Source: Bacteroidota bacterium
Lineage (GTDB): Bacteria; Bacteroidota; Bacteroidia; M30B66
Assembly: GCA_027483445.1 (NCBI GenBank)
Contig: JAIXUS010000082.1
Coordinates: 1 to 64,000, forward strand
Reading direction: 5' to 3'
DNA: 64,000 bases
This document shows positions 1 through 64,000 of the stretch, piece by piece. The position numbers and the translations under genes are program-made. The notes below the pieces were generated by a model. That model worked only from the letters and a program-made list of their open reading frames with translations, was not told the origin of the DNA and did no database searches. The first letter of the stretch is position 1. Each line of letters opens with the position of its first letter.

Positions 1-453
1 TCACCCATTCACCAACATCTCCACCACCTTTTGATCTACCGGAAAACTCATGTGATCGGGCGAAATCTGACTGAGCGGCACCCAACGGAAGCCCACGGAT
101 TCGTTGATTTCAGGAATATTCTCGTAAGGCGATGAAAGCACTTCAAATTCAGGTTGGCGAACGAAGCGACATTGGTAATACACCGAAATCAACTGTCCAC
201 CGCCGCGAAACATCGAACGGATGTAAAAGTCTGTTGTGTAAAAGTGCCTTACGACTTCAATTTCTTCGTTGCATTCCTCCATGAATTCGCGCATTAGCCC
301 CTCAATAAGCCCTTCTCCGAATTCTAAGCCCCCACCGGGAAACTTGGTCATGTATCGGTTTTGACAATATTCGTCGGTTACCAGCAGCTCGTTGCGCTCG
401 TTTACAACCAATCCATACACGCGAATATTAAAGTGATTAACCGGCTCCTCCAT
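1..453 (-). CDS. Nudix hydrolase
   Basis: A 150-residue protein that should hydrolyse a nucleoside-diphosphate-linked substrate in the cytoplasm; the substrate cannot be read from sequence. The Nudix box runs from G41 to about N62, with E47, R55, E56, E59 and E60 in the GX5EX7REUXEE pattern. The usual last glycine of the box is asparagine (N62). The length is normal for a single-domain Nudix enzyme. The stop codon occupies the first three bases of the window, so the gene is complete. It is divergent from the MutS2-like gene. Family is sure; function beyond it is not. Confidence 0.9.
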   Translation of the reverse strand: MEEPVNHFNIRVYGLVVNERNELLVTDEYCQNRYMTKFPGGGLEFGEGLIEGLMREFMEECNEEIEVVRHFYTTDFYIRSMFRGGGQLISVYYQCRFVRQPEFEVLSSPYENIPEINESVGFRWVPLSQISPDHMSFPVDQKVVEMLVNG

Positions 454-535
454 GATTGCAAACTACTGTGAATTTTATGAAACCAAACATCTCTAAAGGG
501 TTGTTGTTTCGATGGGAGCATTTTATCTTGCCCGT

Positions 536-2614
536 ATGCGAGTTTACCCCGACGATGTTTACCATCGCTTTGAGTTTGAGCGAATCCGCGAGGCCGTCGA
601 ACAGCACTGTCGTAGCAACCTGGCCCGTGAAATGGCTTTGCACATGCAACCCATCAATCAGCCAGAAGTATTAGAGCCTCTACTCAAACAAACCCACGAA
701 TACCTCGGAGTGCTTCGCAGCGGAGCGTTCTTTCCACCCAGTCAGTTTCAGGAAATCGTTCGGGAGCTCAGCCTCCTTCAGGTATCAGGTGCTACATTGC
801 TCGAAAAACAAGTCTTACTTCTTCGCGACCTGGCCGATACCGCGAATAGCCTGATTCGATACCTCAGCGACAAGCAGGCGGTAATTCCGGCGCTCTGCGG
901 ACTGTTTCAGGGGCAGGAAGTGAATAAAGAAATTCTGGTGCTGATCGACGAAATTCTCGATCCGGCTGGCGAGGTTCGCAGCTCCGCCTCCAAAGAGTTG
1001 GCCGAAATCCGCAAAAACCTCAGCACCGCCAAACGGGAGCTCGACAAGGTATTTCGCGCCCAGTTAACGAAGCTTAAAAAGCTGGGCTGGCTGGCCGAAA
1101 CAGAGGAGTCGGTTTACAATGGCCGCCGAGTACTTTCGGTAATGGCCGAACAGAAACGCAACGTCAAAGGACTCATTCAGGGCAGCTCCGACACCGGAAA
1201 AACCTCATTCATTGAGCCCATCGAAACGGTCGATCTGAACAACGAGGTGTTTGAGCTTCAAACGCAGGAACGGCGCGAAATCATGTGGATTTTGCATCAA
1301 CTCACCCAGCGACTTCGTCCACAACGGAACTGGCTCAGTTCGGCACAAGACGCATTGGCCGAGCTCGATTTTACCCGGGCAAAGGCTTATTTCGCGCGCG
1401 ACATCAATGCCACCATGCCCGCTTTCAGTAGTAAGCCGGTTTCTAACCTAATTGATGCCCGACACCCCATTTTGGTATTGCAAAATCGCCAAAGCCAGAA
1501 AGCCGTAGTGCCGATGAGCTGCATGCTCGATGCCCGACAGCGAATGGTGGTGATTTCTGGTCCCAATGCCGGTGGTAAGTCCATCGCCCTGAAAACCATC
1601 GGACTGCTGCAACTAATGTGGCAGAGCGGACTGTTGGTGCCGGCATCGGAACGCTCGGAATTAGGCATCTTTCACCGTTTGTTCGCCGACATTGGCGATA
1701 GTCAGTCGATAGAATATGAGCTGAGCACCTACAGCTCGCGGCTAGCGCGGATGAAATACTTCCTCGAATTTGCCGACCGCAGAACCCTCGTGTTGATCGA
1801 TGAGTTCGGCACCGGTACCGACCCTGAACTCGGAGGAGCCATTGCCGAAGCCATTCTCGAGGAATTGGCCGGCATGAAAGCCCTTGGTGTAATTACCACG
1901 CATTACATGAACATTAAGTTGGCCGCCGAACGGCTAGAAGGCGTGGTGAATGCCTGCATGCAGTTCGACGATGAAACCCTGATGCCACTGTTTCGCTTAC
2001 AAATTGGTCAGCCGGGAAGTTCTTACACCTACGTAATTGCCGAAAAAGCAGGGCTGCCTAAAGCGGTGGTCGACCGAGCAAGGAGCCGCACTACCAGCGA
2101 TAAACTTACTCTCGACAGTTTGTTGCAGCAACTGCATCAACAACAACAGGAGCTGAAGAAGATGGCCGAGGTGTTCGATGAGAAGCAGATTAAAGCAGAG
2201 GCTTCTAAACAGCGCTATGATGAGTTGTTTAATCGCTGGAAGGAGAAAATAGAGAAGAAGAACGCCACAGCCGACGAAGATCACAAGCTCATGGAGCTCG
2301 GGAAAAGGCTACAGGGCTGGGCCAAGGAGTGGGAAGCCTCGAAAGACAAAAAAGAGCTGCTCCAAAAAATTACGCGCACCTTTAGCGCCGAAAAGCGAAA
2401 GAAAATCAGCAAAGCTCAGGAGCTCAAAAAGGAGAAAAAACGCATTGCAGAATTGGAGCGCAAAAAGCTGGTGATAAAGGTCGGTTCCCGCGTGAAACTG
2501 TTGAAGGGAAAGCAACTCGGCGTGGTGGAAGACATCCAGGGCAACAAAGCCAAAGTGATGTTCGGCAACCTAAAGACAATCGCCAGCCTGGAAAATCTGG
2601 AGGCGGTGGATTGA
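536..2614 (+). CDS. mutS2: MutS2-like DNA-binding ATPase lacking an Smr domain
   Basis: A MutS-family ATPase of the MutS2 branch, whose members bind branched DNA and, in some bacteria, collided ribosomes. I place the start at 536 (MRVYPDD), as family members begin close to this residue; an in-frame ATG also lies at 512. From 536 the Walker A motif GPNAGGKS is at about residues 342-349 and Walker B (LIDE) at about 420-423. A charged coiled-coil linker follows, then a KOW-like segment near the C-terminus. Canonical MutS2 proteins are about 780-800 residues and carry a C-terminal Smr nuclease domain; this one ends right after the KOW-like part at 692 residues. A family A repeat begins within about 50 bp of the stop. 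Smr-less forms exist in Bacteroidota, so this need not be a truncation. Confidence 0.88.
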   Translation: MRVYPDDVYHRFEFERIREAVEQHCRSNLAREMALHMQPINQPEVLEPLLKQTHEYLGVLRSGAFFPPSQFQEIVRELSLLQVSGATLLEKQVLLLRDLADTANSLIRYLSDKQAVIPALCGLFQGQEVNKEILVLIDEILDPAGEVRSSASKELAEIRKNLSTAKRELDKVFRAQLTKLKKLGWLAETEESVYNGRRVLSVMAEQKRNVKGLIQGSSDTGKTSFIEPIETVDLNNEVFELQTQERREIMWILHQLTQRLRPQRNWLSSAQDALAELDFTRAKAYFARDINATMPAFSSKPVSNLIDARHPILVLQNRQSQKAVVPMSCMLDARQRMVVISGPNAGGKSIALKTIGLLQLMWQSGLLVPASERSELGIFHRLFADIGDSQSIEYELSTYSSRLARMKYFLEFADRRTLVLIDEFGTGTDPELGGAIAEAILEELAGMKALGVITTHYMNIKLAAERLEGVVNACMQFDDETLMPLFRLQIGQPGSSYTYVIAEKAGLPKAVVDRARSRTTSDKLTLDSLLQQLHQQQQELKKMAEVFDEKQIKAEASKQRYDELFNRWKEKIEKKNATADEDHKLMELGKRLQGWAKEWEASKDKKELLQKITRTFSAEKRKKISKAQELKKEKKRIAELERKKLVIKVGSRVKLLKGKQLGVVEDIQGNKAKVMFGNLKTIASLENLEAVD

Positions 2615-2644
2615 AAAGGCGAAAGTTAAAAGTTAAAAGGCGAA

Positions 2645-2856
2645 AGGTTTTCCCTTTTCCCTCGCGCAAGCGCAAGCGGGTGCAGCGGATACCCCGGAAA
2701 ACAGAGTGAGTGTGGGCGTGAGAGCGAGAGGGAAGAGCGTGTGTAAGTGAGCGTGAGTGGGGGAGCGAGCTCTGTTTGAGGAGTAGCAGCGAAAGACGCG
2801 GTGCCCGGCGATGCAGCACCAATACACCGTGAGGCTCAGCGAGGCAGGCGCCCATA
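2645..2856 (+). repeat. Family A structured repeat, copy A1
   Basis: Copy of a dispersed intergenic element. It runs from CGCAAGCGGGTGCAGCGGAT through CCCCGGAAAACAGAG, a purine-biased GTGAG-rich stretch, CTCTGTTT, then GCGGTGCCCGGCGATGCAGC and GGCAGGCGCCC. The hairpin arms are AAACAGAG (2699-2706) and CTCTGTTT (2770-2777), with about 63 nt between. It fills the gap between the convergent mutS2-like and T9SS cargo genes (2615-2923). Just upstream, 2618-2650 holds a GAAAGTTAAAAG-type flank that also occurs near other copies. Open frames across it are by-products of the repeat. Confidence 0.85.
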
Positions 2857-2923
2857 ACCCACACAATTGAGAGTAACCAAGCCCTCAACTGCTTTTCGGC
2901 ATTAGCTCAGACTTATGCTTTTA

Positions 2924-5290
2924 TTAATTGCTGCGGATGAGGGTTACGACGCCTTTTTTCTCAAAGGCCACGTCTTTGATGTCGGTGCCGGTGATCATGT
3001 AAAAGTACGTGCCGTCGGTCATGTCGTTGTCTTCCAAAGCGCCATTCCAGCCATTGCTTACCTCATTCCACTCGAAAAGAAGCTTGCCCCAACGGTTGAA
3101 AACCCGGCCATTAAAGGTTTTTACCGCATTGTGCTTCACTTGAAAAAGATCGTTGATGCCGTCGCCATTGGGTGAAAACACGTTGGGAACCACCAAAACA
3201 AGCTGGTCGCTCAAGACTTTGATAACCTGGCTGGTGGTATCGGTACAACCGCTCGAATTGGTGCATGCAAGCTGCAAAACGTAGGTTCCGCTGTCGCTAA
3301 AAACGAGGGTTCCCGGCGCGCTGAAGTCGGTTAATACAGAATCGTTCAAAGTCCAAACGCAGGTTTCGGCATTGAGGCTGTTGGAGGTCACTTCTACAGG
3401 CAAAACGGTGTAACCTGAGTCCTGGCTGAGGCTAAATTCAGCTACAACGGGCAATCCGGTAATTTCTAGGGTATCGCTGGCCGTGTTGCAAAGTCCTGTG
3501 CGGCTGAGAATGTATGTGCCGGCCTCGTTTACCTGGATACTGTTGCTTTGAGCGCCTGTGTTCCAAGTGTTTAGCGTCGACTCGGAAGATTCGAGGCTGA
3601 GTGGACCGCCTTCGCAGAGTGAAGTTCCGTTGAGTGGAAGAATTTGCGCGGTAATTAAATCGTTACGCTGCAGCTCTACAACGATCGGAGCGCTTTCGCA
3701 GGATCCTTCAGTAGCCGTTACGTAGAACTCGCCCTCTTCAACCGTAGGTGTGTAGGTGTTTCCACTGCCCAATTCAACATTGAGCGTGCTGTTCGAGTAC
3801 CAGGTAAGGTTACTGCCGCTGGCGCTGAGGCTTGGAATGGGCTCGCCTTCGCAGTACACCACAAATGTATCGGCGGTAGGAATGGCAACCACAGAGAACT
3901 CTACACTCACTGGAACACTGTCGGAGCTGCAGCCTTCGGCCGTTTGGTTTACCCAAAAGGTGGCGTTTTGGTTGGCGGGTGGACTAAACGTATTGCCGGT
4001 GTTGAGCAGTTGATTGAGGGCATTGTCGGCAAACCAATTCGTTGTCGCCCCAGGATCGGCTTGGGCACTGAGGGGTGTTGGCGTTTCGCCATTGCAAAAC
4101 ACGGTTTGCCCGGTTACGATTGGTGTAGCCAGATTTATGATTTGAAAAGTCTGACTTTCAGTATCGGTACAAACACCGCTGCCAACCGTGTAGGTAACGG
4201 TAACGTCGCCATTGAAACCGCTAACATTGATTACCCCATTAAAAACTCCGGGGCCCGACCATGTTCCGCCGGGCGTGCCGGTAACCAGACTGTTGAGCGC
4301 AAGGGTACCAACAGTACCGCATACAATTTCGGGGTTGGTAAAGCTGGCATCTACGTTTGGACTTACGGTAAACGTTTGGGTTACCGAGGCTGTTCCCGGA
4401 TTGCAATCGTTGGTTGGATCAACTGTGTAAGTTATACTCACCTGACCGCTCACCTGAGAAGGGTTGAAGGTAGAACCGGTAATGCCCGGACCTGTCCATG
4501 TTCCACCTGAAGTGCCCGTTACAAGGTTGTTGAGGTTAATTGGAGCGTTGGTCTGACAAAGCGGACCGGGGTTCGTCCATTCGGCCGAGAAAGGCTCAAA
4601 TGGGGCCTGACAGCCGGTATTGCCGTAGGTAGGAGTTCCATCGGGCGTGTAGTCTACAAATGCACCATTCTGATCTCCTTGGACACCGGCAGTTGTTACC
4701 AAGTTACCACGGATATAGGTTACCTCTTCATAACAAGGGTTTGCTCCATTAATTTGTATGCGTAAAGTTTGTTCTTGCGGAGTGGCTATTGCATTGTAAT
4801 TCAAAAAGTGCCCACCGGTCTGGCCAGAATGTTGTTGATAAATCACAAAAAGGGTGTCGGTAAGATTGGCAAATGAATTAAGCGCAGCCGAAACCTCGAA
4901 ACTGGTAATGGCCAATACACGGGCATTCGCCGGTATTACCCCTTGGGGAGGCTCTTGCAAAAAGCCACAAATGTTGGAGATGGTAGAATTAAGTTCAACC
5001 GTTTTATTAGCGGTTTGGGCATTTTGAACAAAGCCACCGAAAACCAGTTGAGGATTTACGTCGACCGATGGCCAACCATTGACAATTTGAATTTCAGTGA
5101 TATTGATTGGATTGGCTCCCACCCGGAAACGGAACATTTCATTAAGCCCTTCTGGACTGCTAAGGTCATCGCAGGAATTGGCAAGTATGGTTTCAACTTC
5201 AATACAATTCTGCGCTTTTCCAGTTATTGCTGCAAAATGGAAAACAAAAAAGACGAGGAATAGGCCGATTGGAAAATGTTTCATCCACAT
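2924..5290 (-). CDS. Secreted protein with type B T9SS sorting domain
   Basis: A 788-residue exported protein. It has an N-terminal signal peptide ending near AITGKAQ, an N-terminal globular part, then several Ig-like/PKD-type modules rich in Gly, Thr and Asn (for example the repeated GTxGGTWxGPG pattern near the middle). The last about 90 residues, from VPNVFSPNGDGINDLF through NRWG to the C-terminus, match the gliding-motility-associated type B T9SS sorting domain (CHU_C). It should therefore cross the outer membrane by T9SS and be attached or released there. Two starts are possible (5290 and 5284, MKHFPIG). No catalytic domain is recognised, so an adhesive or structural surface role is an inference. 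Confidence 0.9.
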   Translation of the reverse strand: MWMKHFPIGLFLVFFVFHFAAITGKAQNCIEVETILANSCDDLSSPEGLNEMFRFRVGANPINITEIQIVNGWPSVDVNPQLVFGGFVQNAQTANKTVELNSTISNICGFLQEPPQGVIPANARVLAITSFEVSAALNSFANLTDTLFVIYQQHSGQTGGHFLNYNAIATPQEQTLRIQINGANPCYEEVTYIRGNLVTTAGVQGDQNGAFVDYTPDGTPTYGNTGCQAPFEPFSAEWTNPGPLCQTNAPINLNNLVTGTSGGTWTGPGITGSTFNPSQVSGQVSITYTVDPTNDCNPGTASVTQTFTVSPNVDASFTNPEIVCGTVGTLALNSLVTGTPGGTWSGPGVFNGVINVSGFNGDVTVTYTVGSGVCTDTESQTFQIINLATPIVTGQTVFCNGETPTPLSAQADPGATTNWFADNALNQLLNTGNTFSPPANQNATFWVNQTAEGCSSDSVPVSVEFSVVAIPTADTFVVYCEGEPIPSLSASGSNLTWYSNSTLNVELGSGNTYTPTVEEGEFYVTATEGSCESAPIVVELQRNDLITAQILPLNGTSLCEGGPLSLESSESTLNTWNTGAQSNSIQVNEAGTYILSRTGLCNTASDTLEITGLPVVAEFSLSQDSGYTVLPVEVTSNSLNAETCVWTLNDSVLTDFSAPGTLVFSDSGTYVLQLACTNSSGCTDTTSQVIKVLSDQLVLVVPNVFSPNGDGINDLFQVKHNAVKTFNGRVFNRWGKLLFEWNEVSNGWNGALEDNDMTDGTYFYMITGTDIKDVAFEKKGVVTLIRSN

Positions 5291-5341
5291 AATGATTGAT
5301 GAAGCAAGATAAACATTGCACCGAATAAATTTACAGGTGAT

Positions 5342-6934
5342 TTAATTTTCAAAAATCAAAAAGTGCGCACCTTCCGGTGGAAGCGCTTCGAGGCTATGGC
5401 TCAGCCATTCAGCACCAAAGCGTTTGAACACATCCGGAAGCATCCAAACCCGCTCCTGTAAACTGCCCGAAGGGTAAAGCTCAGCCCACAAAAGTTCGAG
5501 TTGACGCATTTTATCGCTCTCCTTGCGGCGGTATTCCCTGAACAGCTTCTCCGAAAAGCCCTCTACCTGCTTGTTCAGTCGCACGCCCAAGGCTTTTGCC
5601 GATTGCACCGTGGGCGCATTCAGCTTTTGGGCTTTGGCCTCAAGCGCCGCAAGCAATTGCTGCAACTGCATCTTCTCGTGTTGCAAACTTAAATCGTCGG
5701 CTGAGTGCGCCTCCACCCAAATCCGTTTTACCGCGTCGAGCTTCTTCAGCACATCGGAGGGCTCAATCCCACTGTTTTCGCGACGGTGCGTGTTTGTAGC
5801 ATCCAGCCAAAGGGCCGAATTGCGCAACAATAAAACAGGGTAAGGAATTCCATGCGCTTCAAAAATGCCCTTCATTTCCAACCAGTACGCTACCTCTGCA
5901 GCACCTCCAAAGTAGGCCAGGTTAGGCAGAATGCACTCCTGATAAACGGGGCGCATCATCACATTCGGTGAAAAACACTCCGGGCTTCGGCGAATCGCAT
6001 CGCGGATCTCCTCCGCTGTCCAGCGAAACCTGCCATCAACAGTCTGAAAACCACTTTCACCCCGTTCAATCCGCTCACGATAGTGCTCGGCGAGGTAGAA
6101 AAAGTTGATTTCTCGCCCTTCCACCTGAACCGAAAAATGCTCATGTAAATATCCAATCGCCGCTCTGCTTTCACGATAGCTTGTCTGCTCCAGAATGTCT
6201 TTTTCTATGTGCTTGGCAAACAAGGCCTTCAGGCGAGCATCGTCGGGGTCGAGCACCAAAAGCCCAAACGCGCTAAAAAGACGAATGGCCAGCTTTTGTG
6301 TTGCACGCGCCAATGTTGGCTCTGCATAAGCCTCATCAATAGCCTGTTGAAGCACTTGCAGATCGGCGTTTTTATCAATATACCCACGAACAGCCTCCAA
6401 AACAGGCTCAAGTCCTTGCGTGCTCAATCGCCCGGCTGCACCTTGCCCGGTTGTGTTCCACGTTGAGGTGTTTTGCCCCAAATGAACATGGTTAATCTCC
6501 TCAATATCATGATCTTCAGAGGCTAGCCAAAATACAGGCACAAAATTCAAATGGGGCCTTTCCTGCTTTAAAACCTTGCACAACCGAATCGCCGACAAGA
6601 TCTTTAGCGTAGTATACATCGGCCCGAGCAGCAGCCCACACTGTTGCCCGGTTGTAACAGTAAATGTATTTGCCAAGCGCAGTAAGACAATGTTTTGCAA
6701 GGCCTCTTCTGTTGCCAGGCCCAGCTGGCGGTACTGCTCCTCAAGCACAGCAGCAAGGGTTTCGCGGTGCGACAGCTGGAAGTTTTGCCTCCGCTCAATT
6801 TGCCGGAGTACGCCATCCACCGAAGGTGCTTCTCCATACAAATGCTCCAATTCGGGCGCCTCATTCAAATAGGCCTTCACGAGGGCATTTAGCGGTCCTT
6901 GAACCGCCGGTATGGCATAACATCGCGATTTCAT
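5342..6934 (-). CDS. bshC: Bacillithiol biosynthesis cysteine-adding enzyme BshC
   Basis: BshC adds cysteine to glucosaminyl-malate in the last step of bacillithiol synthesis. The family signature is clear in the first third: VTTGQQCGLLLGPMYT, followed by VPVFWLASEDHDIEEINH. I set the start at 6934 (MKSRCYAIPAVQG), giving 530 residues, the usual family length; a longer frame reaches 7054 but its extra residues lie in sequence next to repeat A2. A -7-like box (CACCTTTG) lies only five bases before this ATG. No bshA or bshB is in the window, which is usual as the genes are often scattered. Confidence 0.93.
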   Translation of the reverse strand: MKSRCYAIPAVQGPLNALVKAYLNEAPELEHLYGEAPSVDGVLRQIERRQNFQLSHRETLAAVLEEQYRQLGLATEEALQNIVLLRLANTFTVTTGQQCGLLLGPMYTTLKILSAIRLCKVLKQERPHLNFVPVFWLASEDHDIEEINHVHLGQNTSTWNTTGQGAAGRLSTQGLEPVLEAVRGYIDKNADLQVLQQAIDEAYAEPTLARATQKLAIRLFSAFGLLVLDPDDARLKALFAKHIEKDILEQTSYRESRAAIGYLHEHFSVQVEGREINFFYLAEHYRERIERGESGFQTVDGRFRWTAEEIRDAIRRSPECFSPNVMMRPVYQECILPNLAYFGGAAEVAYWLEMKGIFEAHGIPYPVLLLRNSALWLDATNTHRRENSGIEPSDVLKKLDAVKRIWVEAHSADDLSLQHEKMQLQQLLAALEAKAQKLNAPTVQSAKALGVRLNKQVEGFSEKLFREYRRKESDKMRQLELLWAELYPSGSLQERVWMLPDVFKRFGAEWLSHSLEALPPEGAHFLIFEN

Positions 6935-6999
6935 TGAGGCAAAGGTGCAAAAAAACCTATCAGTCCAACGGGAATTCCCTGCGCGCTTCGCAATTCTAT

Positions 7000-7184
7000 T
7001 TGGGCGCATGCCTCGCTGTGCCTTTGGGTACGCTTCAGCTGCATCGCCGGGCACCGCGTGTTTCGCTCCTACTCCTCAAACAGAGCTCGCTCCCCCGCTC
7101 ACGCTCTCACTCCCACACTCACTCTGTTTTCCGGGGTATCCGCTTCACCCGCTTGCGCTACGCTTCGCGAGTTCGATGGAAAGG
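7000..7184 (-). repeat. Family A structured repeat, copy A2
   Basis: Inverted copy of the family A element. On the plus strand it starts TTGGGCGCATGCCTCGCTG, continues with GCATCGCCGGGCACCGCGTG, has hairpin arms AAACAGAG (7078-7085) and CTCTGTTT (7122-7129), and ends with GGTATCCGCTTCACCCGCTT and a TCGCGA-containing flank. It occupies most of the gap between the divergent bshC and the small secreted-protein gene at 7314, unlike A1 and A4, which sit at gene 3' ends. Confidence 0.85.
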
Positions 7185-7267
7185 AGCAAAACCAATCCAA
7201 ATTGTTATTCGAAATTATACCCCGAAGCCCTACCTATACCATGCAATTCGACCAGCCCACATTCCTC

Positions 7268-7275
7268 TATATTTG
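7268..7275 (+). promoter_or_regulatory. -7 promoter box TATATTTG
   Basis: A perfect match to the Bacteroidota -7 consensus TAnnTTTG, 38 bases before the ATG at 7314. No convincing -33 TTTG is seen at the usual spacing. A short leader of about 35 nt would result. Confidence 0.5.
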
Positions 7276-7313
7276 TATTCAGCTATTCTTTAACAGATTG
7301 AGTTCTCAACACC

Positions 7314-7952
7314 ATGAATGCAACTAAGTATACATTTAATGTTTCTCAAACCTTAACACGAATATTCATCATTCTTCTCTCAATTTGCTTATCGGCGCCC
7401 ATCTTTGCTCAGAAAGAGAAGAAGATTCCGAGCCGCTTCAAAAAGGGTTTCATTGTAAAACAAACCGGCGACACACTTTTTGGCCATGTCAATTACAACG
7501 ATATTCTGTACATCCGATTCATGGATCAAAACGGGAAAAAGAAAACGTATACTGCCGCGAAGATCCGCGGTTTTGGAGATCTTGAGCAAAGTCGATTCAT
7601 GGAATCGCATTTCATGGCCCATAAAGACGCATCCTATTTTTTCGAGCGAGTCGTTTCAGGAAAATATCCCTTGCTTTTCAGTTTTGAAAACGCATCCTCA
7701 CAAGCACCTGCCATAGGTGTAAGTGGTCTATTAGTGGGTGTAATGGATGGTTTGATTTCAAGCAAGTATATTTCACCATTTTACTTCGTCAAAGACGGTC
7801 AACTCCGCGTATTACCGGCTAATGCTGATAGATTCCAGGCGACTATGCTGGAGCACTTCTCAGAGGTGGATTACATTATCGCAATTAAAGATTCCCCAGA
7901 ATTCAAGTTCAACAACGTAGTGAGTATATTTCAATACATGAACCCTAGATAG
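7314..7952 (+). CDS. Small secreted protein of unknown function
   Basis: A 212-residue protein with a signal peptide (hydrophobic residues about 15-30, cleavage near PIFAQ). The mature N-terminus has the pattern KKGFIVKQTGDTLFGHVNY, common in Bacteroidota periplasmic or outer-membrane proteins of unknown role (a 'GxIVxxxGDTxxGxVxY' opening followed by a KKKTYTAAKIRGF element). A short hydrophobic glycine-rich stretch (IGVSGLLVGVMDGLI) lies near residue 140. The stop codon TAG at 7950-7952 overlaps the first base of the MITE-like repeat B1, so the original C-terminus may have been altered by that insertion. No function can be assigned. Confidence 0.75.
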   Translation: MNATKYTFNVSQTLTRIFIILLSICLSAPIFAQKEKKIPSRFKKGFIVKQTGDTLFGHVNYNDILYIRFMDQNGKKKTYTAAKIRGFGDLEQSRFMESHFMAHKDASYFFERVVSGKYPLLFSFENASSQAPAIGVSGLLVGVMDGLISSKYISPFYFVKDGQLRVLPANADRFQATMLEHFSEVDYIIAIKDSPEFKFNNVVSIFQYMNPR

Positions 7953-8194
7953 GGCTTACTGAAAAACACTCAATAGTTTTATTGATAACACTTTAGCCTC
8001 TGTTTGAATTAGACCTAATGCAAGAGTTTTTAGTCGAGCTTTTGAAAATCCATGCACGCTTAAATTCATGAAGTTCAATTTTTCGTTAGCCAGAAATAAT
8101 GCATCTGCTTCGTTGCCCGCGGCTCGCAGTATTCAATATACAGCTTCGCCTTTCGCCTCGCATCTGCTGCATTTCTGACTTTTTCAGTAAGCCC
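7952..8194 (+). mobile_element. Family B MITE-like element, copy B1
   Basis: A 243-bp element with terminal inverted repeats: GGGCTTACTGAAAAA at the left end and TTTTTCAGTAAGCCC at the right end. The interior is closely similar to B4 at 57573, including GCGGCTCGCAGTATTCAATA, with no transposase frame. Flanking hexamers are TAGATA and TCCTTA, which match at only three of six positions, so the target duplication is not preserved here. It begins on the stop codon of the preceding gene. Beyond it, 8283-8345 holds a fragment of a family A flank; the rest of the gap to 8440 shows nothing I recognise. Confidence 0.85.
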
Positions 8195-8282
8195 TCCTTA
8201 ATCTTTAGAAGATGCAGGTTAACATTTGAATGCGCGACACTGATGTAAATGGTGAGAAGTATAAATCCCAATGTTTCGGGAA

Positions 8283-8345
8283 AGAACGAAGTACGCTGCG
8301 CTTCGCGAGTAGAAAGGTGAAAGTGGAAAGTCGAAAGGATTTAAA
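8283..8345 (-). repeat. Orphan flank of a family A repeat
   Basis: The stretch GTACGCTGCGCTTCGCGAG followed by TAGAAAGGTGAAAGTGGAAAG corresponds, in reverse complement, to the outer flank seen beside A2 (7165-7184) and A5 (54225-54285). The core of the element (hairpin and GGCGCCC end) is absent. It looks like a broken half copy. Confidence 0.5.
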
Positions 8346-8439
8346 ATAAAACCAAGCGGTCGAACCCGAAATCGATGTGCTCAAATGTCCCGATACGAAA
8401 TACGCAATACGTTATACCTTCAATATTTCACCGCAGACC

Positions 8440-9756
8440 CTACTTCAGCACATGCCCGTACAAATCAAACTCCTCAGCACGGTCGATGTGGATTTGAGCA
8501 AAGTCGCCAATGCGCAGGTAAGTCTCGCCATCGGCCTTTACCAGTACTTCATTGTCGACCTCGGGCGAGTCGAATTCGCTGCGGCCAATGAAATAGTCGC
8601 CTTCCTTACGATCTATCAACACCTTGAGGGTTTGTCCAACCTTTTTGGCATTCAGGCTGGCCGAAATGCCCTGCTGGAGTTCCATCACCTCTTCGGCGCG
8701 CTGCTGCTTCAGCTCGGCCGGAACATCGTCTTCCAACGTGTAGGCATGGGTGTTTTCTTCGTGACTGTATGTAAACACGCCGAGGCGCTCGAAACGCATC
8801 TGCTCCACCCATTCCAATACTTCGGCATGGTCGGCCTCACTTTCGCCGGGGTAACCCGAAATCAGGGTGGTTCGGATGGCTATTCCTGGAACTTTATCGC
8901 GAATGGTATTCACCAAATCGGTGGTTTTTTGGCGGGTGGTGCCACGGCGCATCGACTTCAGCATGCGATCGCTCACATGCTGCAATGGCATGTCGATGTA
9001 ATTGCAAATGTTTTCCCGTTCATTCATCACATCCAGTACATCCATCGGGAAGCCGGTTGGGAAGGCATAATGCAGCCTGATCCACTCAATGCCGTTTACG
9101 TCCGACAAACGGCGCATCAACTCGGCCAGCTTACGGTCGCGGTATAAGTCTAAACCGTAATAAGTAGAGTCCTGGGCAATGAGTAAAAGTTCCTTGGTGC
9201 CTTGTTTGGCCAGACCTTCGGCTTGCTGCACGAGGGTTTCCATGGGAATGCTCACATGACTGCCGCGCATCAGCGGAATGGCACAAAATGAACAGGGACG
9301 GTCGCATCCTTCCGAAATTTTGAAGTAGGCATAGTGAGCAGGCGTGGTGAGTAAACGTTCACCCACCAGTTCGTGCTTATAATCGGCCTTGAGGGTTTTC
9401 AGCAGGCGGGGCAAATCGCGGGTGCCAAACCAGGCATCTACTTCGGGAATTTCTTTTTCGAGCTCAGGCTTGTAACGCTCGCTCAAACAGCCGGTTACGT
9501 AAACCTTTCCTACAAGTCCATCTTCCTTGGCATCTACATACCTCAAAATGGTATCGATGCTTTCCTGCTTGGCATTTTCAATGAAACCGCAGGTATTGAT
9601 GATTACAATCTCCGAATCATCTTTGGTCGACTCATGTTCGACTTCAAAGCGGTTGGCTTTCAACTGGCCCATCAGCACTTCCGAATCGTATAAATTCTTA
9701 GAGCAACCGAGGGTTACCACATTCACTTTGTTCTTTTTGAGGGTTTTGGTCTTCAT
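8440..9756 (-). CDS. rimO: Ribosomal protein S12 methylthiotransferase RimO
   Basis: A radical-SAM enzyme of 438 residues that methylthiolates the conserved aspartate of ribosomal protein S12. The N-terminal UPF0004 domain carries the auxiliary-cluster cysteines C18, C56 and C90. The radical-SAM CxxxCxxC motif is C151, C155 and C158 (EGCDRPCSFC). A TRAM domain closes the protein (KVLIDRKEGDYFIGRSEFDS). The motif and spacing favour RimO over MiaB. It starts 11 bp after the stop of ftsY on the same strand and is probably cotranscribed with it. Confidence 0.95.
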   Translation of the reverse strand: MKTKTLKKNKVNVVTLGCSKNLYDSEVLMGQLKANRFEVEHESTKDDSEIVIINTCGFIENAKQESIDTILRYVDAKEDGLVGKVYVTGCLSERYKPELEKEIPEVDAWFGTRDLPRLLKTLKADYKHELVGERLLTTPAHYAYFKISEGCDRPCSFCAIPLMRGSHVSIPMETLVQQAEGLAKQGTKELLLIAQDSTYYGLDLYRDRKLAELMRRLSDVNGIEWIRLHYAFPTGFPMDVLDVMNERENICNYIDMPLQHVSDRMLKSMRRGTTRQKTTDLVNTIRDKVPGIAIRTTLISGYPGESEADHAEVLEWVEQMRFERLGVFTYSHEENTHAYTLEDDVPAELKQQRAEEVMELQQGISASLNAKKVGQTLKVLIDRKEGDYFIGRSEFDSPEVDNEVLVKADGETYLRIGDFAQIHIDRAEEFDLYGHVLK

Positions 9757-9767
9757 CCCGTCGGCAC

Positions 9768-10721
9768 TTAATCTTTAAACAGCGAATCCACGAATTCTAC
9801 TTTGTTAAACAACTGGAGGTCGGTCATTTTCTCTCCCAAACCAATGTATTTCACCGGAATCTTAAATTGGTCTGAAATGCCAATCACCACACCACCTTTG
9901 GCTGTTCCGTCGAGCTTGGTGAGGGCGAGTGCATTCACATCGGTGGCTTGGGTAAACTGCCTACATTGCTCAATGGCGTTTTGTCCGGTTGAGGCATCGA
10001 GCACGAGCAGAATTTCATGAGGCGCGTCGGGGATGACCTTTTGCATCACCCTTTTAATTTTCGACAGCTCGTTCATCAGGTTTACCTTGTTATGCAATCG
10101 GCCAGCGGTGTCGATGATCACCACATCAGCGCGCTCATTTTTCCCTTTCAACACTGCGTCGTAGGCTACGGCGGCCGGGTCGGCATTCATGCCATGTTGC
10201 ACGAGCGGAACACCAACACGCTCCGACCAGATTTTAATTTGATCTACAGCAGCAGCCCTGAAAGTATCGGCGGCACCTAAAACCACCGATTTCCCGGCCA
10301 GTTTATACTGATGTGCCAGTTTAGCAATGGTGGTGGTTTTGCCAACGCCATTTACCCCAACTACCATGATTACGTAAGGGCGGTCGTTGAAAGGCGTGCT
10401 GAAATCCTGCTGGTCGGCACTGCGGTTCTCTTCAAGTAGCGAAGCGATTTCGGTGCGGAGAATCCCGTTTAGTTCAGAGGTTCCTACGTATTTATCGCGC
10501 GATACCCTTTCCTGAATTCGTGCTACCACTTTAAGGGTGGTTTCAACGCCTACGTCGGCTCCAATGAGAATTTCCTCAAGGTTGTCGAGTACTTCATCAT
10601 CGACTTTTGATTTGCCGAGGATGGCCTTGGTGAGTTTCGAGAAGAAGTTCTCTTTGGTTTTCGCGAGGCCCTGGTCGAGGGTTTCCTTTTTTTCGCGGGA
10701 GAAAAAGCTAAATAATCCCAT
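9768..10721 (-). CDS. ftsY: Signal recognition particle receptor FtsY
   Basis: The SRP-docking GTPase that brings ribosome-nascent chain complexes to the Sec translocon at the inner membrane. In 317 residues it has a short N-terminal helix (MGLFSFFSREKK), the N domain to about residue 105, and the G domain with GVNGVGKTT (122-130), DTAGR (204-208) and TKLDG (268-272). It lacks the long acidic A domain of E. coli FtsY, as is normal in this phylum. A hairpin terminator lies between it and the upstream ribosomal genes, so it may use its own promoter or readthrough. Confidence 0.96.
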   Translation of the reverse strand: MGLFSFFSREKKETLDQGLAKTKENFFSKLTKAILGKSKVDDEVLDNLEEILIGADVGVETTLKVVARIQERVSRDKYVGTSELNGILRTEIASLLEENRSADQQDFSTPFNDRPYVIMVVGVNGVGKTTTIAKLAHQYKLAGKSVVLGAADTFRAAAVDQIKIWSERVGVPLVQHGMNADPAAVAYDAVLKGKNERADVVIIDTAGRLHNKVNLMNELSKIKRVMQKVIPDAPHEILLVLDASTGQNAIEQCRQFTQATDVNALALTKLDGTAKGGVVIGISDQFKIPVKYIGLGEKMTDLQLFNKVEFVDSLFKD

Positions 10722-10742
10722 GCCTAAAGGTAATGATTAGTA

Positions 10743-10777
10743 GCAAAAAAAGCTCCTTCCCAGCAGGGAAGAAGCTT
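10743..10777 (-). terminator. Hairpin terminator after the rpmG-DUF4295 pair
   Basis: On the minus strand AAGCTTCTTCCC, loop TGCT and GGGAAGGAGCTT form a 12-bp stem with one mismatch, followed by a run of T. It lies 26 bp beyond the DUF4295 stop and separates that gene from ftsY. Confidence 0.75.
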
Positions 10778-10802
10778 GTAAATGTTTTGGGGCGACAAGG
10801 AC

Positions 10803-10958
10803 TTATTTCTCGTTCAGGAAATCTTTCACGTGGTCGTTGTGTACCACTTCTTCCTTGAACACGTAAGCACCTGTTTTTGGCGATTTTACCATTTTAATCA
10901 CCTTGGTGAACGATTTACCGGCACCAGTCTTCAGGGTCGCAACTACTTTCTTAGCCAT
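10803..10958 (-). CDS. DUF4295 family small protein
   Basis: A 51-residue basic protein (MAKKVVATLKTGAGKSFTKV and onward, ending HVKDFLNEK). Members of this Bacteroidota family sit next to rpmG and resemble small ribosomal proteins; a ribosome-associated role is inferred from context. The start is 9 bp downstream of the rpmG stop, so the two are one transcript. Confidence 0.85.
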   Translation of the reverse strand: MAKKVVATLKTGAGKSFTKVIKMVKSPKTGAYVFKEEVVHNDHVKDFLNEK

Positions 10959-10967
10959 GACAAAATG

Positions 10968-11150
10968 TTATTTAATTTCTTTGTGAACGGTTACGCGCTT
11001 CAAAATAGGATTGTATTTCTTCAGCTCGATGCGCTCAGAAGTGTTTTTCTTGTTTTTTGTGGTGATGTAACGGCTTGTGCCAGGAACACCACTGTTCTTG
11101 TGCTCTGTGCACTCTAAAATCACCTGTACTCGGTTGCCTTTCTTAGCCAT
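10968..11150 (-). CDS. rpmG: 50S ribosomal protein L33
   Basis: A 60-residue protein starting [20 protein letters not shown], with the [13 protein letters not shown] centre and the KKYNPIL...HKEIK end typical of L33. Only one of the four cysteines of zinc-binding L33 forms is present, so this is the non-zinc type. The frame can be read further upstream to 11336 but the family start and a promoter at 11180-11210 fix it here. In many relatives rpmB lies directly upstream; here it does not. Confidence 0.93.
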
Positions 11151-11179
11151 AGCGAATGGACTTTCTGTTTTAAGGGCTG

Positions 11180-11210
11180 CAAATATACGTAAACCATTTT
11201 CCTCTGCAAC
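11180..11210 (-). promoter_or_regulatory. Promoter of rpmG-DUF4295
   Basis: On the minus strand TATATTTG (11180-11187) matches the -7 consensus TAnnTTTG, and GTTG (11207-11210) lies 19 bp upstream in the place of the -33 box. The predicted start gives a leader of about 25 nt before the rpmG ATG. Confidence 0.65.
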
Positions 11211-11352
11211 ACAAATGTGAAAATTTTGTGGGGATGGCTTTGGGGTTATTGAGGGAAACGATCCTTGAAAAGGCAAAATGAAGTAAACGGTTGCAATTTT
11301 CAGGGTTTCCGAAATACTTAAAACTTCCAACACCATGCGCTGAAAAAATCAA

Positions 11353-11499
11353 CGCCAGCGGGTGCAGCGGATAGCCCGCAGGAACAGCAGAGCCGCCAAA
11401 CATGGCGGCTCTGCTGTGACGAGGACTATGAGCAAAACACGCGGTGCCCGGCGATGCAGCCTCAATGTACCGTGAGGCTCAGCGAGGCAGGCGCCCAAA
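11353..11499 (+). repeat. Family A structured repeat, copy A3
   Basis: The most compact full copy. Its ends are CGCCAGCGGGTGCAGCGGAT and GAGGCAGGCGCCCAA. The central hairpin is perfect over 14 bp, ACAGCAGAGCCGCC (11384-11397) and GGCGGCTCTGCTGT (11404-11417), with a 6-nt loop in place of the long GTGAG stretch of other copies. A second small hairpin, AGCCTCA and TGAGGCT, lies in the right half. It lies between the rpmG promoter and the fumarylacetoacetase terminator; 11211-11352 shows no gene. Confidence 0.85.
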
Positions 11500-11500
11500 C

Positions 11501-11536
11501 AAAAAAGGCAGCACCCGGAAATGGAAACTGCCTTTT
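11501..11536 (-). terminator. Terminator of the purQ-glyA-fumarylacetoacetase run
   Basis: On the minus strand AAAAGGCAG and CTGCCTTTTTT pair around a 16-nt loop and end in a T run. It lies about 20 bp beyond the fumarylacetoacetase stop. Confidence 0.75.
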
Positions 11537-11554
11537 CATGTGAAGCCTTATTAA

Positions 11555-12841
11555 TCAAGCTTTGTGGGCGGGTAAGATGTTGGTTTTTACTTCGCCGAAG
11601 CCGATGCGAACCTCCGCATTTTGGCAGTAGGCACGCATGATTACTGTGTCGTGGTCGTTAATGAATTTGCGCTCGGTATTGTCGGGCATTTTTAGGGGCT
11701 CGGTGCCTCTCCAGGTGAGCTCGAGCATAGAGCCGAAGCTGTCTTTTATAGGCCCGCTGATGGTGCCGCTCGCATAGAGGTCGCCCACTTGTATGTTGCA
11801 GCCGTTTGAGGCGTGGTGACTGAGCTGCTGAACCATGTTCCAATACATGTACTTGAAGTTGGAATGGCAGATGCGCGCCGGATTGAAGCGTGGCGACTCA
11901 ATGAGCACTTCGAGGGCAATATCGTAGTTCTGATCGCCCTTGAACTGCAGATAGGGCAGGGGTTTGGGCTCCTGCTCAGGTCCGGGCACACGAAAGGGCT
12001 GCAAAGCATCGAGGTTGACCACCCAGGCCGAAATGGAGGAGGCGAAGTTCTTGGCCAAAAAGGGCCCAAGCGGCACGTACTCCCAGCTTTGCATATCGCG
12101 CGCACTCCAGTCGTTAAACACCACCATTCCAAAGATGTAATCTTCGGCTTCATCGATGGGTATAGGCTCGCCCAGTTCGTTGCTGCGACAGGTTACAAAG
12201 GCCATTTCGAGCTCAAAATCGAGCTGCTTGCTGGGGCCGAAGACGGGTGCATCCTGGTCGGCAGCCTTGGTCTGCCCCAACGGTCTACGCACCGGTGTGC
12301 CGCTCAGTACAATCGACGATGCCCTGCCGTGGTAACCGATGGGTATGTGTTTCCAGTTGGGCAGGAGGGCATTGGCCGGATCGCGAAACATGCTGCCCAC
12401 ATTGGTAGCGTGCTCTTTTGAGGAGTAAAAATCGGTGTAATTGCCAATGCGCACGGGCATGCTCATGCTTACGGTGTTGATGGGCAAGAGCACGCGTTCG
12501 CGGAGATCGACGTCTTTACGGAGCTCGTCGTGCCGATCGTCGAGCAGCCTGCTGAGGCGGTTGCGTAAATCGCGCATGGCCTCACGCCCCATTCCAATGC
12601 AATCGTTGATAAACTCATTGTCGAACACGGCATCCGGATAATCGACGCCAAGCAGGCCGCTTTTATTGAGTTCCAAAAGATCGACAACATAATCGCCAAT
12701 TCTGCTGGCAACACGGTGCCGGTCGTTATAGACAATAACGCCGAGCGGCAGGTTCTGAATGGGAAAATCGGAGCCTTCGGGCACTGGAACCCACGACCGG
12801 AGTTTGGGGTCGTTTGCGCGAATTACGGCTTGGTGAGGCAT
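11555..12841 (-). CDS. fahA: Fumarylacetoacetase
   Basis: Hydrolyses fumarylacetoacetate to fumarate and acetoacetate, the last step of tyrosine breakdown by the homogentisate route. In 428 residues the metal and active-site residues align with the mammalian enzyme: D137 and H144 in DFYSSKEHATNVG, E210 and E212 in DFELEMAF, and D244 in NDWSARDMQ. It has both the N-terminal SH3-like part and the C-terminal beta-roll. It is 21 bp downstream of glyA and probably last in a DUF6427-purQ-glyA-fahA transcript. No other homogentisate-pathway gene is in the window. Confidence 0.95.
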   Translation of the reverse strand: MPHQAVIRANDPKLRSWVPVPEGSDFPIQNLPLGVIVYNDRHRVASRIGDYVVDLLELNKSGLLGVDYPDAVFDNEFINDCIGMGREAMRDLRNRLSRLLDDRHDELRKDVDLRERVLLPINTVSMSMPVRIGNYTDFYSSKEHATNVGSMFRDPANALLPNWKHIPIGYHGRASSIVLSGTPVRRPLGQTKAADQDAPVFGPSKQLDFELEMAFVTCRSNELGEPIPIDEAEDYIFGMVVFNDWSARDMQSWEYVPLGPFLAKNFASSISAWVVNLDALQPFRVPGPEQEPKPLPYLQFKGDQNYDIALEVLIESPRFNPARICHSNFKYMYWNMVQQLSHHASNGCNIQVGDLYASGTISGPIKDSFGSMLELTWRGTEPLKMPDNTERKFINDHDTVIMRAYCQNAEVRIGFGEVKTNILPAHKA

Positions 12842-12862
12842 AGCGTGTTCGATTGGGTAGAA

Positions 12863-14134
12863 TTAGGCGAAAAGAGGATACTCCTCCATCATTTTGTTGA
12901 TTTTCTTCTTCAGCGCGCCCAGTTTCTTTTCATCAGCGGCATGCTGGATGGCGTAATCAATCCAATCCACAATCTGCGGCATGTCTGCAGATTTTAGTCC
13001 ACGCGTGGTGATGGCTGCCGTACCTACGCGAATACCGGAAGTGGTAAAGGGCGATTTGTCATCAAAAGGCACCATGTTTTTATTCACGGTAATGTCGGCT
13101 TTCCCCAGCGCGATTTCGGCTTCTTTCCCAGTGATGCTTTTCGAGCGCAAATCGATGAGCATGAGGTGATTGTCGGTGCCTCCTGAAATAATGTGATAGC
13201 CTTTCTTCACAAACGCTTTGGCCATGGCTTGGGCGTTTTCGCGCACTTGCACGATGTACTGCATATACTTGTCGCTGAGCGCCTCGTGGAAGGCCACGGC
13301 TTTAGCGGCAATGATGTGCTCGAGCGGTCCGCCTTGTGTTCCCGGAAACACGGCAGAGTCGAGAACAGCCGACATTTGGCGCAGTTCGCCTTTCGGGGTT
13401 TTGAGGCCGAAGGGGTTTTCGAAATCCTTACCCATCATGATAATCCCTCCACGCGGACCGCGCAAGGTTTTGTGTGTGGTAGAGGTAACGATGTGGCAGT
13501 GCTGAATAGGGTCGTTGAGGAGCCCTTTGGCAATGAGGCCTGATGGGTGCGAAATATCGGCCAGCAAGATGGCTTTATGCTGGTCGGCAATGGCGCGGAG
13601 TCGGGCATAATCCCAGTCGCGGCTGTAAGCCGATGCCCCGCAAATGATCATTTTGGGTTTTTCTTTCTTGGCCGTGGCTTCTACCTTGTCCCAATCGATA
13701 AGGCCGGTTTCTTTTTCAACGCCGTAAAACGAGGGCTGGTAGAGCTTACCGCTAAAGTTTACAGGCGAACCGTGGGTGAGGTGGCCACCGTGACTAAGGT
13801 CGAAGCCGAGAATTTTGTCGCCCGGATTTAGGCAGGCAAGCATCACCGCAGCGTTGGCTTGAGCACCTGAGTGCGGCTGTACGTTTGCCCATTCGGCGTT
13901 AAACAGGGTTTTTAGGCGGTTGATGGCAATATTTTCAATTTCATCCACCCATTGGCAGCCTCCATAGTAGCGTTTACCCGGAAGACCCTCAGCGTATTTG
14001 TTGGTAAGCACCGATCCGGCGGCTTTCATCACCTGATTGCTTACGTAGTTTTCGGAGGCGATAAGCTCAATACCTTCGGTTTGGCGGGTTAGCTCCTCGT
14101 TGATGAGTTCAAAAACAACTTTGTCTTTTTTCAT
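12863..14134 (-). CDS. glyA: Serine hydroxymethyltransferase
   Basis: Interconverts serine and glycine with transfer of a one-carbon unit to tetrahydrofolate; cytoplasmic PLP enzyme. At 423 residues it is full length. The PLP lysine is K222 in [14 protein letters not shown]; the N-terminal [10 protein letters not shown] and the HGGHLTHG motif are intact. It lies 26 bp after purQ, linking glycine and one-carbon supply with purine synthesis. Confidence 0.97.
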
Positions 14135-14160
14135 GGGTTTTGGGTGAATAGGGTGGAGGC

Positions 14161-14862
14161 TCAGGCGAGCGCGAAAAGGTTTTTCATGAGGCTATCGAAG
14201 ATGCGTCGACCGTCGGTATTGCCAAGTTCGGCATCTGCCGTTCTCTCGGGGTGAGGCATCATTCCGAACACGTTTTTGGTGGTGTTGCAAATCCCGGCAA
14301 TGTCTTCTGATGCGCCATTTGGATTGGCTGGATGTCCTTGTGCATCGGTGTAGCGGAAAAGCACCTGTTCGTTTTGGTTCAGCGTAGCGAGGGTTTGGGC
14401 ATCGGCATAAAATCGACCTTCGCCGTGGGCAATCGGGATGCACAAGGCCTGGTCGGGACTCAATGAAGCAGTAATGGCCGAGGCTGTAGTTTGGGGTTTG
14501 ATGTAAACATTTTTACAAATAAACCTGTGGTTGTTGTTGTGCAGCAGGGCTCCGGGAAGAAGGCCGGATTCACACAAAATCTGAAACCCGTTGCAAACGC
14601 CCAGCACGTAACCACCGCGGTTGGCAAAGGCGATAACCTCAGTCATGATGGGTGAGAAACGGGCAATGGCTCCGGAGCGCAGATAGTCGCCGTAGGAGAA
14701 GCCACCCGGAAGCACAATGAGGTCGGCGTTGTTCAGGTTTTGGTCTTTGTGCCAAAGTTTGAAGACTTCCGCTTCGGGGTACACTGAGAGTGCATCGACC
14801 ATATCCTGGTCGCAATTGGAGCCCGGAAATACGACAACACCGATTTTAATGGATTTCTGCAT
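14161..14862 (-). CDS. purQ: FGAM synthase glutaminase subunit PurQ
   Basis: The glutamine amidotransferase part of the three-component phosphoribosylformylglycinamidine synthase, giving ammonia to PurL. In 233 residues the nucleophile is C90 ([10 protein letters not shown]) and the His-Glu pair is H204 and E206 ([12 protein letters not shown]). A separate PurQ together with purS at 19492 shows a Bacillus-type split enzyme, not the large fused PurL. It is 3 bp from the DUF6427 gene upstream. Confidence 0.96.
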
Positions 14863-14865
14863 GGC

Positions 14866-15867
14866 TTAGAGTGTGTTGAATTGAAGAAAATACAGCACTT
14901 GGTTGTAAATCACGGCTGCGAGGAGCAAAATAAAGAGCAATTCAGACAAAATCTGATTGCGGAGTGAAATAAAATAGTTGGAAAACAAGACCGAAAGGGG
15001 TACGGCCAAAAACGACAGACCAATCATAGAGCGTTTGGTAGAGACCAGATAGCTCAGTGCCGCAAAGGCAAAAAACCAAACCAGCAAAATGAGGTATTTG
15101 CGGGTTTTTACTTTGGTGAAGGTGCTGATATCGAGGAAGAACTTTACCAGCGAGGCTATCAATAACAGGGCAAGGATGACCGCCAGCAATATATAGGTCT
15201 CGTTAAAAACGGTACTGAGGTTTACGCGGTAGAAGGGCTCCAGAATCGATTTGATGCTCGAAACCGACAGCATATCGAACCAATACAATCCTGTTGAGAA
15301 GACAAGAAAGGGCAAAAGAACTCCCAGCAAGCTGCTCAGCCACTCTTTCCAGTTGAACGGACGTAAAATGGTTAAGGATACCCAAATGAGCGGGAACAGA
15401 AAGAGTGCGGGCCAATAAAACAAGGCCGCAAGTCCAATGAAAAAGCCGGCATCAAAAACCGGAAAGGCCGCCGATTCGGAGTGGAAAAATCGAAAGAGCG
15501 TATGTAAAAAAAGGATTATAAAGGTATTGGCAAGAATAAGAGGACTAAATGAGAGCTGCTCCGGAAAGCAACTCATCACCACCACATACATGAGCGAGGG
15601 CAGGTTGGTGTTTTCGCGCAGCACGCTGTGGCGGTTGATGACCCATGTGAGGAAAAAGGCCTGACCAACAACCATCACTGCGGAGAGCACTGTTTGCAGA
15701 AGGGTAAGACCATTGAGGCTTCGAAGGAGATACAGAAACAGGGGGAAGGCATTTTCGGTATTGGCCACTTCCGGTTTGGGGAGGATAAACACCCACATCA
15801 CCAACAATACCAAGGGTAGCATGAGCAGGTTGATGAAATGAGTGGTTCTGAAAAAACTGATAAACAC
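14866..15867 (-). CDS. DUF6427 family multi-pass membrane protein
   Basis: A 333-residue inner-membrane protein with about ten hydrophobic segments. The family opening FISFFRTTHFINLLML and the FYWPALFLFPLIW motif in the middle are recognisable. Its function is unknown. The start is a GTG at 15867, chosen because it places the family-typical opening at the N-terminus. Relatives often sit next to a DUF6341 gene and purine or uracil genes; here a DUF6341 gene is divergent 57 bp away and purQ follows at 3 bp. Confidence 0.82.
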   Translation of the reverse strand: MFISFFRTTHFINLLMLPLVLLVMWVFILPKPEVANTENAFPLFLYLLRSLNGLTLLQTVLSAVMVVGQAFFLTWVINRHSVLRENTNLPSLMYVVVMSCFPEQLSFSPLILANTFIILFLHTLFRFFHSESAAFPVFDAGFFIGLAALFYWPALFLFPLIWVSLTILRPFNWKEWLSSLLGVLLPFLVFSTGLYWFDMLSVSSIKSILEPFYRVNLSTVFNETYILLAVILALLLIASLVKFFLDISTFTKVKTRKYLILLVWFFAFAALSYLVSTKRSMIGLSFLAVPLSVLFSNYFISLRNQILSELLFILLLAAVIYNQVLYFLQFNTL

Positions 15868-15924
15868 GGAAGATGGCTGGCTGGAAAATGAAAATTCCTA
15901 TTTTCGCAGCAAATTTATTCAATC

Positions 15925-16089
15925 ATGAATTCTTTTTTCTACGCAATCGCCGACTTTTTTGAGCTTACTTTTAAGCTGATGCCTTCTATTGGTCCGGCCA
16001 CCAATTTGCTTTTCATGGCTGTGATTACTTATTTCACCATTTACTGGATTGTGCAGATGAAGAAGAATCCAGATAAAGCCCGCCACTAA
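15925..16089 (+). CDS. DUF6341-like small membrane protein
   Basis: A 54-residue protein, MNSFFYAIADFFELTFKLMP and onward, with one strong transmembrane segment (about 27-44) and a basic tail (MKKNPDKARH). It resembles the DUF6341 family of flavobacterial single-pass proteins that neighbour DUF6427; the match is by opening motif and context. A strong terminator follows its stop. It is divergent from the DUF6427 gene. Confidence 0.75.
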   Translation: MNSFFYAIADFFELTFKLMPSIGPATNLLFMAVITYFTIYWIVQMKKNPDKARH

Positions 16090-16112
16090 ACTGCTCTTTA
16101 AACGTTTTTTCC

Positions 16113-16142
16113 ACCCCGGCGTCAACCCGTCCGGGGTTTTTT
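16113..16142 (+). terminator. Rho-independent terminator after DUF6341
   Basis: CCCCGG (16114-16119) pairs with CCGGGG (16131-16136) and is followed by six T. It lies 25 bp after the DUF6341 stop. Confidence 0.85.
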
Positions 16143-16220
16143 GTTGGGTTCGTAACGATATCCACCACTGTATTGTGGACATTCCACGGGACTCCCGGCG
16201 AACGACCGATTTCTCCGCCT

Positions 16221-16228
16221 TATCTTTG
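16221..16228 (+). promoter_or_regulatory. -7 promoter box TATCTTTG
   Basis: Perfect TAnnTTTG, 15 bases before the DUF5686 gene start at 16243. It would give a leader of about 11 nt. No clear -33 element is visible at the standard distance. Confidence 0.55.
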
Positions 16229-16242
16229 CTGTACGTCCCAAC

Positions 16243-18717
16243 ATGTCCCAACTACGCGCCTACTTCATTGCTTTAGCCTTGCTACTCCTTTGTGCATGGC
16301 CATCGTTGGCGCAGGTAACACGGGTAAAGGGTTTGGTTGTGGATGGCCGCACGGGCGAACCTTTGGCTTTCGTAAACCTCATGTTCAAAGGCACCCAGGT
16401 AGGCGGCCATTCCGATCTCAATGGGCAATTCGACCTGAACATTCACAAGCCCATCGACACGCTCCTGGTAAGCTACCTCGGTTACAAACCGCAACGTATT
16501 GCCATCCAGCGTTTTAAGCTGACAGAATTAAAAATAAAAATGCAGAGCGCTGAAAATGTGCTCAATGCCGTGGAAATTTTGCCGGGCGAAAATCCGGCCC
16601 ACCGCATCATGCGCAATGTGGTGGAGGCTAAGAAGGTTAACGACCCGGTGAATGTGGAGGCCTATCAATACCGGATGTACAACAAGATTGAATTCGACCT
16701 GAACAACTACGGCGACAAGCTCTCCAAGCGGCGTGCGTTGAAGCGGTTTCAATTCGTGTTCGACTATGCCGACACCACCGAAGAAGGCAAGGTGTTTCTG
16801 CCTATGGCCATCACCGAAAACACCTCTACCGTTACTTACCGACGTGAGCCACCTGGCAAGCAGGAAGTGATTTTGGGCAGCCGTATTTCGGGACTCAAAA
16901 ACGCCTCCGTTTCGCAGTTTCTGGGCGACATGTATCAGAATATCAATATCTACGACAACTTCCTGCTCATCTTCAACCGCAGCTTTGTAAGCCCCGTAAC
17001 CGATAATTTTTTGCGCTATTACAAATACTACCTCGTCGACAGCGTGTTTATTGAAGGCGAGCGCTGTTATAAACTGCTTTTCCTGCCCAAGCGCAAGCAA
17101 GACCTTACGTTTACCGGCGATTTGTTTATACACGATCAAACCTGGGCTGTAAAGCAGGTGAACATTCGCTTCAACGACCAGTCGAACATCAATTACATCA
17201 AGCAGTTTGATGTTTTTCAGCAGTACACCCGCGTGAACGGGAAAACATGGATGCTTGAAAAGGAGAAAACCATGGCCGATTTTGCCCCTTTCGAGCGTAA
17301 CGACGGCATGGGCATGTATGGCCGGAAAACCACCATTTACAGTCATTTTAACTTAAACCCACCACTAAACGATAGCCTGTTTAAACCGGGAAAAGACATT
17401 GTGGTGGCTGATTCGGCTACCGAGTTAAGCGATGCTGCCTGGGACACGCTGCGTTCGGAAAGGTTAAGCAAAACCGAGAAAGACATCTACAAGATGGTCG
17501 ATACGCTGGTTGAAATGCCGCGGATTGTGCAGATTAAAGATTTAGTGAAGATGTTGGCTACCGGTTACCTCAAATGGGACAAGTTTCTATTGGGGCAGTA
17601 TTACACTTTTGTTTCGTGGAACGACATTGAAGGCATGCGCTACAAGCTGGGCGGCATAACCGACAACAGCTTCAGCAAGCGCCTTGAGCTGCGGGGCTGG
17701 CTGGCGTATGGAACCCAAGACAAACGCTTTAAGGTGAAGGCCGGCATGCGTTGGTTTCTGAATGCAAATAAAGAGCATCGCAACCTGTTAACCCTGAACT
17801 ACAAGTCTGATTTGGAGCAACTCTCGCTTTCGGCCAACACCTTGCAGCTCGACAACATCATGACTTCCCTGTTTCGGCGCACCCGGCTCAAGTACGTAAC
17901 CAATGTCGAAGAAATTCGGGGAACCTACGAATACGAGTATTTCCCCGGTTTACTTAACCGAATTACCGTATTTAACAGGCGGCTTACACCGTTGGGCGAT
18001 TTTAGCTTCCCTCGTGAAATCGGCGGCACAACGCACTTCATTCCACACATTACGACCACCGAAGTTTCGCTGCACACCCGTTTTGCATGGCGCGAAAAAT
18101 ACCTTTCGGGCGAATTCGACAGGATGAGTGCAGGCACTCGTTATCCGGTACTCCAGCTCGATTTGAGTGCGGGAATTCCCAATTTAATGGGCTCAGAATT
18201 CAGTTATTACAAGGTTAAGCTTAGAATTAGCGATCGGTTTCGCATTCAGCCTTTAGGCTATACCGACTACCTGATTGATGTGGGTAAAACCTGGGGGCAG
18301 GCGCCGTATCTCTTTCTGGAGGTGCACCTGGGTTCTCAAACTTACGCCCTTGATCAGTTGGCCTTTAACATGATGAACATTTTTGAATTCGCCTCCGATC
18401 GATACGTTTATCTCTTTGTGGATCATCACTTTGAAGGGTTCTTCCTGAATAAAGTACCTTTGCTTCGCAAATTGAAATGGCGCGAGGTGCTCACCTTTAA
18501 AAGTGTAATTGGCGATATGAGTGCAGAAAACAGGGCTCAACTCATTTACCCTGATGGGCAGGATCCGAGGCTGCACAGGCCTTACCTTGAGTCGGGTGTG
18601 GCGATTGAGAATATTTTTAAGGTGGTGCGTGTGGATGCCTTGTGGCGGATGACCCATCTCGATCGTCCTTTAGCAAGGCCCTTTGGTTTGCGCGTTTCCA
18701 TGGTTTTCCGATTCTGA
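16243..18717 (+). CDS. DUF5686 outer-membrane protein with carboxypeptidase-like plug domain
   Basis: An 824-residue envelope protein. A signal peptide ends near SLAQ (about residue 24). A carboxypeptidase-regulatory-like beta sandwich follows (VKGLVVDGRTGEPLAFVNLM, about 29-110), then the DUF5686 region and, from about residue 450, alternating strands ending in phenylalanine (SMVFRF), as expected of an outer-membrane beta barrel. This architecture is common in Bacteroidota; the substrate or role is unknown. lptB follows at 3 bp, suggesting a link with outer-membrane assembly, which is inference from context only. Confidence 0.85.
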   Translation: MSQLRAYFIALALLLLCAWPSLAQVTRVKGLVVDGRTGEPLAFVNLMFKGTQVGGHSDLNGQFDLNIHKPIDTLLVSYLGYKPQRIAIQRFKLTELKIKMQSAENVLNAVEILPGENPAHRIMRNVVEAKKVNDPVNVEAYQYRMYNKIEFDLNNYGDKLSKRRALKRFQFVFDYADTTEEGKVFLPMAITENTSTVTYRREPPGKQEVILGSRISGLKNASVSQFLGDMYQNINIYDNFLLIFNRSFVSPVTDNFLRYYKYYLVDSVFIEGERCYKLLFLPKRKQDLTFTGDLFIHDQTWAVKQVNIRFNDQSNINYIKQFDVFQQYTRVNGKTWMLEKEKTMADFAPFERNDGMGMYGRKTTIYSHFNLNPPLNDSLFKPGKDIVVADSATELSDAAWDTLRSERLSKTEKDIYKMVDTLVEMPRIVQIKDLVKMLATGYLKWDKFLLGQYYTFVSWNDIEGMRYKLGGITDNSFSKRLELRGWLAYGTQDKRFKVKAGMRWFLNANKEHRNLLTLNYKSDLEQLSLSANTLQLDNIMTSLFRRTRLKYVTNVEEIRGTYEYEYFPGLLNRITVFNRRLTPLGDFSFPREIGGTTHFIPHITTTEVSLHTRFAWREKYLSGEFDRMSAGTRYPVLQLDLSAGIPNLMGSEFSYYKVKLRISDRFRIQPLGYTDYLIDVGKTWGQAPYLFLEVHLGSQTYALDQLAFNMMNIFEFASDRYVYLFVDHHFEGFFLNKVPLLRKLKWREVLTFKSVIGDMSAENRAQLIYPDGQDPRLHRPYLESGVAIENIFKVVRVDALWRMTHLDRPLARPFGLRVSMVFRF

Positions 18718-18720
18718 AGT

Positions 18721-19461
18721 ATGAAGCTATACACACAACATTTAATTAAGCGGTACAAGAAACGGGTTGTTGTAAACGACGTTTCGGTGGAGGTGAATCA
18801 GGGTGAAATTGTGGGTTTGCTAGGTCCGAATGGCGCCGGTAAAACCACCACCTTCTACATGACCGTCGGCTTGATTCGTCCCAACGAAGGGAAGATTTTT
18901 CTCGACAATCAGGAGATTACCCACTTGCCCATGTACCAGCGCGCCAAGCTCGGAATTGGGTATTTGGCCCAGGAGGCTTCGGTTTTTCGAAAGTTAAGTG
19001 TTGAGGATAATATTTTGGCGGTGTTGGAGATGACCAATCTCAAGCCCAAAGAGCAGGAAGCGCGCCTTGAAGCTTTGCTGGATGAATTTAGCTTACAAAA
19101 GATTCGCACCAATCGGGGCGATTTACTTTCGGGTGGAGAGCGCCGACGCACCGAAATCGCGCGAGCCCTGGCCTCCGATCCTAAGTTTATCCTGCTCGAT
19201 GAGCCCTTTGCCGGTGTCGACCCCATTGCGGTGGAAGATATTCAAAGCATCGTGGCCAGCCTGAAACGGAAGAACATCGGCATTCTCATTACCGACCATA
19301 ACGTACACGAAACCTTAAGCATCACCGACAGGGCTTACCTGCTGTTTGAAGGCCGCATACTGAAGGCCGGAACTGCCGAAGACTTGGCCAATGATGAAAC
19401 GGTGCGTAAGGTATATCTCGGTAAAAACTTTGAGTTAAGGCCCAAAGCCGAAACAGAGTAG
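18721..19461 (+). CDS. lptB: LPS export ABC transporter ATPase LptB
   Basis: The cytoplasmic ATPase that powers extraction of lipopolysaccharide from the inner membrane with LptFG. In 246 residues: Walker [10 protein letters not shown] (35-43), ABC signature LSGGE (136-140), Walker B ILLDEP (157-162), and the LptB-typical [18 protein letters not shown] and [15 protein letters not shown] segments. It is translationally close to the DUF5686 gene upstream (3 bp) and purS downstream (30 bp). Confidence 0.96.
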
Positions 19462-19491
19462 TGCTTATCTTCGCCCTCAAATTTTACCGCT

Positions 19492-19746
19492 ATGAAGTTT
19501 ATCGCCGAAATTGATGTGATGCCGCACAAAGCCTTACTGGATCCGCAGGGAAAAGCGGTTTCAGGCAGTATGAAGAACATTGGTCTGCCGCAGGTCGGAA
19601 ATGTACGTATCGGAAAGCACATTCAATTGGAGGTTGAAGCCTCCGGCGAAGCTGAAGCCCGCGAAATGGTCGATAAGGCCTGCAAAGAGTTGTTGGCCAA
19701 TCCGATTATGGAAGGCTACCACTTTTCGATCGCACCTTTGTCTTAG
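19492..19746 (+). CDS. purS: FGAM synthase subunit PurS
   Basis: The 84-residue small subunit bridging PurQ and PurL in the split FGAM synthase. It has the PurS pattern DVMPHKALLDPQGKAV and VGNVRIGKHIQLEVEA. It pairs functionally with purQ at 14161; purL is not in the window. Its stop shares bases with the stop of the convergent pssA gene (TTAG at 19743-19746). Confidence 0.93.
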   Translation: MKFIAEIDVMPHKALLDPQGKAVSGSMKNIGLPQVGNVRIGKHIQLEVEASGEAEAREMVDKACKELLANPIMEGYHFSIAPLS

Positions 19747-20483
19747 TGGCTTGGCTTTGAGCTGGCGGCGCTCACCAAAGAAACCATCAGGTAAACAACC
19801 ATGATGAGGGCTAGTCCTGCGATTTGAAGCCACAGTAAAACGGGTAAACACCCCAACAAAAAAGTGTAACGCAACTCGTTGCCTTTCCAGCCTTTTTGCT
19901 TCAACTTGAGCGAAAACATGGGAAGTGGCGCCAACAACAGCATCGAAAACACCACAATCAGGCAAAAAACGATCAGTGGGCTGGCAACCAGATACCAAAT
20001 GCCTTGGTCGATACCCTGAATGAGGCCTACCCAAAACAAGGCATGAGCGGGCGTGGGCAAGCCGATGAAATTTTCAGTTTGGCGAGTGTCGTGGTTGAAC
20101 TTGGCCAAACGGTAAGCCGAGAATACGGCCGGTACCACCAATGCAGCAAGAGCCAGGCGTTCAAGCCCCAATTCTGTTTCTAGTCCCAACAGCCACAATT
20201 TACCTTCCCACACGGCGCTTTCGGGAGCAATAAGGCTGTATGCCAGAAAGCCCGGAAGCACTCCAAAGCTCACCACATCGGCCAGAGAGTCGAGGTCTTT
20301 ACCGTGCGGATTGTTAATGCCCAAGGCCCGTGCGGCCATTCCATCGAAGAAATCGAGTAGGGCAGAGAGGAGGATCATCCATGTAGCCAACACTGGATTT
20401 CCCTGAACACAAAAAGCAATGCCAAGCACTCCGCAGGCCAAATTGCCAAGGGTAAGCAGGTCGGGAATGTTACGTCTTAGCAT
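19743..20483 (-). CDS. pssA: CDP-diacylglycerol-serine O-phosphatidyltransferase
   Basis: Inner-membrane enzyme making phosphatidylserine, the precursor of phosphatidylethanolamine. The CDP-alcohol phosphotransferase motif is complete: D47, G48, A51, R52, G61, D65 and D69. About seven hydrophobic segments fit the family fold in 246 residues. The start overlaps the end of the acyltransferase gene by 14 bp, so the two are translationally coupled. Confidence 0.94.
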   Translation of the reverse strand: MLRRNIPDLLTLGNLACGVLGIAFCVQGNPVLATWMILLSALLDFFDGMAARALGINNPHGKDLDSLADVVSFGVLPGFLAYSLIAPESAVWEGKLWLLGLETELGLERLALAALVVPAVFSAYRLAKFNHDTRQTENFIGLPTPAHALFWVGLIQGIDQGIWYLVASPLIVFCLIVVFSMLLLAPLPMFSLKLKQKGWKGNELRYTFLLGCLPVLLWLQIAGLALIMVVYLMVSLVSAASSKPSH

Positions 20484-21648
20484 CGTTGAGATTTACCGGA
20501 TTGTATTCTCGGGTTGGATTGTAATTCTTTTTGCGGCGAAGGAATTTCTTCTCGAGGTATTCGTGCGAAAATGCAGCAACTACAAACGTGGCGATAAGAG
20601 CAATAAGCGGTCTGATAAGAATTACCTGTACCAAGCTTTCCCCTTCACCTAAAAAGTTGCCGGTAGCATAAGCCACAACGATGCCGAGGGTCATGTAAAC
20701 GTAGAGGCCATAACTTATTTTCCCGGGAAACTCCATGATTTTAAGTTTCGCCAGTTTCAATACTGAGTTGGAGGCGAAGTTTTGCTCGAACAGGAAATAG
20801 GCTAAGGTGGCCGCCAAAACGCAATGTTCAATACCCAATAGAATGTATTCCGGGAGCTCAGGTATTTGATTGAAGAGCTTGTTGCGCATCACCAAATAAA
20901 TGAAGAAGCACAGGTAGGTAAATCCAACCGTTCGGCGGGTGTTTTCTTTGAGTTGCTGATAGCTTGGGTACTTGAAAAAGCTAATGTAGGCTACAAAGGC
21001 TCCTGCCACGAATTCGGGAATGAAACGCAAGACTGAAAACTGGTAGGAAGGATTGTCGCGGAAAAACCAGGTCGATAACGCGTAAAGTGCCAATAACAAG
21101 GCAAACAAGGTGCTTTCCTGGCGGCGAAAAAAGCGCATCAGGAATGGCCAAACGAGCAGGAACTGGACGGTCACGGCAATCGACCACATATTTCCGAGGG
21201 CTCCATGCATTGGATTCCAGGTTTCAGAATAGGAGTAATTGAAGCTGAAACTGAAATAGGAAAGTGGGTGAATTGCAGGCTCTTCTGCCGCCGGTATGCT
21301 TTTGTTGAGCAAAGGAAGGATGTAATTTCCGAGCAAAAAAGCGATAATATACAGGGGAATGATTCCAAGAATACGCCTCATAAAGAAACGTAACATGTTC
21401 ATTTTCTTGTAGATAAACCGTTCTTCGAAAATACTCCAGGTGTTCAAAAAGCCTGTTAGTATAAACAGTAAACTGTATGAGGCAGATTGAAGATTGGCGG
21501 TAAATTGCCTCACATCAGAAAACAAAGTGGAAACCCTGATTTGCTGGTCGAACGAAATGATGGCGTGGGATGCAAAAATGCCCAGAAAGGCAAGGAACCG
21601 CATGGAGTTCACATTATCAAAATGTGATTTTCTAATGAGACGTTTCAT
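20470..21648 (-). CDS. Acyltransferase 3 family membrane protein
   Basis: A 392-residue inner-membrane protein with about ten transmembrane segments. The opening NVNSMRFLAFLGIFASHAII and the N-terminal histidine (FASHA) fit the acyltransferase 3 (OafA/YrhL) family, which moves acyl groups onto surface sugars. The acceptor is unknown. It is upstream of and overlaps pssA, so its product may act on the envelope, but that is inference. Confidence 0.88.
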   Translation of the reverse strand: MKRLIRKSHFDNVNSMRFLAFLGIFASHAIISFDQQIRVSTLFSDVRQFTANLQSASYSLLFILTGFLNTWSIFEERFIYKKMNMLRFFMRRILGIIPLYIIAFLLGNYILPLLNKSIPAAEEPAIHPLSYFSFSFNYSYSETWNPMHGALGNMWSIAVTVQFLLVWPFLMRFFRRQESTLFALLLALYALSTWFFRDNPSYQFSVLRFIPEFVAGAFVAYISFFKYPSYQQLKENTRRTVGFTYLCFFIYLVMRNKLFNQIPELPEYILLGIEHCVLAATLAYFLFEQNFASNSVLKLAKLKIMEFPGKISYGLYVYMTLGIVVAYATGNFLGEGESLVQVILIRPLIALIATFVVAAFSHEYLEKKFLRRKKNYNPTREYNPVNLNDAKT

Positions 21649-21821
21649 TCCTTGGGTTTCCCTGCTCCGCGCTTTTTCAGTTGACTTGAATTTGCAAAGG
21701 AAAAAAAGATTCTTCCATTACAAAATATTCACCTTCGGAAAACGCTTAATAACCGTTTTTCAGTCAAACTATGCTACTCGCTCACACAACAATTTTTTCG
21801 TCGCACACTTTAATATATAGT

Positions 21822-22934
21822 ATGCAAACACTTCGACGCACTTCGCTTATTTTATTCAGCTTCAGCTCCTTATTCCTGCAAGCACAGGTGGCTCCCAAAT
21901 ACAGCAATGAGTTTCTCTCCATTGGTGTTGGGGCTCGGGCACTAGGCATGTCGGGCGCCTTTACGGCCGCTGTTAACGACGTTACGGCCGGCTATTGGAA
22001 TCCAGCCGCTTTGGTGGCCATGACCGACAAAACGCAGGTAGCCCTGATGCACTCAGAGTATTTTGCAGGAATCGCCAAGTACGACTATGGTGCTTTTGCT
22101 ACAAAACTCGACGAAAAGTCGGCCATTGGTCTTTCGGTGGTTCGGTTTGGTATTGATGACATTCCGGACACTTCCGAGCTAATCGATGCCAACGGAAACA
22201 TCAATTACGACCGCATCACTTCCTTTTCGGCTTCAGATCTCGCCTTCTTGCTTTCCTATTCCCGAAAGCTTGGCATTGAAGGCTTAAGTTTCGGAAGCAA
22301 CGTGAAGATTGTAAATCGTCGCTTGGGTTCATTTGCCCGTTCCTGGGGCTTTGGTATCGATGCTGCGCTCCGTTACGAGAAAAATAACTGGCGCTTCGCG
22401 CTGATGGCCCGCGATGTGAGTACAACTTTTAACGCCTGGTCGTTTAACCTCACCCAAAGTCAGCGCGATGCCTTTATCGCCACCGGAAATGTAATCCCGG
22501 TGAACTCCACAGAAATCACACTTCCAACATTCAATCTGGGCGCCGCTCGCAAATTTGAGCTGGGTAAGAAGTTTTCACTCCTTGCCGCCGTTGAGCTTCA
22601 AAATACCACCGATGGTATGCGGAATACCCTTATCAGAGGCGGACGTATCTCCAGCAATCCGGCCGCGGGACTCGAAGCCGGCTTTAAAAACATTGTGTTT
22701 CTCCGCGCCGGTGCCGGTAATTTTCAAACCGTGCCAACGGCCGATGGCTCTACCCGGGAATTGTTGTTTCAACCCAACATAGGCGTTGGACTTCGACTCG
22801 GCCCCGTGAATGTTGATTATGCCTTTAGCGACATCGGCGACCAGAGCACTGCCCTTTATTCACATGTGTTCTCGCTTCGTTTCGACATCAATCCGAAAAA
22901 AGCCGCTGCCACCGACAAGGGCGCTGCCAAGTAA
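21822..22934 (+). CDS. PorV/PorQ family outer-membrane barrel
   Basis: A 370-residue outer-membrane protein. I place the start at 21822 (MQTLRRTSLILFSFSSLFL) because a signal peptide follows at once, ending near LQAQ; an upstream ATG at 21771 gives a poor leader. The mature N-terminus SNEFLSIGVGARALGMSGAF and NDVTAGYWNPAALV is the PorV/PorQ (UPF0164-like, FadL-like barrel) signature. PorV acts as a shuttle handing T9SS cargo to the sortase PorU. The next gene, 39 bp away, encodes a C25 peptidase of PorU2 type, so the two likely form a secretion or attachment unit. Whether it is the main PorV of the cell cannot be told. Confidence 0.88.
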   Translation: MQTLRRTSLILFSFSSLFLQAQVAPKYSNEFLSIGVGARALGMSGAFTAAVNDVTAGYWNPAALVAMTDKTQVALMHSEYFAGIAKYDYGAFATKLDEKSAIGLSVVRFGIDDIPDTSELIDANGNINYDRITSFSASDLAFLLSYSRKLGIEGLSFGSNVKIVNRRLGSFARSWGFGIDAALRYEKNNWRFALMARDVSTTFNAWSFNLTQSQRDAFIATGNVIPVNSTEITLPTFNLGAARKFELGKKFSLLAAVELQNTTDGMRNTLIRGGRISSNPAAGLEAGFKNIVFLRAGAGNFQTVPTADGSTRELLFQPNIGVGLRLGPVNVDYAFSDIGDQSTALYSHVFSLRFDINPKKAAATDKGAAK

Positions 22935-22973
22935 ACTTAGAACATCACCACACTCATCACACACAAACCGCGT

Positions 22974-25900
22974 ATGGTAACACGTTTACTCTCCGGACTA
23001 TTTCTACTGATTTCATTTGGATTGCAGGCACAATCGCTGGGCAACGAATGGATCAACTACAGCCAGAAGTACTACAAGGTAAAAATCACCAACGATGGAG
23101 TTTACCGCATTTCGTGGACGGCTCTGTCGGCGGCAATTCCTGAGCTTAGTGGCACCGATCCACGCAACCTACAGATTTTTAACAGGGGCGAGGAGCAGTT
23201 CATCCACATCGAAGGCGAAAGCGATGGTATTTGGAACGATGGCGATTTTGTCGAGTTCTTTGGCCGCCGCAACGATGGCTGGCTCGATGCCCGACTGTAT
23301 GCCAATCCTGCAACCGAACACAGCAACCCGTATTATTCGCTGTTTACCGATACAGCGGCGTATTTTATCACCTGGAACAACTCCCAAAACAACCGCCGCT
23401 ACTTTAACGAGACCGATCAAAACTTCGGCAATTTCACGGCGGCTCCATACTTCATCAATGAGGTCATCTCGCAAAACACGGCAAATTACTACTTTGGGAA
23501 AACCGACTTCAACAACTCTACCGATCCTGAGTACACCGAAGGCGAAGGTTGGTCGGGACCGGTGTTTAGCGCGCCGCTGATGAACAACATCAGCCAACTT
23601 CCGAGTACCATGGCTGTAGGAACCGGCCCCCCTGCCGAATTGGTTATCACCTATAAAACCGTTTCCAATGCGGCCTGGTTTGGCGACCACCGCTACAAGG
23701 TGCGTTTGGGCAATATGCCACAGGTCGATACGACATTCGAAGGGCACGGAAGTCGCCGCTTTACCCTCACCATGCCATCCGCCCAATTGGGCGGCAACAC
23801 CACGCCTTACCGCCTTACCTACGACGATACGACCAACAATGCCGGGGTTCCGGTCACCTCAAATTCGGTGTTTTCGAACTACCGTTGGCGCTATCCGCAC
23901 AACTTTAACCTGGAGAACCGGAATTTCTTCCGCATGCTCATTCCGAACAACCCCAACGCCGAGAAGTATCTGCTGAGCATGACCAATATTGCCAATGCTG
24001 CGTCGGGCTTGCTGGTTTACGATTTAAGCAATGGAACCCGGATGATTCCTGTGCTCCAGAGCGGATTTCAACGCGCCCTGCTGCCCAATAGCAACGGCAA
24101 CCTTCGCGAATGCTATGTAACCACCAATTCGCAGGTCGTTTCCATTGGCGAAGCAGCCATTCGTCCGGTGGAGTACATTGGCGCGCAGCCGGGCCGATTT
24201 AACAACCTCACCGAACTGCCTGGCGCCGAATTCATTATTGTTACCCACCGTTCGCTCGCCGCCGAAGCCGAAGCCTACAAGGCCTACCGAAACCAGCGCC
24301 ATAGCACCGTTGTGGTGTTTGTGGATGAGCTTTATGATCAGTTTGCGTACGGAATCCAACAGCACCCTTTATCGATCCGCAACTTTAGCAGTGCGGCCAT
24401 GGCCTTTTGGAGCACCCAACCGAAATACCTTTACTTATTGGGCAAGTCTATTTCGGCCCACCACCTGCGGAACAATGCCGAGGCCTGGAATCAATCGTTG
24501 GTACCCACCTTCGGTTTCCCTTCTTCCGATGCCTTGTTTACCGCCGGTTTGGGCAACAGCCTTCCTTATGAGCCGGCGCTGGCTACAGGCCGGATAGCCG
24601 CTAAAACCGGAGCCGATGTTATTGCCTACCTCAATAAAGTGCAAGAGTACGAAACTGCCACTCCCGAACTTTGGATGAAGCAGGTGCTGCACTTCGGCGG
24701 TGGTTCTTCGGCCGGCGAGCAGCAAACCTATCTCAACTACCTCAATACTTACGAACAAACCATCGAAGACACCCTTTTTGGCGGTACGGTTTACACCTAT
24801 CAAAAAACCACGTCTGCCCCAATTGAGCAAAGCCAAAGTGCCATCATTACCAATTATATCAACAATGGTGTGTCGTTGATGACCTTTTTTGGTCATGCCA
24901 CCGGTAGCGGTTTTGATGTGAGCATCGATGAGCCATCAGCGTACAGCAACCAGGGCAAATACCCATTCCTGATCGGAAATTCCTGTTACGCCGGCGATAT
25001 TCACCAGCCACCGGGCTTGGGCTTTTCGAAAAGTGAAGAGTTTGTGCTAATTCCCAACCGTGGAACCATCGGTTTCATTGCCTCTGTGGCGCTGGGCATT
25101 CCGAACCAACTGCACACTTACACCGATTCGCTGTACCGCTTCTTTGGTCAGCGATACTACGGCGAGGCCATGGGCATGAACATGAAACGCGCCTGCAGAG
25201 CGGTGTACAACAACGACCCCTTCCGCAAGGCCGTAATTCTCGAAACCACCCTGCATGGCGACCCTGCGGTGGTGCTCAATGCACACCCAAAACCGGATTA
25301 CCGAACCTCTTTGCAAAATGTGTTTTTTGATCCTTCTGATGTAACCACCGAGTTGGATTCCTTTGCCATCAACATAAAAATCGAAAATGTGGGAAGAGCC
25401 ATTCAGGAGCCACTGGTGGTTGAGATTGTGCGTAATTTCCCGAATTCAGGACTCAGCACAACCTACAGCAAGGTGCTTTCTAACGTGTTTTATGAGAAAA
25501 CGTTGAGTTTTAAATTGCCTACCACCGACTTGGTGAAGGGTGGAGTTGGCATCAACACCTTTAGCATTCGCATTGATCCACTCAACCAATTCGACGAATT
25601 GAGTGAGGTGAACAACAACATCACCGCTACGCTAATTATTCGTTCGGCGGAGGTAATTCCGGTTTGGCCTTATGAGTTTTCGCTTGTACCTGAAAACACG
25701 GTAACCCTTAAAGCTTCTACAGGAGATCCATTTGCCCCGGTGCGCAACTACGTATTCGAAATGGATACAACCGACCTCTTTAACAGCCCGGCCAAAATTA
25801 CCACAACCATTGCCCATGCCGGAGGAGTCATCAATTGGACGCCTTCTATCAGCTTGCAAGACAGCATGGTGTATTTCTGGCGTGTTTCGCCCGATTCGCT

Positions 25901-27989
25901 GCCCGGCGGTGGTTGGAAATGGAAAGAAAGCTCTTTTCAGCATATTCCCGGCAAGCGGGGATGGGCTCAGGATCACTTCTTCCAGTTCAAGAAAAACACC
26001 TTTAACCAAATCGATTACCTCCGCGATAGCCGACTGTTCGACTTCGTAGTGAATGCCAAGGCGCTTACCTGTTTTGCCTTCGGATGGCCTCAGTTTCCCA
26101 ATAACATCGACGAACTGTGGAATACCTCCTATAAAATTGATGCAGAGGTTTGGGCTGATGCCGGTTGTAGCCTTGATGGCGCCATGTACATTGCTGTAAT
26201 CGACTCGGTGGAACTTCTGCCCTGGCTTTCTCCACAAAATTGTTGGGACCAAGGGAATCAGTTTGGGCAGTTCAATAGCAATTGCCAATGCAAGAACGGC
26301 AGCCGAATGGCCAATTTCGTCTTCCGAAACGAGAATAGCACCACCGAAATGGCAGCCATGCGCGACATGATTAACGCCGTGCCTAATGGGAACTACATAT
26401 TGGCATACACGTGGATTTATGGCAAGTTCCAAACCTGGGACGAGTCGGTTTACCAGGCCTTTGAAAACATCGGTGCCGACAGTGTACGCTACCTGCCCAA
26501 CGAATACCCATACATTTTCTTTGTTAAGAAAGGTCATCCGGAAACGGCCATAGAATTAATCGCCGACTCGGCCAACGGAAATCTCGTGCTCAATGCACAG
26601 ATGTTTAACTCGTGGATTAGCGGCGATTTTAGCTCAACCCTCATTGGTCCGGGCACTGGTTGGGACACCCTCAGCTGGAAGGCCAAAGGCTTCGACAACC
26701 CCGACGACAGCATTCGCATTCAAGTGAAAGGAATGAGGGCAAACGGCATTGAAGATGTGATTCTTGAAGCCGTTGGTGGTCCTCAGGGCGAAGTGAATTT
26801 GGCGCCTTCTATTGGTGCCAACGAATATGTTTATTTGAAGCTCAACGCCTTCATGCGCGATGATTCGTTGCGCACACCGGTTCAGCTCGACCGCTGGCAG
26901 GTAACATTCGATCCGGTTCCCGAAGCGGCCTTGAACCCTGTTGCCGGACTTTATTTGTACAACGACACCCTGCAGCAAGGCGATAGCCTGAAGCTGGCCA
27001 TTGCCATCCAAAACATCAGTGCTTACAACATGGACAGTATGTTGGTGGCGTATTGGGTGATGGACGCCGACCGAAATATTTTTCCGGTGAACTATGCCCG
27101 CCAAAAGCCCCTGGCTGCCGGCGAAGTACTGTTCGACACCGTTTCGGTTTCAACCTTGCCTTATTCAGGATTGAACTCGATTTGGGTGGAAGCCAATCCC
27201 AACCAGGATCAGCCCGAACAGTTCCGATTTAACAATATTGGGTCGTTGAATTTCTTCGTAACCGGCGACAATGTGAATCCATTGCTGGATGTGACTTTCG
27301 ACGGCGTTCATATTCTCAACGGCGATATTGTTTCGCCACGGCCTGAGATTTTAGTGCAGCTGCGCGACGAGAATCCATACCTCGCACTCGACGATACCAG
27401 TGCTTTCCAGCTATTCATCAAGCGCCCCGGTCAGAATGCCGCCATGCCGGTGTATTTCAATGGTACGCCTGAGCTCATTTTCATTCCTGGAAGCACATCA
27501 TCGAACAAGGCACGTCTGGAGTACCGTCCGAACTTTACCGATGACGGAATTTACGAGATGGTGGTGAAGGCCAAAGACCGCTCCAGCAATGCTTCGGGTT
27601 CTATTCAGTACAGCATTCGTTTTGAGGTGGTAAACAAATCAACGATCACGAATATTCTCAACTACCCCAACCCCTTCAGCACCCGAACGCAATTTGTGTT
27701 TACCCTCACCGGTTCGCAGGTTCCGGATGATTTTCGCATCCAAATCATGACCATTACCGGTCGCGTGGTGAGAACCATTCGCGCGGAGGAGCTTGGACCA
27801 ATTCGCATTGGCCGGAACATTACGGAGTTTGCCTGGGACGGCCGCGATGAGTTTGGCGACCAGTTGGCCAACGGTACTTATTTGTATCGGGTTTGGACAT
27901 CGATCGACGGTCAGGACATTGAGCGACGCAGCACCTCGGCAGATTCATACTTCGAACGCGGCTTTGGTAAGATGGTTCTGATGCGCTAG
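22974..27989 (+). CDS. C25-family peptidase, PorU2-type T9SS sortase-like protein
   Basis: A 1671-residue exported protein. A signal peptide (MVTRLLSGLFLLISFGLQAQ) precedes an N-terminal sandwich (YYKVKITNDGVYRISWTAL). A gingipain-like C25 domain follows at about 430-790, with the expected dyad: H641 in FFGHATGSGF and C671 in IGNSCYAGD, plus LHGDPAVVLN at its end. Several Ig-like or CARDB-like domains follow, and the C-terminus (about 1560-1671) has YPNPF...FAWDGRDEFG...LANGTYLYRV, a FlgD-like/T9SS type A-like domain. PorU itself is usually 1100-1300 residues; this longer form fits the PorU2 group. Directly downstream of the PorV/PorQ-type gene. Sortase activity on other cargo is inferred, not shown. 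Confidence 0.85.
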   Translation: MVTRLLSGLFLLISFGLQAQSLGNEWINYSQKYYKVKITNDGVYRISWTALSAAIPELSGTDPRNLQIFNRGEEQFIHIEGESDGIWNDGDFVEFFGRRNDGWLDARLYANPATEHSNPYYSLFTDTAAYFITWNNSQNNRRYFNETDQNFGNFTAAPYFINEVISQNTANYYFGKTDFNNSTDPEYTEGEGWSGPVFSAPLMNNISQLPSTMAVGTGPPAELVITYKTVSNAAWFGDHRYKVRLGNMPQVDTTFEGHGSRRFTLTMPSAQLGGNTTPYRLTYDDTTNNAGVPVTSNSVFSNYRWRYPHNFNLENRNFFRMLIPNNPNAEKYLLSMTNIANAASGLLVYDLSNGTRMIPVLQSGFQRALLPNSNGNLRECYVTTNSQVVSIGEAAIRPVEYIGAQPGRFNNLTELPGAEFIIVTHRSLAAEAEAYKAYRNQRHSTVVVFVDELYDQFAYGIQQHPLSIRNFSSAAMAFWSTQPKYLYLLGKSISAHHLRNNAEAWNQSLVPTFGFPSSDALFTAGLGNSLPYEPALATGRIAAKTGADVIAYLNKVQEYETATPELWMKQVLHFGGGSSAGEQQTYLNYLNTYEQTIEDTLFGGTVYTYQKTTSAPIEQSQSAIITNYINNGVSLMTFFGHATGSGFDVSIDEPSAYSNQGKYPFLIGNSCYAGDIHQPPGLGFSKSEEFVLIPNRGTIGFIASVALGIPNQLHTYTDSLYRFFGQRYYGEAMGMNMKRACRAVYNNDPFRKAVILETTLHGDPAVVLNAHPKPDYRTSLQNVFFDPSDVTTELDSFAINIKIENVGRAIQEPLVVEIVRNFPNSGLSTTYSKVLSNVFYEKTLSFKLPTTDLVKGGVGINTFSIRIDPLNQFDELSEVNNNITATLIIRSAEVIPVWPYEFSLVPENTVTLKASTGDPFAPVRNYVFEMDTTDLFNSPAKITTTIAHAGGVINWTPSISLQDSMVYFWRVSPDSLPGGGWKWKESSFQHIPGKRGWAQDHFFQFKKNTFNQIDYLRDSRLFDFVVNAKALTCFAFGWPQFPNNIDELWNTSYKIDAEVWADAGCSLDGAMYIAVIDSVELLPWLSPQNCWDQGNQFGQFNSNCQCKNGSRMANFVFRNENSTTEMAAMRDMINAVPNGNYILAYTWIYGKFQTWDESVYQAFENIGADSVRYLPNEYPYIFFVKKGHPETAIELIADSANGNLVLNAQMFNSWISGDFSSTLIGPGTGWDTLSWKAKGFDNPDDSIRIQVKGMRANGIEDVILEAVGGPQGEVNLAPSIGANEYVYLKLNAFMRDDSLRTPVQLDRWQVTFDPVPEAALNPVAGLYLYNDTLQQGDSLKLAIAIQNISAYNMDSMLVAYWVMDADRNIFPVNYARQKPLAAGEVLFDTVSVSTLPYSGLNSIWVEANPNQDQPEQFRFNNIGSLNFFVTGDNVNPLLDVTFDGVHILNGDIVSPRPEILVQLRDENPYLALDDTSAFQLFIKRPGQNAAMPVYFNGTPELIFIPGSTSSNKARLEYRPNFTDDGIYEMVVKAKDRSSNASGSIQYSIRFEVVNKSTITNILNYPNPFSTRTQFVFTLTGSQVPDDFRIQIMTITGRVVRTIRAEELGPIRIGRNITEFAWDGRDEFGDQLANGTYLYRVWTSIDGQDIERRSTSADSYFERGFGKMVLMR

Positions 27990-28096
27990 TCTTAGCATGA
28001 GTAGCTGAAAATGAACAAGATGCATTGACGGCTGAATAGAATTTGCAGAATTATCTTGCACTCCAGCTTTTTGCTTGTGCTAATATTCACAGAATC

Positions 28097-28137
28097 AAAA
28101 GGATGAAATTTCTCGAATCGGGCAATTTCATCCTTTT
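28097..28137. terminator. Hairpin after the porU2-like gene
   Basis: AAAAGGATGAAATT (28097-28110) and AATTTCATCCTTTT (28124-28137) form a perfect 14-bp stem with a 13-nt loop. It can end transcription from the left; the stem is AT-rich and the T run short. The rest of the 27990-28353 gap holds only a candidate promoter for the next gene. Confidence 0.55.
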
Positions 28138-28316
28138 CGATTTTATGCGTGCATAGAATGGTGAATTTGGGGCGTAGGAATGAACAGGAGCAAGGGCCTG
28201 ATTTTGGGCGATTTTACTGAGTTATCAACACATTGCAGCAATGGCGCGGCATTGGGCCGTGGATTCTTTTTGTAAGGAAGGCCCTGTGAATGGCTATCGC
28301 TGCAAAATCAAGGCTT

Positions 28317-28324
28317 TAACTTTG
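28317..28324 (+). promoter_or_regulatory. -7 promoter box TAACTTTG
   Basis: Perfect TAnnTTTG, 29 bases before the ATG at 28354. No good -33 TTTG is seen at the usual spacing. Confidence 0.45.
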
Positions 28325-28353
28325 TTGCCGGATACTTAAGTGAAATTCCCTCT

Positions 28354-29229
28354 ATGAAAAGAATCATCTTGTTAGCGCTTCCGGCCCTGTTGTTTACAGC
28401 CTGCCAAAGCGACCAGCCCAACCCTGAGCTCGAAAAGCTAAAGGCCGAAAAGGAGGCCATCGCCCGTGAAGCGGCGACCAAAGACTCAACCATTAATTCC
28501 TTCATGGAGTCGCTCAATGAAATTGAAGACAATCTCCGTGAGGTAAAGCAGCGTCAAGGAAACATTTCTTCTTCGGCCGCTAAAGGCAGTGCCGAATTGC
28601 AAGGAAACGCCAAAGACCGCATCAACGAAGACATCAACTTCATTAACGAGTTGATGGAAGAGAACAAGAGTAAAATTGCCTCTCTTCAGTCGAAGTTGAA
28701 GAAGTCGAACCTTAAAATTGCTGAGTTCGAAAAGATGATTGAGCGCATGACTCAACAGCTTGCCGAGAAAGATCAGGAAATCTCCACCTTGAAGGAGCAG
28801 TTGGCGGCCATGAATATTCAGATTACTGAACTCAATACCGCTGTTGATAACCTCAAGTCGGAGTCGGCCAGCAAGACCCAAACCATCGAGCAACAAACCC
28901 AGCAGATGAATACGGCTTACTACTGCGTGGGCACCTACAAGGAACTTCGCGACAACCGCGTAGTAAACAAAGAAGGTGGTTTCCTGGGCCTCGGTAAGAA
29001 GAAAATCCTCAAGTCTGATTTTAACCAGGATTACTTCACCCAAATCGATGTTACCAAGGTAACCAGCATTCCAATCAATGCGAAAGATGCCAAGGTAATT
29101 ACCACGCATCCAACTTCGTCGTACAAACTCGAAATGGATGGTAAGAAGAAGGCCAAAAGTCTGACCATCACCAATCCAACACAATTCTGGAAATCGAGCA
29201 AGTACCTCGTGATTACAGTCGACAAATAA
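28354..29229 (+). CDS. Coiled-coil lipoprotein, possibly Cbp1-like
   Basis: A 291-residue lipoprotein: signal peptide with lipobox LFTAC (lipid on about C17). Residues about 24-190 are a long heptad-rich coiled coil (ELEKLKAEKEAIAREA and onward, ending TIEQQTQQMNTAYYC). The C-terminal 95 residues form a small basic domain starting AYYCVGTYKELRDN and containing GGFLGLGKKKILK. This layout resembles the Bacteroidota family called Cbp1-like collagen-binding adhesins, but I recognise it only by layout and the AYYxVGTxKEL segment. A strong terminator follows; it appears to be monocistronic. Confidence 0.72.
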   Translation: MKRIILLALPALLFTACQSDQPNPELEKLKAEKEAIAREAATKDSTINSFMESLNEIEDNLREVKQRQGNISSSAAKGSAELQGNAKDRINEDINFINELMEENKSKIASLQSKLKKSNLKIAEFEKMIERMTQQLAEKDQEISTLKEQLAAMNIQITELNTAVDNLKSESASKTQTIEQQTQQMNTAYYCVGTYKELRDNRVVNKEGGFLGLGKKKILKSDFNQDYFTQIDVTKVTSIPINAKDAKVITTHPTSSYKLEMDGKKKAKSLTITNPTQFWKSSKYLVITVDK

Positions 29230-29255
29230 GCATTTTCACACATCAACACACGAAG

Positions 29256-29284
29256 GCCGAACGGGAAACTGTTCGGCTTTTTTT
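29256..29284 (+). terminator. Rho-independent terminator
   Basis: GCCGAAC (29256-29262) and GTTCGGC (29271-29277) with an 8-nt loop and seven T. It ends the coiled-coil lipoprotein transcript. Confidence 0.88.
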
Positions 29285-29318
29285 ATGCTTACTTCCCAAG
29301 GTGAGGAATCGGCTCCGA

Positions 29319-29858
29319 TTACCGTAGCCTGGTTAATACACTGCGTTGAACCTGCTGGATCGGAAAAGCCAATACTTCCGGCGATTCCTCATTCCCTTTT
29401 CCTGAGGTGCTTCCGGGCTTTGTACTACCGCTAATTACCTCAAAATAGAGCGTATCACCATCGAGTGTGTAGCAGGTGCTCAACAGGTTGTTCATCACTT
29501 CGAATCTGCTGTAAATGCTTTTACCGATGAGCGTCATGGGCAGAACAATGCCATTGCCTTCGTCGGTTTCATAAGCGCCCTTCGACTCGTCTTTGGCTTT
29601 CAGATAGTATTTCTTTTCTACCGGCATACTTCCTTTGTACTTCGTGAGCCACAGCCAAACACCCGGTGTGTCGGTTTTTGCAATCTGCATCTCCACCGGA
29701 ACTTCAATAGCCCGCTCTTCGGCTTTTCCGGCCATTCCAATGCGCATTGTACCCTGCCAGTTACCTTCCCAATTTTGAATCGGACTTTGCCCGCAACTCA
29801 ATGTAGCCCAGACCAATCCGGTCGAGATAAAGAGTCCGTGAAGTCGATTTTTTTGCAT
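29319..29858 (-). CDS. Small lipoprotein of unknown function
   Basis: A 179-residue protein with a lipoprotein signal (LVWATLSCGQ, lipid cysteine near residue 22). The mature part reads like a small beta sandwich or lipocalin-like domain: WEGNWQGTMRIG near its start, then alternating strands with VWLWLTKYKGSM. The start is the ATG at 29858; a GTG one codon upstream is possible. The mature opening WxGxWxGxL is seen in several Bacteroidota proteins of unknown role. It lies 38 bp downstream of the PhoH gene on the same strand. Confidence 0.7.
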   Translation of the reverse strand: MQKNRLHGLFISTGLVWATLSCGQSPIQNWEGNWQGTMRIGMAGKAEERAIEVPVEMQIAKTDTPGVWLWLTKYKGSMPVEKKYYLKAKDESKGAYETDEGNGIVLPMTLIGKSIYSRFEVMNNLLSTCYTLDGDTLYFEVISGSTKPGSTSGKGNEESPEVLAFPIQQVQRSVLTRLR

Positions 29859-29896
29859 CACTTACGTGCTAGTGCCTTGATTTCAAGCCTCCCTCA

Positions 29897-31237
29897 TCAC
29901 AAAAGTTCGTTGGCCAAATTCGCCAACTCAGAACGCTCTCCTTTTTCAAGGGTGATGTGCGCATAAAGCGGATTGTTCTTAATCTTATCAATCAGGTAAC
30001 TCAAGCCATTCGACTGGGTATCTAAATACGGCGTGTCGATCTGGAAAATGTCGCCTGTGAATACGATTTTGGTGTTCTCCCCGGCGCGGGTAATAATCGT
30101 TTTTACCTCATGCGGAGTTAGATTTTGCGCCTCATCCACAATAAAATAGATGTTCGATAAGCTTCGCCCACGAATGTAAGCCAATGGTGTAATTAGAAGC
30201 TTTTCGCTTTCAACCATTTCGGTGATTTTCTTGTATTCCTTATCGGCTTCGTCCCACTGGTTTTGAATCATCTTCAGATTGTCCCACAAAGGCTCCATGT
30301 ATGGATTAAGCTTCGATTTAATGTCGCCCGGTAAATACCCAATGTCTTTGTTGCTCAACGGTACAATCGGGCGGGCCAGGTAAATCTGGCGGAACTCTCT
30401 TTTCTGTTCCAGTGCACCACTCAAGGCCAGTAGTGTTTTCCCGGTTCCCGCTACGCCCTGAAGTGTTACCAGCTTGATGTCGGGATTCATCAAGGCGTGG
30501 AGCGCGAAAATCTGTTCGGCATTGCGCGGACGAATACCATAGGCTGAGGTTTTTTCTACCCTTTCCATCAGGCCGCTGGCCGGATTAAACCAGGTGAGCA
30601 CCGAATGCTTCCCGTTTTTCAGAATGTAGTAGTGATTGCAAATGGGCTCTTCCTGATCGAGAAAATCTCCCGGTTTGCAATGTCCTTCCGTGTAAATCTG
30701 GTCAATCACACCCACACTCACACCATGAAACACCGATTTGCCGGTGTATAGCGAGTCTACATCTTTAATTTTACCGGTTTCGAAATCCTCCGCGTTGAGG
30801 TTCAGGCTTTTCGCTTTTAGTCGAAGATTGATGTCCTTGGTTACCAATACCACTTTATGCTCAGGGTATTCGTCCATCAGCGAAAGCGCCGAATTAATAA
30901 TGCGGTGGTCGCCTTTGTCTTCACCGAGAATTCTAACGGCATCGAGGTTTTTGCCACGGCCATTCATCACCACCTTAAACCGCCCCAGCTTACCGCCCAT
31001 GGGCAACCATTCGGTGAGGTTAAATGTGCCGCTCAGTCTATCCATTTCCCGAATAAATTCGCGGGCTTCAAAGTTTTTGGTGTCATTGCCCTTCTTGAAA
31101 TTATCCAGTTCTTCCAGTACTGTTATGGGGATGGCCACATCGTTGTCGTCGAAACTGTAAATCGAGTTGTGGTTGTAAAGGATAACGGAGGTGTCGAGGA
31201 CGAAAATCTTTTTCTGACGAGGCTTTTTGGTGGCCAT
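29897..31237 (-). CDS. PhoH family protein with PIN domain
   Basis: A 446-residue cytoplasmic protein. The N-terminal PIN-type nuclease domain begins KKIFVLDTSVILYNHNSI with an acidic D15, and has VLEELDNFKKG and LVTKDINLRLKA. The C-terminal PhoH ATPase has Walker A GVAGTGKT at 261-268, ARPIVPLSNKDIGYLPGD, and FIVDEAQNL as Walker B. The fused PIN-PhoH form is widespread (PhoH2-like or YlaK-like) and is linked to RNA unwinding and cleavage in related proteins. The start is the ATG at 31237. Confidence 0.92.
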   Translation of the reverse strand: MATKKPRQKKIFVLDTSVILYNHNSIYSFDDNDVAIPITVLEELDNFKKGNDTKNFEAREFIREMDRLSGTFNLTEWLPMGGKLGRFKVVMNGRGKNLDAVRILGEDKGDHRIINSALSLMDEYPEHKVVLVTKDINLRLKAKSLNLNAEDFETGKIKDVDSLYTGKSVFHGVSVGVIDQIYTEGHCKPGDFLDQEEPICNHYYILKNGKHSVLTWFNPASGLMERVEKTSAYGIRPRNAEQIFALHALMNPDIKLVTLQGVAGTGKTLLALSGALEQKREFRQIYLARPIVPLSNKDIGYLPGDIKSKLNPYMEPLWDNLKMIQNQWDEADKEYKKITEMVESEKLLITPLAYIRGRSLSNIYFIVDEAQNLTPHEVKTIITRAGENTKIVFTGDIFQIDTPYLDTQSNGLSYLIDKIKNNPLYAHITLEKGERSELANLANELL

Positions 31238-31355
31238 AAGCAAAGCGGCTTTTGGGCTAAACTATCTGATTTGGATTCACCATCAGGTTAAGGCAATGAA
31301 AAGAAATGAACAAATTGTTCACCTTAAGATGTTCTGAAAGGCCTTATTTTGCGGC

Positions 31356-32306
31356 ATGAAAACGCGTATCACAGAACTCTTCGGAATTCAATACCCCATA
31401 ATCCAGGCCGGCATGATTTGGTGCAGTGGATGGGAACTGGCTTCAGCGGTGAGCAATGCCGGCGGACTCGGATTGCTCGGGGCCGGATCGATGTACCCTG
31501 AAGTGCTTCGCGAACAGATTGCCAAGTGTAAAGCCGCTACCAATAAGCCTTTTGGCGTTAATGTGCCGCTGCTTTATCCGAACATCGAGGAGCACATGCA
31601 AATTATCATCGAAAGTGGTGTGAAAATCGTGTTCACCTCCGCCGGAAACCCGGCAACCTGGACTTCAACGCTCAAGTCGCACGGAATTACCGTGGTGCAT
31701 GTTATCGCCAATACCAAGTTCGCACTGAAGGCTCAGGCCGCCGGTGTTGATGCCATCGTGGCGGAAGGCTTTGAAGCCGGTGGTCACAACGGAAGAGAAG
31801 AAACCACCACAATGGTGCTCATTCCACACATCCGAAAGGTGGTCGACATACCGCTGATTGCAGCCGGTGGAATCGCTACGGGTGTGCAAATGGCAGCGTG
31901 TTTTGCGCTAGGCGCAGATGGCGTTCAGGTAGGTAGCCGCTTTATCGCCACGCCGGAGTCATCGGCCCACCAGGCCTTTAAAGAACGCATTTTACAAGCC
32001 GGCGAAGGCGAAACAAAGCTCTCCTTAAAGGCACTTACGCCCGTTCGCCTGCTTCACAACGCGTTTGCGCAAACCGTACAGGAAGCTGAGGCCGCCGGTG
32101 AAAGCAAAGAAAGGCTGGCCGAACTGTTGGGTAGGGGCAGAGCCAAAAAAGGAATGTTCGAAGGCGACCTCGAACAAGGTGAACTCGAGGTTGGTCAGGT
32201 CTCCGGAATGATTTCAGAAATGAAGCCTGCAGCCGAAGTCGTGATGGAGTTGGTGGATGACTGTAAGGCTCAAATTCAGAACCTTTCAGGCTTGTTGAGC
32301 GCTTAG
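31356..32306 (+). CDS. Nitronate monooxygenase-like FMN protein
   Basis: A 316-residue TIM-barrel flavoprotein of the 2-nitropropane dioxygenase group: YPIIQAGMIWCSGWELASAV at the N-terminus, EGFEAGGHNGR and PLIAAGGIATG in the FMN-binding region, GADGVQVGSRF near residue 190. The family includes nitronate monooxygenases and FabK-type enoyl-ACP reductases; the sequence does not decide between them. A box TTATTTTG ends four bases before the ATG, so the mRNA may be nearly leaderless. The stop overlaps the stop of the convergent tadA by TTAG. Confidence 0.86.
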   Translation: MKTRITELFGIQYPIIQAGMIWCSGWELASAVSNAGGLGLLGAGSMYPEVLREQIAKCKAATNKPFGVNVPLLYPNIEEHMQIIIESGVKIVFTSAGNPATWTSTLKSHGITVVHVIANTKFALKAQAAGVDAIVAEGFEAGGHNGREETTTMVLIPHIRKVVDIPLIAAGGIATGVQMAACFALGADGVQVGSRFIATPESSAHQAFKERILQAGEGETKLSLKALTPVRLLHNAFAQTVQEAEAAGESKERLAELLGRGRAKKGMFEGDLEQGELEVGQVSGMISEMKPAAEVVMELVDDCKAQIQNLSGLLSA

Positions 32307-32746
32307 TTTTCCTTCCGCTTTCGCTTAAAAAAGTCGCTTAACAGCGCAGCACATTCTTCTTCCAGCACGCCCGACTTTACGAGGGTCGACGGGTGTAGAA
32401 GTTGTGCTGAGATCTGCGAGATGCCTCTTTTCCGATCGGTCGCCCCAAATACGATTGAACCCAGTTGTGTCCAAAACGCTGCGCCAGAGCACATTGCGCA
32501 GGGTTCCAGGGTAACATACAAGGTGCATTCGTTGAGGTACTTGTTGTTCAGGAATTCTGATGCGGAGGTAAAAGCCTGCATTTCGGCGTGGGCCGTGAAG
32601 TCTTTCAACTGTTCGGTGCGGTTGTAAGCCCTAGCAATAATGCGGTCTTTCCAAACAATCACGCAACCGATGGGTACCTCATCTTCTTGTGCGGCCAATT
32701 GAGCCTGTCGCAAGGCTTCTCTCATGTAATACGCATCATCGAACAT
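32303..32746 (-). CDS. tadA: tRNA-specific adenosine deaminase TadA-like
   Basis: A 147-residue zinc deaminase. H53 and E55 (TAHAEMQAF) and C83 and C86 (LEPCAMCSGA) form the zinc and catalytic site. The pattern MREALRQAQLAAQEDEVPIG at the start fits TadA, which makes inosine at the wobble position of tRNA-Arg(ACG). The start is the ATG at 32746 (MFDDAYYMREAL); nine more codons upstream look non-family. A guanine deaminase role is less likely. Confidence 0.9.
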   Translation of the reverse strand: MFDDAYYMREALRQAQLAAQEDEVPIGCVIVWKDRIIARAYNRTEQLKDFTAHAEMQAFTSASEFLNNKYLNECTLYVTLEPCAMCSGAAFWTQLGSIVFGATDRKRGISQISAQLLHPSTLVKSGVLEEECAALLSDFFKRKRKEN

Positions 32747-32878
32747 GGGGCAAAAATAACCAATCTGTTGCATGGCCCACGAATTCAGGGCGATTGTCGA
32801 TTCAAGAGAAGGCTACGCGGCACTTCAGCCACTAAACCCGACCATCCACTCCGATTTTTCCATGCACTCCCGAAAAGG

Positions 32879-33973
32879 CTATTTCACTTTCGTCGCTTGT
32901 CCCTGATGTTCGGAGTATGGAATGAATCTATTCCCATCAAACAAGAAAAGGCCGGTTTCCCGGGTTCCTACCCAAAGGTTTCCGGTTTTGTCTTCTAAAA
33001 TCGACCAAACTCCTGAGGTGTTGAGTCCGTCGCGGGCCCCAAAACACCTGAACGTTTTCCCATCATACCGGCACAAGCCATCACCCCCAAACCATAAGTA
33101 GCCGTTTTTATCTTCAACAATTCGGGTAACAATGCCGGGTAATCCTTCGGCTTTCGAGAACGCGGTAAACGACTGTCCGTTGTATCGATAAGCTCCGCCC
33201 CAACTGCTAAACCAGATGTTCCCGCTTCGGTCTTGCACCTGAGGCCAGCCCCAGGCCAGTGGTTTCGGGCTGGGGCCATTTTGATAGAGAACCTCGAGTT
33301 TAAGCCGGGTAAGCGATTTCCCATCATAGCGAAACACGCCTTCATTGGTTCTGCTACCAAACCAAAGGTTGCCGGCTCGGTCTTCCAACATGCGCTCGGC
33401 TTTGTCGTTTGGCGTTAAAAAACCTTTGGCAGACTGCAGTTGATCGAAAAAACTAAACTGTTTTCCGTCGTATCGGTAAACACCATCGATGGTGGCGAAC
33501 CACAAGGCTCCATCTTTGGTTTGTAGAATTTGGTACACCCAATGAGCATTGCGATAGCGTGGATTTGCGTTGATCGGTAAATCCTTTGGCAGCGGAATTC
33601 TAACCTCCGTGAAGGTTTGGCCATCAAACAAACAAAGTCCTTTGCCCGTACCAACCCACATTCGACCGGCCCTTTCCTCAAACAGGGTGTACACCTCATT
33701 GCTGTTTAGGCCGTCCGCCATGAGAAAACGACGAAATGTTTTCCCATCAAACCCGTACAACCCGTTTTCGGTAGTGCCGAACCAGAGCATTCCGGCTTTG
33801 TCCTGAAGAATGCAGTTTACGTTGCCATATCCGGGATCGCCGATTGTTTTCAGCAGTTTGGGCTGTTCTTTCTTCACTTGTACTTCCTTCTTTTCCGGGG
33901 TGTGGCAAGAGGTGCAGCTAAGCAGAACTACGTGGGAAACAATTAAAATGGCCGATAATAAACGATTTCTCAA
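32879..33973 (-). CDS. Lipoprotein with a seven-blade regulator-type beta propeller
   Basis: A 364-residue protein read from a TTG start at 33973; no in-frame ATG or GTG gives the signal sequence. It has a lipoprotein signal (VVLLSC). The mature part holds seven 'two-component regulator propeller' repeats, each of the type DKxGxLWFGTxxGLxRYDGKTF: at GMLWFGTTENGL, GRMWVGTGKGL, GALWFATIDGV, GNLWFGSRTNEG, GNIWFSSWGGA, GYLWFGGDGL and GNLWVGTRETGL. In relatives two such propellers plus a Y_Y_Y domain sense ligands in hybrid histidine kinases; here there is one propeller and no kinase. Function unknown. Confidence 0.82.
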   Translation of the reverse strand: MRNRLLSAILIVSHVVLLSCTSCHTPEKKEVQVKKEQPKLLKTIGDPGYGNVNCILQDKAGMLWFGTTENGLYGFDGKTFRRFLMADGLNSNEVYTLFEERAGRMWVGTGKGLCLFDGQTFTEVRIPLPKDLPINANPRYRNAHWVYQILQTKDGALWFATIDGVYRYDGKQFSFFDQLQSAKGFLTPNDKAERMLEDRAGNLWFGSRTNEGVFRYDGKSLTRLKLEVLYQNGPSPKPLAWGWPQVQDRSGNIWFSSWGGAYRYNGQSFTAFSKAEGLPGIVTRIVEDKNGYLWFGGDGLCRYDGKTFRCFGARDGLNTSGVWSILEDKTGNLWVGTRETGLFLFDGNRFIPYSEHQGQATKVK

Positions 33974-34126
33974 GGTGAAGTTGCTGGTGCTGAAACACGC
34001 CTGTTCTGTAAAATGAAAGAATGGCTAATTAGGTTGAGATGCAATGGTAAGGGATTAAATTGATTTTCCGGCCCTTACGAGATTAAATTCGCATCACAGG
34101 CTTCCCGGTCATTGGGGCCAAGCGTG

Positions 34127-34426
34127 TTAAAGCGCCTCCGGACCTTCATGAAGAATGTCGTTCCATTCAGGATGCTTGCCTGCATATTTAACGAGGAACG
34201 GACAATACAATTTTACCTTTTTCCCTTCCTTTCTCAACCAACCAAAAGTGGCTTCTGCCAGCTGAACGGCAATGCCCTTTCCACTGTGGTTTTCGGGAAC
34301 TTCGGTGTGCAATAAAAGGTAAACCTCCGCCGCAATTTTGTAGTCAATCAGTGCAAAGCTTCCATCGCCAAGGTCAATTTCAAAGCGCGATTTTGCAATG
34401 TTGTTGTGGAGTGAGTAATTCGACAT
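34127..34426 (-). CDS. Small GNAT-type N-acetyltransferase (YjdJ-like)
   Basis: A 99-residue protein of the short GNAT group. The pattern SRFEIDLGDGSFALIDYK, LLHTEVPENHSGKGIAVQLAEATFGWLRKEGKKVKLYCPFLVKYAGKHPE is typical: H for the acetyl-CoA loop in HSGKGIA and a final YxxKHPEW. The substrate is unknown. I use the ATG at 34426; a GTG two codons upstream is possible. It is divergent from the DUF4143 ATPase with a large palindrome between. Confidence 0.88.
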   Translation of the reverse strand: MSNYSLHNNIAKSRFEIDLGDGSFALIDYKIAAEVYLLLHTEVPENHSGKGIAVQLAEATFGWLRKEGKKVKLYCPFLVKYAGKHPEWNDILHEGPEAL

Positions 34427-34534
34427 ACCCACAAACCTAACAAAAAGCGAATGATTTATATGGAGGCAAGGTTCGGTTTAGTTCCCGATCGGCGTTAAGC
34501 TTCTGTATTGCTTGTAAATAGTGGCTTTCAGATG

Positions 34535-34577
34535 CAAACTTGCAAATTGAAACTATTGGTTTCAATTTGCAAGTTTG
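34535..34577. promoter_or_regulatory. Perfect 19-bp inverted repeat, candidate operator
   Basis: Left arm CAAACTTGCAAATTGAAAC (34535-34553), loop TATTG, right arm its exact reverse complement (34559-34577). It ends three bases before the -7 box of the DUF4143 gene and covers the -33 area, so a bound protein would block that promoter. It is also 109 bp from the divergent acetyltransferase start. Confidence 0.7.
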
Positions 34578-34580
34578 TTG

Positions 34581-34588
34581 TATATTTG
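34581..34588 (+). promoter_or_regulatory. -7 promoter box TATATTTG
   Basis: Perfect TAnnTTTG, 11 bases before the ATG at 34600 and 17 before that at 34606. The predicted leader is under 15 nt. Confidence 0.6.
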
Positions 34589-34599
34589 TCTCAAAATGA

Positions 34600-35790
34600 A
34601 TGCGTATGATTTCAAGGGCGATTGAAGCTAGCGTAATGAAGGCCTTGCAGTCGATGCCGGTTGTTGCATTGTTGGGGCCCAGGCAGGTAGGGAAAACTAC
34701 ACTGGCTTTCACCTTGGGAGCAGGGCTTAAGAAAAGATGGAGTTATTTGGATTTAGAGTCTGATACTGATCTGAACAAATTGAATGATCCTGAAGGGTTT
34801 CTTTCAATCTTTGAAGGGGAGTTGTTGATTTTAGATGAGGTTCAACGCATGCCTGAGCTTTTCAGGATTCTTCGTGGTATTGTAGATGCGCGCAAACGAA
34901 TAGGCGAGAAGGCCTGTCAGTTTTTACTGCTGGGTTCGGCCTCCCCCGCATTGTTGCAAGGTACGGCAGAGTCTCTGGCAGGAAGAATTCGATATCTCGA
35001 GTTAAGTCCATTCAACAGCCTTGAATTGCTGAAGCACGATCCGGAAACATTTTCGACCGATGTGCTATGGTTGCGTGGCGGTTTCCCGGATAGTTATCTG
35101 GCAGCAAACAACCAGGAGAGTTTTGATTGGCGAGTCGATTTCATCAAAACCTACATCGAGCGTGACTTGCCTATGATGGGGGCCGGTGTTTCACCAACTC
35201 ACTTTAAGCGATTTTGGCGAATGTTGGCCCATTATCATGCGAACCAGGTTAACTACAGCGAGTTGGGACGAAGTCTGGAGCTAAGCCATACATCGGTAAA
35301 GAATTACCTCGACACGCTCACCGCATTTTACATGGTTCGTCAACTTGAACCTTATTCTGCAAATGTGAAAAAGCGCCTTGTTAAGTCGCCCAAAGTTTAC
35401 ATTCGGGATTCAGGAGTATTGCATTGTTTGAGAAACATCTCAACCATGGATGCTTTATTGGGTAATCCTGCTTTGGGCGCCAGCTGGGAAGGCTTCGTAG
35501 TGGAAAATATTTTGGTCCATCTCGATGCACGTTGGGAGTATTACTACTACCGCACCGCAACTCAGGTTGAAATTGATCTTGTTTTGATTTCCCCTGCCGG
35601 CGAGATTTGGGCTGTTGAAATCAAACGGCAAACAGCGCCCAAGCCGGGCCGTGGATTCTTTGAAGCGTGTAAAGATGTGAAAGCCAAGCGGAAATTCATT
35701 GTTTATGCATTGAATGAACAGTACTCACTAGGCGATGGACTTGAGGTGGTTGGATTAAACACCTTTATCGCGATGATTTTAGCCCTTTGA
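34600..35790 (+). CDS. AAA ATPase with DUF4143 domain
   Basis: A 396-residue protein. The AAA part has Walker A GPRQVGKTT (25-33 region) and Walker B LLILDEVQR (75-83 region), then a sensor-like LLLGSASP. The C-terminal half is DUF4143, with YIERDLPMMG, the winged-helix-like stretch VNYSELGRSLELSHTSVKNYLDTL, and a PD-(D/E)XK-like fold (TQVEIDLVLISPAGEIWAVEIK). Such proteins are common, patchily spread and of unknown role. ATGs at 34600 and 34606 are both possible. A perfect palindrome covers its promoter, and its own winged helix could bind it (speculative). Confidence 0.9.
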   Translation: MRMISRAIEASVMKALQSMPVVALLGPRQVGKTTLAFTLGAGLKKRWSYLDLESDTDLNKLNDPEGFLSIFEGELLILDEVQRMPELFRILRGIVDARKRIGEKACQFLLLGSASPALLQGTAESLAGRIRYLELSPFNSLELLKHDPETFSTDVLWLRGGFPDSYLAANNQESFDWRVDFIKTYIERDLPMMGAGVSPTHFKRFWRMLAHYHANQVNYSELGRSLELSHTSVKNYLDTLTAFYMVRQLEPYSANVKKRLVKSPKVYIRDSGVLHCLRNISTMDALLGNPALGASWEGFVVENILVHLDARWEYYYYRTATQVEIDLVLISPAGEIWAVEIKRQTAPKPGRGFFEACKDVKAKRKFIVYALNEQYSLGDGLEVVGLNTFIAMILAL

Positions 35791-35810
35791 ATTTGTGGGC
35801 TTAATAAAAC

Positions 35811-35842
35811 AAAAAAGGCATCCCGAACAGGATGCCTTTTTG
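35811..35842. terminator. Bidirectional terminator
   Basis: AAAAAAGGCATCC and GGATGCCTTTTT pair around CGAACA. It serves the DUF4143 gene from the left and atpC from the right, which converge here. Confidence 0.88.
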
Positions 35843-35861
35843 ATGTATGCTGTGTTAGGGC

Positions 35862-36098
35862 TTATTCGGCCAGAACAATCACTTTGTTATTGAGCACCTC
35901 TACAACACCACCATTGATGGGGAAATTGTGCTTGGCTGAAGCTTTGTCGGTAACCTCGATTTGCCCTTTTTTCAAGGCCGAAATCAAAGGAGCGTGCTTA
36001 TCCAAAATCCCTAGTGAGCCGTCGATACCTGGTAAAATCAACGATTTCACCTCGTCGTTGTAAAGCTTTTTGTCGGGAGTGATGATTTCGAGCAACAT
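35862..36098 (-). CDS. atpC: ATP synthase F1 epsilon subunit (short form)
   Basis: A 78-residue protein with the epsilon beta-sandwich: LEIITPDKKLYNDEVKSLILPG, GSLGILDKHAPLISAL, and NGGVVEVLNNKVIVLAE at the end. The C-terminal helical hairpin of the 130-140-residue bacterial epsilon is missing, as usual in Bacteroidota, so the inhibitory role of that hairpin must be lacking. It starts 9 bp after atpD. Confidence 0.93.
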   Translation of the reverse strand: MLLEIITPDKKLYNDEVKSLILPGIDGSLGILDKHAPLISALKKGQIEVTDKASAKHNFPINGGVVEVLNNKVIVLAE

Positions 36099-36107
36099 GG
36101 CTACAAA

Positions 36108-37628
<1,521 letters not shown>

Positions 37629-37660
37629 TTAACGTGTGTGGACATTGTCCAAATCGGCGG

Positions 37661-37668
37661 CAAAAGTA
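37661..37668 (-). promoter_or_regulatory. -7 promoter box TACTTTTG upstream of atpD
   Basis: On the minus strand a perfect TAnnTTTG, 38 bases before the atpD ATG. The -33 box is not evident. Confidence 0.5.
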
Positions 37669-37731
37669 CGATTTATTTATACCCTTTGCCGCTTGTGAAT
37701 AAAAAAATCCGGGGGTGGTTTCGGAGTTAAA

Positions 37732-37893
37732 GCGCCAGCGGGTGGAGCGAATACCCCGGAAGACAGAGTGAGAGTGAGTGTGAGAGCGTGAGCGCGGGAG
37801 CGAACTCTGTCTGAGGAGTAGCAGCGAAACACGCGGTGCCCGGCGATGCGGCCTCAACCTACCGTGATGCCCAGCGAGGCAGGCGCCCAAAAA
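37732..37893 (+). repeat. Family A structured repeat, copy A4
   Basis: Full copy from AGCGCCAGCGGGTGGAGCGA to GCGAGGCAGGCGCCCAAAAA. The hairpin arms are AGACAGAGT (37761-37769) and ACTCTGTCT (37804-37812), a perfect 9-bp stem; relative to A1 and A2 the bases facing each other have both changed (AAACAGAG/CTCTGTTT to AGACAGAG/CTCTGTCT). The loop is GTGAG-rich, about 34 nt. It lies between the atpD promoter and the end of the PDZ-hydrolase gene. Confidence 0.87.
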
Positions 37894-37925
37894 CTACCCA
37901 ATAAACCAACGCAAATGCAAGATCG

Positions 37926-39257
37926 CTAGCGAATTACATCGAGGCTCCAGCTTACTGCATCTAAGCCTACAGCTGTGTTGTAAAGGTCGAACAACTTTTG
38001 ATACTCACCTTGCGAAAACAAATCGAAGGCCTGTTGCATGCTGCCCGATTTGGCGAAGTAATGGTCGGTTTCGGCATAGGTTTTTAACGTGGCCGTGCCG
38101 GGCTTGTAGTGGTTTACCGTGCGCACAATTTGCTCATGGTCGGCCAGCGAAAAGGCCTGAAAATCTGAAGCGCCATACTGAACCAACACCTTGGCGCTGA
38201 GGTCTTTCCAATGCCGCAAATGGGGAACATCCTGAATTTGTCGCCAGTAATTGGCATTTCGGCTGTAAATTTTGCCCTGCCCGTCGTACATCCACTGCTC
38301 GCGCAGTATGCGGGCCTTGGCCGTGTCTTTCGCCAGATCTTCGAGTGAGGCTTTCTCGACGAAAAAACGGTAGTTTAGGTCGTACTGACTCACGATCGAA
38401 GCCTCATACTCCAAAGGATCCATGCCGGCCAACAGGTTTTGAACCCTATACATTTCTATCTGATATTCGAACCACGATTTTGCCGTGGTGCCATACACCA
38501 CCACGCCGGCTACAGGGTCTTTTGCCGCAACGGCCGGGGCTACAATGCCGCCCATCGAATGCCCAACAATAATAATCTTGCTGGTGTCGACGTAGGGTAG
38601 CGATTTGAGTTTGCGCAAACCAACGTGGAAATTCTCTATTTCATCCTGCAAATCGCAACTTTCGCAGGCGGGTGTGTTTTCGCTGTCGCCCAGACCGCTT
38701 TTTTCGATGCGAAGGGTTACAAAGCCGGCTTTCACGTATTCATCAATTACCCGTTTGTAAGGGTGGTAATCGGGTAAATTGTCGATGGAAGTGCAGGTGT
38801 AGCCTGGAATAAACAGCATGGCCGGGTAGCGCTCCTTGCCGAAGGGCTTGTTTATGATTACCCGCAAACGCCCTTGTTTGTAAGGCGCATCGTCGTAAAT
38901 AACATCAGAAATAGGCGAAGTTTCCAACGCTTTGGGCTGAAATTTCCCTTTCAGCATTTTGCTTTTCCCATCGCGAAGAATTCCTATCTCCACTGCGTTT
39001 CCGGCCTTTTGGCCTTCCATGGCCGCTTGTAAATCGCTAAACTGCGCAATGGGCTTACCGTTGATCGATACAATCACATCTTTCGGTTTCAAACCGAGGG
39101 CTTTGGCCGTACCGCCTGTTACTTCTTCAATGGCAATTCCTTTTTCGACCGGAGCCGGCACAATACCCAACGAAGCCTTCCTCTGGAGGGGCTGAGCCTG
39201 AAGCGCTGAAACAATAAAAAAACCAAGAATAAATCCAACAAGAAATCCCCAATTCAT
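37926..39257 (-). CDS. Secreted alpha/beta hydrolase with PDZ domain
   Basis: A 443-residue exported protein. Signal peptide to about ALQAQ (residue 22); PDZ domain at about 28-105 (GIAIEEVTGGTAKALGLKPKD, VIVSINGKPI); alpha/beta hydrolase from about 125, with nucleophile S234 in GHSMGG and a late histidine (TDHYFAKSG) as the likely base. A CxxC-type pair (ACESC) lies at 198-201. The fold suggests a periplasmic esterase or peptidase; the PDZ-hydrolase fusion is uncommon. It appears monocistronic. Confidence 0.85.
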   Translation of the reverse strand: MNWGFLVGFILGFFIVSALQAQPLQRKASLGIVPAPVEKGIAIEEVTGGTAKALGLKPKDVIVSINGKPIAQFSDLQAAMEGQKAGNAVEIGILRDGKSKMLKGKFQPKALETSPISDVIYDDAPYKQGRLRVIINKPFGKERYPAMLFIPGYTCTSIDNLPDYHPYKRVIDEYVKAGFVTLRIEKSGLGDSENTPACESCDLQDEIENFHVGLRKLKSLPYVDTSKIIIVGHSMGGIVAPAVAAKDPVAGVVVYGTTAKSWFEYQIEMYRVQNLLAGMDPLEYEASIVSQYDLNYRFFVEKASLEDLAKDTAKARILREQWMYDGQGKIYSRNANYWRQIQDVPHLRHWKDLSAKVLVQYGASDFQAFSLADHEQIVRTVNHYKPGTATLKTYAETDHYFAKSGSMQQAFDLFSQGEYQKLFDLYNTAVGLDAVSWSLDVIR

Positions 39258-39320
39258 GACTTTACAATTTTGAACACAAAGCTAAATTGAGGCTTTGCGG
39301 AGAAATTTGTCAAAAATTGC

Positions 39321-40160
39321 TTATTTCAAATGTTGGGTCGGACTTAGTCCGAAATGCCTTCGAAAAGCCTTGCTAAAAGCGGCAGAATCGGCAAAACGTG
39401 TCATAAAGGCCGTGTCTTGAACGCTGTTTCCGCGCTGAAGCATTTGCAGGGCAAATTCGAGTCGTTTTTGCTGAATGTATTTGTAGGGCGCCAGGCCAAA
39501 ACTCAGCCTGAACTGCCGCACCAGCGCGAATTTAGATATGCAGGCAATTGGTGTTAGGTCGTCGAGTTGCAGGGGCTCAAGGTAATGGCGGTCGATAAAG
39601 TCTTTCACCTTTTTCAGCTGAACGAAAACCTCCGAACGGGTCTCACTGCGCCGGAATGGCAAGCCTTTTATTTGCGTAAAAACCAGGGCCGCATCGTCGA
39701 GCATCGCTTCGGTAAGGGTAACTAAAAAGTGCGGCACATGGCCATCTGGCGGTGCATTGTGCTGAATTCCCTCTTCGGCCAGGACGGCCATCTCGCGGGC
39801 CGCGGCACTGTTTTGTTTCGATAAAGTAAGGAGTGGAAATTGATTGCTGGTCAGGAACTCTGCGACCTCTGTTGTATGCCCTGCACACTCGGCAATTTGA
39901 TGCACAAAGTCGGGTGCAATGTCGATACACAAGCCCTCAGTAAGCGTATGAATGTGCACCTCACTTTGCCGGCTGTGATTGCCCAAAATGAGCTGTCCGG
40001 CTTCAACCACGTGCTTTTTATGATTCACCCGATACGTCTCTTGTCCGCGGTGCACATATTTAAGCGCCACTTGCTCAAACGACACCACCCCTTGAAAATG
40101 CTCAAACACACTGCTTCGCAAAGCATTGTGAGAAGGGTCGGAATACAGGAGGGCGTTCAT
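39321..40160 (-). CDS. AraC family transcriptional regulator
   Basis: A 279-residue protein with a C-terminal double helix-turn-helix: FIDRHYLEPLQLDDLTPIACISKFALVRQFR, LAPYKYIQQKRLEFALQML, and the closing AFSKAFRRHFGLSPTQHLK. The N-terminal half is a cupin-like sensor without recognisable ligand residues. The target is unknown. The neighbouring hydrolase is 63 bp downstream on the same strand and may be related, but there is no direct sign. Confidence 0.92.
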   Translation of the reverse strand: MNALLYSDPSHNALRSSVFEHFQGVVSFEQVALKYVHRGQETYRVNHKKHVVEAGQLILGNHSRQSEVHIHTLTEGLCIDIAPDFVHQIAECAGHTTEVAEFLTSNQFPLLTLSKQNSAAAREMAVLAEEGIQHNAPPDGHVPHFLVTLTEAMLDDAALVFTQIKGLPFRRSETRSEVFVQLKKVKDFIDRHYLEPLQLDDLTPIACISKFALVRQFRLSFGLAPYKYIQQKRLEFALQMLQRGNSVQDTAFMTRFADSAAFSKAFRRHFGLSPTQHLK

Positions 40161-40285
40161 GAGGTTTTTCGTTGTTAAAGATAGTCAATTGCCTATTTTG
40201 ATTAGGTTGTATGTGGATGAACTGATCGATTACGGAAAAGTATCTGTGGTTTGAGGAAATGATACATAAATCTCATAAATGCAAT

Positions 40286-40319
40286 CGAGTTGCAAAAGCA
40301 ATTCGTTTGCGTATATTTG
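40286..40319 (+). promoter_or_regulatory. Promoter and candidate operator of the CobW-type gene
   Basis: GTTG (40289-40292) and TATATTTG (40312-40319) are spaced by 19 bp and fit the -33/-7 layout. A hairpin-type inverted repeat CGAGTTGC-AAAA-GCAATTCG (40286-40305, one mismatch) covers the -33 part. In other bacteria such GTPases are often under the zinc regulator Zur; that link is speculative here. Confidence 0.55.
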
Positions 40320-40336
40320 TGCCTTTCAAAATTTGT

Positions 40337-41548
40337 ATGCAAAAGAAGCTGCCGGTTACGGTATTGTCGGGATTTTTAGGTGCGGGGAAGACCACCTTGC
40401 TCAACCACATACTTCACAACAAGGAGAACTTGAAAGTGGCTGTTATTGTGAACGATATGAGTGAGGTGAATATCGATGCGCGCCTGGTGGAAAATGAACA
40501 TGTGCTTTCGCGAACCGAGGAAAAGCTGGTTGAGATGAGCAACGGCTGCATTTGCTGTACGCTTCGCGAGGACCTGATGCAGGAGGTGGAAAAGCTGGCG
40601 CTGGAAGGGCGTTTCGACTATTTACTGATAGAAAGTACGGGCATTAGTGAGCCTGTTCCTGTGGCGCAAACGTTTTCGTTTACCGACACTGAAAAGGGTA
40701 TAGACCTTAGTCGTTTTAGCTTTATCGACACCATGGTTACGGTGGTAGATTGTTTCAATTTCTTGCGCGATTTCGGTACCAATGAGTTGCTGCGCGACCG
40801 GAATCTCACCGATATGGAAGGCGATTACCGGACGATTGTGAACCTGCTCACCGACCAGATTGAGTTTGCCAACGTGATTTTGCTCAACAAAACCGATTTG
40901 GTGGATGAGGATACGGTGGGTGTGTTGGAGGCTGCGATTAAAAAACTGAATCCGGGCGCGACCATCATCCGTTCTTCGTTCGGAAAGGTGGCTCCGCAAT
41001 CGATTCTCAACACAGGGCTTTTCGATTTTGAGGAAGCTCAAAATTCGGCCGGTTGGCAAAAGGAGCTCGAGGCCGGCACGCACACGCCCGAAACTGAGGA
41101 ATATGGCATTTCTTCATTCGTTTACCGTTCGCAACGCCCTTTTCACCCGGAGCGTTTTTGGCACTTTTTAAACGAAGAATACCCGAACAATTTGATTCGG
41201 GCGAAAGGCTTGTTCTGGCTGGTGTCGCGCCCCGATGTAGCGATTAGCTTTTCGCAGGCCGGCGGGTCATCAAGAATCGATCGGGCCGGTGTTTGGTGGG
41301 CCAGCATGCCCATGGCCGAAAGGGTTCGCTACGGGGCTTTTGTGGATAACCAGCAAGCCATAGAATCGCGCTGGCACAAGCTCTGGGGCGACCGCATGAC
41401 CGAATTGGTATTTATTGGTCAAGACCTCGACAAAGCCGCTATTGTGGAGGCCTTAAACGGCTGTTTGCTGCGCAGCGACGAGGAGTCGATTTTCCTCAAT
41501 AAACTACCGGTGAACGATCCGTTTCGGGATACGTTATTGCAGGGATAA
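40337..41548 (+). CDS. CobW/ZigA-family metal-chaperone GTPase
   Basis: A 403-residue P-loop GTPase of the COG0523 group that hands metals, often zinc, to enzymes. Walker A GFLGAGKT is at 12-19; the metal motif GCICC gives C71, C73 and C74; ESTGISEP and LNKTDLVD are intact, and the C-terminal CobW_C domain follows ([18 protein letters not shown]). The start at 40337 ([12 protein letters not shown]) is set by the family and by a promoter 17 bases upstream. Divergent from the AraC gene. Confidence 0.92.
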
Positions 41549-41608
41549 ATTTGGATTGGATTTAATTCCGAATTTGAATTTGGGATGGCAAAAAATCCAA
41601 ATAAAGCA

Positions 41609-41838
41609 GAACTTACTGAATTCATTTTGTATGGCGCACCATGAGCATAAGCGGAGGTTGTCTCTCGGCCTTCTGGCGGGGCTCTAAGATTCATACGCAG
41701 GAACACCAACGGAAACTGAAAAATTTTAGGTACCAGAAGCACGGCGTCTGCCTCATTGCCTGCTGCTTGCACTATCTCGTGTAAAGCTTCGCCTTTATGC
41801 ATTACAAATGTTGTGTTTCTGAAATTTTCAGTTAATCC
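41609..41838 (+). mobile_element. Decayed family B element, copy B2
   Basis: Left end GAACTTACTGAA resembles GGGCTTACTGAA; the right end is CTGAAATTTTCAGTTAATCC. In between, ATTGCCTGCTGCTTGCACTA and AAAGCTTCGCCTTTATGCAT align with B1 and B4 at the same distance from the right end. Many substitutions show it is old. It lies in the gap before the paralogous barrel-like pair, with B3 on the other side in opposite orientation. Confidence 0.65.
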
Positions 41839-41960
41839 AACCCAGTACAATGCATTTTTTCGGAACCCGTGGCTCAAATTAAACATATAGGGTAAATTTC
41901 CCGATTGCAAAAAGTCTTGTCTTTCACTATTACATTTGATCAAAACTTAACTTTTGGTGC

Positions 41961-42776
41961 ATGCTCAAAATTTTGTTGCTCATCTTTTTGTTTGCACCTC
42001 TCACTTTTTGGGGACAGGAAGCGGATACCACGCAAGCGTTGCCTCAAGACAAGAAATACAGGCGATTCATTCATCCCAAAACATGCTATTTTGTTGCTTC
42101 TGCGGGTTCGGCCTTTCTGAGTACTTTAATCGACGACAGAACCAACTTATTCAAAAATGGAAATACCCAGAATGGCAGCTCAGGCTTATTTTCGATAGCC
42201 TATGAGCATGGAATCAAAAACAATTATTTTCTTGAGTTTGGGTATTTAAACTACGAAACAGGCATAAACCTTATTTCAGCCAGTTACGAATCGGGTAATT
42301 ACTGGGGCCACTACCAGGGTCTTACCAGATTTCATCAGTTTAATTTGGGAACCGGCTATCGCATTATTGATCATAGAAACCGGCATTGGGCATCTATCCA
42401 CGCCGGATTGTTGGTTGGATTTCAAAATTCAATTAGAGAAGACCAGTTTGACTCCCCCAATTATAGCGTTGTTGATGATTTTTCGGGAGAAACAACGGGC
42501 TTTTTATTTTCTAATACTGCCACTAGTCAATTTTCCCTGGGTAGTTTTATTGGTGTTTCAAAAGACATCAGGCTTTCCGAAGATGTAAGGCTGTTTGTTA
42601 AATACTTACAGCAAGTGGGATTTCGATCGATATTTAGCGGCGAAATATTTTCTTCTTCTAATGGTTCTCCAATCGTATCCGATACTGCATACAGAACCAG
42701 AAACAGCGGAGGAATGCTATTGGCCGGTTTAAGAATTAAAATGTTTAAAAAAAGGACGAATGAGCTGGTTAATTAA
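41961..42776 (+). CDS. Barrel-like secreted protein, first of a tandem pair
   Basis: A 271-residue protein with a signal peptide (MLKILLLIFLFAPLTFWGQ). The rest alternates short hydrophobic strands and turns with aromatic girdle-like residues, as in small outer-membrane barrels (NNYFLEFGYLNY, FHQFNLGTGYRI, IHAGLLVGFQ, SFIGVSKDIRLSEDVRLFVKY). It shares NLGxGYxI, xAGxxxGF and GxSKxxxxxxxxxxxxxYxxQxG with the next gene, which it overlaps by 17 bp, so the two look like an old tandem duplication. Base composition is visibly more AT-rich than the flanks. No known family recognised. Confidence 0.72.
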   Translation: MLKILLLIFLFAPLTFWGQEADTTQALPQDKKYRRFIHPKTCYFVASAGSAFLSTLIDDRTNLFKNGNTQNGSSGLFSIAYEHGIKNNYFLEFGYLNYETGINLISASYESGNYWGHYQGLTRFHQFNLGTGYRIIDHRNRHWASIHAGLLVGFQNSIREDQFDSPNYSVVDDFSGETTGFLFSNTATSQFSLGSFIGVSKDIRLSEDVRLFVKYLQQVGFRSIFSGEIFSSSNGSPIVSDTAYRTRNSGGMLLAGLRIKMFKKRTNELVN

Positions 42777-43596
42777 ATTTCTTTTGGCAATTGTTTTAAC
42801 GTGCACAACTGCGTGTACATTATTGGCCCGGAATTTTAGTTTACCTGAATTACCGGCCACCCAAGACTCCTCAATTTTCAAAAAGAATTTCTCGGGAGTG
42901 AAACACACTTTGGGTTTTTACATGACCAATGGTCGATCTCCAATTGTTTTTAATAATCCGTCACTTATTTTAATAAACAATACAACTTTGCCTTTCAGGT
43001 CTTTCGGAGCCTTTAACGAATTGTTTGTAAATTACAATTTCAAACCAAAGGATAATTTGTTTTTTGAGGCTGGTCTCAGATATACTACAATATTCCATGG
43101 GTTTACAGTGAACCAATGGCTCGTGAGTGTTCAAGGGTCTTCACAAATTTACAACAGTGCTTACGGACAATTCGTGTTTAACCTGGGGGCTGGTTATAAG
43201 ATTAACATCAATCAAAAGCGAAACATTTTTGATGTTCAGGCCGGGTTTATAGCAGGTTTTACCGATCAACAGAAAGGGGCTGGTCAAGTATTTTTTGATG
43301 CTTATCCATATACCGATGCCAGTAACAATTCGGGCACCTTTGCTATTACTTCAAAGTATCGTATCCAAAACGCCGGATTTTGGGGATTTTATTATGGGAT
43401 TTCAAAAGAAGTTAAAGTGACGAAGAATCTATACGTGTCGATGATGTACAATTTACAACTTGGTTTATCGACAATTTCTGAGCACACGTTTCAGTATGGT
43501 GTATCTGAGTTAGGCATCGAGAATACGGTGAGCGGTTTGATTACGGCGCGCAGCAGGGTTTTAGGGCTTGGGTTAAAATGGCACTTTGTGCGTTGA
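42760..43596 (+). CDS. Barrel-like secreted protein, second of a tandem pair
   Basis: A 278-residue protein with an N-terminal signal (LLAIVLTCTTACTLLA). It ends in the aromatic GLGLKWHFVR typical of outer-membrane barrel C-termini. It keeps FNLGAGYKI, VQAGFIAGF and YYGISKEVKVTKNLYVSMMYNLQLGLSTI at the positions of the similar segments in the preceding gene. Translation is probably coupled through the 17-bp overlap. Decayed family B elements in inverted orientation lie about 120 bp before the first gene and just after this one. Function unknown. Confidence 0.72.
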   Translation: MSWLIKFLLAIVLTCTTACTLLARNFSLPELPATQDSSIFKKNFSGVKHTLGFYMTNGRSPIVFNNPSLILINNTTLPFRSFGAFNELFVNYNFKPKDNLFFEAGLRYTTIFHGFTVNQWLVSVQGSSQIYNSAYGQFVFNLGAGYKININQKRNIFDVQAGFIAGFTDQQKGAGQVFFDAYPYTDASNNSGTFAITSKYRIQNAGFWGFYYGISKEVKVTKNLYVSMMYNLQLGLSTISEHTFQYGVSELGIENTVSGLITARSRVLGLGLKWHFVR

Positions 43597-43607
43597 TTGT
43601 TTTGCAC

Positions 43608-43854
43608 TTCATCGCTACAAAATTTTCAAACTTGCAAGAGAGAAACAGCATCAAAGCAAAGCTGTATATCGAGAACTGCGAGCAGATGGCATCGGAGCAG
43701 TTGATGCATTGCTGGTTTGCGGAAAATTGAGAATCATGAATTCAGGAGTGCATGGATTTTATAAAGTCGCACTAAAAAACCTTGCATTAATCCTCATCCG
43801 AATAGGGGCCAAAGTACAGTTGATAAAGCGAATTGAGGGTTTTTCAGTAAGCCC
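43608..43854 (-). mobile_element. Decayed family B element, copy B3
   Basis: Reverse orientation. The end at 43840-43854 is TTTTTCAGTAAGCCC, a perfect terminal repeat. Inward, CTTGCATTAATCCTCATCCG and AAAGCTGTATATCGAGAACT align with the reverse complement of B4. The other end has lost its terminal repeat. The rest of the 43597-44027 gap shows nothing else. Confidence 0.75.
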
Positions 43855-44027
43855 TAACCATGGAAGCCCCCGGCTTGTGGCATGCTTGTATTACACCAGT
43901 GGCTTGCCCGGTAAATTTGGATTTTATTTCTGTTTTATCCACTTTGTAGTGACAATGTAGGGGCATTTCCCCTAACGCTTTGCCATAGGCTACTCTACTT
44001 TTGTATGCTCATTTAAATGTTAGTCGT

Positions 44028-47000
44028 ATGCGTGGTATCTGTATTTTACTTTCCCTGATTTTCCTCGGAGCCTCGGCGCTCAAGGCTCAAGTTAACCTCA
44101 ACACCGGTCTGCTCAGTCATCTGCCGCTCAATGGCAATGGCAACGACCTCAGTGGCAACAACAATGCGGTAACCTTTCCCGCCGCAGGCGTTTACCCTAC
44201 CAATGGCATTACCGGAATTCCGAATGAAGCCATGCTGTTTAACGGCGCTCTTGAGCAGGGTCAGGGCTCCTTTCCGGGCTCCATTTTGAATAATCTCAAT
44301 GCCTGCGCGCTCTCCTTTTGGTTCAACGTTTCGTCAATCACCAACGGAATGAGCCTGGTTGGGCAGGACAATATCCTCGAAGCCGGATTTTTCACCGGCC
44401 CTAACCGAATCATCATTTTTCACCCTACCTCCGGCAGTACCAACTATAACCTGAGCATCACAACCAGCCAATGGGTGCATGTTGCCATTAACACATCAGC
44501 CACCGGCATGCAAGTGTACATCAATGGTATTTTGGCCGGAACGCAAAGTGGAAATCACAGCCTTGGTAACAACACTACACCCACCCGAATTGGCGGCAAT
44601 GTGGTGAATACAACGAACAACTCATTTTTACGCGGGGCCCTCGACGAGGTGCGCATCTACAACCGAACGCTTACTGTAGATGAAATCAACGTGCTGTCGG
44701 CAGCCGTTGGCGTAAGCCTTAACACCGGAAATCCTTCATCATCAGCGCTCTGCGCAGGGGCCAACGTTTCCATTCCATTCACCGTTTCGGGAACAGGAAT
44801 TCAGCCGGGCAACGTGTTTACCGCGCAACTCAGCGATCCATCCGGAAGCTTTGCCAATCCAAGCACCATTGGAACGCTCAGTTCAGTAAACTCTGGTGTC
44901 ATCAGCGCCAGCGTACCCAACAATGTAGAAAGCAGCAGTAGCTATAAAATTCGGGTTGTTGCGAGTCAGGCACCGGTTATCGGACAAGAGAGTGCCAATA
45001 CGATCAGCATTTCCAATCCAACCGAAGGGCTGTCAACGCTCAGCCGTGGACGTATTTTGCATTACACTTTTAACAACAACACCAACGACAGTTCACCCTC
45101 AGCGGCGAATGGCACTGCCAACGGAGGCTTCTCGTATGTAAACGACCGGTTTGGGAATGCCAATTCTGCCATCCGCCTCAATGGTACCAATGCTTTTGTG
45201 GATGTGCCTGATGGAACATGGTTTGGCGGCGCTTACTCAACAAGCTGTTGGGTTCGCCCGGAAGCCTTCGGCACTTTTGCGCGGATTTATGATTTCGCCA
45301 ACGGGCAGGCAAACGACAATGTATTGGCTTGTTTAACACAAGGCACCAACGGTCGACTTGCAGCGGAGAATTATGTTGGCAATGTTTCAGGAGTGCGGTT
45401 GGATGCCCCTGTTGGCGCGCCTTTAAACCAATGGAGTCATGTGGCCATTACGTTCGATGGTACAGTGCTGAGAATCTTTTTAAATGGAAACCTTATTGCG
45501 ACCGGGAATTCTGCGGGTCCAAGATTAATCACCCGAACACTCAACTATATTGGTCGAAGCAACTGGGCTGCTGATGCTTTTGCCCAATCGGCCTTTGATG
45601 ATTTCATGGTATGGAATCGTGTTATTACCGATACCGAAATTCGCACTCTGGCGTCTGATGGCCTCATCGACAGCAATAGTCCGGTGTGTGCGGGTTCTGC
45701 CTTACAGCTCATTGGGCCATCCATTGCGGGTGCGCAGTTCAGCTGGAACGGGCCGGCAGGCTTCAGTGCAAGTGGACAGCAGGTTTTTCGCAATCCATCA
45801 ACCACCGGGCATTCGGGAAGCTATAGCCTCAACATCAGCCTGAATGGATGTAACTCTGGAGCGCAAACGGCCGCTATTCAGGTGTTAACGAATGCAACAC
45901 CACCAACGGTGAGCATCTCCGGCTTGCCGGCCACTACCAATACACTCGCTGCGGCGAATACCCTCAGCGGTACACCGGCAGGCGGGTTTTTCAGCGGAGT
46001 TGGCGTGAGTGGAAACACGTTTAACCCTTCCATTTCGGGCGAAGGAACTTTTGTGGTGCTGTATAACGTTCAGGGAGCGGCTACCTGCGCAACCACGGCT
46101 GCCGATACAGTGTCGGTAGGCGCATCGTTTACCATGCAAAATGGTACGGTGAATGCCTGTTCGGGCGGATTCTTCGATTCGGGCGGTCCAACAAATCCCT
46201 ACAATGCGAATGAAGACTTTGTGCAAACCTTTTGCGCTCCGGTTGGGCAGCGCCTGCGCTTCAACTTCAGTTCGGTAAGCCTTGGAACAGGCGACACCCT
46301 TTGGGCTTACGATGGCAATTCGATCAATGCCCCGCTGCTGCGGATGTACATTCCGTTTTCTACCGCTGATGTAATCTGGAGCTCCGGCACGTGCATCACC
46401 TTCCGCTGGAAGAGCAATGGCAGCGCGCAAACTACAGGCTGGCAGTCGCAATTCGCGTGTTTGGCCAATCCTGAGCAGGCGCTTAACATTGCTATGAATG
46501 CGGGCATTTCGGTGGTTTGCAACGCCACGATTCTTGATCCACAAGGCGGTTCGCCCTATTCACAAGGCTTTACACGGCATACGTTCAAGTCGGCCAACGG
46601 GCAACGACTGCGTTTCGAGTCCAGCGCTTTTGCCATCAACGGCAACAATGGCGGTCACTGGTTGCGCATTTTCGATGGCCCCGACCAAAGCTATCCGCTC
46701 ATTGGTCAGTACAACAACTTCAACTTCATACCCGCGGCAGTGGAGAGCTCCGGCGAATTTCTCACCTTCGAGTTTGATGCCACCAACACCAATGCTGGCT
46801 TTGGCGGAAACGCCGGTTTTGTGGGGGCGCTGAGCTGCTTTGGTGCACCTTTAGCCATCCTGCCATTTGGCGGCAATACCATAAGCACTTGTAGCGCAGT
46901 GTTTTACGACCAAGGTGGACCCAACGCCGACTATGCCTCAAACCTCGACCAGGTGCAAACCTATTGTGCCGAAAATGGCGAAAAGCTTCGCATTCGGTTT

Positions 47001-49784
47001 AACCAGAACGAAATCGGTTTTAACACCGGCGACACGCTGTTCGTTTATGATGGTGCGAGTGTAAACGACGGACTGCTGGCAGTGTTCATTCAAAATTCGG
47101 CCATGGAGCCCATGAAAAGTTCGGGCTCTTGTCTCACGTTCCGGTTTAAGTCGAACGCCAGCGCCCAAAGTCAGGGCTGGCAAGGCTTTATCAATTGCGT
47201 TCCGAGCCATGCCGGACAAGATACTTTCCTCATCAGCAGTGGTGTACGGGTAACCTGTAATGCCATTGTGGAAGACAATTCAGGTCCATTTGCCTACGGA
47301 CAAGGCTTTAACCGCCAAACCTACCGCTCGGTAAACGGACAAAGGCTAAGGTTTGCCTATTCGTTTTTGAATGTAAACGGCAATAACGGCGGACATTGGT
47401 TGCGCATTTACGACGGTCCCGACCAAACCTATCCACTCATTGGTCAATACAACAACTTTAATTTTTTGCCTGCTTTGATTGAAAGCACCGGTGAATTTCT
47501 CACTTTCGAGTTTGACCGTACCAATACCAACGCGGGCTTTGGCTCTGCGCAAGGTTATTCGGGCCTCATGACCTGTTTTGGTGAGGCCTTACCTGTACTT
47601 ACTATCGGCAACGGAACACTTAATGTATGCGAAGGCGTGTTTTACGACGATGGCGGGCCAAACCAGAATTACACTGCGAACGGAAGCTATACGCAAACGT
47701 TCTGTTCGGCTTCCGGTCAGTTGATACAGCTGCTTTTCAACCGCAACGAAACGTCATTCGCGGCTGGCGATACCCTTTGGGTGTTTGATGGCAACAGCAT
47801 TAGTGCACCGCCGCTGGCCATGTACATCAGTGGTTCAACCATTGAGCCGCTCACTTCTACCGGCACCTGCCTCACCTTCCGTTACCGCAGCAACGCCAAC
47901 AATCAGGCCCGCGGCTGGCAAGGCATTATTTCATGTGTCGATACGCCACCGGCAGTGATTCAGTATGCCATGAGTTCGGGTATTCGCTACGTGTGCAATG
48001 GTATTTTCCGCGATCCGGGCGGAACCGGAAATTACCCGGCCGGCACCTGGGAGCAAACCTTTACCTCATACAGCGCTGAGCGATTGCGTGCTACTGTGCT
48101 GGGTATCAATGTGAATGGAAACAACGGAGGCCATTGGCTGCGCGTGTATGACGGCCCAAGCGCAGCCTCGCCACTTATCGGCTCTTACAACAATTTCAAC
48201 GGTTGGCCGCCGGCTTTCCAGTCGACCGGAAGCAGCCTTACGTTCCGCTTCGAGTCGACCAACCAGTTTGCCGGACTTGGTCCAGGTTTCGAGATTGAAT
48301 TCTCCTGCTTTAGTGCATTACCCATAGATGTAGCCTGGTTGAGTTCGCCGGTTTGTCGCGGTGCTAATCTCAATATTCCATTCACGCTGAATGCTCCGGT
48401 AAACGCCGGAAATACCTTCACCGCTCAACTCAGCGATGCAAATGGCAATTTTGGAAGTCTGGTAAACATTGGAACCCTGAGTGGAACATCAGCCGGAACC
48501 ATCAATGCGACGATTCCCATTGGCACGCCGGCTGGCACAGGTTACCGTGTGCGCATAATCAGCTCCAATCCGGTTCAAATCGGGAATGTGAGTCCCAATA
48601 CACTCATTATCAATCCAACACCTGAGCAACCCGCCAGCATAAGTGCCAACAATGGATTGAGTTTCTGTGCAGGTAACACCACCACATTGTCGATCGCGCC
48701 CCAAAACGGCGTGAGTTACCAGTGGCTGCGCGATGGGGGAGAAGTAGGAGGAAACAGCAATCAATTTGTGGCTTCCGAAGCGGGTGTTTACACCATCCGT
48801 TTGGAGAACAATTGTGGAAGTATCGTTTCCAACGCTTCGGCTTCGCTGAGTATTCAACCGCAGCCAAGTGCGGCGCTTATCGAAGGGCCATCAAACCTGA
48901 GCTTGTGCAATGGCAACAATGCCACGCTCACGGTGGCTCCACAAGCTGGCGTAAGTTATGCATGGACCCGCGACGGTGATGCGGTGGGGACCAACACCAA
49001 CACCTTAACTATTGGAGCATCTGGTGTTTATGCGGTAAGCCTGAGTAATGCCTGCGGAACGGTGGCCTCCATCAATTCAATAACGGTTACAACCGAAAAT
49101 GCCCCCGTGCTCAGTCTCGTATCTACCTCTCCGGTTGGCTGTTCGGGCGCTCAAAACGGAGCGATTGATGTTTCTGTACAGGGCGCAACATCGTTCTTGT
49201 GGAGCAATGGCGCGAGTACCGAAGACTTGAGTGGTGTTGGAGCGGGCGACTATCAGCTTGTTGCGACATCAGCAGGCGGTTGTGAAAGCACCTTGAATGT
49301 TAGCCTCATCGGCTCATCGCCCATTGTTGCAGAGGCTCAAATCACGCCTCAGGTTGGCTCATCGCCCAATGGCAGCATCGATCTTACCATCACCGGCGGG
49401 TTGCCGCCATTTACCGTAAACTGGAGCAACGGCAGCACCGAGCAGGACATCAGCCAATTGTCGACCGGTACCTACACTGTTACCGTCACCGATGCCAACA
49501 ACTGCACACAGAGCTTCGATTTTATTGTAGATGTGCTCACCGGCATGCTCACGGCCACGGAAGGCGTTAGCGTGTTTCCCAATCCGGCGGCCGACTTTTT
49601 TATTCTCCGCAGCGAATTGTCCGGTTTATGGCAATTGCATGATGTAAGCGGGCGACAAATACAGCATGGCGAGCATCTGAATGGCGATCAGATTATTTCA
49701 GTGAGCAATCTTCCCAAAGGATTGTATTTACTGCAGTTTCAATCTAAAAGTGGGCAGCGCAGTGTAGTTAAAGTACTGCATTAA
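44028..49784 (+). CDS. Giant LamG/CUB-like/SprB-repeat T9SS cargo protein
   Basis: A 1918-residue surface protein. Signal peptide MRGICILLSLIFLG to about ALKAQ; the start at 44028 is chosen for this. Two LamG/concanavalin-like jellyroll domains lie at about 25-230 and 345-555 (HVAINTSATGMQVYINGI; HVAITFDGTVLRIFLNGNLI). About residues 705-1430 hold three tandem units of about 245 residues, each with two CUB-like halves (CSGGFFDSGGP, CSAVFYDQGGP, CEGVFYDDGGP). Two Ig-like modules, SprB-type repeats (LTITGGLPPFTVNWSNGSTE) and a type A T9SS sorting domain (VFPNPAADFFILRSE to the end) follow. Likely an adhesin or glycan-binding surface protein; ligand unknown. A terminator follows. Confidence 0.88.
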   Translation: MRGICILLSLIFLGASALKAQVNLNTGLLSHLPLNGNGNDLSGNNNAVTFPAAGVYPTNGITGIPNEAMLFNGALEQGQGSFPGSILNNLNACALSFWFNVSSITNGMSLVGQDNILEAGFFTGPNRIIIFHPTSGSTNYNLSITTSQWVHVAINTSATGMQVYINGILAGTQSGNHSLGNNTTPTRIGGNVVNTTNNSFLRGALDEVRIYNRTLTVDEINVLSAAVGVSLNTGNPSSSALCAGANVSIPFTVSGTGIQPGNVFTAQLSDPSGSFANPSTIGTLSSVNSGVISASVPNNVESSSSYKIRVVASQAPVIGQESANTISISNPTEGLSTLSRGRILHYTFNNNTNDSSPSAANGTANGGFSYVNDRFGNANSAIRLNGTNAFVDVPDGTWFGGAYSTSCWVRPEAFGTFARIYDFANGQANDNVLACLTQGTNGRLAAENYVGNVSGVRLDAPVGAPLNQWSHVAITFDGTVLRIFLNGNLIATGNSAGPRLITRTLNYIGRSNWAADAFAQSAFDDFMVWNRVITDTEIRTLASDGLIDSNSPVCAGSALQLIGPSIAGAQFSWNGPAGFSASGQQVFRNPSTTGHSGSYSLNISLNGCNSGAQTAAIQVLTNATPPTVSISGLPATTNTLAAANTLSGTPAGGFFSGVGVSGNTFNPSISGEGTFVVLYNVQGAATCATTAADTVSVGASFTMQNGTVNACSGGFFDSGGPTNPYNANEDFVQTFCAPVGQRLRFNFSSVSLGTGDTLWAYDGNSINAPLLRMYIPFSTADVIWSSGTCITFRWKSNGSAQTTGWQSQFACLANPEQALNIAMNAGISVVCNATILDPQGGSPYSQGFTRHTFKSANGQRLRFESSAFAINGNNGGHWLRIFDGPDQSYPLIGQYNNFNFIPAAVESSGEFLTFEFDATNTNAGFGGNAGFVGALSCFGAPLAILPFGGNTISTCSAVFYDQGGPNADYASNLDQVQTYCAENGEKLRIRFNQNEIGFNTGDTLFVYDGASVNDGLLAVFIQNSAMEPMKSSGSCLTFRFKSNASAQSQGWQGFINCVPSHAGQDTFLISSGVRVTCNAIVEDNSGPFAYGQGFNRQTYRSVNGQRLRFAYSFLNVNGNNGGHWLRIYDGPDQTYPLIGQYNNFNFLPALIESTGEFLTFEFDRTNTNAGFGSAQGYSGLMTCFGEALPVLTIGNGTLNVCEGVFYDDGGPNQNYTANGSYTQTFCSASGQLIQLLFNRNETSFAAGDTLWVFDGNSISAPPLAMYISGSTIEPLTSTGTCLTFRYRSNANNQARGWQGIISCVDTPPAVIQYAMSSGIRYVCNGIFRDPGGTGNYPAGTWEQTFTSYSAERLRATVLGINVNGNNGGHWLRVYDGPSAASPLIGSYNNFNGWPPAFQSTGSSLTFRFESTNQFAGLGPGFEIEFSCFSALPIDVAWLSSPVCRGANLNIPFTLNAPVNAGNTFTAQLSDANGNFGSLVNIGTLSGTSAGTINATIPIGTPAGTGYRVRIISSNPVQIGNVSPNTLIINPTPEQPASISANNGLSFCAGNTTTLSIAPQNGVSYQWLRDGGEVGGNSNQFVASEAGVYTIRLENNCGSIVSNASASLSIQPQPSAALIEGPSNLSLCNGNNATLTVAPQAGVSYAWTRDGDAVGTNTNTLTIGASGVYAVSLSNACGTVASINSITVTTENAPVLSLVSTSPVGCSGAQNGAIDVSVQGATSFLWSNGASTEDLSGVGAGDYQLVATSAGGCESTLNVSLIGSSPIVAEAQITPQVGSSPNGSIDLTITGGLPPFTVNWSNGSTEQDISQLSTGTYTVTVTDANNCTQSFDFIVDVLTGMLTATEGVSVFPNPAADFFILRSELSGLWQLHDVSGRQIQHGEHLNGDQIISVSNLPKGLYLLQFQSKSGQRSVVKVLH

Positions 49785-49803
49785 AATCGTTTTTGTCAAA
49801 CCC

Positions 49804-49832
49804 AAAGGCAGGCTCAACAGTCTGCCTTTTTT
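49804..49832 (+). terminator. Rho-independent terminator
   Basis: AAAGGCAG (49804-49811) and CTGCCTTT (49822-49829) with a 10-nt loop and a T run, 20 bp beyond the giant cargo gene. Confidence 0.82.
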
Positions 49833-49892
49833 AATTTCCGAAACCTTCGAGAAAAATATCCAGATTCTCATAATTAAACCGGCATTTCATGA

Positions 49893-50106
49893 TTTTTTGG
49901 GCGCCTGCCCTGCCAAACCTCTGCCTACCATTTTGAATGCATCAACGGGCACCGGGTCTTCCGCCTGTAGCCCCATTTTACCGCAGCGTTTCTTTCTGGA
50001 ATCATTGTTTAGCAAGCAGTGTAGTTTTAATTTTTGTTCTCGATTCAATTCCGGGGCGGTAAAATGGGGGCTGCCGGCTTCAACCCCTGGCGCGGGCTTC
50101 TCGTGT
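49893..50106 (-). repeat. Family A repeat, subfamily A-prime, copy A7
   Basis: Begins TTTTTTGGGCGCCTGCC, keeps CGGGCACCGGGTCTTCCGCC, and ends CTTCAACCCCTGGCGCGGGC. The hairpin arms are AGCCCCATTTTACCGC (49969-49984) and GCGGTAAAATGGGGGCT (50056-50072), a 16-bp stem with one bulged G, quite different in sequence from copies A1-A5 but at the same place. It lies upstream of the SLC13 gene. Confidence 0.75.
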
Positions 50107-50176
50107 AAAAGGAACTAGCAATACATGTTCAATTAGCCCTTTGCATAGGTCAACAAATCCCTTACCTTGCCTTTGC

Positions 50177-51601
50177 ATGAAAAACCTTCGCAACACGCTA
50201 AACCTTCTCTTACCACCTATTATTGCCCTGCTATTTGTGCTTTTCAATCCCTTTTCGCTACCCACGGAGGTTTGCAAAACACTGGGCGTTATGGCGTGGA
50301 TGTTGGCCTGGTGGCTGATGGAATCAGTTCCTATGCCGGTAACGGCTCTTCTGCCTATCGTGCTCTTCCCTCTGCTGGGCATCAATGGTATGGAAGAAAC
50401 CTGTAAGCCCTATGGCGATAAATTCATCTTTCTCTTTCTGGGCGGATTTATCCTTGCCCTTGCCCTCGAAAAAACGGCTTTACATCGGCGCTTTTCGCTC
50501 AACCTGGTGCTTCGTACCGGCACCCGTCCAAACCAAATTATTCTGGGCTTCATGCTCTCAGCCTATATCATCAGTATGTGGATTTCCAATACCGCCACAA
50601 CACTCATGATGTTTCCCATTGCACTCGCGGTGAGTGAGCTCTTAGGCACAGGTGCTGAAACCAGCCCTCGTTCTGCCCGAAATTTTAGGATTCTGCTCTT
50701 CCTCGGAATAGCCTATGCTTCGTCGATTGGGGGCATGGCCACACTCATTGGAACGCCGCCCAACGCCGCTGCAGCGGGAATCCTCAGCGAAACCTTCAAC
50801 AGACCCATCGGTTTTGCTGAATTTATGGCTTACGGATTTCCTTTTTCCTTAGTTCTGCTACTGCTAAGCTATTATCTGCTAACCCGTTGGATTTTCCCAA
50901 CGCACCTTGAAACCCGCGAGAAGAGTAGTGGCTTTATCCATCACGAACTCCAAAAACTGGGTCCTCCAGATCGCTCCTCACGCAGGGTGCTCTGGGTGTT
51001 TGGGCTTGCCATCCTCTTATGGCTTTCCGAAGGCACCATTCGGCAAGTATGGCCTTCCAGTCAGATTTCGGATGTGTGGATTGCCATGGCCGCCGGAATC
51101 TCCCTGTTTTTGTTGCCGGGCAACGATAGTAAGCCTGTTCTCGATTGGAACGATACCCAAAAACTTCCATGGGGCATTCTGCTCATGTTCGGCGGCGGAT
51201 TGGCATTGGCTCAGGCTTTCAAAACCAGCGGAACACTGCAAATGCTCATCGATGCTTTACAAGGACTACAGCACATTCCACTGGGTTATTTTATGGTTAT
51301 CCTCAGCGGCGTAGGCATATTGCTTACTGCATTTATGAGCAACCTGGCGATGGTTACCCTTTTCGTTCCGGTGGTGGCGATGCTAGCCCTCGAACGCGGC
51401 GTCGATCCGCTGCTATTCGCCTTACCGGTAACGCTTTCCGCCAGCTGCGACTTCATGTTCCCCATGAGCACTCCGCCCAACGCCATCGCCTTTAGCAGCG
51501 GCTATATCAAATCAACCGATATGCTTCGCGCCGGACTGGTACTCAACCTGCTTTCGTTTTTACTGCTCATGGGATTGATTGGGGTGAGTGTATATCTTTA
51601 G
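50177..51601 (+). CDS. SLC13/DASS family sodium-coupled anion transporter
   Basis: A 474-residue inner-membrane transporter with about 11-12 hydrophobic segments. Family signatures are present: the two SNT/STP-like motifs, ISNTATTLMMFPIALA and SNLAMVTLFVPVVAMLA, and GTPPNAAAAGIL with STPPNAIAFSSGYI. Substrates in the family are di- and tricarboxylates, or sulfate; the sequence does not decide. The start is the ATG at 50177 (MKNLRNTLNLLLP). It is followed by a bidirectional terminator. Confidence 0.92.
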   Translation: MKNLRNTLNLLLPPIIALLFVLFNPFSLPTEVCKTLGVMAWMLAWWLMESVPMPVTALLPIVLFPLLGINGMEETCKPYGDKFIFLFLGGFILALALEKTALHRRFSLNLVLRTGTRPNQIILGFMLSAYIISMWISNTATTLMMFPIALAVSELLGTGAETSPRSARNFRILLFLGIAYASSIGGMATLIGTPPNAAAAGILSETFNRPIGFAEFMAYGFPFSLVLLLLSYYLLTRWIFPTHLETREKSSGFIHHELQKLGPPDRSSRRVLWVFGLAILLWLSEGTIRQVWPSSQISDVWIAMAAGISLFLLPGNDSKPVLDWNDTQKLPWGILLMFGGGLALAQAFKTSGTLQMLIDALQGLQHIPLGYFMVILSGVGILLTAFMSNLAMVTLFVPVVAMLALERGVDPLLFALPVTLSASCDFMFPMSTPPNAIAFSSGYIKSTDMLRAGLVLNLLSFLLLMGLIGVSVYL

Positions 51602-51630
51602 AAAACAGCTCGATCTCATGTAAACATGAA

Positions 51631-51669
51631 AAAAGCCAAACCGAGATAGTTGATATCGGTTTGGCTTTT
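51631..51669. terminator. Bidirectional terminator
   Basis: AAAAGCCAAACCGA (51631-51644) and TCGGTTTGGCTTTT (51656-51669) form a perfect 14-bp stem with an 11-nt loop between the convergent SLC13 and DUF4139 genes. Confidence 0.9.
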
Positions 51670-51687
51670 CGATTTATATACGAGGAT

Positions 51688-53334
51688 TTACAATCCGTTA
51701 AGAATAAACTTCTTCGGATATCTCACTGAGTAGGCAAAGGTTAACTTGGTGCTTTCGCCGGGCTGGAGCTTAAGTCGCCAAGTGAGTTTACCGGTTTCCT
51801 TATTGTATTCTGCCTTTCCGGTGTCTACCGCTTCCACTACGAGTTGCTCGTTGTTGGACAGCGGAACCTGGTCTTCAATTTCAAGCTCTATCGGTGCTTT
51901 ACGGGTATTTCGAACGTCAATTTCAAAGTTTCGGGTTACTTTCTTCATGGTGTTGTTTACCGAGGTGCGCTCGTTGAGCTCCTTCACCATTTTGCGCTTG
52001 AGAATCACGTTGTTGTCGCGGCCGAGGGCTACACTCAGCGTATCGTCGGCAATGCGGGTGTCGAAATAGGTTTTGCCCACATAGTTGTTTTCGAAGTACA
52101 CGTTGGCATCTCCAGGCAGAAGTTCGCCTTTGTCCCAACCCAGCAGTTCGGCCAACAGGAAGGCATCTGGATCCACCTTGGGAATACCAAAATGTTTGTA
52201 GGCTGCATCGATGTCGTAACGTTGAATTTCCACGTAATTGTCGCCCCCATCGCTTTCAATGGTATAGGGTAAGCTGATGCTAAATACTGAATTGGTATTG
52301 GAGCCAACCACCTGGGTGAACTGGGCTGGGGTTTTGGATTTTTCGCGAGGACTGGAAATGACTACTTCACTCAACGATGTAGGTGCATCTTCGCTTACTG
52401 CACCGGCAGCCACTGGCGCCCGTGAAGTACGGTACTCTTCAGTTTTTTTGTAGTAGGTGCGCACGGGCGGGTTTTCGGTGAGTGAAAGCCACCATGGATT
52501 GATCTGCGGTTTGGTGTTTCCTCTTGAAGGATTTCCGGTGCTGAGCGATAGTTTTACGTTTTTCCAAGGCTGACCGGTATTTTGGTACACATTGGCTTTG
52601 GCGGCCACTATGGCTTTGGAGTTTACGTCCTTCACACGGATGTCGTAGCTGGGTGTCCAGCCACAATTGGTGGTATAGTAAGCCAGTTCGAAGTTGGCCT
52701 GACCTGCTGCCGCAGCATTCACCTGAACAATCACCTCGCCGGTTGGCTTGAGCTCATTGGAGCGCATGTTGTTCATTTGAGCCTCAAGTGTGCCGATGCG
52801 CTCGTTCATCTTTCTTTCCTTCTGTTCAATCTCATATTTCTTCAGAGCCGCTTCCTGAATTCGGTTGCGGAGGAAATCAGCCATCTTGGCCAGTTCGACG
52901 GTACTCACGCCAACATTAGCGCCGCCAATCGACTTGTTAGAGGCCAGCAGGCTGAGCTCCTCTTCATGACCTCTGCGGCTAATTTGAAGTCGGGCCACCT
53001 GGTCGCGGTACCATTTTACAGAGTCTTCGAGTTCTTTAAACTCCTTGTAATCCTGAGGTTTCAGGTAGTTTAGCTCGTAGTTCACCGAGAGAATGGTAAC
53101 ATCGGCATCGGCCTTTACTTGCACAGAATTGGCATCGATGGTATTGGAGAGTTTTTCAAAAATGAGGGTTTGTCGGCCGGCTTTCAGGTTGGCCGATGCC
53201 TTTGAGTACACTTGTGCACCGCTGAGGTAAACCATCACCTCTTCGGGTTGCGATTTCACTACTGTATTGTCGGTACTTTGAGATGCCAGTAAAAATGGGC
53301 TAAGCAGAAGAATCAGTGCAATGGACTTTTTCAT
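51688..53334 (-). CDS. DUF4139 (mucoidy inhibitor MuiA-like) secreted protein
   Basis: A 548-residue exported protein. The signal peptide ends near LLASQ (about residue 19). The N-terminal DUF4140-like domain (VMVYLSGAQVYSKASANLKAG) leads into a coiled coil at about 95-200 (KEFKELEDSVKWYRDQVARL), then the DUF4139 beta domain (ELAYYTTNCGWTPSYDIRV and VKLSLSTGNPS). The closing LQPGESTKLTFAYSVRYPK is family-typical. Function is unknown apart from the name given to a proteobacterial relative. Divergent from the carbonic anhydrase-like gene. Confidence 0.9.
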   Translation of the reverse strand: MKKSIALILLLSPFLLASQSTDNTVVKSQPEEVMVYLSGAQVYSKASANLKAGRQTLIFEKLSNTIDANSVQVKADADVTILSVNYELNYLKPQDYKEFKELEDSVKWYRDQVARLQISRRGHEEELSLLASNKSIGGANVGVSTVELAKMADFLRNRIQEAALKKYEIEQKERKMNERIGTLEAQMNNMRSNELKPTGEVIVQVNAAAAGQANFELAYYTTNCGWTPSYDIRVKDVNSKAIVAAKANVYQNTGQPWKNVKLSLSTGNPSRGNTKPQINPWWLSLTENPPVRTYYKKTEEYRTSRAPVAAGAVSEDAPTSLSEVVISSPREKSKTPAQFTQVVGSNTNSVFSISLPYTIESDGGDNYVEIQRYDIDAAYKHFGIPKVDPDAFLLAELLGWDKGELLPGDANVYFENNYVGKTYFDTRIADDTLSVALGRDNNVILKRKMVKELNERTSVNNTMKKVTRNFEIDVRNTRKAPIELEIEDQVPLSNNEQLVVEAVDTGKAEYNKETGKLTWRLKLQPGESTKLTFAYSVRYPKKFILNGL

Positions 53335-53422
53335 GTTATTGGGTCTTGGACGGGGCCTGATAAGCGCATTGAGGTGAAAGGTTCACAGGCTTCCATTACT
53401 TTTACAAAGTAAAGCAAATTGT

Positions 53423-53941
53423 ATGGCGTTAATAAAGTCGGTGCGCGGTTTTAAGCCCCTGTTTGGGGCAGATTGCTATTTGGCAGAAACAGCGGTTGTG
53501 ATTGGCGATGTGGTAATGGGCGACCAATGTTCGGTGTGGTTTAATGCGGTGGTTCGGGGTGATGTCAACTCGATTCGCATCGGAAACCGCGTGAACATTC
53601 AGGATGGAGCGGTAATTCATTGCACCTACCAAACGGCGCCTACGACGATTGGCAATCGCGTTTCGATTGGTCACAACGCGCTGGTGCACGGCTGCACTTT
53701 ACACGACAATGTGTTGGTGGGCATGGGTTCTATTGTGATGGATCATGCGGTGGTGCATTCAGGGAGTATTATTGCTGCCGGTGCGGTGGTGTTGGAAAAG
53801 ACGATTGTCGAAAGTGGATGGATTTGGGCTGGCGTTCCAGCCAAGCCGGTGAAAAGGGTAGGTGAGGAGCTGGTACGCGGTCAGATTGACCGGATTGCCG
53901 ACAATTATCTGATGTACAGCGGTTGGTTTAAGGGAGAGTAA
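53423..53941 (+). CDS. Gamma-class carbonic anhydrase-like protein
   Basis: A 172-residue left-handed beta-helix protein with hexapeptide repeats. The three metal histidines are present: H66 (VIHCTY), H84 (IGHNALVHG) and H89. The order GDVVMGDQCSVWFNAVVRGD fits the gamma carbonic anhydrase/YrdA/PaaY group. It may bind zinc or iron; catalysis in this subgroup is often not shown. Confidence 0.92.
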   Translation: MALIKSVRGFKPLFGADCYLAETAVVIGDVVMGDQCSVWFNAVVRGDVNSIRIGNRVNIQDGAVIHCTYQTAPTTIGNRVSIGHNALVHGCTLHDNVLVGMGSIVMDHAVVHSGSIIAAGAVVLEKTIVESGWIWAGVPAKPVKRVGEELVRGQIDRIADNYLMYSGWFKGE

Positions 53942-54096
53942 GTCTTAAGTACTTAGTCTGTAACTGTCCTTGCCTAAAATAGGTTGACTTTTTTGGTTCA
54001 ACATTGATTTATTTCCATCGGGTAAATATGAGCCTGAGGTTCTTCTCTTGTGCAGATGAATGAGCTGAAAGCGAATTACAATTTCCGCTTAACTTA

Positions 54097-54168
54097 GAGA
54101 AACACGCGGTGACTGGCGACACAGCCTCATTTACCCGAAATACTCAGCGAGGCATGCGACCCAAAAAA
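54097..54168 (+). repeat. Orphan right half of a family A repeat (A6)
   Basis: GAAACACGCGGTGACTGGCGAC, then ACAGCCTCATTTACCCG and CTCAGCGAGGCATGCGACCC match only the right half of family A. The hairpin and left end are absent. It lies about 115 bp from the flank of full copy A5. The stretch 53942-54096 has no gene. Confidence 0.65.
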
Positions 54169-54224
54169 CACTTAAAGTATCGGTTTTCGGGCATTTATAT
54201 GTAATCATCAGCGCCACGCGTAAG

Positions 54225-54507
54225 CCCCTTTCAACTTTGAACTTTCGCCTTTCTACTCGTGTAGTGCATGCGAAGCGTTGCGCGCAAGCGGGTGTAGCGG
54301 ATACCCCGAAAAACAGAGTGAGTGTGGGAGTGAGAGTGAGCGAAGAGAAAATATCAGCGTGAGCGAAGAGTGCGTGTGAATGAGAGTGCAAGTGGGAAGG
54401 GAACGCGTTGGCGGCTCTGTTTTGCGGAGTATGAGCGAAACACGCGGTGCCCGGCGAGGAAGCCTCAGTGTACCGTGATGCTCAGCGAGGCATGCGCCCA
54501 AAAAAAT
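54225..54507 (+). repeat. Family A structured repeat, copy A5
   Basis: The longest copy. The flank has CCCTTTCAACTTTGAACTTT, followed by CGCGCAAGCGGGTGTAGCGG. Hairpin arms are AAAACAGAG (54310-54318) and CTCTGTTTT (54415-54423); the loop is about 96 nt of GTGAG-type repeats. The right end is GAGGCATGCGCCCAAAAAAA. It lies between the carbonic anhydrase-like gene and the end of the gene at 54590. Confidence 0.85.
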
Positions 54508-54589
54508 CAATAAAAATGGAATTTTTTATAGCTACGATGCTTATCAGACGTGGGGTTTACGTGATTTTCCTGCTTATTTTCTAACTCCA

Positions 54590-55324
54590 TTAATCCTCAA
54601 TGCCTCGGTAAATCTTGTAATCTGACCAGCGTTGTTTTACGTGCGACACCAATTCGTACTCGGTTTCGAAGGTGTTGTAGCTGTTCATGAGTCCGGAAAA
54701 TTTGATGAAATCGTCCATCTCGTTTTCGTCGGTTTCGATGATTTGGGCCACCATGTAACGCGTGAAGAGGTCGCGAAGCAGCTCGATTTGTGCATCCTGC
54801 GCCCTCAATTCGGCAATTTTGCGTTGTGCCTTGCCGGTTTTGGAAAACTGCATCCACAAATAGGTAATCGGACTTTCTACGGCATTAACGAGCGGCGTAG
54901 CTTGTGGCTTCTGCTTTTCGGCCTCAGCCAGCTCCTTGAGAATTTGTTCGTAGGTGCGCGGCGCCTTGATGCTTACGGGTTTTAAGGTAATCGGCTTGAG
55001 TTTCAAACTCACTTTTACATGGTAACGCTCTCTGGGTAGGGAATCGCTGAGCAACACTTTTTGAAGCGTGTACCCGGTGAGCGACACCAGCAGGCTGTCG
55101 TTCGGCTTTACATTGATGCTGAAACGCCCTTGATTGTCGCAAAATACGCCGTTTTGAGTTCTATGGTTAATCACAAAGGCATGCGGCAGGTGTCGGCGCG
55201 ATTCGGCATCCAGCACCTCGCCGGTAACGGTTACCTGTGCTTGTGCGGTACGGCTCAACCCCAACAGCGCTGCTAAGAGCAAACTGCACAAAGCGGGAAA
55301 TGAAATCCGTAGAACCGGCATCAT
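54590..55324 (-). CDS. Exported protein with carboxypeptidase-like regulatory domain
   Basis: A 244-residue protein. Signal peptide to about AQAQ (residue 30), then a carboxypeptidase-regulatory-like beta sandwich (VTGEVLDAESRRHLPHAFVI, DNQGRFSINVKPNDSLLVSLTGY) to about residue 115. The C-terminal part is helical and charged (YEQILKELAEAEKQKPQ, then a stretch ending WSDYKIYRGIED). This two-part layout is frequent in Bacteroidota periplasmic proteins of unknown role. The start directly abuts the pccB stop, so it is probably cotranscribed. Confidence 0.82.
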   Translation of the reverse strand: MMPVLRISFPALCSLLLAALLGLSRTAQAQVTVTGEVLDAESRRHLPHAFVINHRTQNGVFCDNQGRFSINVKPNDSLLVSLTGYTLQKVLLSDSLPRERYHVKVSLKLKPITLKPVSIKAPRTYEQILKELAEAEKQKPQATPLVNAVESPITYLWMQFSKTGKAQRKIAELRAQDAQIELLRDLFTRYMVAQIIETDENEMDDFIKFSGLMNSYNTFETEYELVSHVKQRWSDYKIYRGIED

Positions 55325-56866
55325 TTAAAGCGGAATATTGCCGTGTTTCTTGCGGGGCAAGCTTGCCGATTTGTTTTTCAGCATTTCGAATGCACGAATG
55401 AGTCGCTGGCGGGTTTCTTCCGGACGAATCACATCGTCGATATATCCACGTTCAGCGGCGCTGTAGGGATTGGCGAAGAGTTCGGCATATTCCAGCTCTT
55501 TTTCCTTCCACTTGGCTTCTGAGTCGGCGGCCTCTTCAATTTCTTTTTTGAAGATGATTTCAGCCGCGCCTTTCGCACCCATCACGGCGATTTCGGCAGT
55601 GGGCCAGGCATAATTCATGTCGGCACCAATATGCTTGGAATTCATCACATCATACGCACCGCCGTAAGCCTTTCGGGTAATCACCGTTACCCGCGGCACG
55701 GTTGCTTCGCAGAAGGCGTAAAGCAGCTTCGCGCCATTGGTAATGATGGCATTCCATTCCTGGTCGGTACCGGGCAAGAACCCTGGTACGTCTTCGAACA
55801 CGAGCAATGGAATGTTAAAGCAATCGCAGAAACGCACAAAACGCGCGGCTTTTTGCGACGATTTAATGTCGAGCACCCCTGCCAGATATGCCGGCTGGTT
55901 GGCCACAATTCCAATGCTTTTCCCCGCCAAACGGGCAAAACCCACCACGATGTTCTCCGCAAAATTCTTATGCACCTCGAAGAAGCTGCTGTTGTCGATC
56001 ACCTCTTCAATCACTTCGCGGATATCGTAAGGCTGATTGGGGTTTTCGGGAATTATAGTATTGAGCTTTGGTCGCAGCTCATTACCCGCCTCATACGGCA
56101 AGGCCGGCGCTTCTTCCTCGCAGTTTTGGGGAATGTAGCTCAGCAGGGCTCTAATGTCTTGAATACAGCTTACTCCATTGGGACTTGTAAAGTGTGTTAC
56201 CCCCGATTTCACGCTGTGTGCCGAGGCCCCGCCGAGGTCTTCCGAGCTCACTTCTTCGTGGGTTACGGTTTTCACCACGTTCGGACCGGTTACGAACATG
56301 TAAGAGTTGTTCTCGACCATGAAGATGAAATCGGTGATGGCCGGCGAATACACCGCGCCTCCGGCACAGGGTCCCATGATTGCGCTGATCTGCGGAATTA
56401 CGCCCGAAGCAAGCGTGTTTCGGTAAAAAATATCGGCATAACCACCCAATGAAACCACACCTTCCTGAATCCGAGCCCCTCCCGAATCGTTCAGGCCAAC
56501 CACCGGTGCTCCGTTTTGCATGGCCAAATCCATAATCCGACAAATTTTTGTGGCATGGGCCTCGGCCAGCGATCCGCCAAATACGGTAAAATCCTGGGCA
56601 AACACGTAAATGAGTCGGCCGTTTACGGTCCCAAAACCGGTAACCACGCCGTCGCCATAAAACTTCTGTTTATCGAGGCCGAAATTTGTGCTCCGGTGGG
56701 TAACCAGCTGACCAATTTCTTCAAAAGAGCCCTCGTCCAACAGCAATGCAATGCGCTCACGGGCAGTGAGTTTGCCTTTTTTATGTTGAGCCTCAATGCG
56801 TTTTTCGCCTCCACCCAACAGGGCTTCTTTTTTCTTTTGCTCGAGTTCCTGTAACTTTTTGCTCAT
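55325..56866 (-). CDS. pccB: Acyl-CoA carboxylase beta (carboxyltransferase) subunit
   Basis: A 513-residue biotin-dependent carboxyltransferase, most like propionyl-CoA carboxylase beta or methylmalonyl-CoA decarboxylase alpha. Landmarks are [21 protein letters not shown], the first oxyanion segment [44 protein letters not shown], and [18 protein letters not shown]. The substrate cannot be settled without its biotinylated partner, which is not in the window. The ATG at 56866 (MSKKLQEL) is the start; a longer frame reaches 56923 only through TTG. Confidence 0.93.
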
Positions 56867-57109
56867 AATGGCCAATCGCGATTTGTCGTTTTCGGCAGAA
56901 TTCGTCCTGCCATGGGAATGCAAGATTAGCTAATTCGCGCAACCTGTAAAAGGGCAATGTGTAAAGGTTTGAAGCTCATTTTCTGCGGTATTGCTTTTCT
57001 GGCTTGGTTTTCCGAATGAATTGAGCAGCTCTGTCGGGAGGGGAATTCCGGGGTCCACCATCCTCCTCCCCAGTTTCAAGAACAGAAATCTCGTGGACTT
57101 ATGCAAGCG

Positions 57110-57131
57110 TTAAACGTTTATAAACGTTTAA
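57110..57131. promoter_or_regulatory. Perfect 22-bp palindrome
   Basis: Two copies of the self-complementary decamer TAAACGTTTA in tandem (57111-57120, 57121-57130), preceded by T and followed by A, so the full 22 bp equals its own reverse complement. It lies in the long gene-free gap 56867-57989, 244 bp upstream of pccB and far from SulP. It looks like a binding site for a dimeric protein, identity unknown. Confidence 0.55.
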
Positions 57132-57338
57132 TTATGAACACTTTGGTTAGTAAGTCTTTCTTGTGCTTACGCCTTGGTTTTCCGAACTTGAGAACGGGCG
57201 GGGACAGCTGTTTCCCGATTTCGGGTTTTAGGGTTTTTAGATTCCGGGAGTGGTTTCAAATCGTTGTAAATCAGTGCTCTGAAGCAGTTGGTCTCCAAAA
57301 TATTTCAGGTTTAGTTGATTCCTCAGGCTGTGGTCTAT

Positions 57339-57500
57339 TGGGGCGCCTGCCTTTTTCAGCCCCTCTCAAACACCCTTTCTTGATCGTCGGGCACCGCGCC
57401 TTTCGCCTGTAGCCCCTTTCCGGCTTCGCCAACTCACAGGCTTTCGCAGGCCGTTCAAGGGGGCTGCCGGCTTCAGTCGCTGGCGCTGGCATCTCGCGAC
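57339..57500 (-). repeat. Family A repeat, subfamily A-prime, copy A8
   Basis: GGGGCGCCTGCCTTTTTCAG, then CGTCGGGCACCGCGCCTTTC, CGCCTGTAGCCCC (left arm, 57411-57416 and on), a 40-nt loop, AAGGGGGCTGCCGGCTTCAG and CGCTGGCGCTGG. It matches A7 in its outer parts (GTAGCCCC and GGGGGCTGCCGGCTTCA) with different inner stem bases. A family B element (B4) follows 72 bp away. The rest of the 56867-57989 gap holds the palindrome at 57110 and an imperfect direct repeat around CTTGGTTTTCCGAA (57002 and 57172); no gene is supported. Confidence 0.75.
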
Positions 57501-57566
57501 CAACAACTTTTCATTTATAGGCAGAAAACAGAGTTGTTTTGGGCCCGTACAACTAGAAATTTTACC

Positions 57567-57823
57567 TACATAGGGCCTACTGAAAAACACTCAATAGTTT
57601 TATTTAGAGTACTTTAGTCCCCTATTTGAATGAGGCTTAATGCAAGGGTTTTTAGTCAAGCTACTGAAAATTCATGCAAACTTGAATTCACGAAGCTTTG
57701 TTTTTCGTTAGCCAGAAATGCAGCATTTGCTTCGTTGCCTGCGGCTCGCAGTATTCAATATACAGCTTCGCCTTGTCGCCTTGCATCTGCCGCATTTCTG
57801 ACTTTTTCAGTAGGCCCTACATA
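57567..57823 (+). mobile_element. Family B MITE-like element, copy B4, with target duplication
   Basis: The element proper is 57573-57817 (245 bp). Its ends GGGCCTACTGAAAAA and TTTTTCAGTAGGCCC are perfect 15-bp inverted repeats. It is bounded by TACATA on the left (57567-57572) and TACATA on the right (57818-57823), a perfect 6-bp target-site duplication. No frame encodes a transposase. It is the reference copy for B1, B2 and B3. Confidence 0.92.
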
Positions 57824-57989
57824 CTGAGCATTTACACTAAAATTCAACCTTGAATTTCTTGGCGAATTTGAGTGGTAATTTAACTGGAAATAAAACCTCG
57901 GGAGTTCATTCCCAATTGCATTTTAAAAAGATTATTTCGTTACAATTGGCGCTAATTCCGCTTAAATCAAACCACCCACCTACAAACCA

Positions 57990-59501
57990 TTAATCCGCTA
58001 GAAAATCACCTTCAATCCGCACCTCGATATTTCTAAATCTTGCGGTTCGCTTGAAGTTATCAATGGTTTCTGAAATGTCCTCATCAATAAAGTGAGCTGC
58101 CGATTGGTCAAAAACAACCTGCGAATCGCTTTTCACCGACGCGAGATAGCTTCTGAGTAAACTTTTATGAATAAAGGTTACCTTGTTTTGAAGCCGAATG
58201 TGATAGGTACTTCCCTGCTTTGTCATCACAAGCGATTTGCGTGTATAAGAAGGAAGAATAAATGCAAAACCAACCGCAAGACCAATGGCAATGCCTGTAA
58301 GCAAATTACTTAGAACAATAGCAAAAACGGTCACCAAAAACGGGATGTACTGATTAGGGCTCTTTTTAAGTTGCTCGAAGATCAACCGAGGGTTTGTGAG
58401 CTTGAAACCTACAACCAGCAAGATGGCTGCTAATGTTGCAAGGGGAATCAGATTGATAACTTGCGGAATAAAAAATACGGCCACTATGAGGAAAATCCCG
58501 TGGTAAATGGCAGCCATTTTTGACTTGGCTCCGGCCAGTAAATTGGCTGAGCTTCTTACGATTACTGCTGTAACCGGAATTCCTCCTAAAAGTCCTGAAA
58601 CAAGGTTTCCACTGCCTTGGGCAATCAATTCTCTGTTGCTTGGTGTAATCTTGTGCTTGGGGTCAAGCTTGTCAATGGCTTCAACACTTAGCAAACTCTC
58701 AATGCTGGCAATTACCGCAATTGTAAGGGCTACAGGGTAAAGCTCTGGAGTTTTAAAGGCCGACCAATCAGGCATTTTGAAGAAATTTGAAACCTCACCA
58801 CTCAGCAAGCCGGTGGGTAAGTTCACCAAATGGCCGGGCTCAAGCGCGTATAGTGGCGCGAAAATGATAGCCATTTCTTGCAGCAGAACGCCGCTTATTA
58901 CTGCTATTAAGGCACCGGGAATTAGCTTAAAGAAATACTGCTTTTGAGCGTCCCAAAAAACCATCACCAATAAACCTACTGCACTTGCACACACTGCGAG
59001 TGGCTTAGGATTCATGAATGCCTGTGCGATTTTTGTCCACGAACTGTTTTTTTGACCTTCAGCCAGGGCCGCGCCGACCGCACCGTTGAACTCAAAGCCT
59101 AAGGCATATGGAATCTGTTTAATGATGAGAATTAACCCAATGGCGGCCAGCATTCCTTTGATCACCGCCGTGGGGAAAAAGCTGGCCAATCGCCCGGCTT
59201 TCATCACACCAAATAAAATCTGAAGCAAGCCACTAAGCACCAGAGCGGCCAAAAATGCCTCGAAAGTTCCCATGGTGTTGATGGCATCCAGAACCACAAT
59301 GGTAAGACCGGCCGCCGGACCGCTAACACTCAGCCTCGAACCGCTCAATGCCCCAACCACAATACCACCAACAACTCCGGCAATGATTCCAGAAAATGAG
59401 GAGGCGCCGGAAGCCAAGGCAATTCCCAGGCAGAGCGGTAAAGCAATCAAAAATACAACGGTAGCGGCCCGTAAATCTGACTTTAAGCGATTCGATTTCA
59501 T
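57990..59501 (-). CDS. SulP family anion transporter
   Basis: A 503-residue inner-membrane protein with about 11-14 membrane segments: VVFLIALPLCLGIALASGAS at the N-terminus, LSGSRLSVSGPAAGLTIVVL, and SGLLGGIPVTAVIVRSSANL in the core. A short STAS-like C-terminus (VVFDQSAAHFIDEDISETID) follows. Substrates in the family are sulfate or bicarbonate; the SLC26 core does not decide. It is 40 bp downstream of the SNF2 helicase gene on the same strand. Confidence 0.93.
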   Translation of the reverse strand: MKSNRLKSDLRAATVVFLIALPLCLGIALASGASSFSGIIAGVVGGIVVGALSGSRLSVSGPAAGLTIVVLDAINTMGTFEAFLAALVLSGLLQILFGVMKAGRLASFFPTAVIKGMLAAIGLILIIKQIPYALGFEFNGAVGAALAEGQKNSSWTKIAQAFMNPKPLAVCASAVGLLVMVFWDAQKQYFFKLIPGALIAVISGVLLQEMAIIFAPLYALEPGHLVNLPTGLLSGEVSNFFKMPDWSAFKTPELYPVALTIAVIASIESLLSVEAIDKLDPKHKITPSNRELIAQGSGNLVSGLLGGIPVTAVIVRSSANLLAGAKSKMAAIYHGIFLIVAVFFIPQVINLIPLATLAAILLVVGFKLTNPRLIFEQLKKSPNQYIPFLVTVFAIVLSNLLTGIAIGLAVGFAFILPSYTRKSLVMTKQGSTYHIRLQNKVTFIHKSLLRSYLASVKSDSQVVFDQSAAHFIDEDISETIDNFKRTARFRNIEVRIEGDFLAD

Positions 59502-59541
59502 CTAAATGACAGAGGCCTAAGTTAAGTGAAGAATGCAACGA

Positions 59542-62493
59542 CTAACCAAAGAGTTCTTCAAGCTCCTCTTGCGAAAGTCTGATTAATGGGTTGGTCCGAC
59601 TCATCAAATCCAGCGCCAGCTTAGCTTTTCGCTCCTGCAAACGCATAATTTTCTCTTCAATGCTGTCTTGGGTAATGAAACGCCATACAAACACCTGCTG
59701 CTTTTGCCCAATGCGGTGAGAACGACTGATGGCTTGCTCCTCCAATGCCGGGTTCCACCAAGGATCCAGGAGAAATACGCAATCGGCTTTGGTCAGGTTT
59801 AAGCCGGCGCCCCCGGTTTTAGTTTGAATTAAAAAGGCCCGGAATCCTTCGTGATGGTCGAACTCATCAATAATTCTTCCCCGATTGGCCATCGGTACGC
59901 CTCCCGTAAGCCATGAGTAAGGCAATTGATGCTCATCGAATGCCTTGCGATAAATCTCTAAATGCTTTACGAATTGTGAGAAAATCAACACCTTTCGCCC
60001 TTCCGAGGCCAATTCTTCCAAACGCGTCATTACATCTCTAAACTTCGCTGAATCGCCAATATATTCAGGATTTTCAAGCAATGGGTGGATGGCAATCTGG
60101 CGTAATTGTGTAAGTCCCCTCAAAATTAACATCTGATTGTTCTGCAAGCCGCTCTTTTCAACGGTTTCCAAAATCAGATTGCGGTAGTACGATTTCCGCT
60201 CTTCATATACCTTCTTCTGCTCACCTTCCATCACCGAGTAGTTGAGAATCCTGGTCTGGTCGGGCAGCTCGGGAGCCACCTCCTGCTTCGTACGCCTCAA
60301 AATAAAGGGACGTACCAGTTTTTGCAGCTTCTCAAGCTTCTGGTCGTCGTTGTTTTGCTCTATGGGGATGACAAACTCGCCTTTGAAAAAGTGAAAAGTT
60401 CCAAGCAATCCAGGCTGCAAAAAGGTGAGTTGTGACCAAAGATCGGTCAACGAGTTTTCCACCGGCGTCCCGGTAAGTACAATGCGGTTTTCCGATTTTA
60501 AGGTACGTACCGATTGGAAGCTGGCCGAACGCATGTTTTTAATCAACTGACTTTCATCCAAAACCACATAATTAAACTCCATGCGTTGCAACAGCTCTTT
60601 GTCGTTCCGTACAACACCGTAAGTGGTGAGAATCACATCGGCCTGAAGCAAAGGTCGCTCGTCGCTGCTACGTTTTGAGCCCGCATGACGAATCACTCTT
60701 AATCCGGGAGCAAACCGCGAAATCTCCCGCTCCCAGTTGTGCAACAGGGTAGGCGACATAACCACTAAGTGCGGACATCCGCTGGCTCTACTTTCCTCAA
60801 AACCAAAAAGATCCAGCTGCCCGGCCGGCTGCAATTTGAGCCTTTCGCGCTCCTTTTCGGTAACGTATAAAAGCAAACATATTACTTGTAAGGTCTTGCC
60901 CAGGCCCATGTCGTCGGCCAAACAAGCTCCCAGCTTATTCTCGTGCATCGAAGCCAACCAGTTAAAGCCCTTGCGTTGGTAATCGCGCAACGTGGCATTC
61001 AATCCTTTTGGAAGTGGATACTGGCTTAGCGACGATTCGGTGTACACCTTCTTCTGCGAGTTGTTGAGCCCAAGCTGTATGCCCTGCGACAATAATGGGT
61101 GCCCTTCAATCAGGCTTTGGTGCTGGCGGTGTAAACGAAGGCTATCCTGGTCTAACTCGCCAAACTCAAACAAATCGGCAAACTGGATAAACCAGCTTTC
61201 TGGAAGCAAAAACACCCTTCCGTTGGGTAAATTGAAGTATCTGTTTTTTTCGATGATGTGATTCCTGAAACGCACAAATGGAATCGAAATGCCATCAACC
61301 AACACCACTACATGGAGGTCGAACCAGTCTTCCTCCTTCTTCTTTTGCTGGGTTCGGATTACCGCTTTGCTGGTTACAAAATCCTTCTGTTTCCAACGCC
61401 CAAATACCGAAATGCCTTTCGCCCTGAGCTGATCATGGTGTTCGCTCAACCATTCGAGCACCTGCTCAACGGTGTATTCTTCATTTCGGAGGTGTGAGGG
61501 CAAAAACAACGACTGTGCAATGGCTTCCATCTGTAGCTCCTGTGTGAGGAACGAGGCAGTATTTCGCTCCCACTCGGTAATTCTGAAATACCGAACAATG
61601 GTCGATGTTCCGCTGCTTCGATCGATTCGGGCCAACAGCTCTTGCTTTTGGGCGGCATTCACGATAAAATCGTCGTAATGAAAATCGAGCTGTAACACCG
61701 GCTTGTGATCGAGGTCGGGAGTAACCGAAAGCACCGCTCTCGTTGAGTTGGGTGCGCTTCTTACCTCAAAACCTTCAAACTGCACCTCAGCCCGCCTAGT
61801 GGTTCGAATGAGGAAACTCGACATGAACGCCTCCGCGAGCTTATCAGGAATAATTTGCTCCGTTTTCTTGGTGAAGGGCATCAGCTTTTGGCCGGTTACG
61901 CCTTTAGGCAACGAGAAAATCTCACCTTGGGTGGCAAACCAGCCCGGCTCAGACGAAATTATACGGTTTGCGGGATGTTGAAGGTTGATCCTGCTTCCAT
62001 CTGCCCTCGAAGCCTGGAAGGTATACACAATCTCAGCCTCCGATTTACGGAAGTGAAACAGGGTGGTAACCGGCTCTTCGGCCACAACAAAACTTTTCAC
62101 CAACGAGGGGTGGTCCGATTGCTTGTCGCGCCAGTAAACCGTTTGGCCGCGTAGCTTATCTAAGCAAAACGCCAGTCTGTGGTCGAAAAACTCCGAAAGC
62201 CGCTTCATCTGAACCTCATCTTTGGCCAAACGCTCTAAAAAAACCTCTCGTTTGAGCTTTTTGGGGTTGAAAATCTTCTCGATGTGCTGCACCGACAGCT
62301 CAGAAGTTTTGGCCAAAATCGCCAGCTCATCCTCCGAAAAAGGGTAATCGTAATCGCCTCGGCGCTCATAATTGACTCTCTGGTATTCGTACGAAAAGGT
62401 CTCATTCTCAATGAGCTTCACCAGAAACGACTCAAGGGTGAGACCCAAAGTCGGCGTGCGAATAAAACTGAAAATAAGACGAGAATCCTTCAT
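59542..62493 (-). CDS. SNF2-family DNA helicase-like ATPase
   Basis: A 983-residue cytoplasmic protein. The N-terminal half (about 1-480) is a SWIM-less, bacterial SNF2-associated region with no clear motif. The helicase core follows: Walker A ADDMGLGKT near residue 528, Walker B DESQ near 645 (DExx form), TGTPVENSLTDLW, and the C-terminal helicase motifs IFSQFVKHLEIYRKAF, TKTGGAGLNLTKAD and DPWWNPALEEQAISRSHRIGQ. This is the RapA/HepA-like group, acting on DNA-protein complexes; the role here is unknown. It is 57 bp after the amidohydrolase gene. Confidence 0.93.
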   Translation of the reverse strand: MKDSRLIFSFIRTPTLGLTLESFLVKLIENETFSYEYQRVNYERRGDYDYPFSEDELAILAKTSELSVQHIEKIFNPKKLKREVFLERLAKDEVQMKRLSEFFDHRLAFCLDKLRGQTVYWRDKQSDHPSLVKSFVVAEEPVTTLFHFRKSEAEIVYTFQASRADGSRINLQHPANRIISSEPGWFATQGEIFSLPKGVTGQKLMPFTKKTEQIIPDKLAEAFMSSFLIRTTRRAEVQFEGFEVRSAPNSTRAVLSVTPDLDHKPVLQLDFHYDDFIVNAAQKQELLARIDRSSGTSTIVRYFRITEWERNTASFLTQELQMEAIAQSLFLPSHLRNEEYTVEQVLEWLSEHHDQLRAKGISVFGRWKQKDFVTSKAVIRTQQKKKEEDWFDLHVVVLVDGISIPFVRFRNHIIEKNRYFNLPNGRVFLLPESWFIQFADLFEFGELDQDSLRLHRQHQSLIEGHPLLSQGIQLGLNNSQKKVYTESSLSQYPLPKGLNATLRDYQRKGFNWLASMHENKLGACLADDMGLGKTLQVICLLLYVTEKERERLKLQPAGQLDLFGFEESRASGCPHLVVMSPTLLHNWEREISRFAPGLRVIRHAGSKRSSDERPLLQADVILTTYGVVRNDKELLQRMEFNYVVLDESQLIKNMRSASFQSVRTLKSENRIVLTGTPVENSLTDLWSQLTFLQPGLLGTFHFFKGEFVIPIEQNNDDQKLEKLQKLVRPFILRRTKQEVAPELPDQTRILNYSVMEGEQKKVYEERKSYYRNLILETVEKSGLQNNQMLILRGLTQLRQIAIHPLLENPEYIGDSAKFRDVMTRLEELASEGRKVLIFSQFVKHLEIYRKAFDEHQLPYSWLTGGVPMANRGRIIDEFDHHEGFRAFLIQTKTGGAGLNLTKADCVFLLDPWWNPALEEQAISRSHRIGQKQQVFVWRFITQDSIEEKIMRLQERKAKLALDLMSRTNPLIRLSQEELEELFG

Positions 62494-62550
62494 TGTTTTC
62501 TGTGGCCGCCGTTTGCAAACGGCTGCCGAGGGTTTAACCTACAAACCTAC

Positions 62551-63729
62551 TCAAGCAATTCGGCATGCCACAGCGTTGGGCAGAATTTTTTTCGAAGAAT
62601 TGTCCACATGTCGAATGTGAACTAAACCGGGCCTCATGCCAACCGCAATTGCACCTAGTCGATGATCTTCTCCTAACAGCCTGGCACCGTTGAGGGTAGC
62701 CCAACAAAGCATGGTCTCAAAGCTCAGTGTCGTGAAGGCTTCCTGCAGCAGTTTCAGGTTTTCGAGCATACTCAGGTGGCGGGCCGAGGCCAGAGAATCT
62801 GTTCCCAAACATAGCTTCAACGGCGAGCGGCTCAGCAAATCGAGAGGCGGCAGTTGAGCCTCAATAAACCGATTGGCCTCCGGGCACAGGCAGAAAAAAA
62901 GGCGCTCCAGCTCAGGGCCTAGCCTATCAAGCTCTGCATCAGAAATATGCGTATTGTGTACAAAAAGCAATGGGCCACTTCGTGGGATGGCTTGCTGCAT
63001 ATAGTCCATCACCGTACGAAAACCCCGGAGCTGCTCGGCGGGCTTAAACCCCCAGTTTTCGAGCCGATCGAAGAGTGCGCCTCGCTGATGCTCAAAGAGC
63101 TCCCGTTCGCTTTCCGACTCCAAAAAATGCAAGCTCCACAGTCCTCCTTCGGCTTCAATATGTGCCTTAACGTTTGCCATGAGCGGCACAGAGCTCGAAT
63201 AGGGCGCGTGAAGGGTGATGTTGCCCTTAAGGCCATCCGCCCGTAGGGCTTCCAACACCTGAACTCCTTGCCTGTAGCTCTGCTCGGCCACCTCCGGCCT
63301 GAAACCGAAACGCTCCACCAAGGTGTAATACTCAATCGCTGACTGGCGCTTCACTCCAAAGCTGTCGGTCGTGTTCGAAATGTCGACTACAGCCATCACG
63401 CCTTCGGCCCACATTTGTGCATCGGCTTCTCGCATAGCCCGAGGGTCGCCCTGCTTGGGCCTCACAGCGTTCAGGCTATCAATAAAGCCGTTTATTCCGG
63501 TGTTTTCCTCGATCAGGCCTTTGAGTCCCGCTAGTTCAAGGTGGCAATGGGCATTAATCCAGCCCGGAACAATCCATCCCTCAACATAAGTGGCATCGAT
63601 CAGAGAGTAGCCCTCGTCGCCGGGGGCCATCAGCGAAAGCACAAAACCTTCATCGTCGATTTCTACAACACCCCGTTCTATGGGCGGTGAAGCCACAGGA
63701 AATATTACATCGGCGGTGTATTTTGGCAT
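62551..63729 (-). CDS. Amidohydrolase family deaminase-like protein
   Basis: A 392-residue metal-dependent hydrolase. The first metal site is NAHCHLEL near residue 61; ITLHAPYSSS carries a second histidine, HFLES a further one, and LGTDSLAS the late aspartate. The pattern fits the TrzA/ATZ and aminofutalosine-deaminase side of the family, so a deaminase is more likely than a dipeptidase. No menaquinone-pathway partners are nearby. The start at 63729 (MPKYTADVIF) is preferred to a GTG upstream. It is divergent from rlmN and first in a likely run with SNF2 and SulP. Confidence 0.87.
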   Translation of the reverse strand: MPKYTADVIFPVASPPIERGVVEIDDEGFVLSLMAPGDEGYSLIDATYVEGWIVPGWINAHCHLELAGLKGLIEENTGINGFIDSLNAVRPKQGDPRAMREADAQMWAEGVMAVVDISNTTDSFGVKRQSAIEYYTLVERFGFRPEVAEQSYRQGVQVLEALRADGLKGNITLHAPYSSSVPLMANVKAHIEAEGGLWSLHFLESESERELFEHQRGALFDRLENWGFKPAEQLRGFRTVMDYMQQAIPRSGPLLFVHNTHISDAELDRLGPELERLFFCLCPEANRFIEAQLPPLDLLSRSPLKLCLGTDSLASARHLSMLENLKLLQEAFTTLSFETMLCWATLNGARLLGEDHRLGAIAVGMRPGLVHIRHVDNSSKKILPNAVACRIA

Positions 63730-63764
63730 GTGGTAAAATTGCACAATTCCCACCTAATCCTCAC

Positions 63765-63772
63765 TATCTTTG
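63765..63772 (+). promoter_or_regulatory. -7 promoter box TATCTTTG upstream of rlmN
   Basis: Perfect TAnnTTTG ending six bases before the rlmN ATG, so transcription should begin within a few bases of the start codon. A TTG lies 23 bp upstream, longer than the usual 19-20 bp spacing. Confidence 0.55.
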
Positions 63773-63778
63773 CGGGAC

Positions 63779-64000
63779 ATGGAAAAGCCCGATATCCGAA
63801 CCCTTTCGCTGGCCGAGCTCACAGAATGGCTACTGCAACAAGGGCAGCCGCGGTTTCGTGCCAAACAAATTCACGAGTGGCTTTGGAAAAAGGCTGTTGG
63901 AAGCTTTTCGGAGATGACCAACCTAAGCCTGCCTCTGCGTCAACTGCTCGAAACGCACTTCCATCTACGACAGGCAGCGGCGGTAAATGCCCAAAAAAGC
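63779..64000 (+). CDS. rlmN: 23S rRNA A2503 methyltransferase RlmN, N-terminal part
   Basis: The first 74 codons, cut by the window end. SLAELTEWLLQQGQPRFRAKQ and IHEWLWKKAVGSFSEMTNLS are the RlmN N-terminal accessory domain that recognises RNA before the radical-SAM domain. The enzyme methylates C2 of A2503 in 23S rRNA and A37 in some tRNAs. The radical-SAM cysteines lie beyond the window. Confidence 0.9.
   Translation, partial: MEKPDIRTLSLAELTEWLLQQGQPRFRAKQIHEWLWKKAVGSFSEMTNLSLPLRQLLETHFHLRQAAAVNAQKS

Follow-up and report, generated by a model that had tools for sequence, protein, structure and literature searches.

A Bacteroidota MITE family with the ends and TANNTA target duplications of ISMae6-like IS5-family insertion sequences

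The window analysed here comprises positions 1 to 64,000 (64,000 nucleotides) of contig JAIXUS010000082.1, from the genome assembly of a Bacteroidota bacterium (GCA_027483445.1). Near its right-hand end lies a 245-bp unit whose 15-bp inverted ends are exact reverse complements of each other, with TACATA duplicated on both flanks, as the initial annotation had described (Table 1). The unit has the length (within 50–1000 bp) and the terminal inverted repeats of a MITE, and it has no transposase coding capacity, its longest stop-free stretch being 62 codons. Stop-free stretches reach 86 codons in the other window copies, and none of the four copies holds a transposase frame, again as annotated. 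The family to which the unit belongs has multiple copies with target duplications, and empty sites exist for other copies of it. Motifs of the TGCAAGG type, found in the internal inverted repeat, recur in MITEs from other genera, and in the partner insertion sequences (ISs) described below they directly precede the start of the transposase.

Table 1. Features of the MITE family in the window; on the + strand the long hairpin is on the right
Feature	Position	Strand	Remark
Left target duplication TACATA	57567..57572	.	Fits the TANNTA pattern of other copies
245-bp MITE	57573..57817	+	Best-preserved window copy
Left 15-bp terminal inverted repeat GGGCCTACTGAAAAA	57573..57587	+
Internal inverted repeat TGCAAGG...CATGCA	57641..57678	+
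Long internal hairpin	57713..57800	+	Most conserved part across genera
Right 15-bp terminal inverted repeat	57803..57817	-	Exact reverse complement of the left
Right target duplication TACATA	57818..57823	.
Second full-length copy	7952..8194	+	Both ends intact with one change
Third copy, reversed	43608..43854	-	Intact end 43840-43854, other end lost
Old, highly degenerate copy	41601..41840	+

Three related copies had been annotated in the window, and all are confirmed, in differing states of decay. The full-length copy at 7952-8194 is identical to the 57573-57817 unit at 212 of 243 aligned bases, and its flanks (CTAGATA on the left, TCCTTA on the right) no longer match, so that it is without a duplication. 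The reversed copy at 43608-43854, which has lost one end, retains 170 of 244 identical bases. The degenerate copy, annotated at 41609-41838, retains 117 of 238 (49%) overall and 73% over 64 nt in its right part. Another repeat family in the window, rich in GC (CACGCGGTGCCCGGCGATGCAGCC...CAGCGAGGCAGGCGCCCA), is found at 2735-2867, 11378-11510, 37770-37902, 54096-54168 and 54381-54513. These repeats adjoin GAGTGTGAGAGCG-like low-complexity blocks, and members of the same family also adjoin MITEs at another locus (L056) and at a congener locus (L092).

The MITE ends are abundant throughout the 4.26-Mb genome, a short-read assembly of 87 contigs, some of which break within MITE copies. A genome-wide search for the terminal sequence GGGCYTACTGAAAAA with at most one mismatch, of the kind that the initial annotation had proposed, gave 50 forward and 62 reverse matches, compared with 1 + 1 for the reversed pattern (112 versus 2). 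BLAST with the whole 245-bp unit returned 55 pieces. The genome holds tens of full or partial elements, which fall into length classes of about 184, 209 and 243-245 bp. Among 40 de-duplicated two-ended elements, drawn from genome stretches around end matches, 12 are flanked by a perfect duplication (6 bp in nine cases, 7 bp in three); re-pairing the flanks over 20,000 rounds produced a mean of 1.1 duplications and a maximum of 7. The target reads TANNTA or TANNNTA on both sides, and imperfect flanks are what older copies would be expected to show. At one locus (L040) a MITE is nested in another, with TAAATA on both sides.

Related elements extend beyond this genome. One congener (G004) is comparably rich in the ends (41 + 38 matches), and end matches are few in the other three of the four further species of the genus. 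In the right 115 bp, which contain the long hairpin, identity is 91–94% for the best copies from G004 and from a second genus of the same family (G006), and up to 89% for a genome belonging to a different family (G050).

Relatives that lack an insertion, proposed in the initial annotation as a check on mobility, were found for other copies of the family. Two insertion sites lie about 15 bp apart downstream of one gene. The first is filled in our genome by a 148-bp member at TAATTA, and G004 shows a single CAATTA in its place; the second is filled in G004 by a 243-bp member at ACGTA, and our genome shows a single ATGTA there. The element that follows another gene (L011) is absent from five orthologues in four congeneric genomes, each of which has its own stop codon at that point. 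The flanks of two further copies (L003 and L005) align in G004 across a joined junction, but intergenic divergence blurs the site and we do not count them as evidence. For the copy at 57573-57817 we found no orthologous flanks that would reveal an empty site; its left flank gave only short, repeat-like matches in G004.

The last two bases of the target are TA and the first base of the element is G, so an insertion that splits a TAA or TAG stop codon leaves TAG. At L011 the gene ends GTT AAA TA/G (the slash marks the junction), and the orthologues read AAA or AAG followed by TAA or TAG; at L139 the junction is AAT TA/G, and G004 has AAT TAG. In the window, the first G of the copy at 7952-8194 completes the TAG stop of an open reading frame (ORF) at 7314-7952. 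We counted 81 ends with TA immediately before them; in 14 of these, the TA/G junction is itself the stop codon of an ORF that is 100 codons or longer. Among intergenic TANNTA sites the corresponding figure is 7 of 374, which gives an odds ratio of 11 (p = 5e-7) and an approximately tenfold enrichment. The G that the element always supplies would by itself account for about a twofold excess, and an interrupted gene would be indistinguishable from such a placement. Given these two effects, only the cases supported by orthologues are firm. Insertion into stop codons can stay neutral by a simple rule (TA + G = TAG), for which the empty sites in orthologues provide support.

The copy at 7952-8194 and a MITE of a congener (L094, 60-302) occupy the same stop codon of orthologous genes, in opposite orientations, and belong to different subfamilies; this pair could have arisen either by two parallel insertions into a hot spot or by an inversion combined with conversion. 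A more speculative reading, to which we give little credence, is that the family is a semi-domesticated 3'-end cassette, in which harmless entry into stop codons was combined with selection of the folded right half as an RNA processing or termination signal. If true, this would explain conservation across genera without a resident transposase, as well as the presence of oppositely oriented copies on one stop codon in two species.

The initial annotation had suggested that the transposase is encoded elsewhere and that copies with the same ends should be checked for an enclosed transposase. No such copy was found in our assembly. A long end pair on contig C4 (L058) encloses no transposase and instead contains ORFs resembling an AbiE-type pair and a neighbouring gene; at 3632-5056 of this locus, half a MITE is followed by an ORF pair that by eye resembles an AbiEi/AbiEii-type toxin–antitoxin system. 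Distant end pairs on contigs C55, C40 and C24, considered as autonomous elements, enclose ordinary genes and were rejected.

A search by ends alone across 395 genomes of the class identified inverted end pairs 1.68-1.76 kb apart in four genomes (G365, G044, G218 and G120). Between the ends of all four pairs lies a long transposase ORF, which is disrupted in G365, and the duplications TAATTA and TATTTA flank the IS copies in G044 and G120. The intact transposases are 525-576 amino acids in length (read from stop to stop) and contain the Pfam domains DUF772 and DDE_Tnp_1_2. They score 344-381 bits against the NCBIfam model NF033578, ‘IS5 family transposase’ (cut-off 275), with weaker matches to ISNCY (ISNCY_1) and IS1182 models.

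A protein search of named genomes recovered 47 IS loci, nearly all in Bacteroidota. Their ends follow GGG[TC][CT]T[AG]CTGA, with a few slight deviations (for example, L233 starts with GAG), and TANNTA fits all 16 of those with an exact 6-bp duplication. One end of the IS at L211 is exactly GGGCCTACTGAAAAA, identical to the end of the window MITE. Plasmids of Cyanobacteria, Bacillota and Persicobacter carry relatives at about 40% identity, ISMae6 among them, whose ends are the same and whose duplications measure 6 or 7 bp; the members of this set at L262-L269, annotated as ‘IS5 family’, show the pattern TAN2-3TA. The motif GGGYYTRCTGAAAAA is common to the window MITE, the Bacteroidota ISs, and ISMae6 and its relatives, and 7-bp TAN3TA duplications occur in some ISs and in some MITEs. 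In terminal repeats the window MITE matches autonomous NF033578 members, and in the length and pattern of the target duplication its family matches the NF033578 ISs. In a separate genome that also holds the transposase (G373), a 328-bp direct repeat with an IS-type end (TTTTTCAGTAGACCC TAATTATG) stands in tandem at the start of a contig (L195; G373:C9:1-400).

With the L211 protein as query, we detected no NF033578-type transposase in our genome, nor in nine further genomes from the same family; the same query recovers the known ISs in G120, G044, G218 and others. PF13586 and PF13751 had no match in our genome. The sole PF01609 match was rejected as a partner: it lies on a contig of high GC content (L100; G000:C67) that carries an IS5-like DDE_Tnp_1 transposase and is probably contamination by another bacterium. 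Viral contigs contained neither a match to the right end of the MITE nor a relative of the transposase. An autonomous copy is therefore missing from the same genome as assembled, which in an assembly of 87 contigs is no proof of absence. Either the MITE family is orphaned, or its partner is multi-copy and was lost from the short-read assembly.

We consider it very probable, from the shared ends and duplications, that the window unit is a MITE moved by an NF033578 (ISMae6-like IS5) transposase that inserts at TANNTA. The initial annotation had read the unit as a non-autonomous element, which is borne out by the further copies, the filled and empty sites of other copies, the nested insertion and the same-ended autonomous ISs elsewhere; it had left the transposase family open, as a 6-bp duplication alone does not decide it. 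In the proposed mechanism, a DDE transposase from the ISMae6-like branch would recognize the ends of the unit, a short non-autonomous DNA transposon with terminal inverted repeats of about 15 bp. The enzyme would make staggered cuts at TANNTA, or sometimes TANNNTA, so that 6 (or 7) bp are duplicated on insertion. A transposase of this branch would have moved the copies in our genome, and its autonomous source may since have been lost from the lineage or may lie in unassembled sequence.

The strongest competing explanation, although an improbable one, is that the repeats are former MITEs mobilized by a transposase of a different family, which had converged on similar ends. The lack of an NF033578-type gene in our assembly and in the family would fit this, as would the restriction of the similarity between the window MITE and known ISs to about 20 terminal bp. 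However, both the end sequence and the duplication pattern match the NF033578 branch, from Bacteroidota to Cyanobacteria and Bacillota, and an IS of this branch coexists with a MITE in G120.

A still less probable view is that the repeat is kept for a function at the 3' ends of genes, as a structured element of RNA or DNA comparable to a terminator or a REPIN, and was mobile only in the past. Folding is strong on both strands (z of -5.7 and -6.5), the hairpin is the part best conserved across genera, in 9 of 25 copies both positions of one of its pairs have changed, from G–C to T–A, and copies are about tenfold enriched at stop codons. Yet inverted repeats of transposons fold anyway, the RNAalifold covariation term is about zero (-0.06), and double changes affect only 5 of 47 predicted pairs, two of the five in the terminal repeats. 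Moreover, no Rfam family scored above threshold, a consensus scan found no terminator-like site inside the copy, and the presence of sites varies between congeners. We therefore take the folding as transposon palindromy and not as proof of RNA function. Chance palindromes or an assembly artefact, to which the contig breaks inside copies might point, can be dismissed given the 112 versus 2 end matches, the duplications far above re-pairing and the same element in other species and in another family.

The repeats are a genuine MITE family, of an ordinary kind of mobile element, and what is added here is the likely transposase branch. Anonymous repeats are thereby linked to a transposase branch whose 6-7-bp TANNTA target is distinctive, which helps in annotating Bacteroidota repeats and assembly breaks, and the family is a clear example of abundant MITEs without a detectable partner in their own family of genomes.

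Among named systems, ISMae6 of Microcystis (ends GGGTTTGCTGAATAA / GGGTTTGCTGAAAAAGTCA, duplication TAATTA) has the end motif and target pattern of the window MITE, and the Bacteroidota NF033578 ISs share with it their GGGYYTRCTGA ends and TANNTA. These ISs are autonomous, 1.6-1.76 kb in length with a transposase of 500-575 amino acids, in contrast to the 245 bp of the window MITE; the initial annotation had called for a comparison of the ends with those of known ISs, and the match lies with these elements and ISMae6. ISAcma17 of Acaryochloris is an annotated relative in the ISMae6-like branch, and the copy examined gave no resolved flanking ends. Outside its ends, the window MITE resembles none of the ISs found (20 bp at 95%). 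Because the similarity of its family to known ISs is limited to about 20 bp, we conclude that the interior would have another or an older origin. A 251-bp MITE of Mucilaginibacter sp. MAG_BO124 (G120, L185) has the same end motif as the window MITE and a TAATTA duplication, and it coexists with two NF033578-branch ISs. It shares 81 and 34 bp with the ends of a resident IS and, judged by this similarity, is evidently an internal-deletion derivative of it; its interior is unrelated to that of the window MITE.

BrickBuilt, MITE239 and related MITEs of Porphyromonas gingivalis are likewise Bacteroidota MITEs with IS5-family-type ends, which match IS5-family ISs, and without a transposase remnant (PMC4596501). 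They differ in their ends (for example, GAGACCTTCGCA), in their duplications of 2-5 bp or none, and in having partner ISs resident in the same genome (PMC4596501). In the open-access literature, a scope that offers no proof of novelty, we found nothing on the present MITE or on the TANNTA pattern. Classical subgroups of the IS5 family generate duplications of 2-4, 8 or 9 bp, depending on the subgroup. The 6-7-bp TANNTA duplications of the MITE family and of the NF033578 ISs correspond to none of these lengths. In target duplication, the NF033578 branch thus seems separate from the classical IS5 subgroups, and the ISMae6-like ISs may merit a subgroup of their own.
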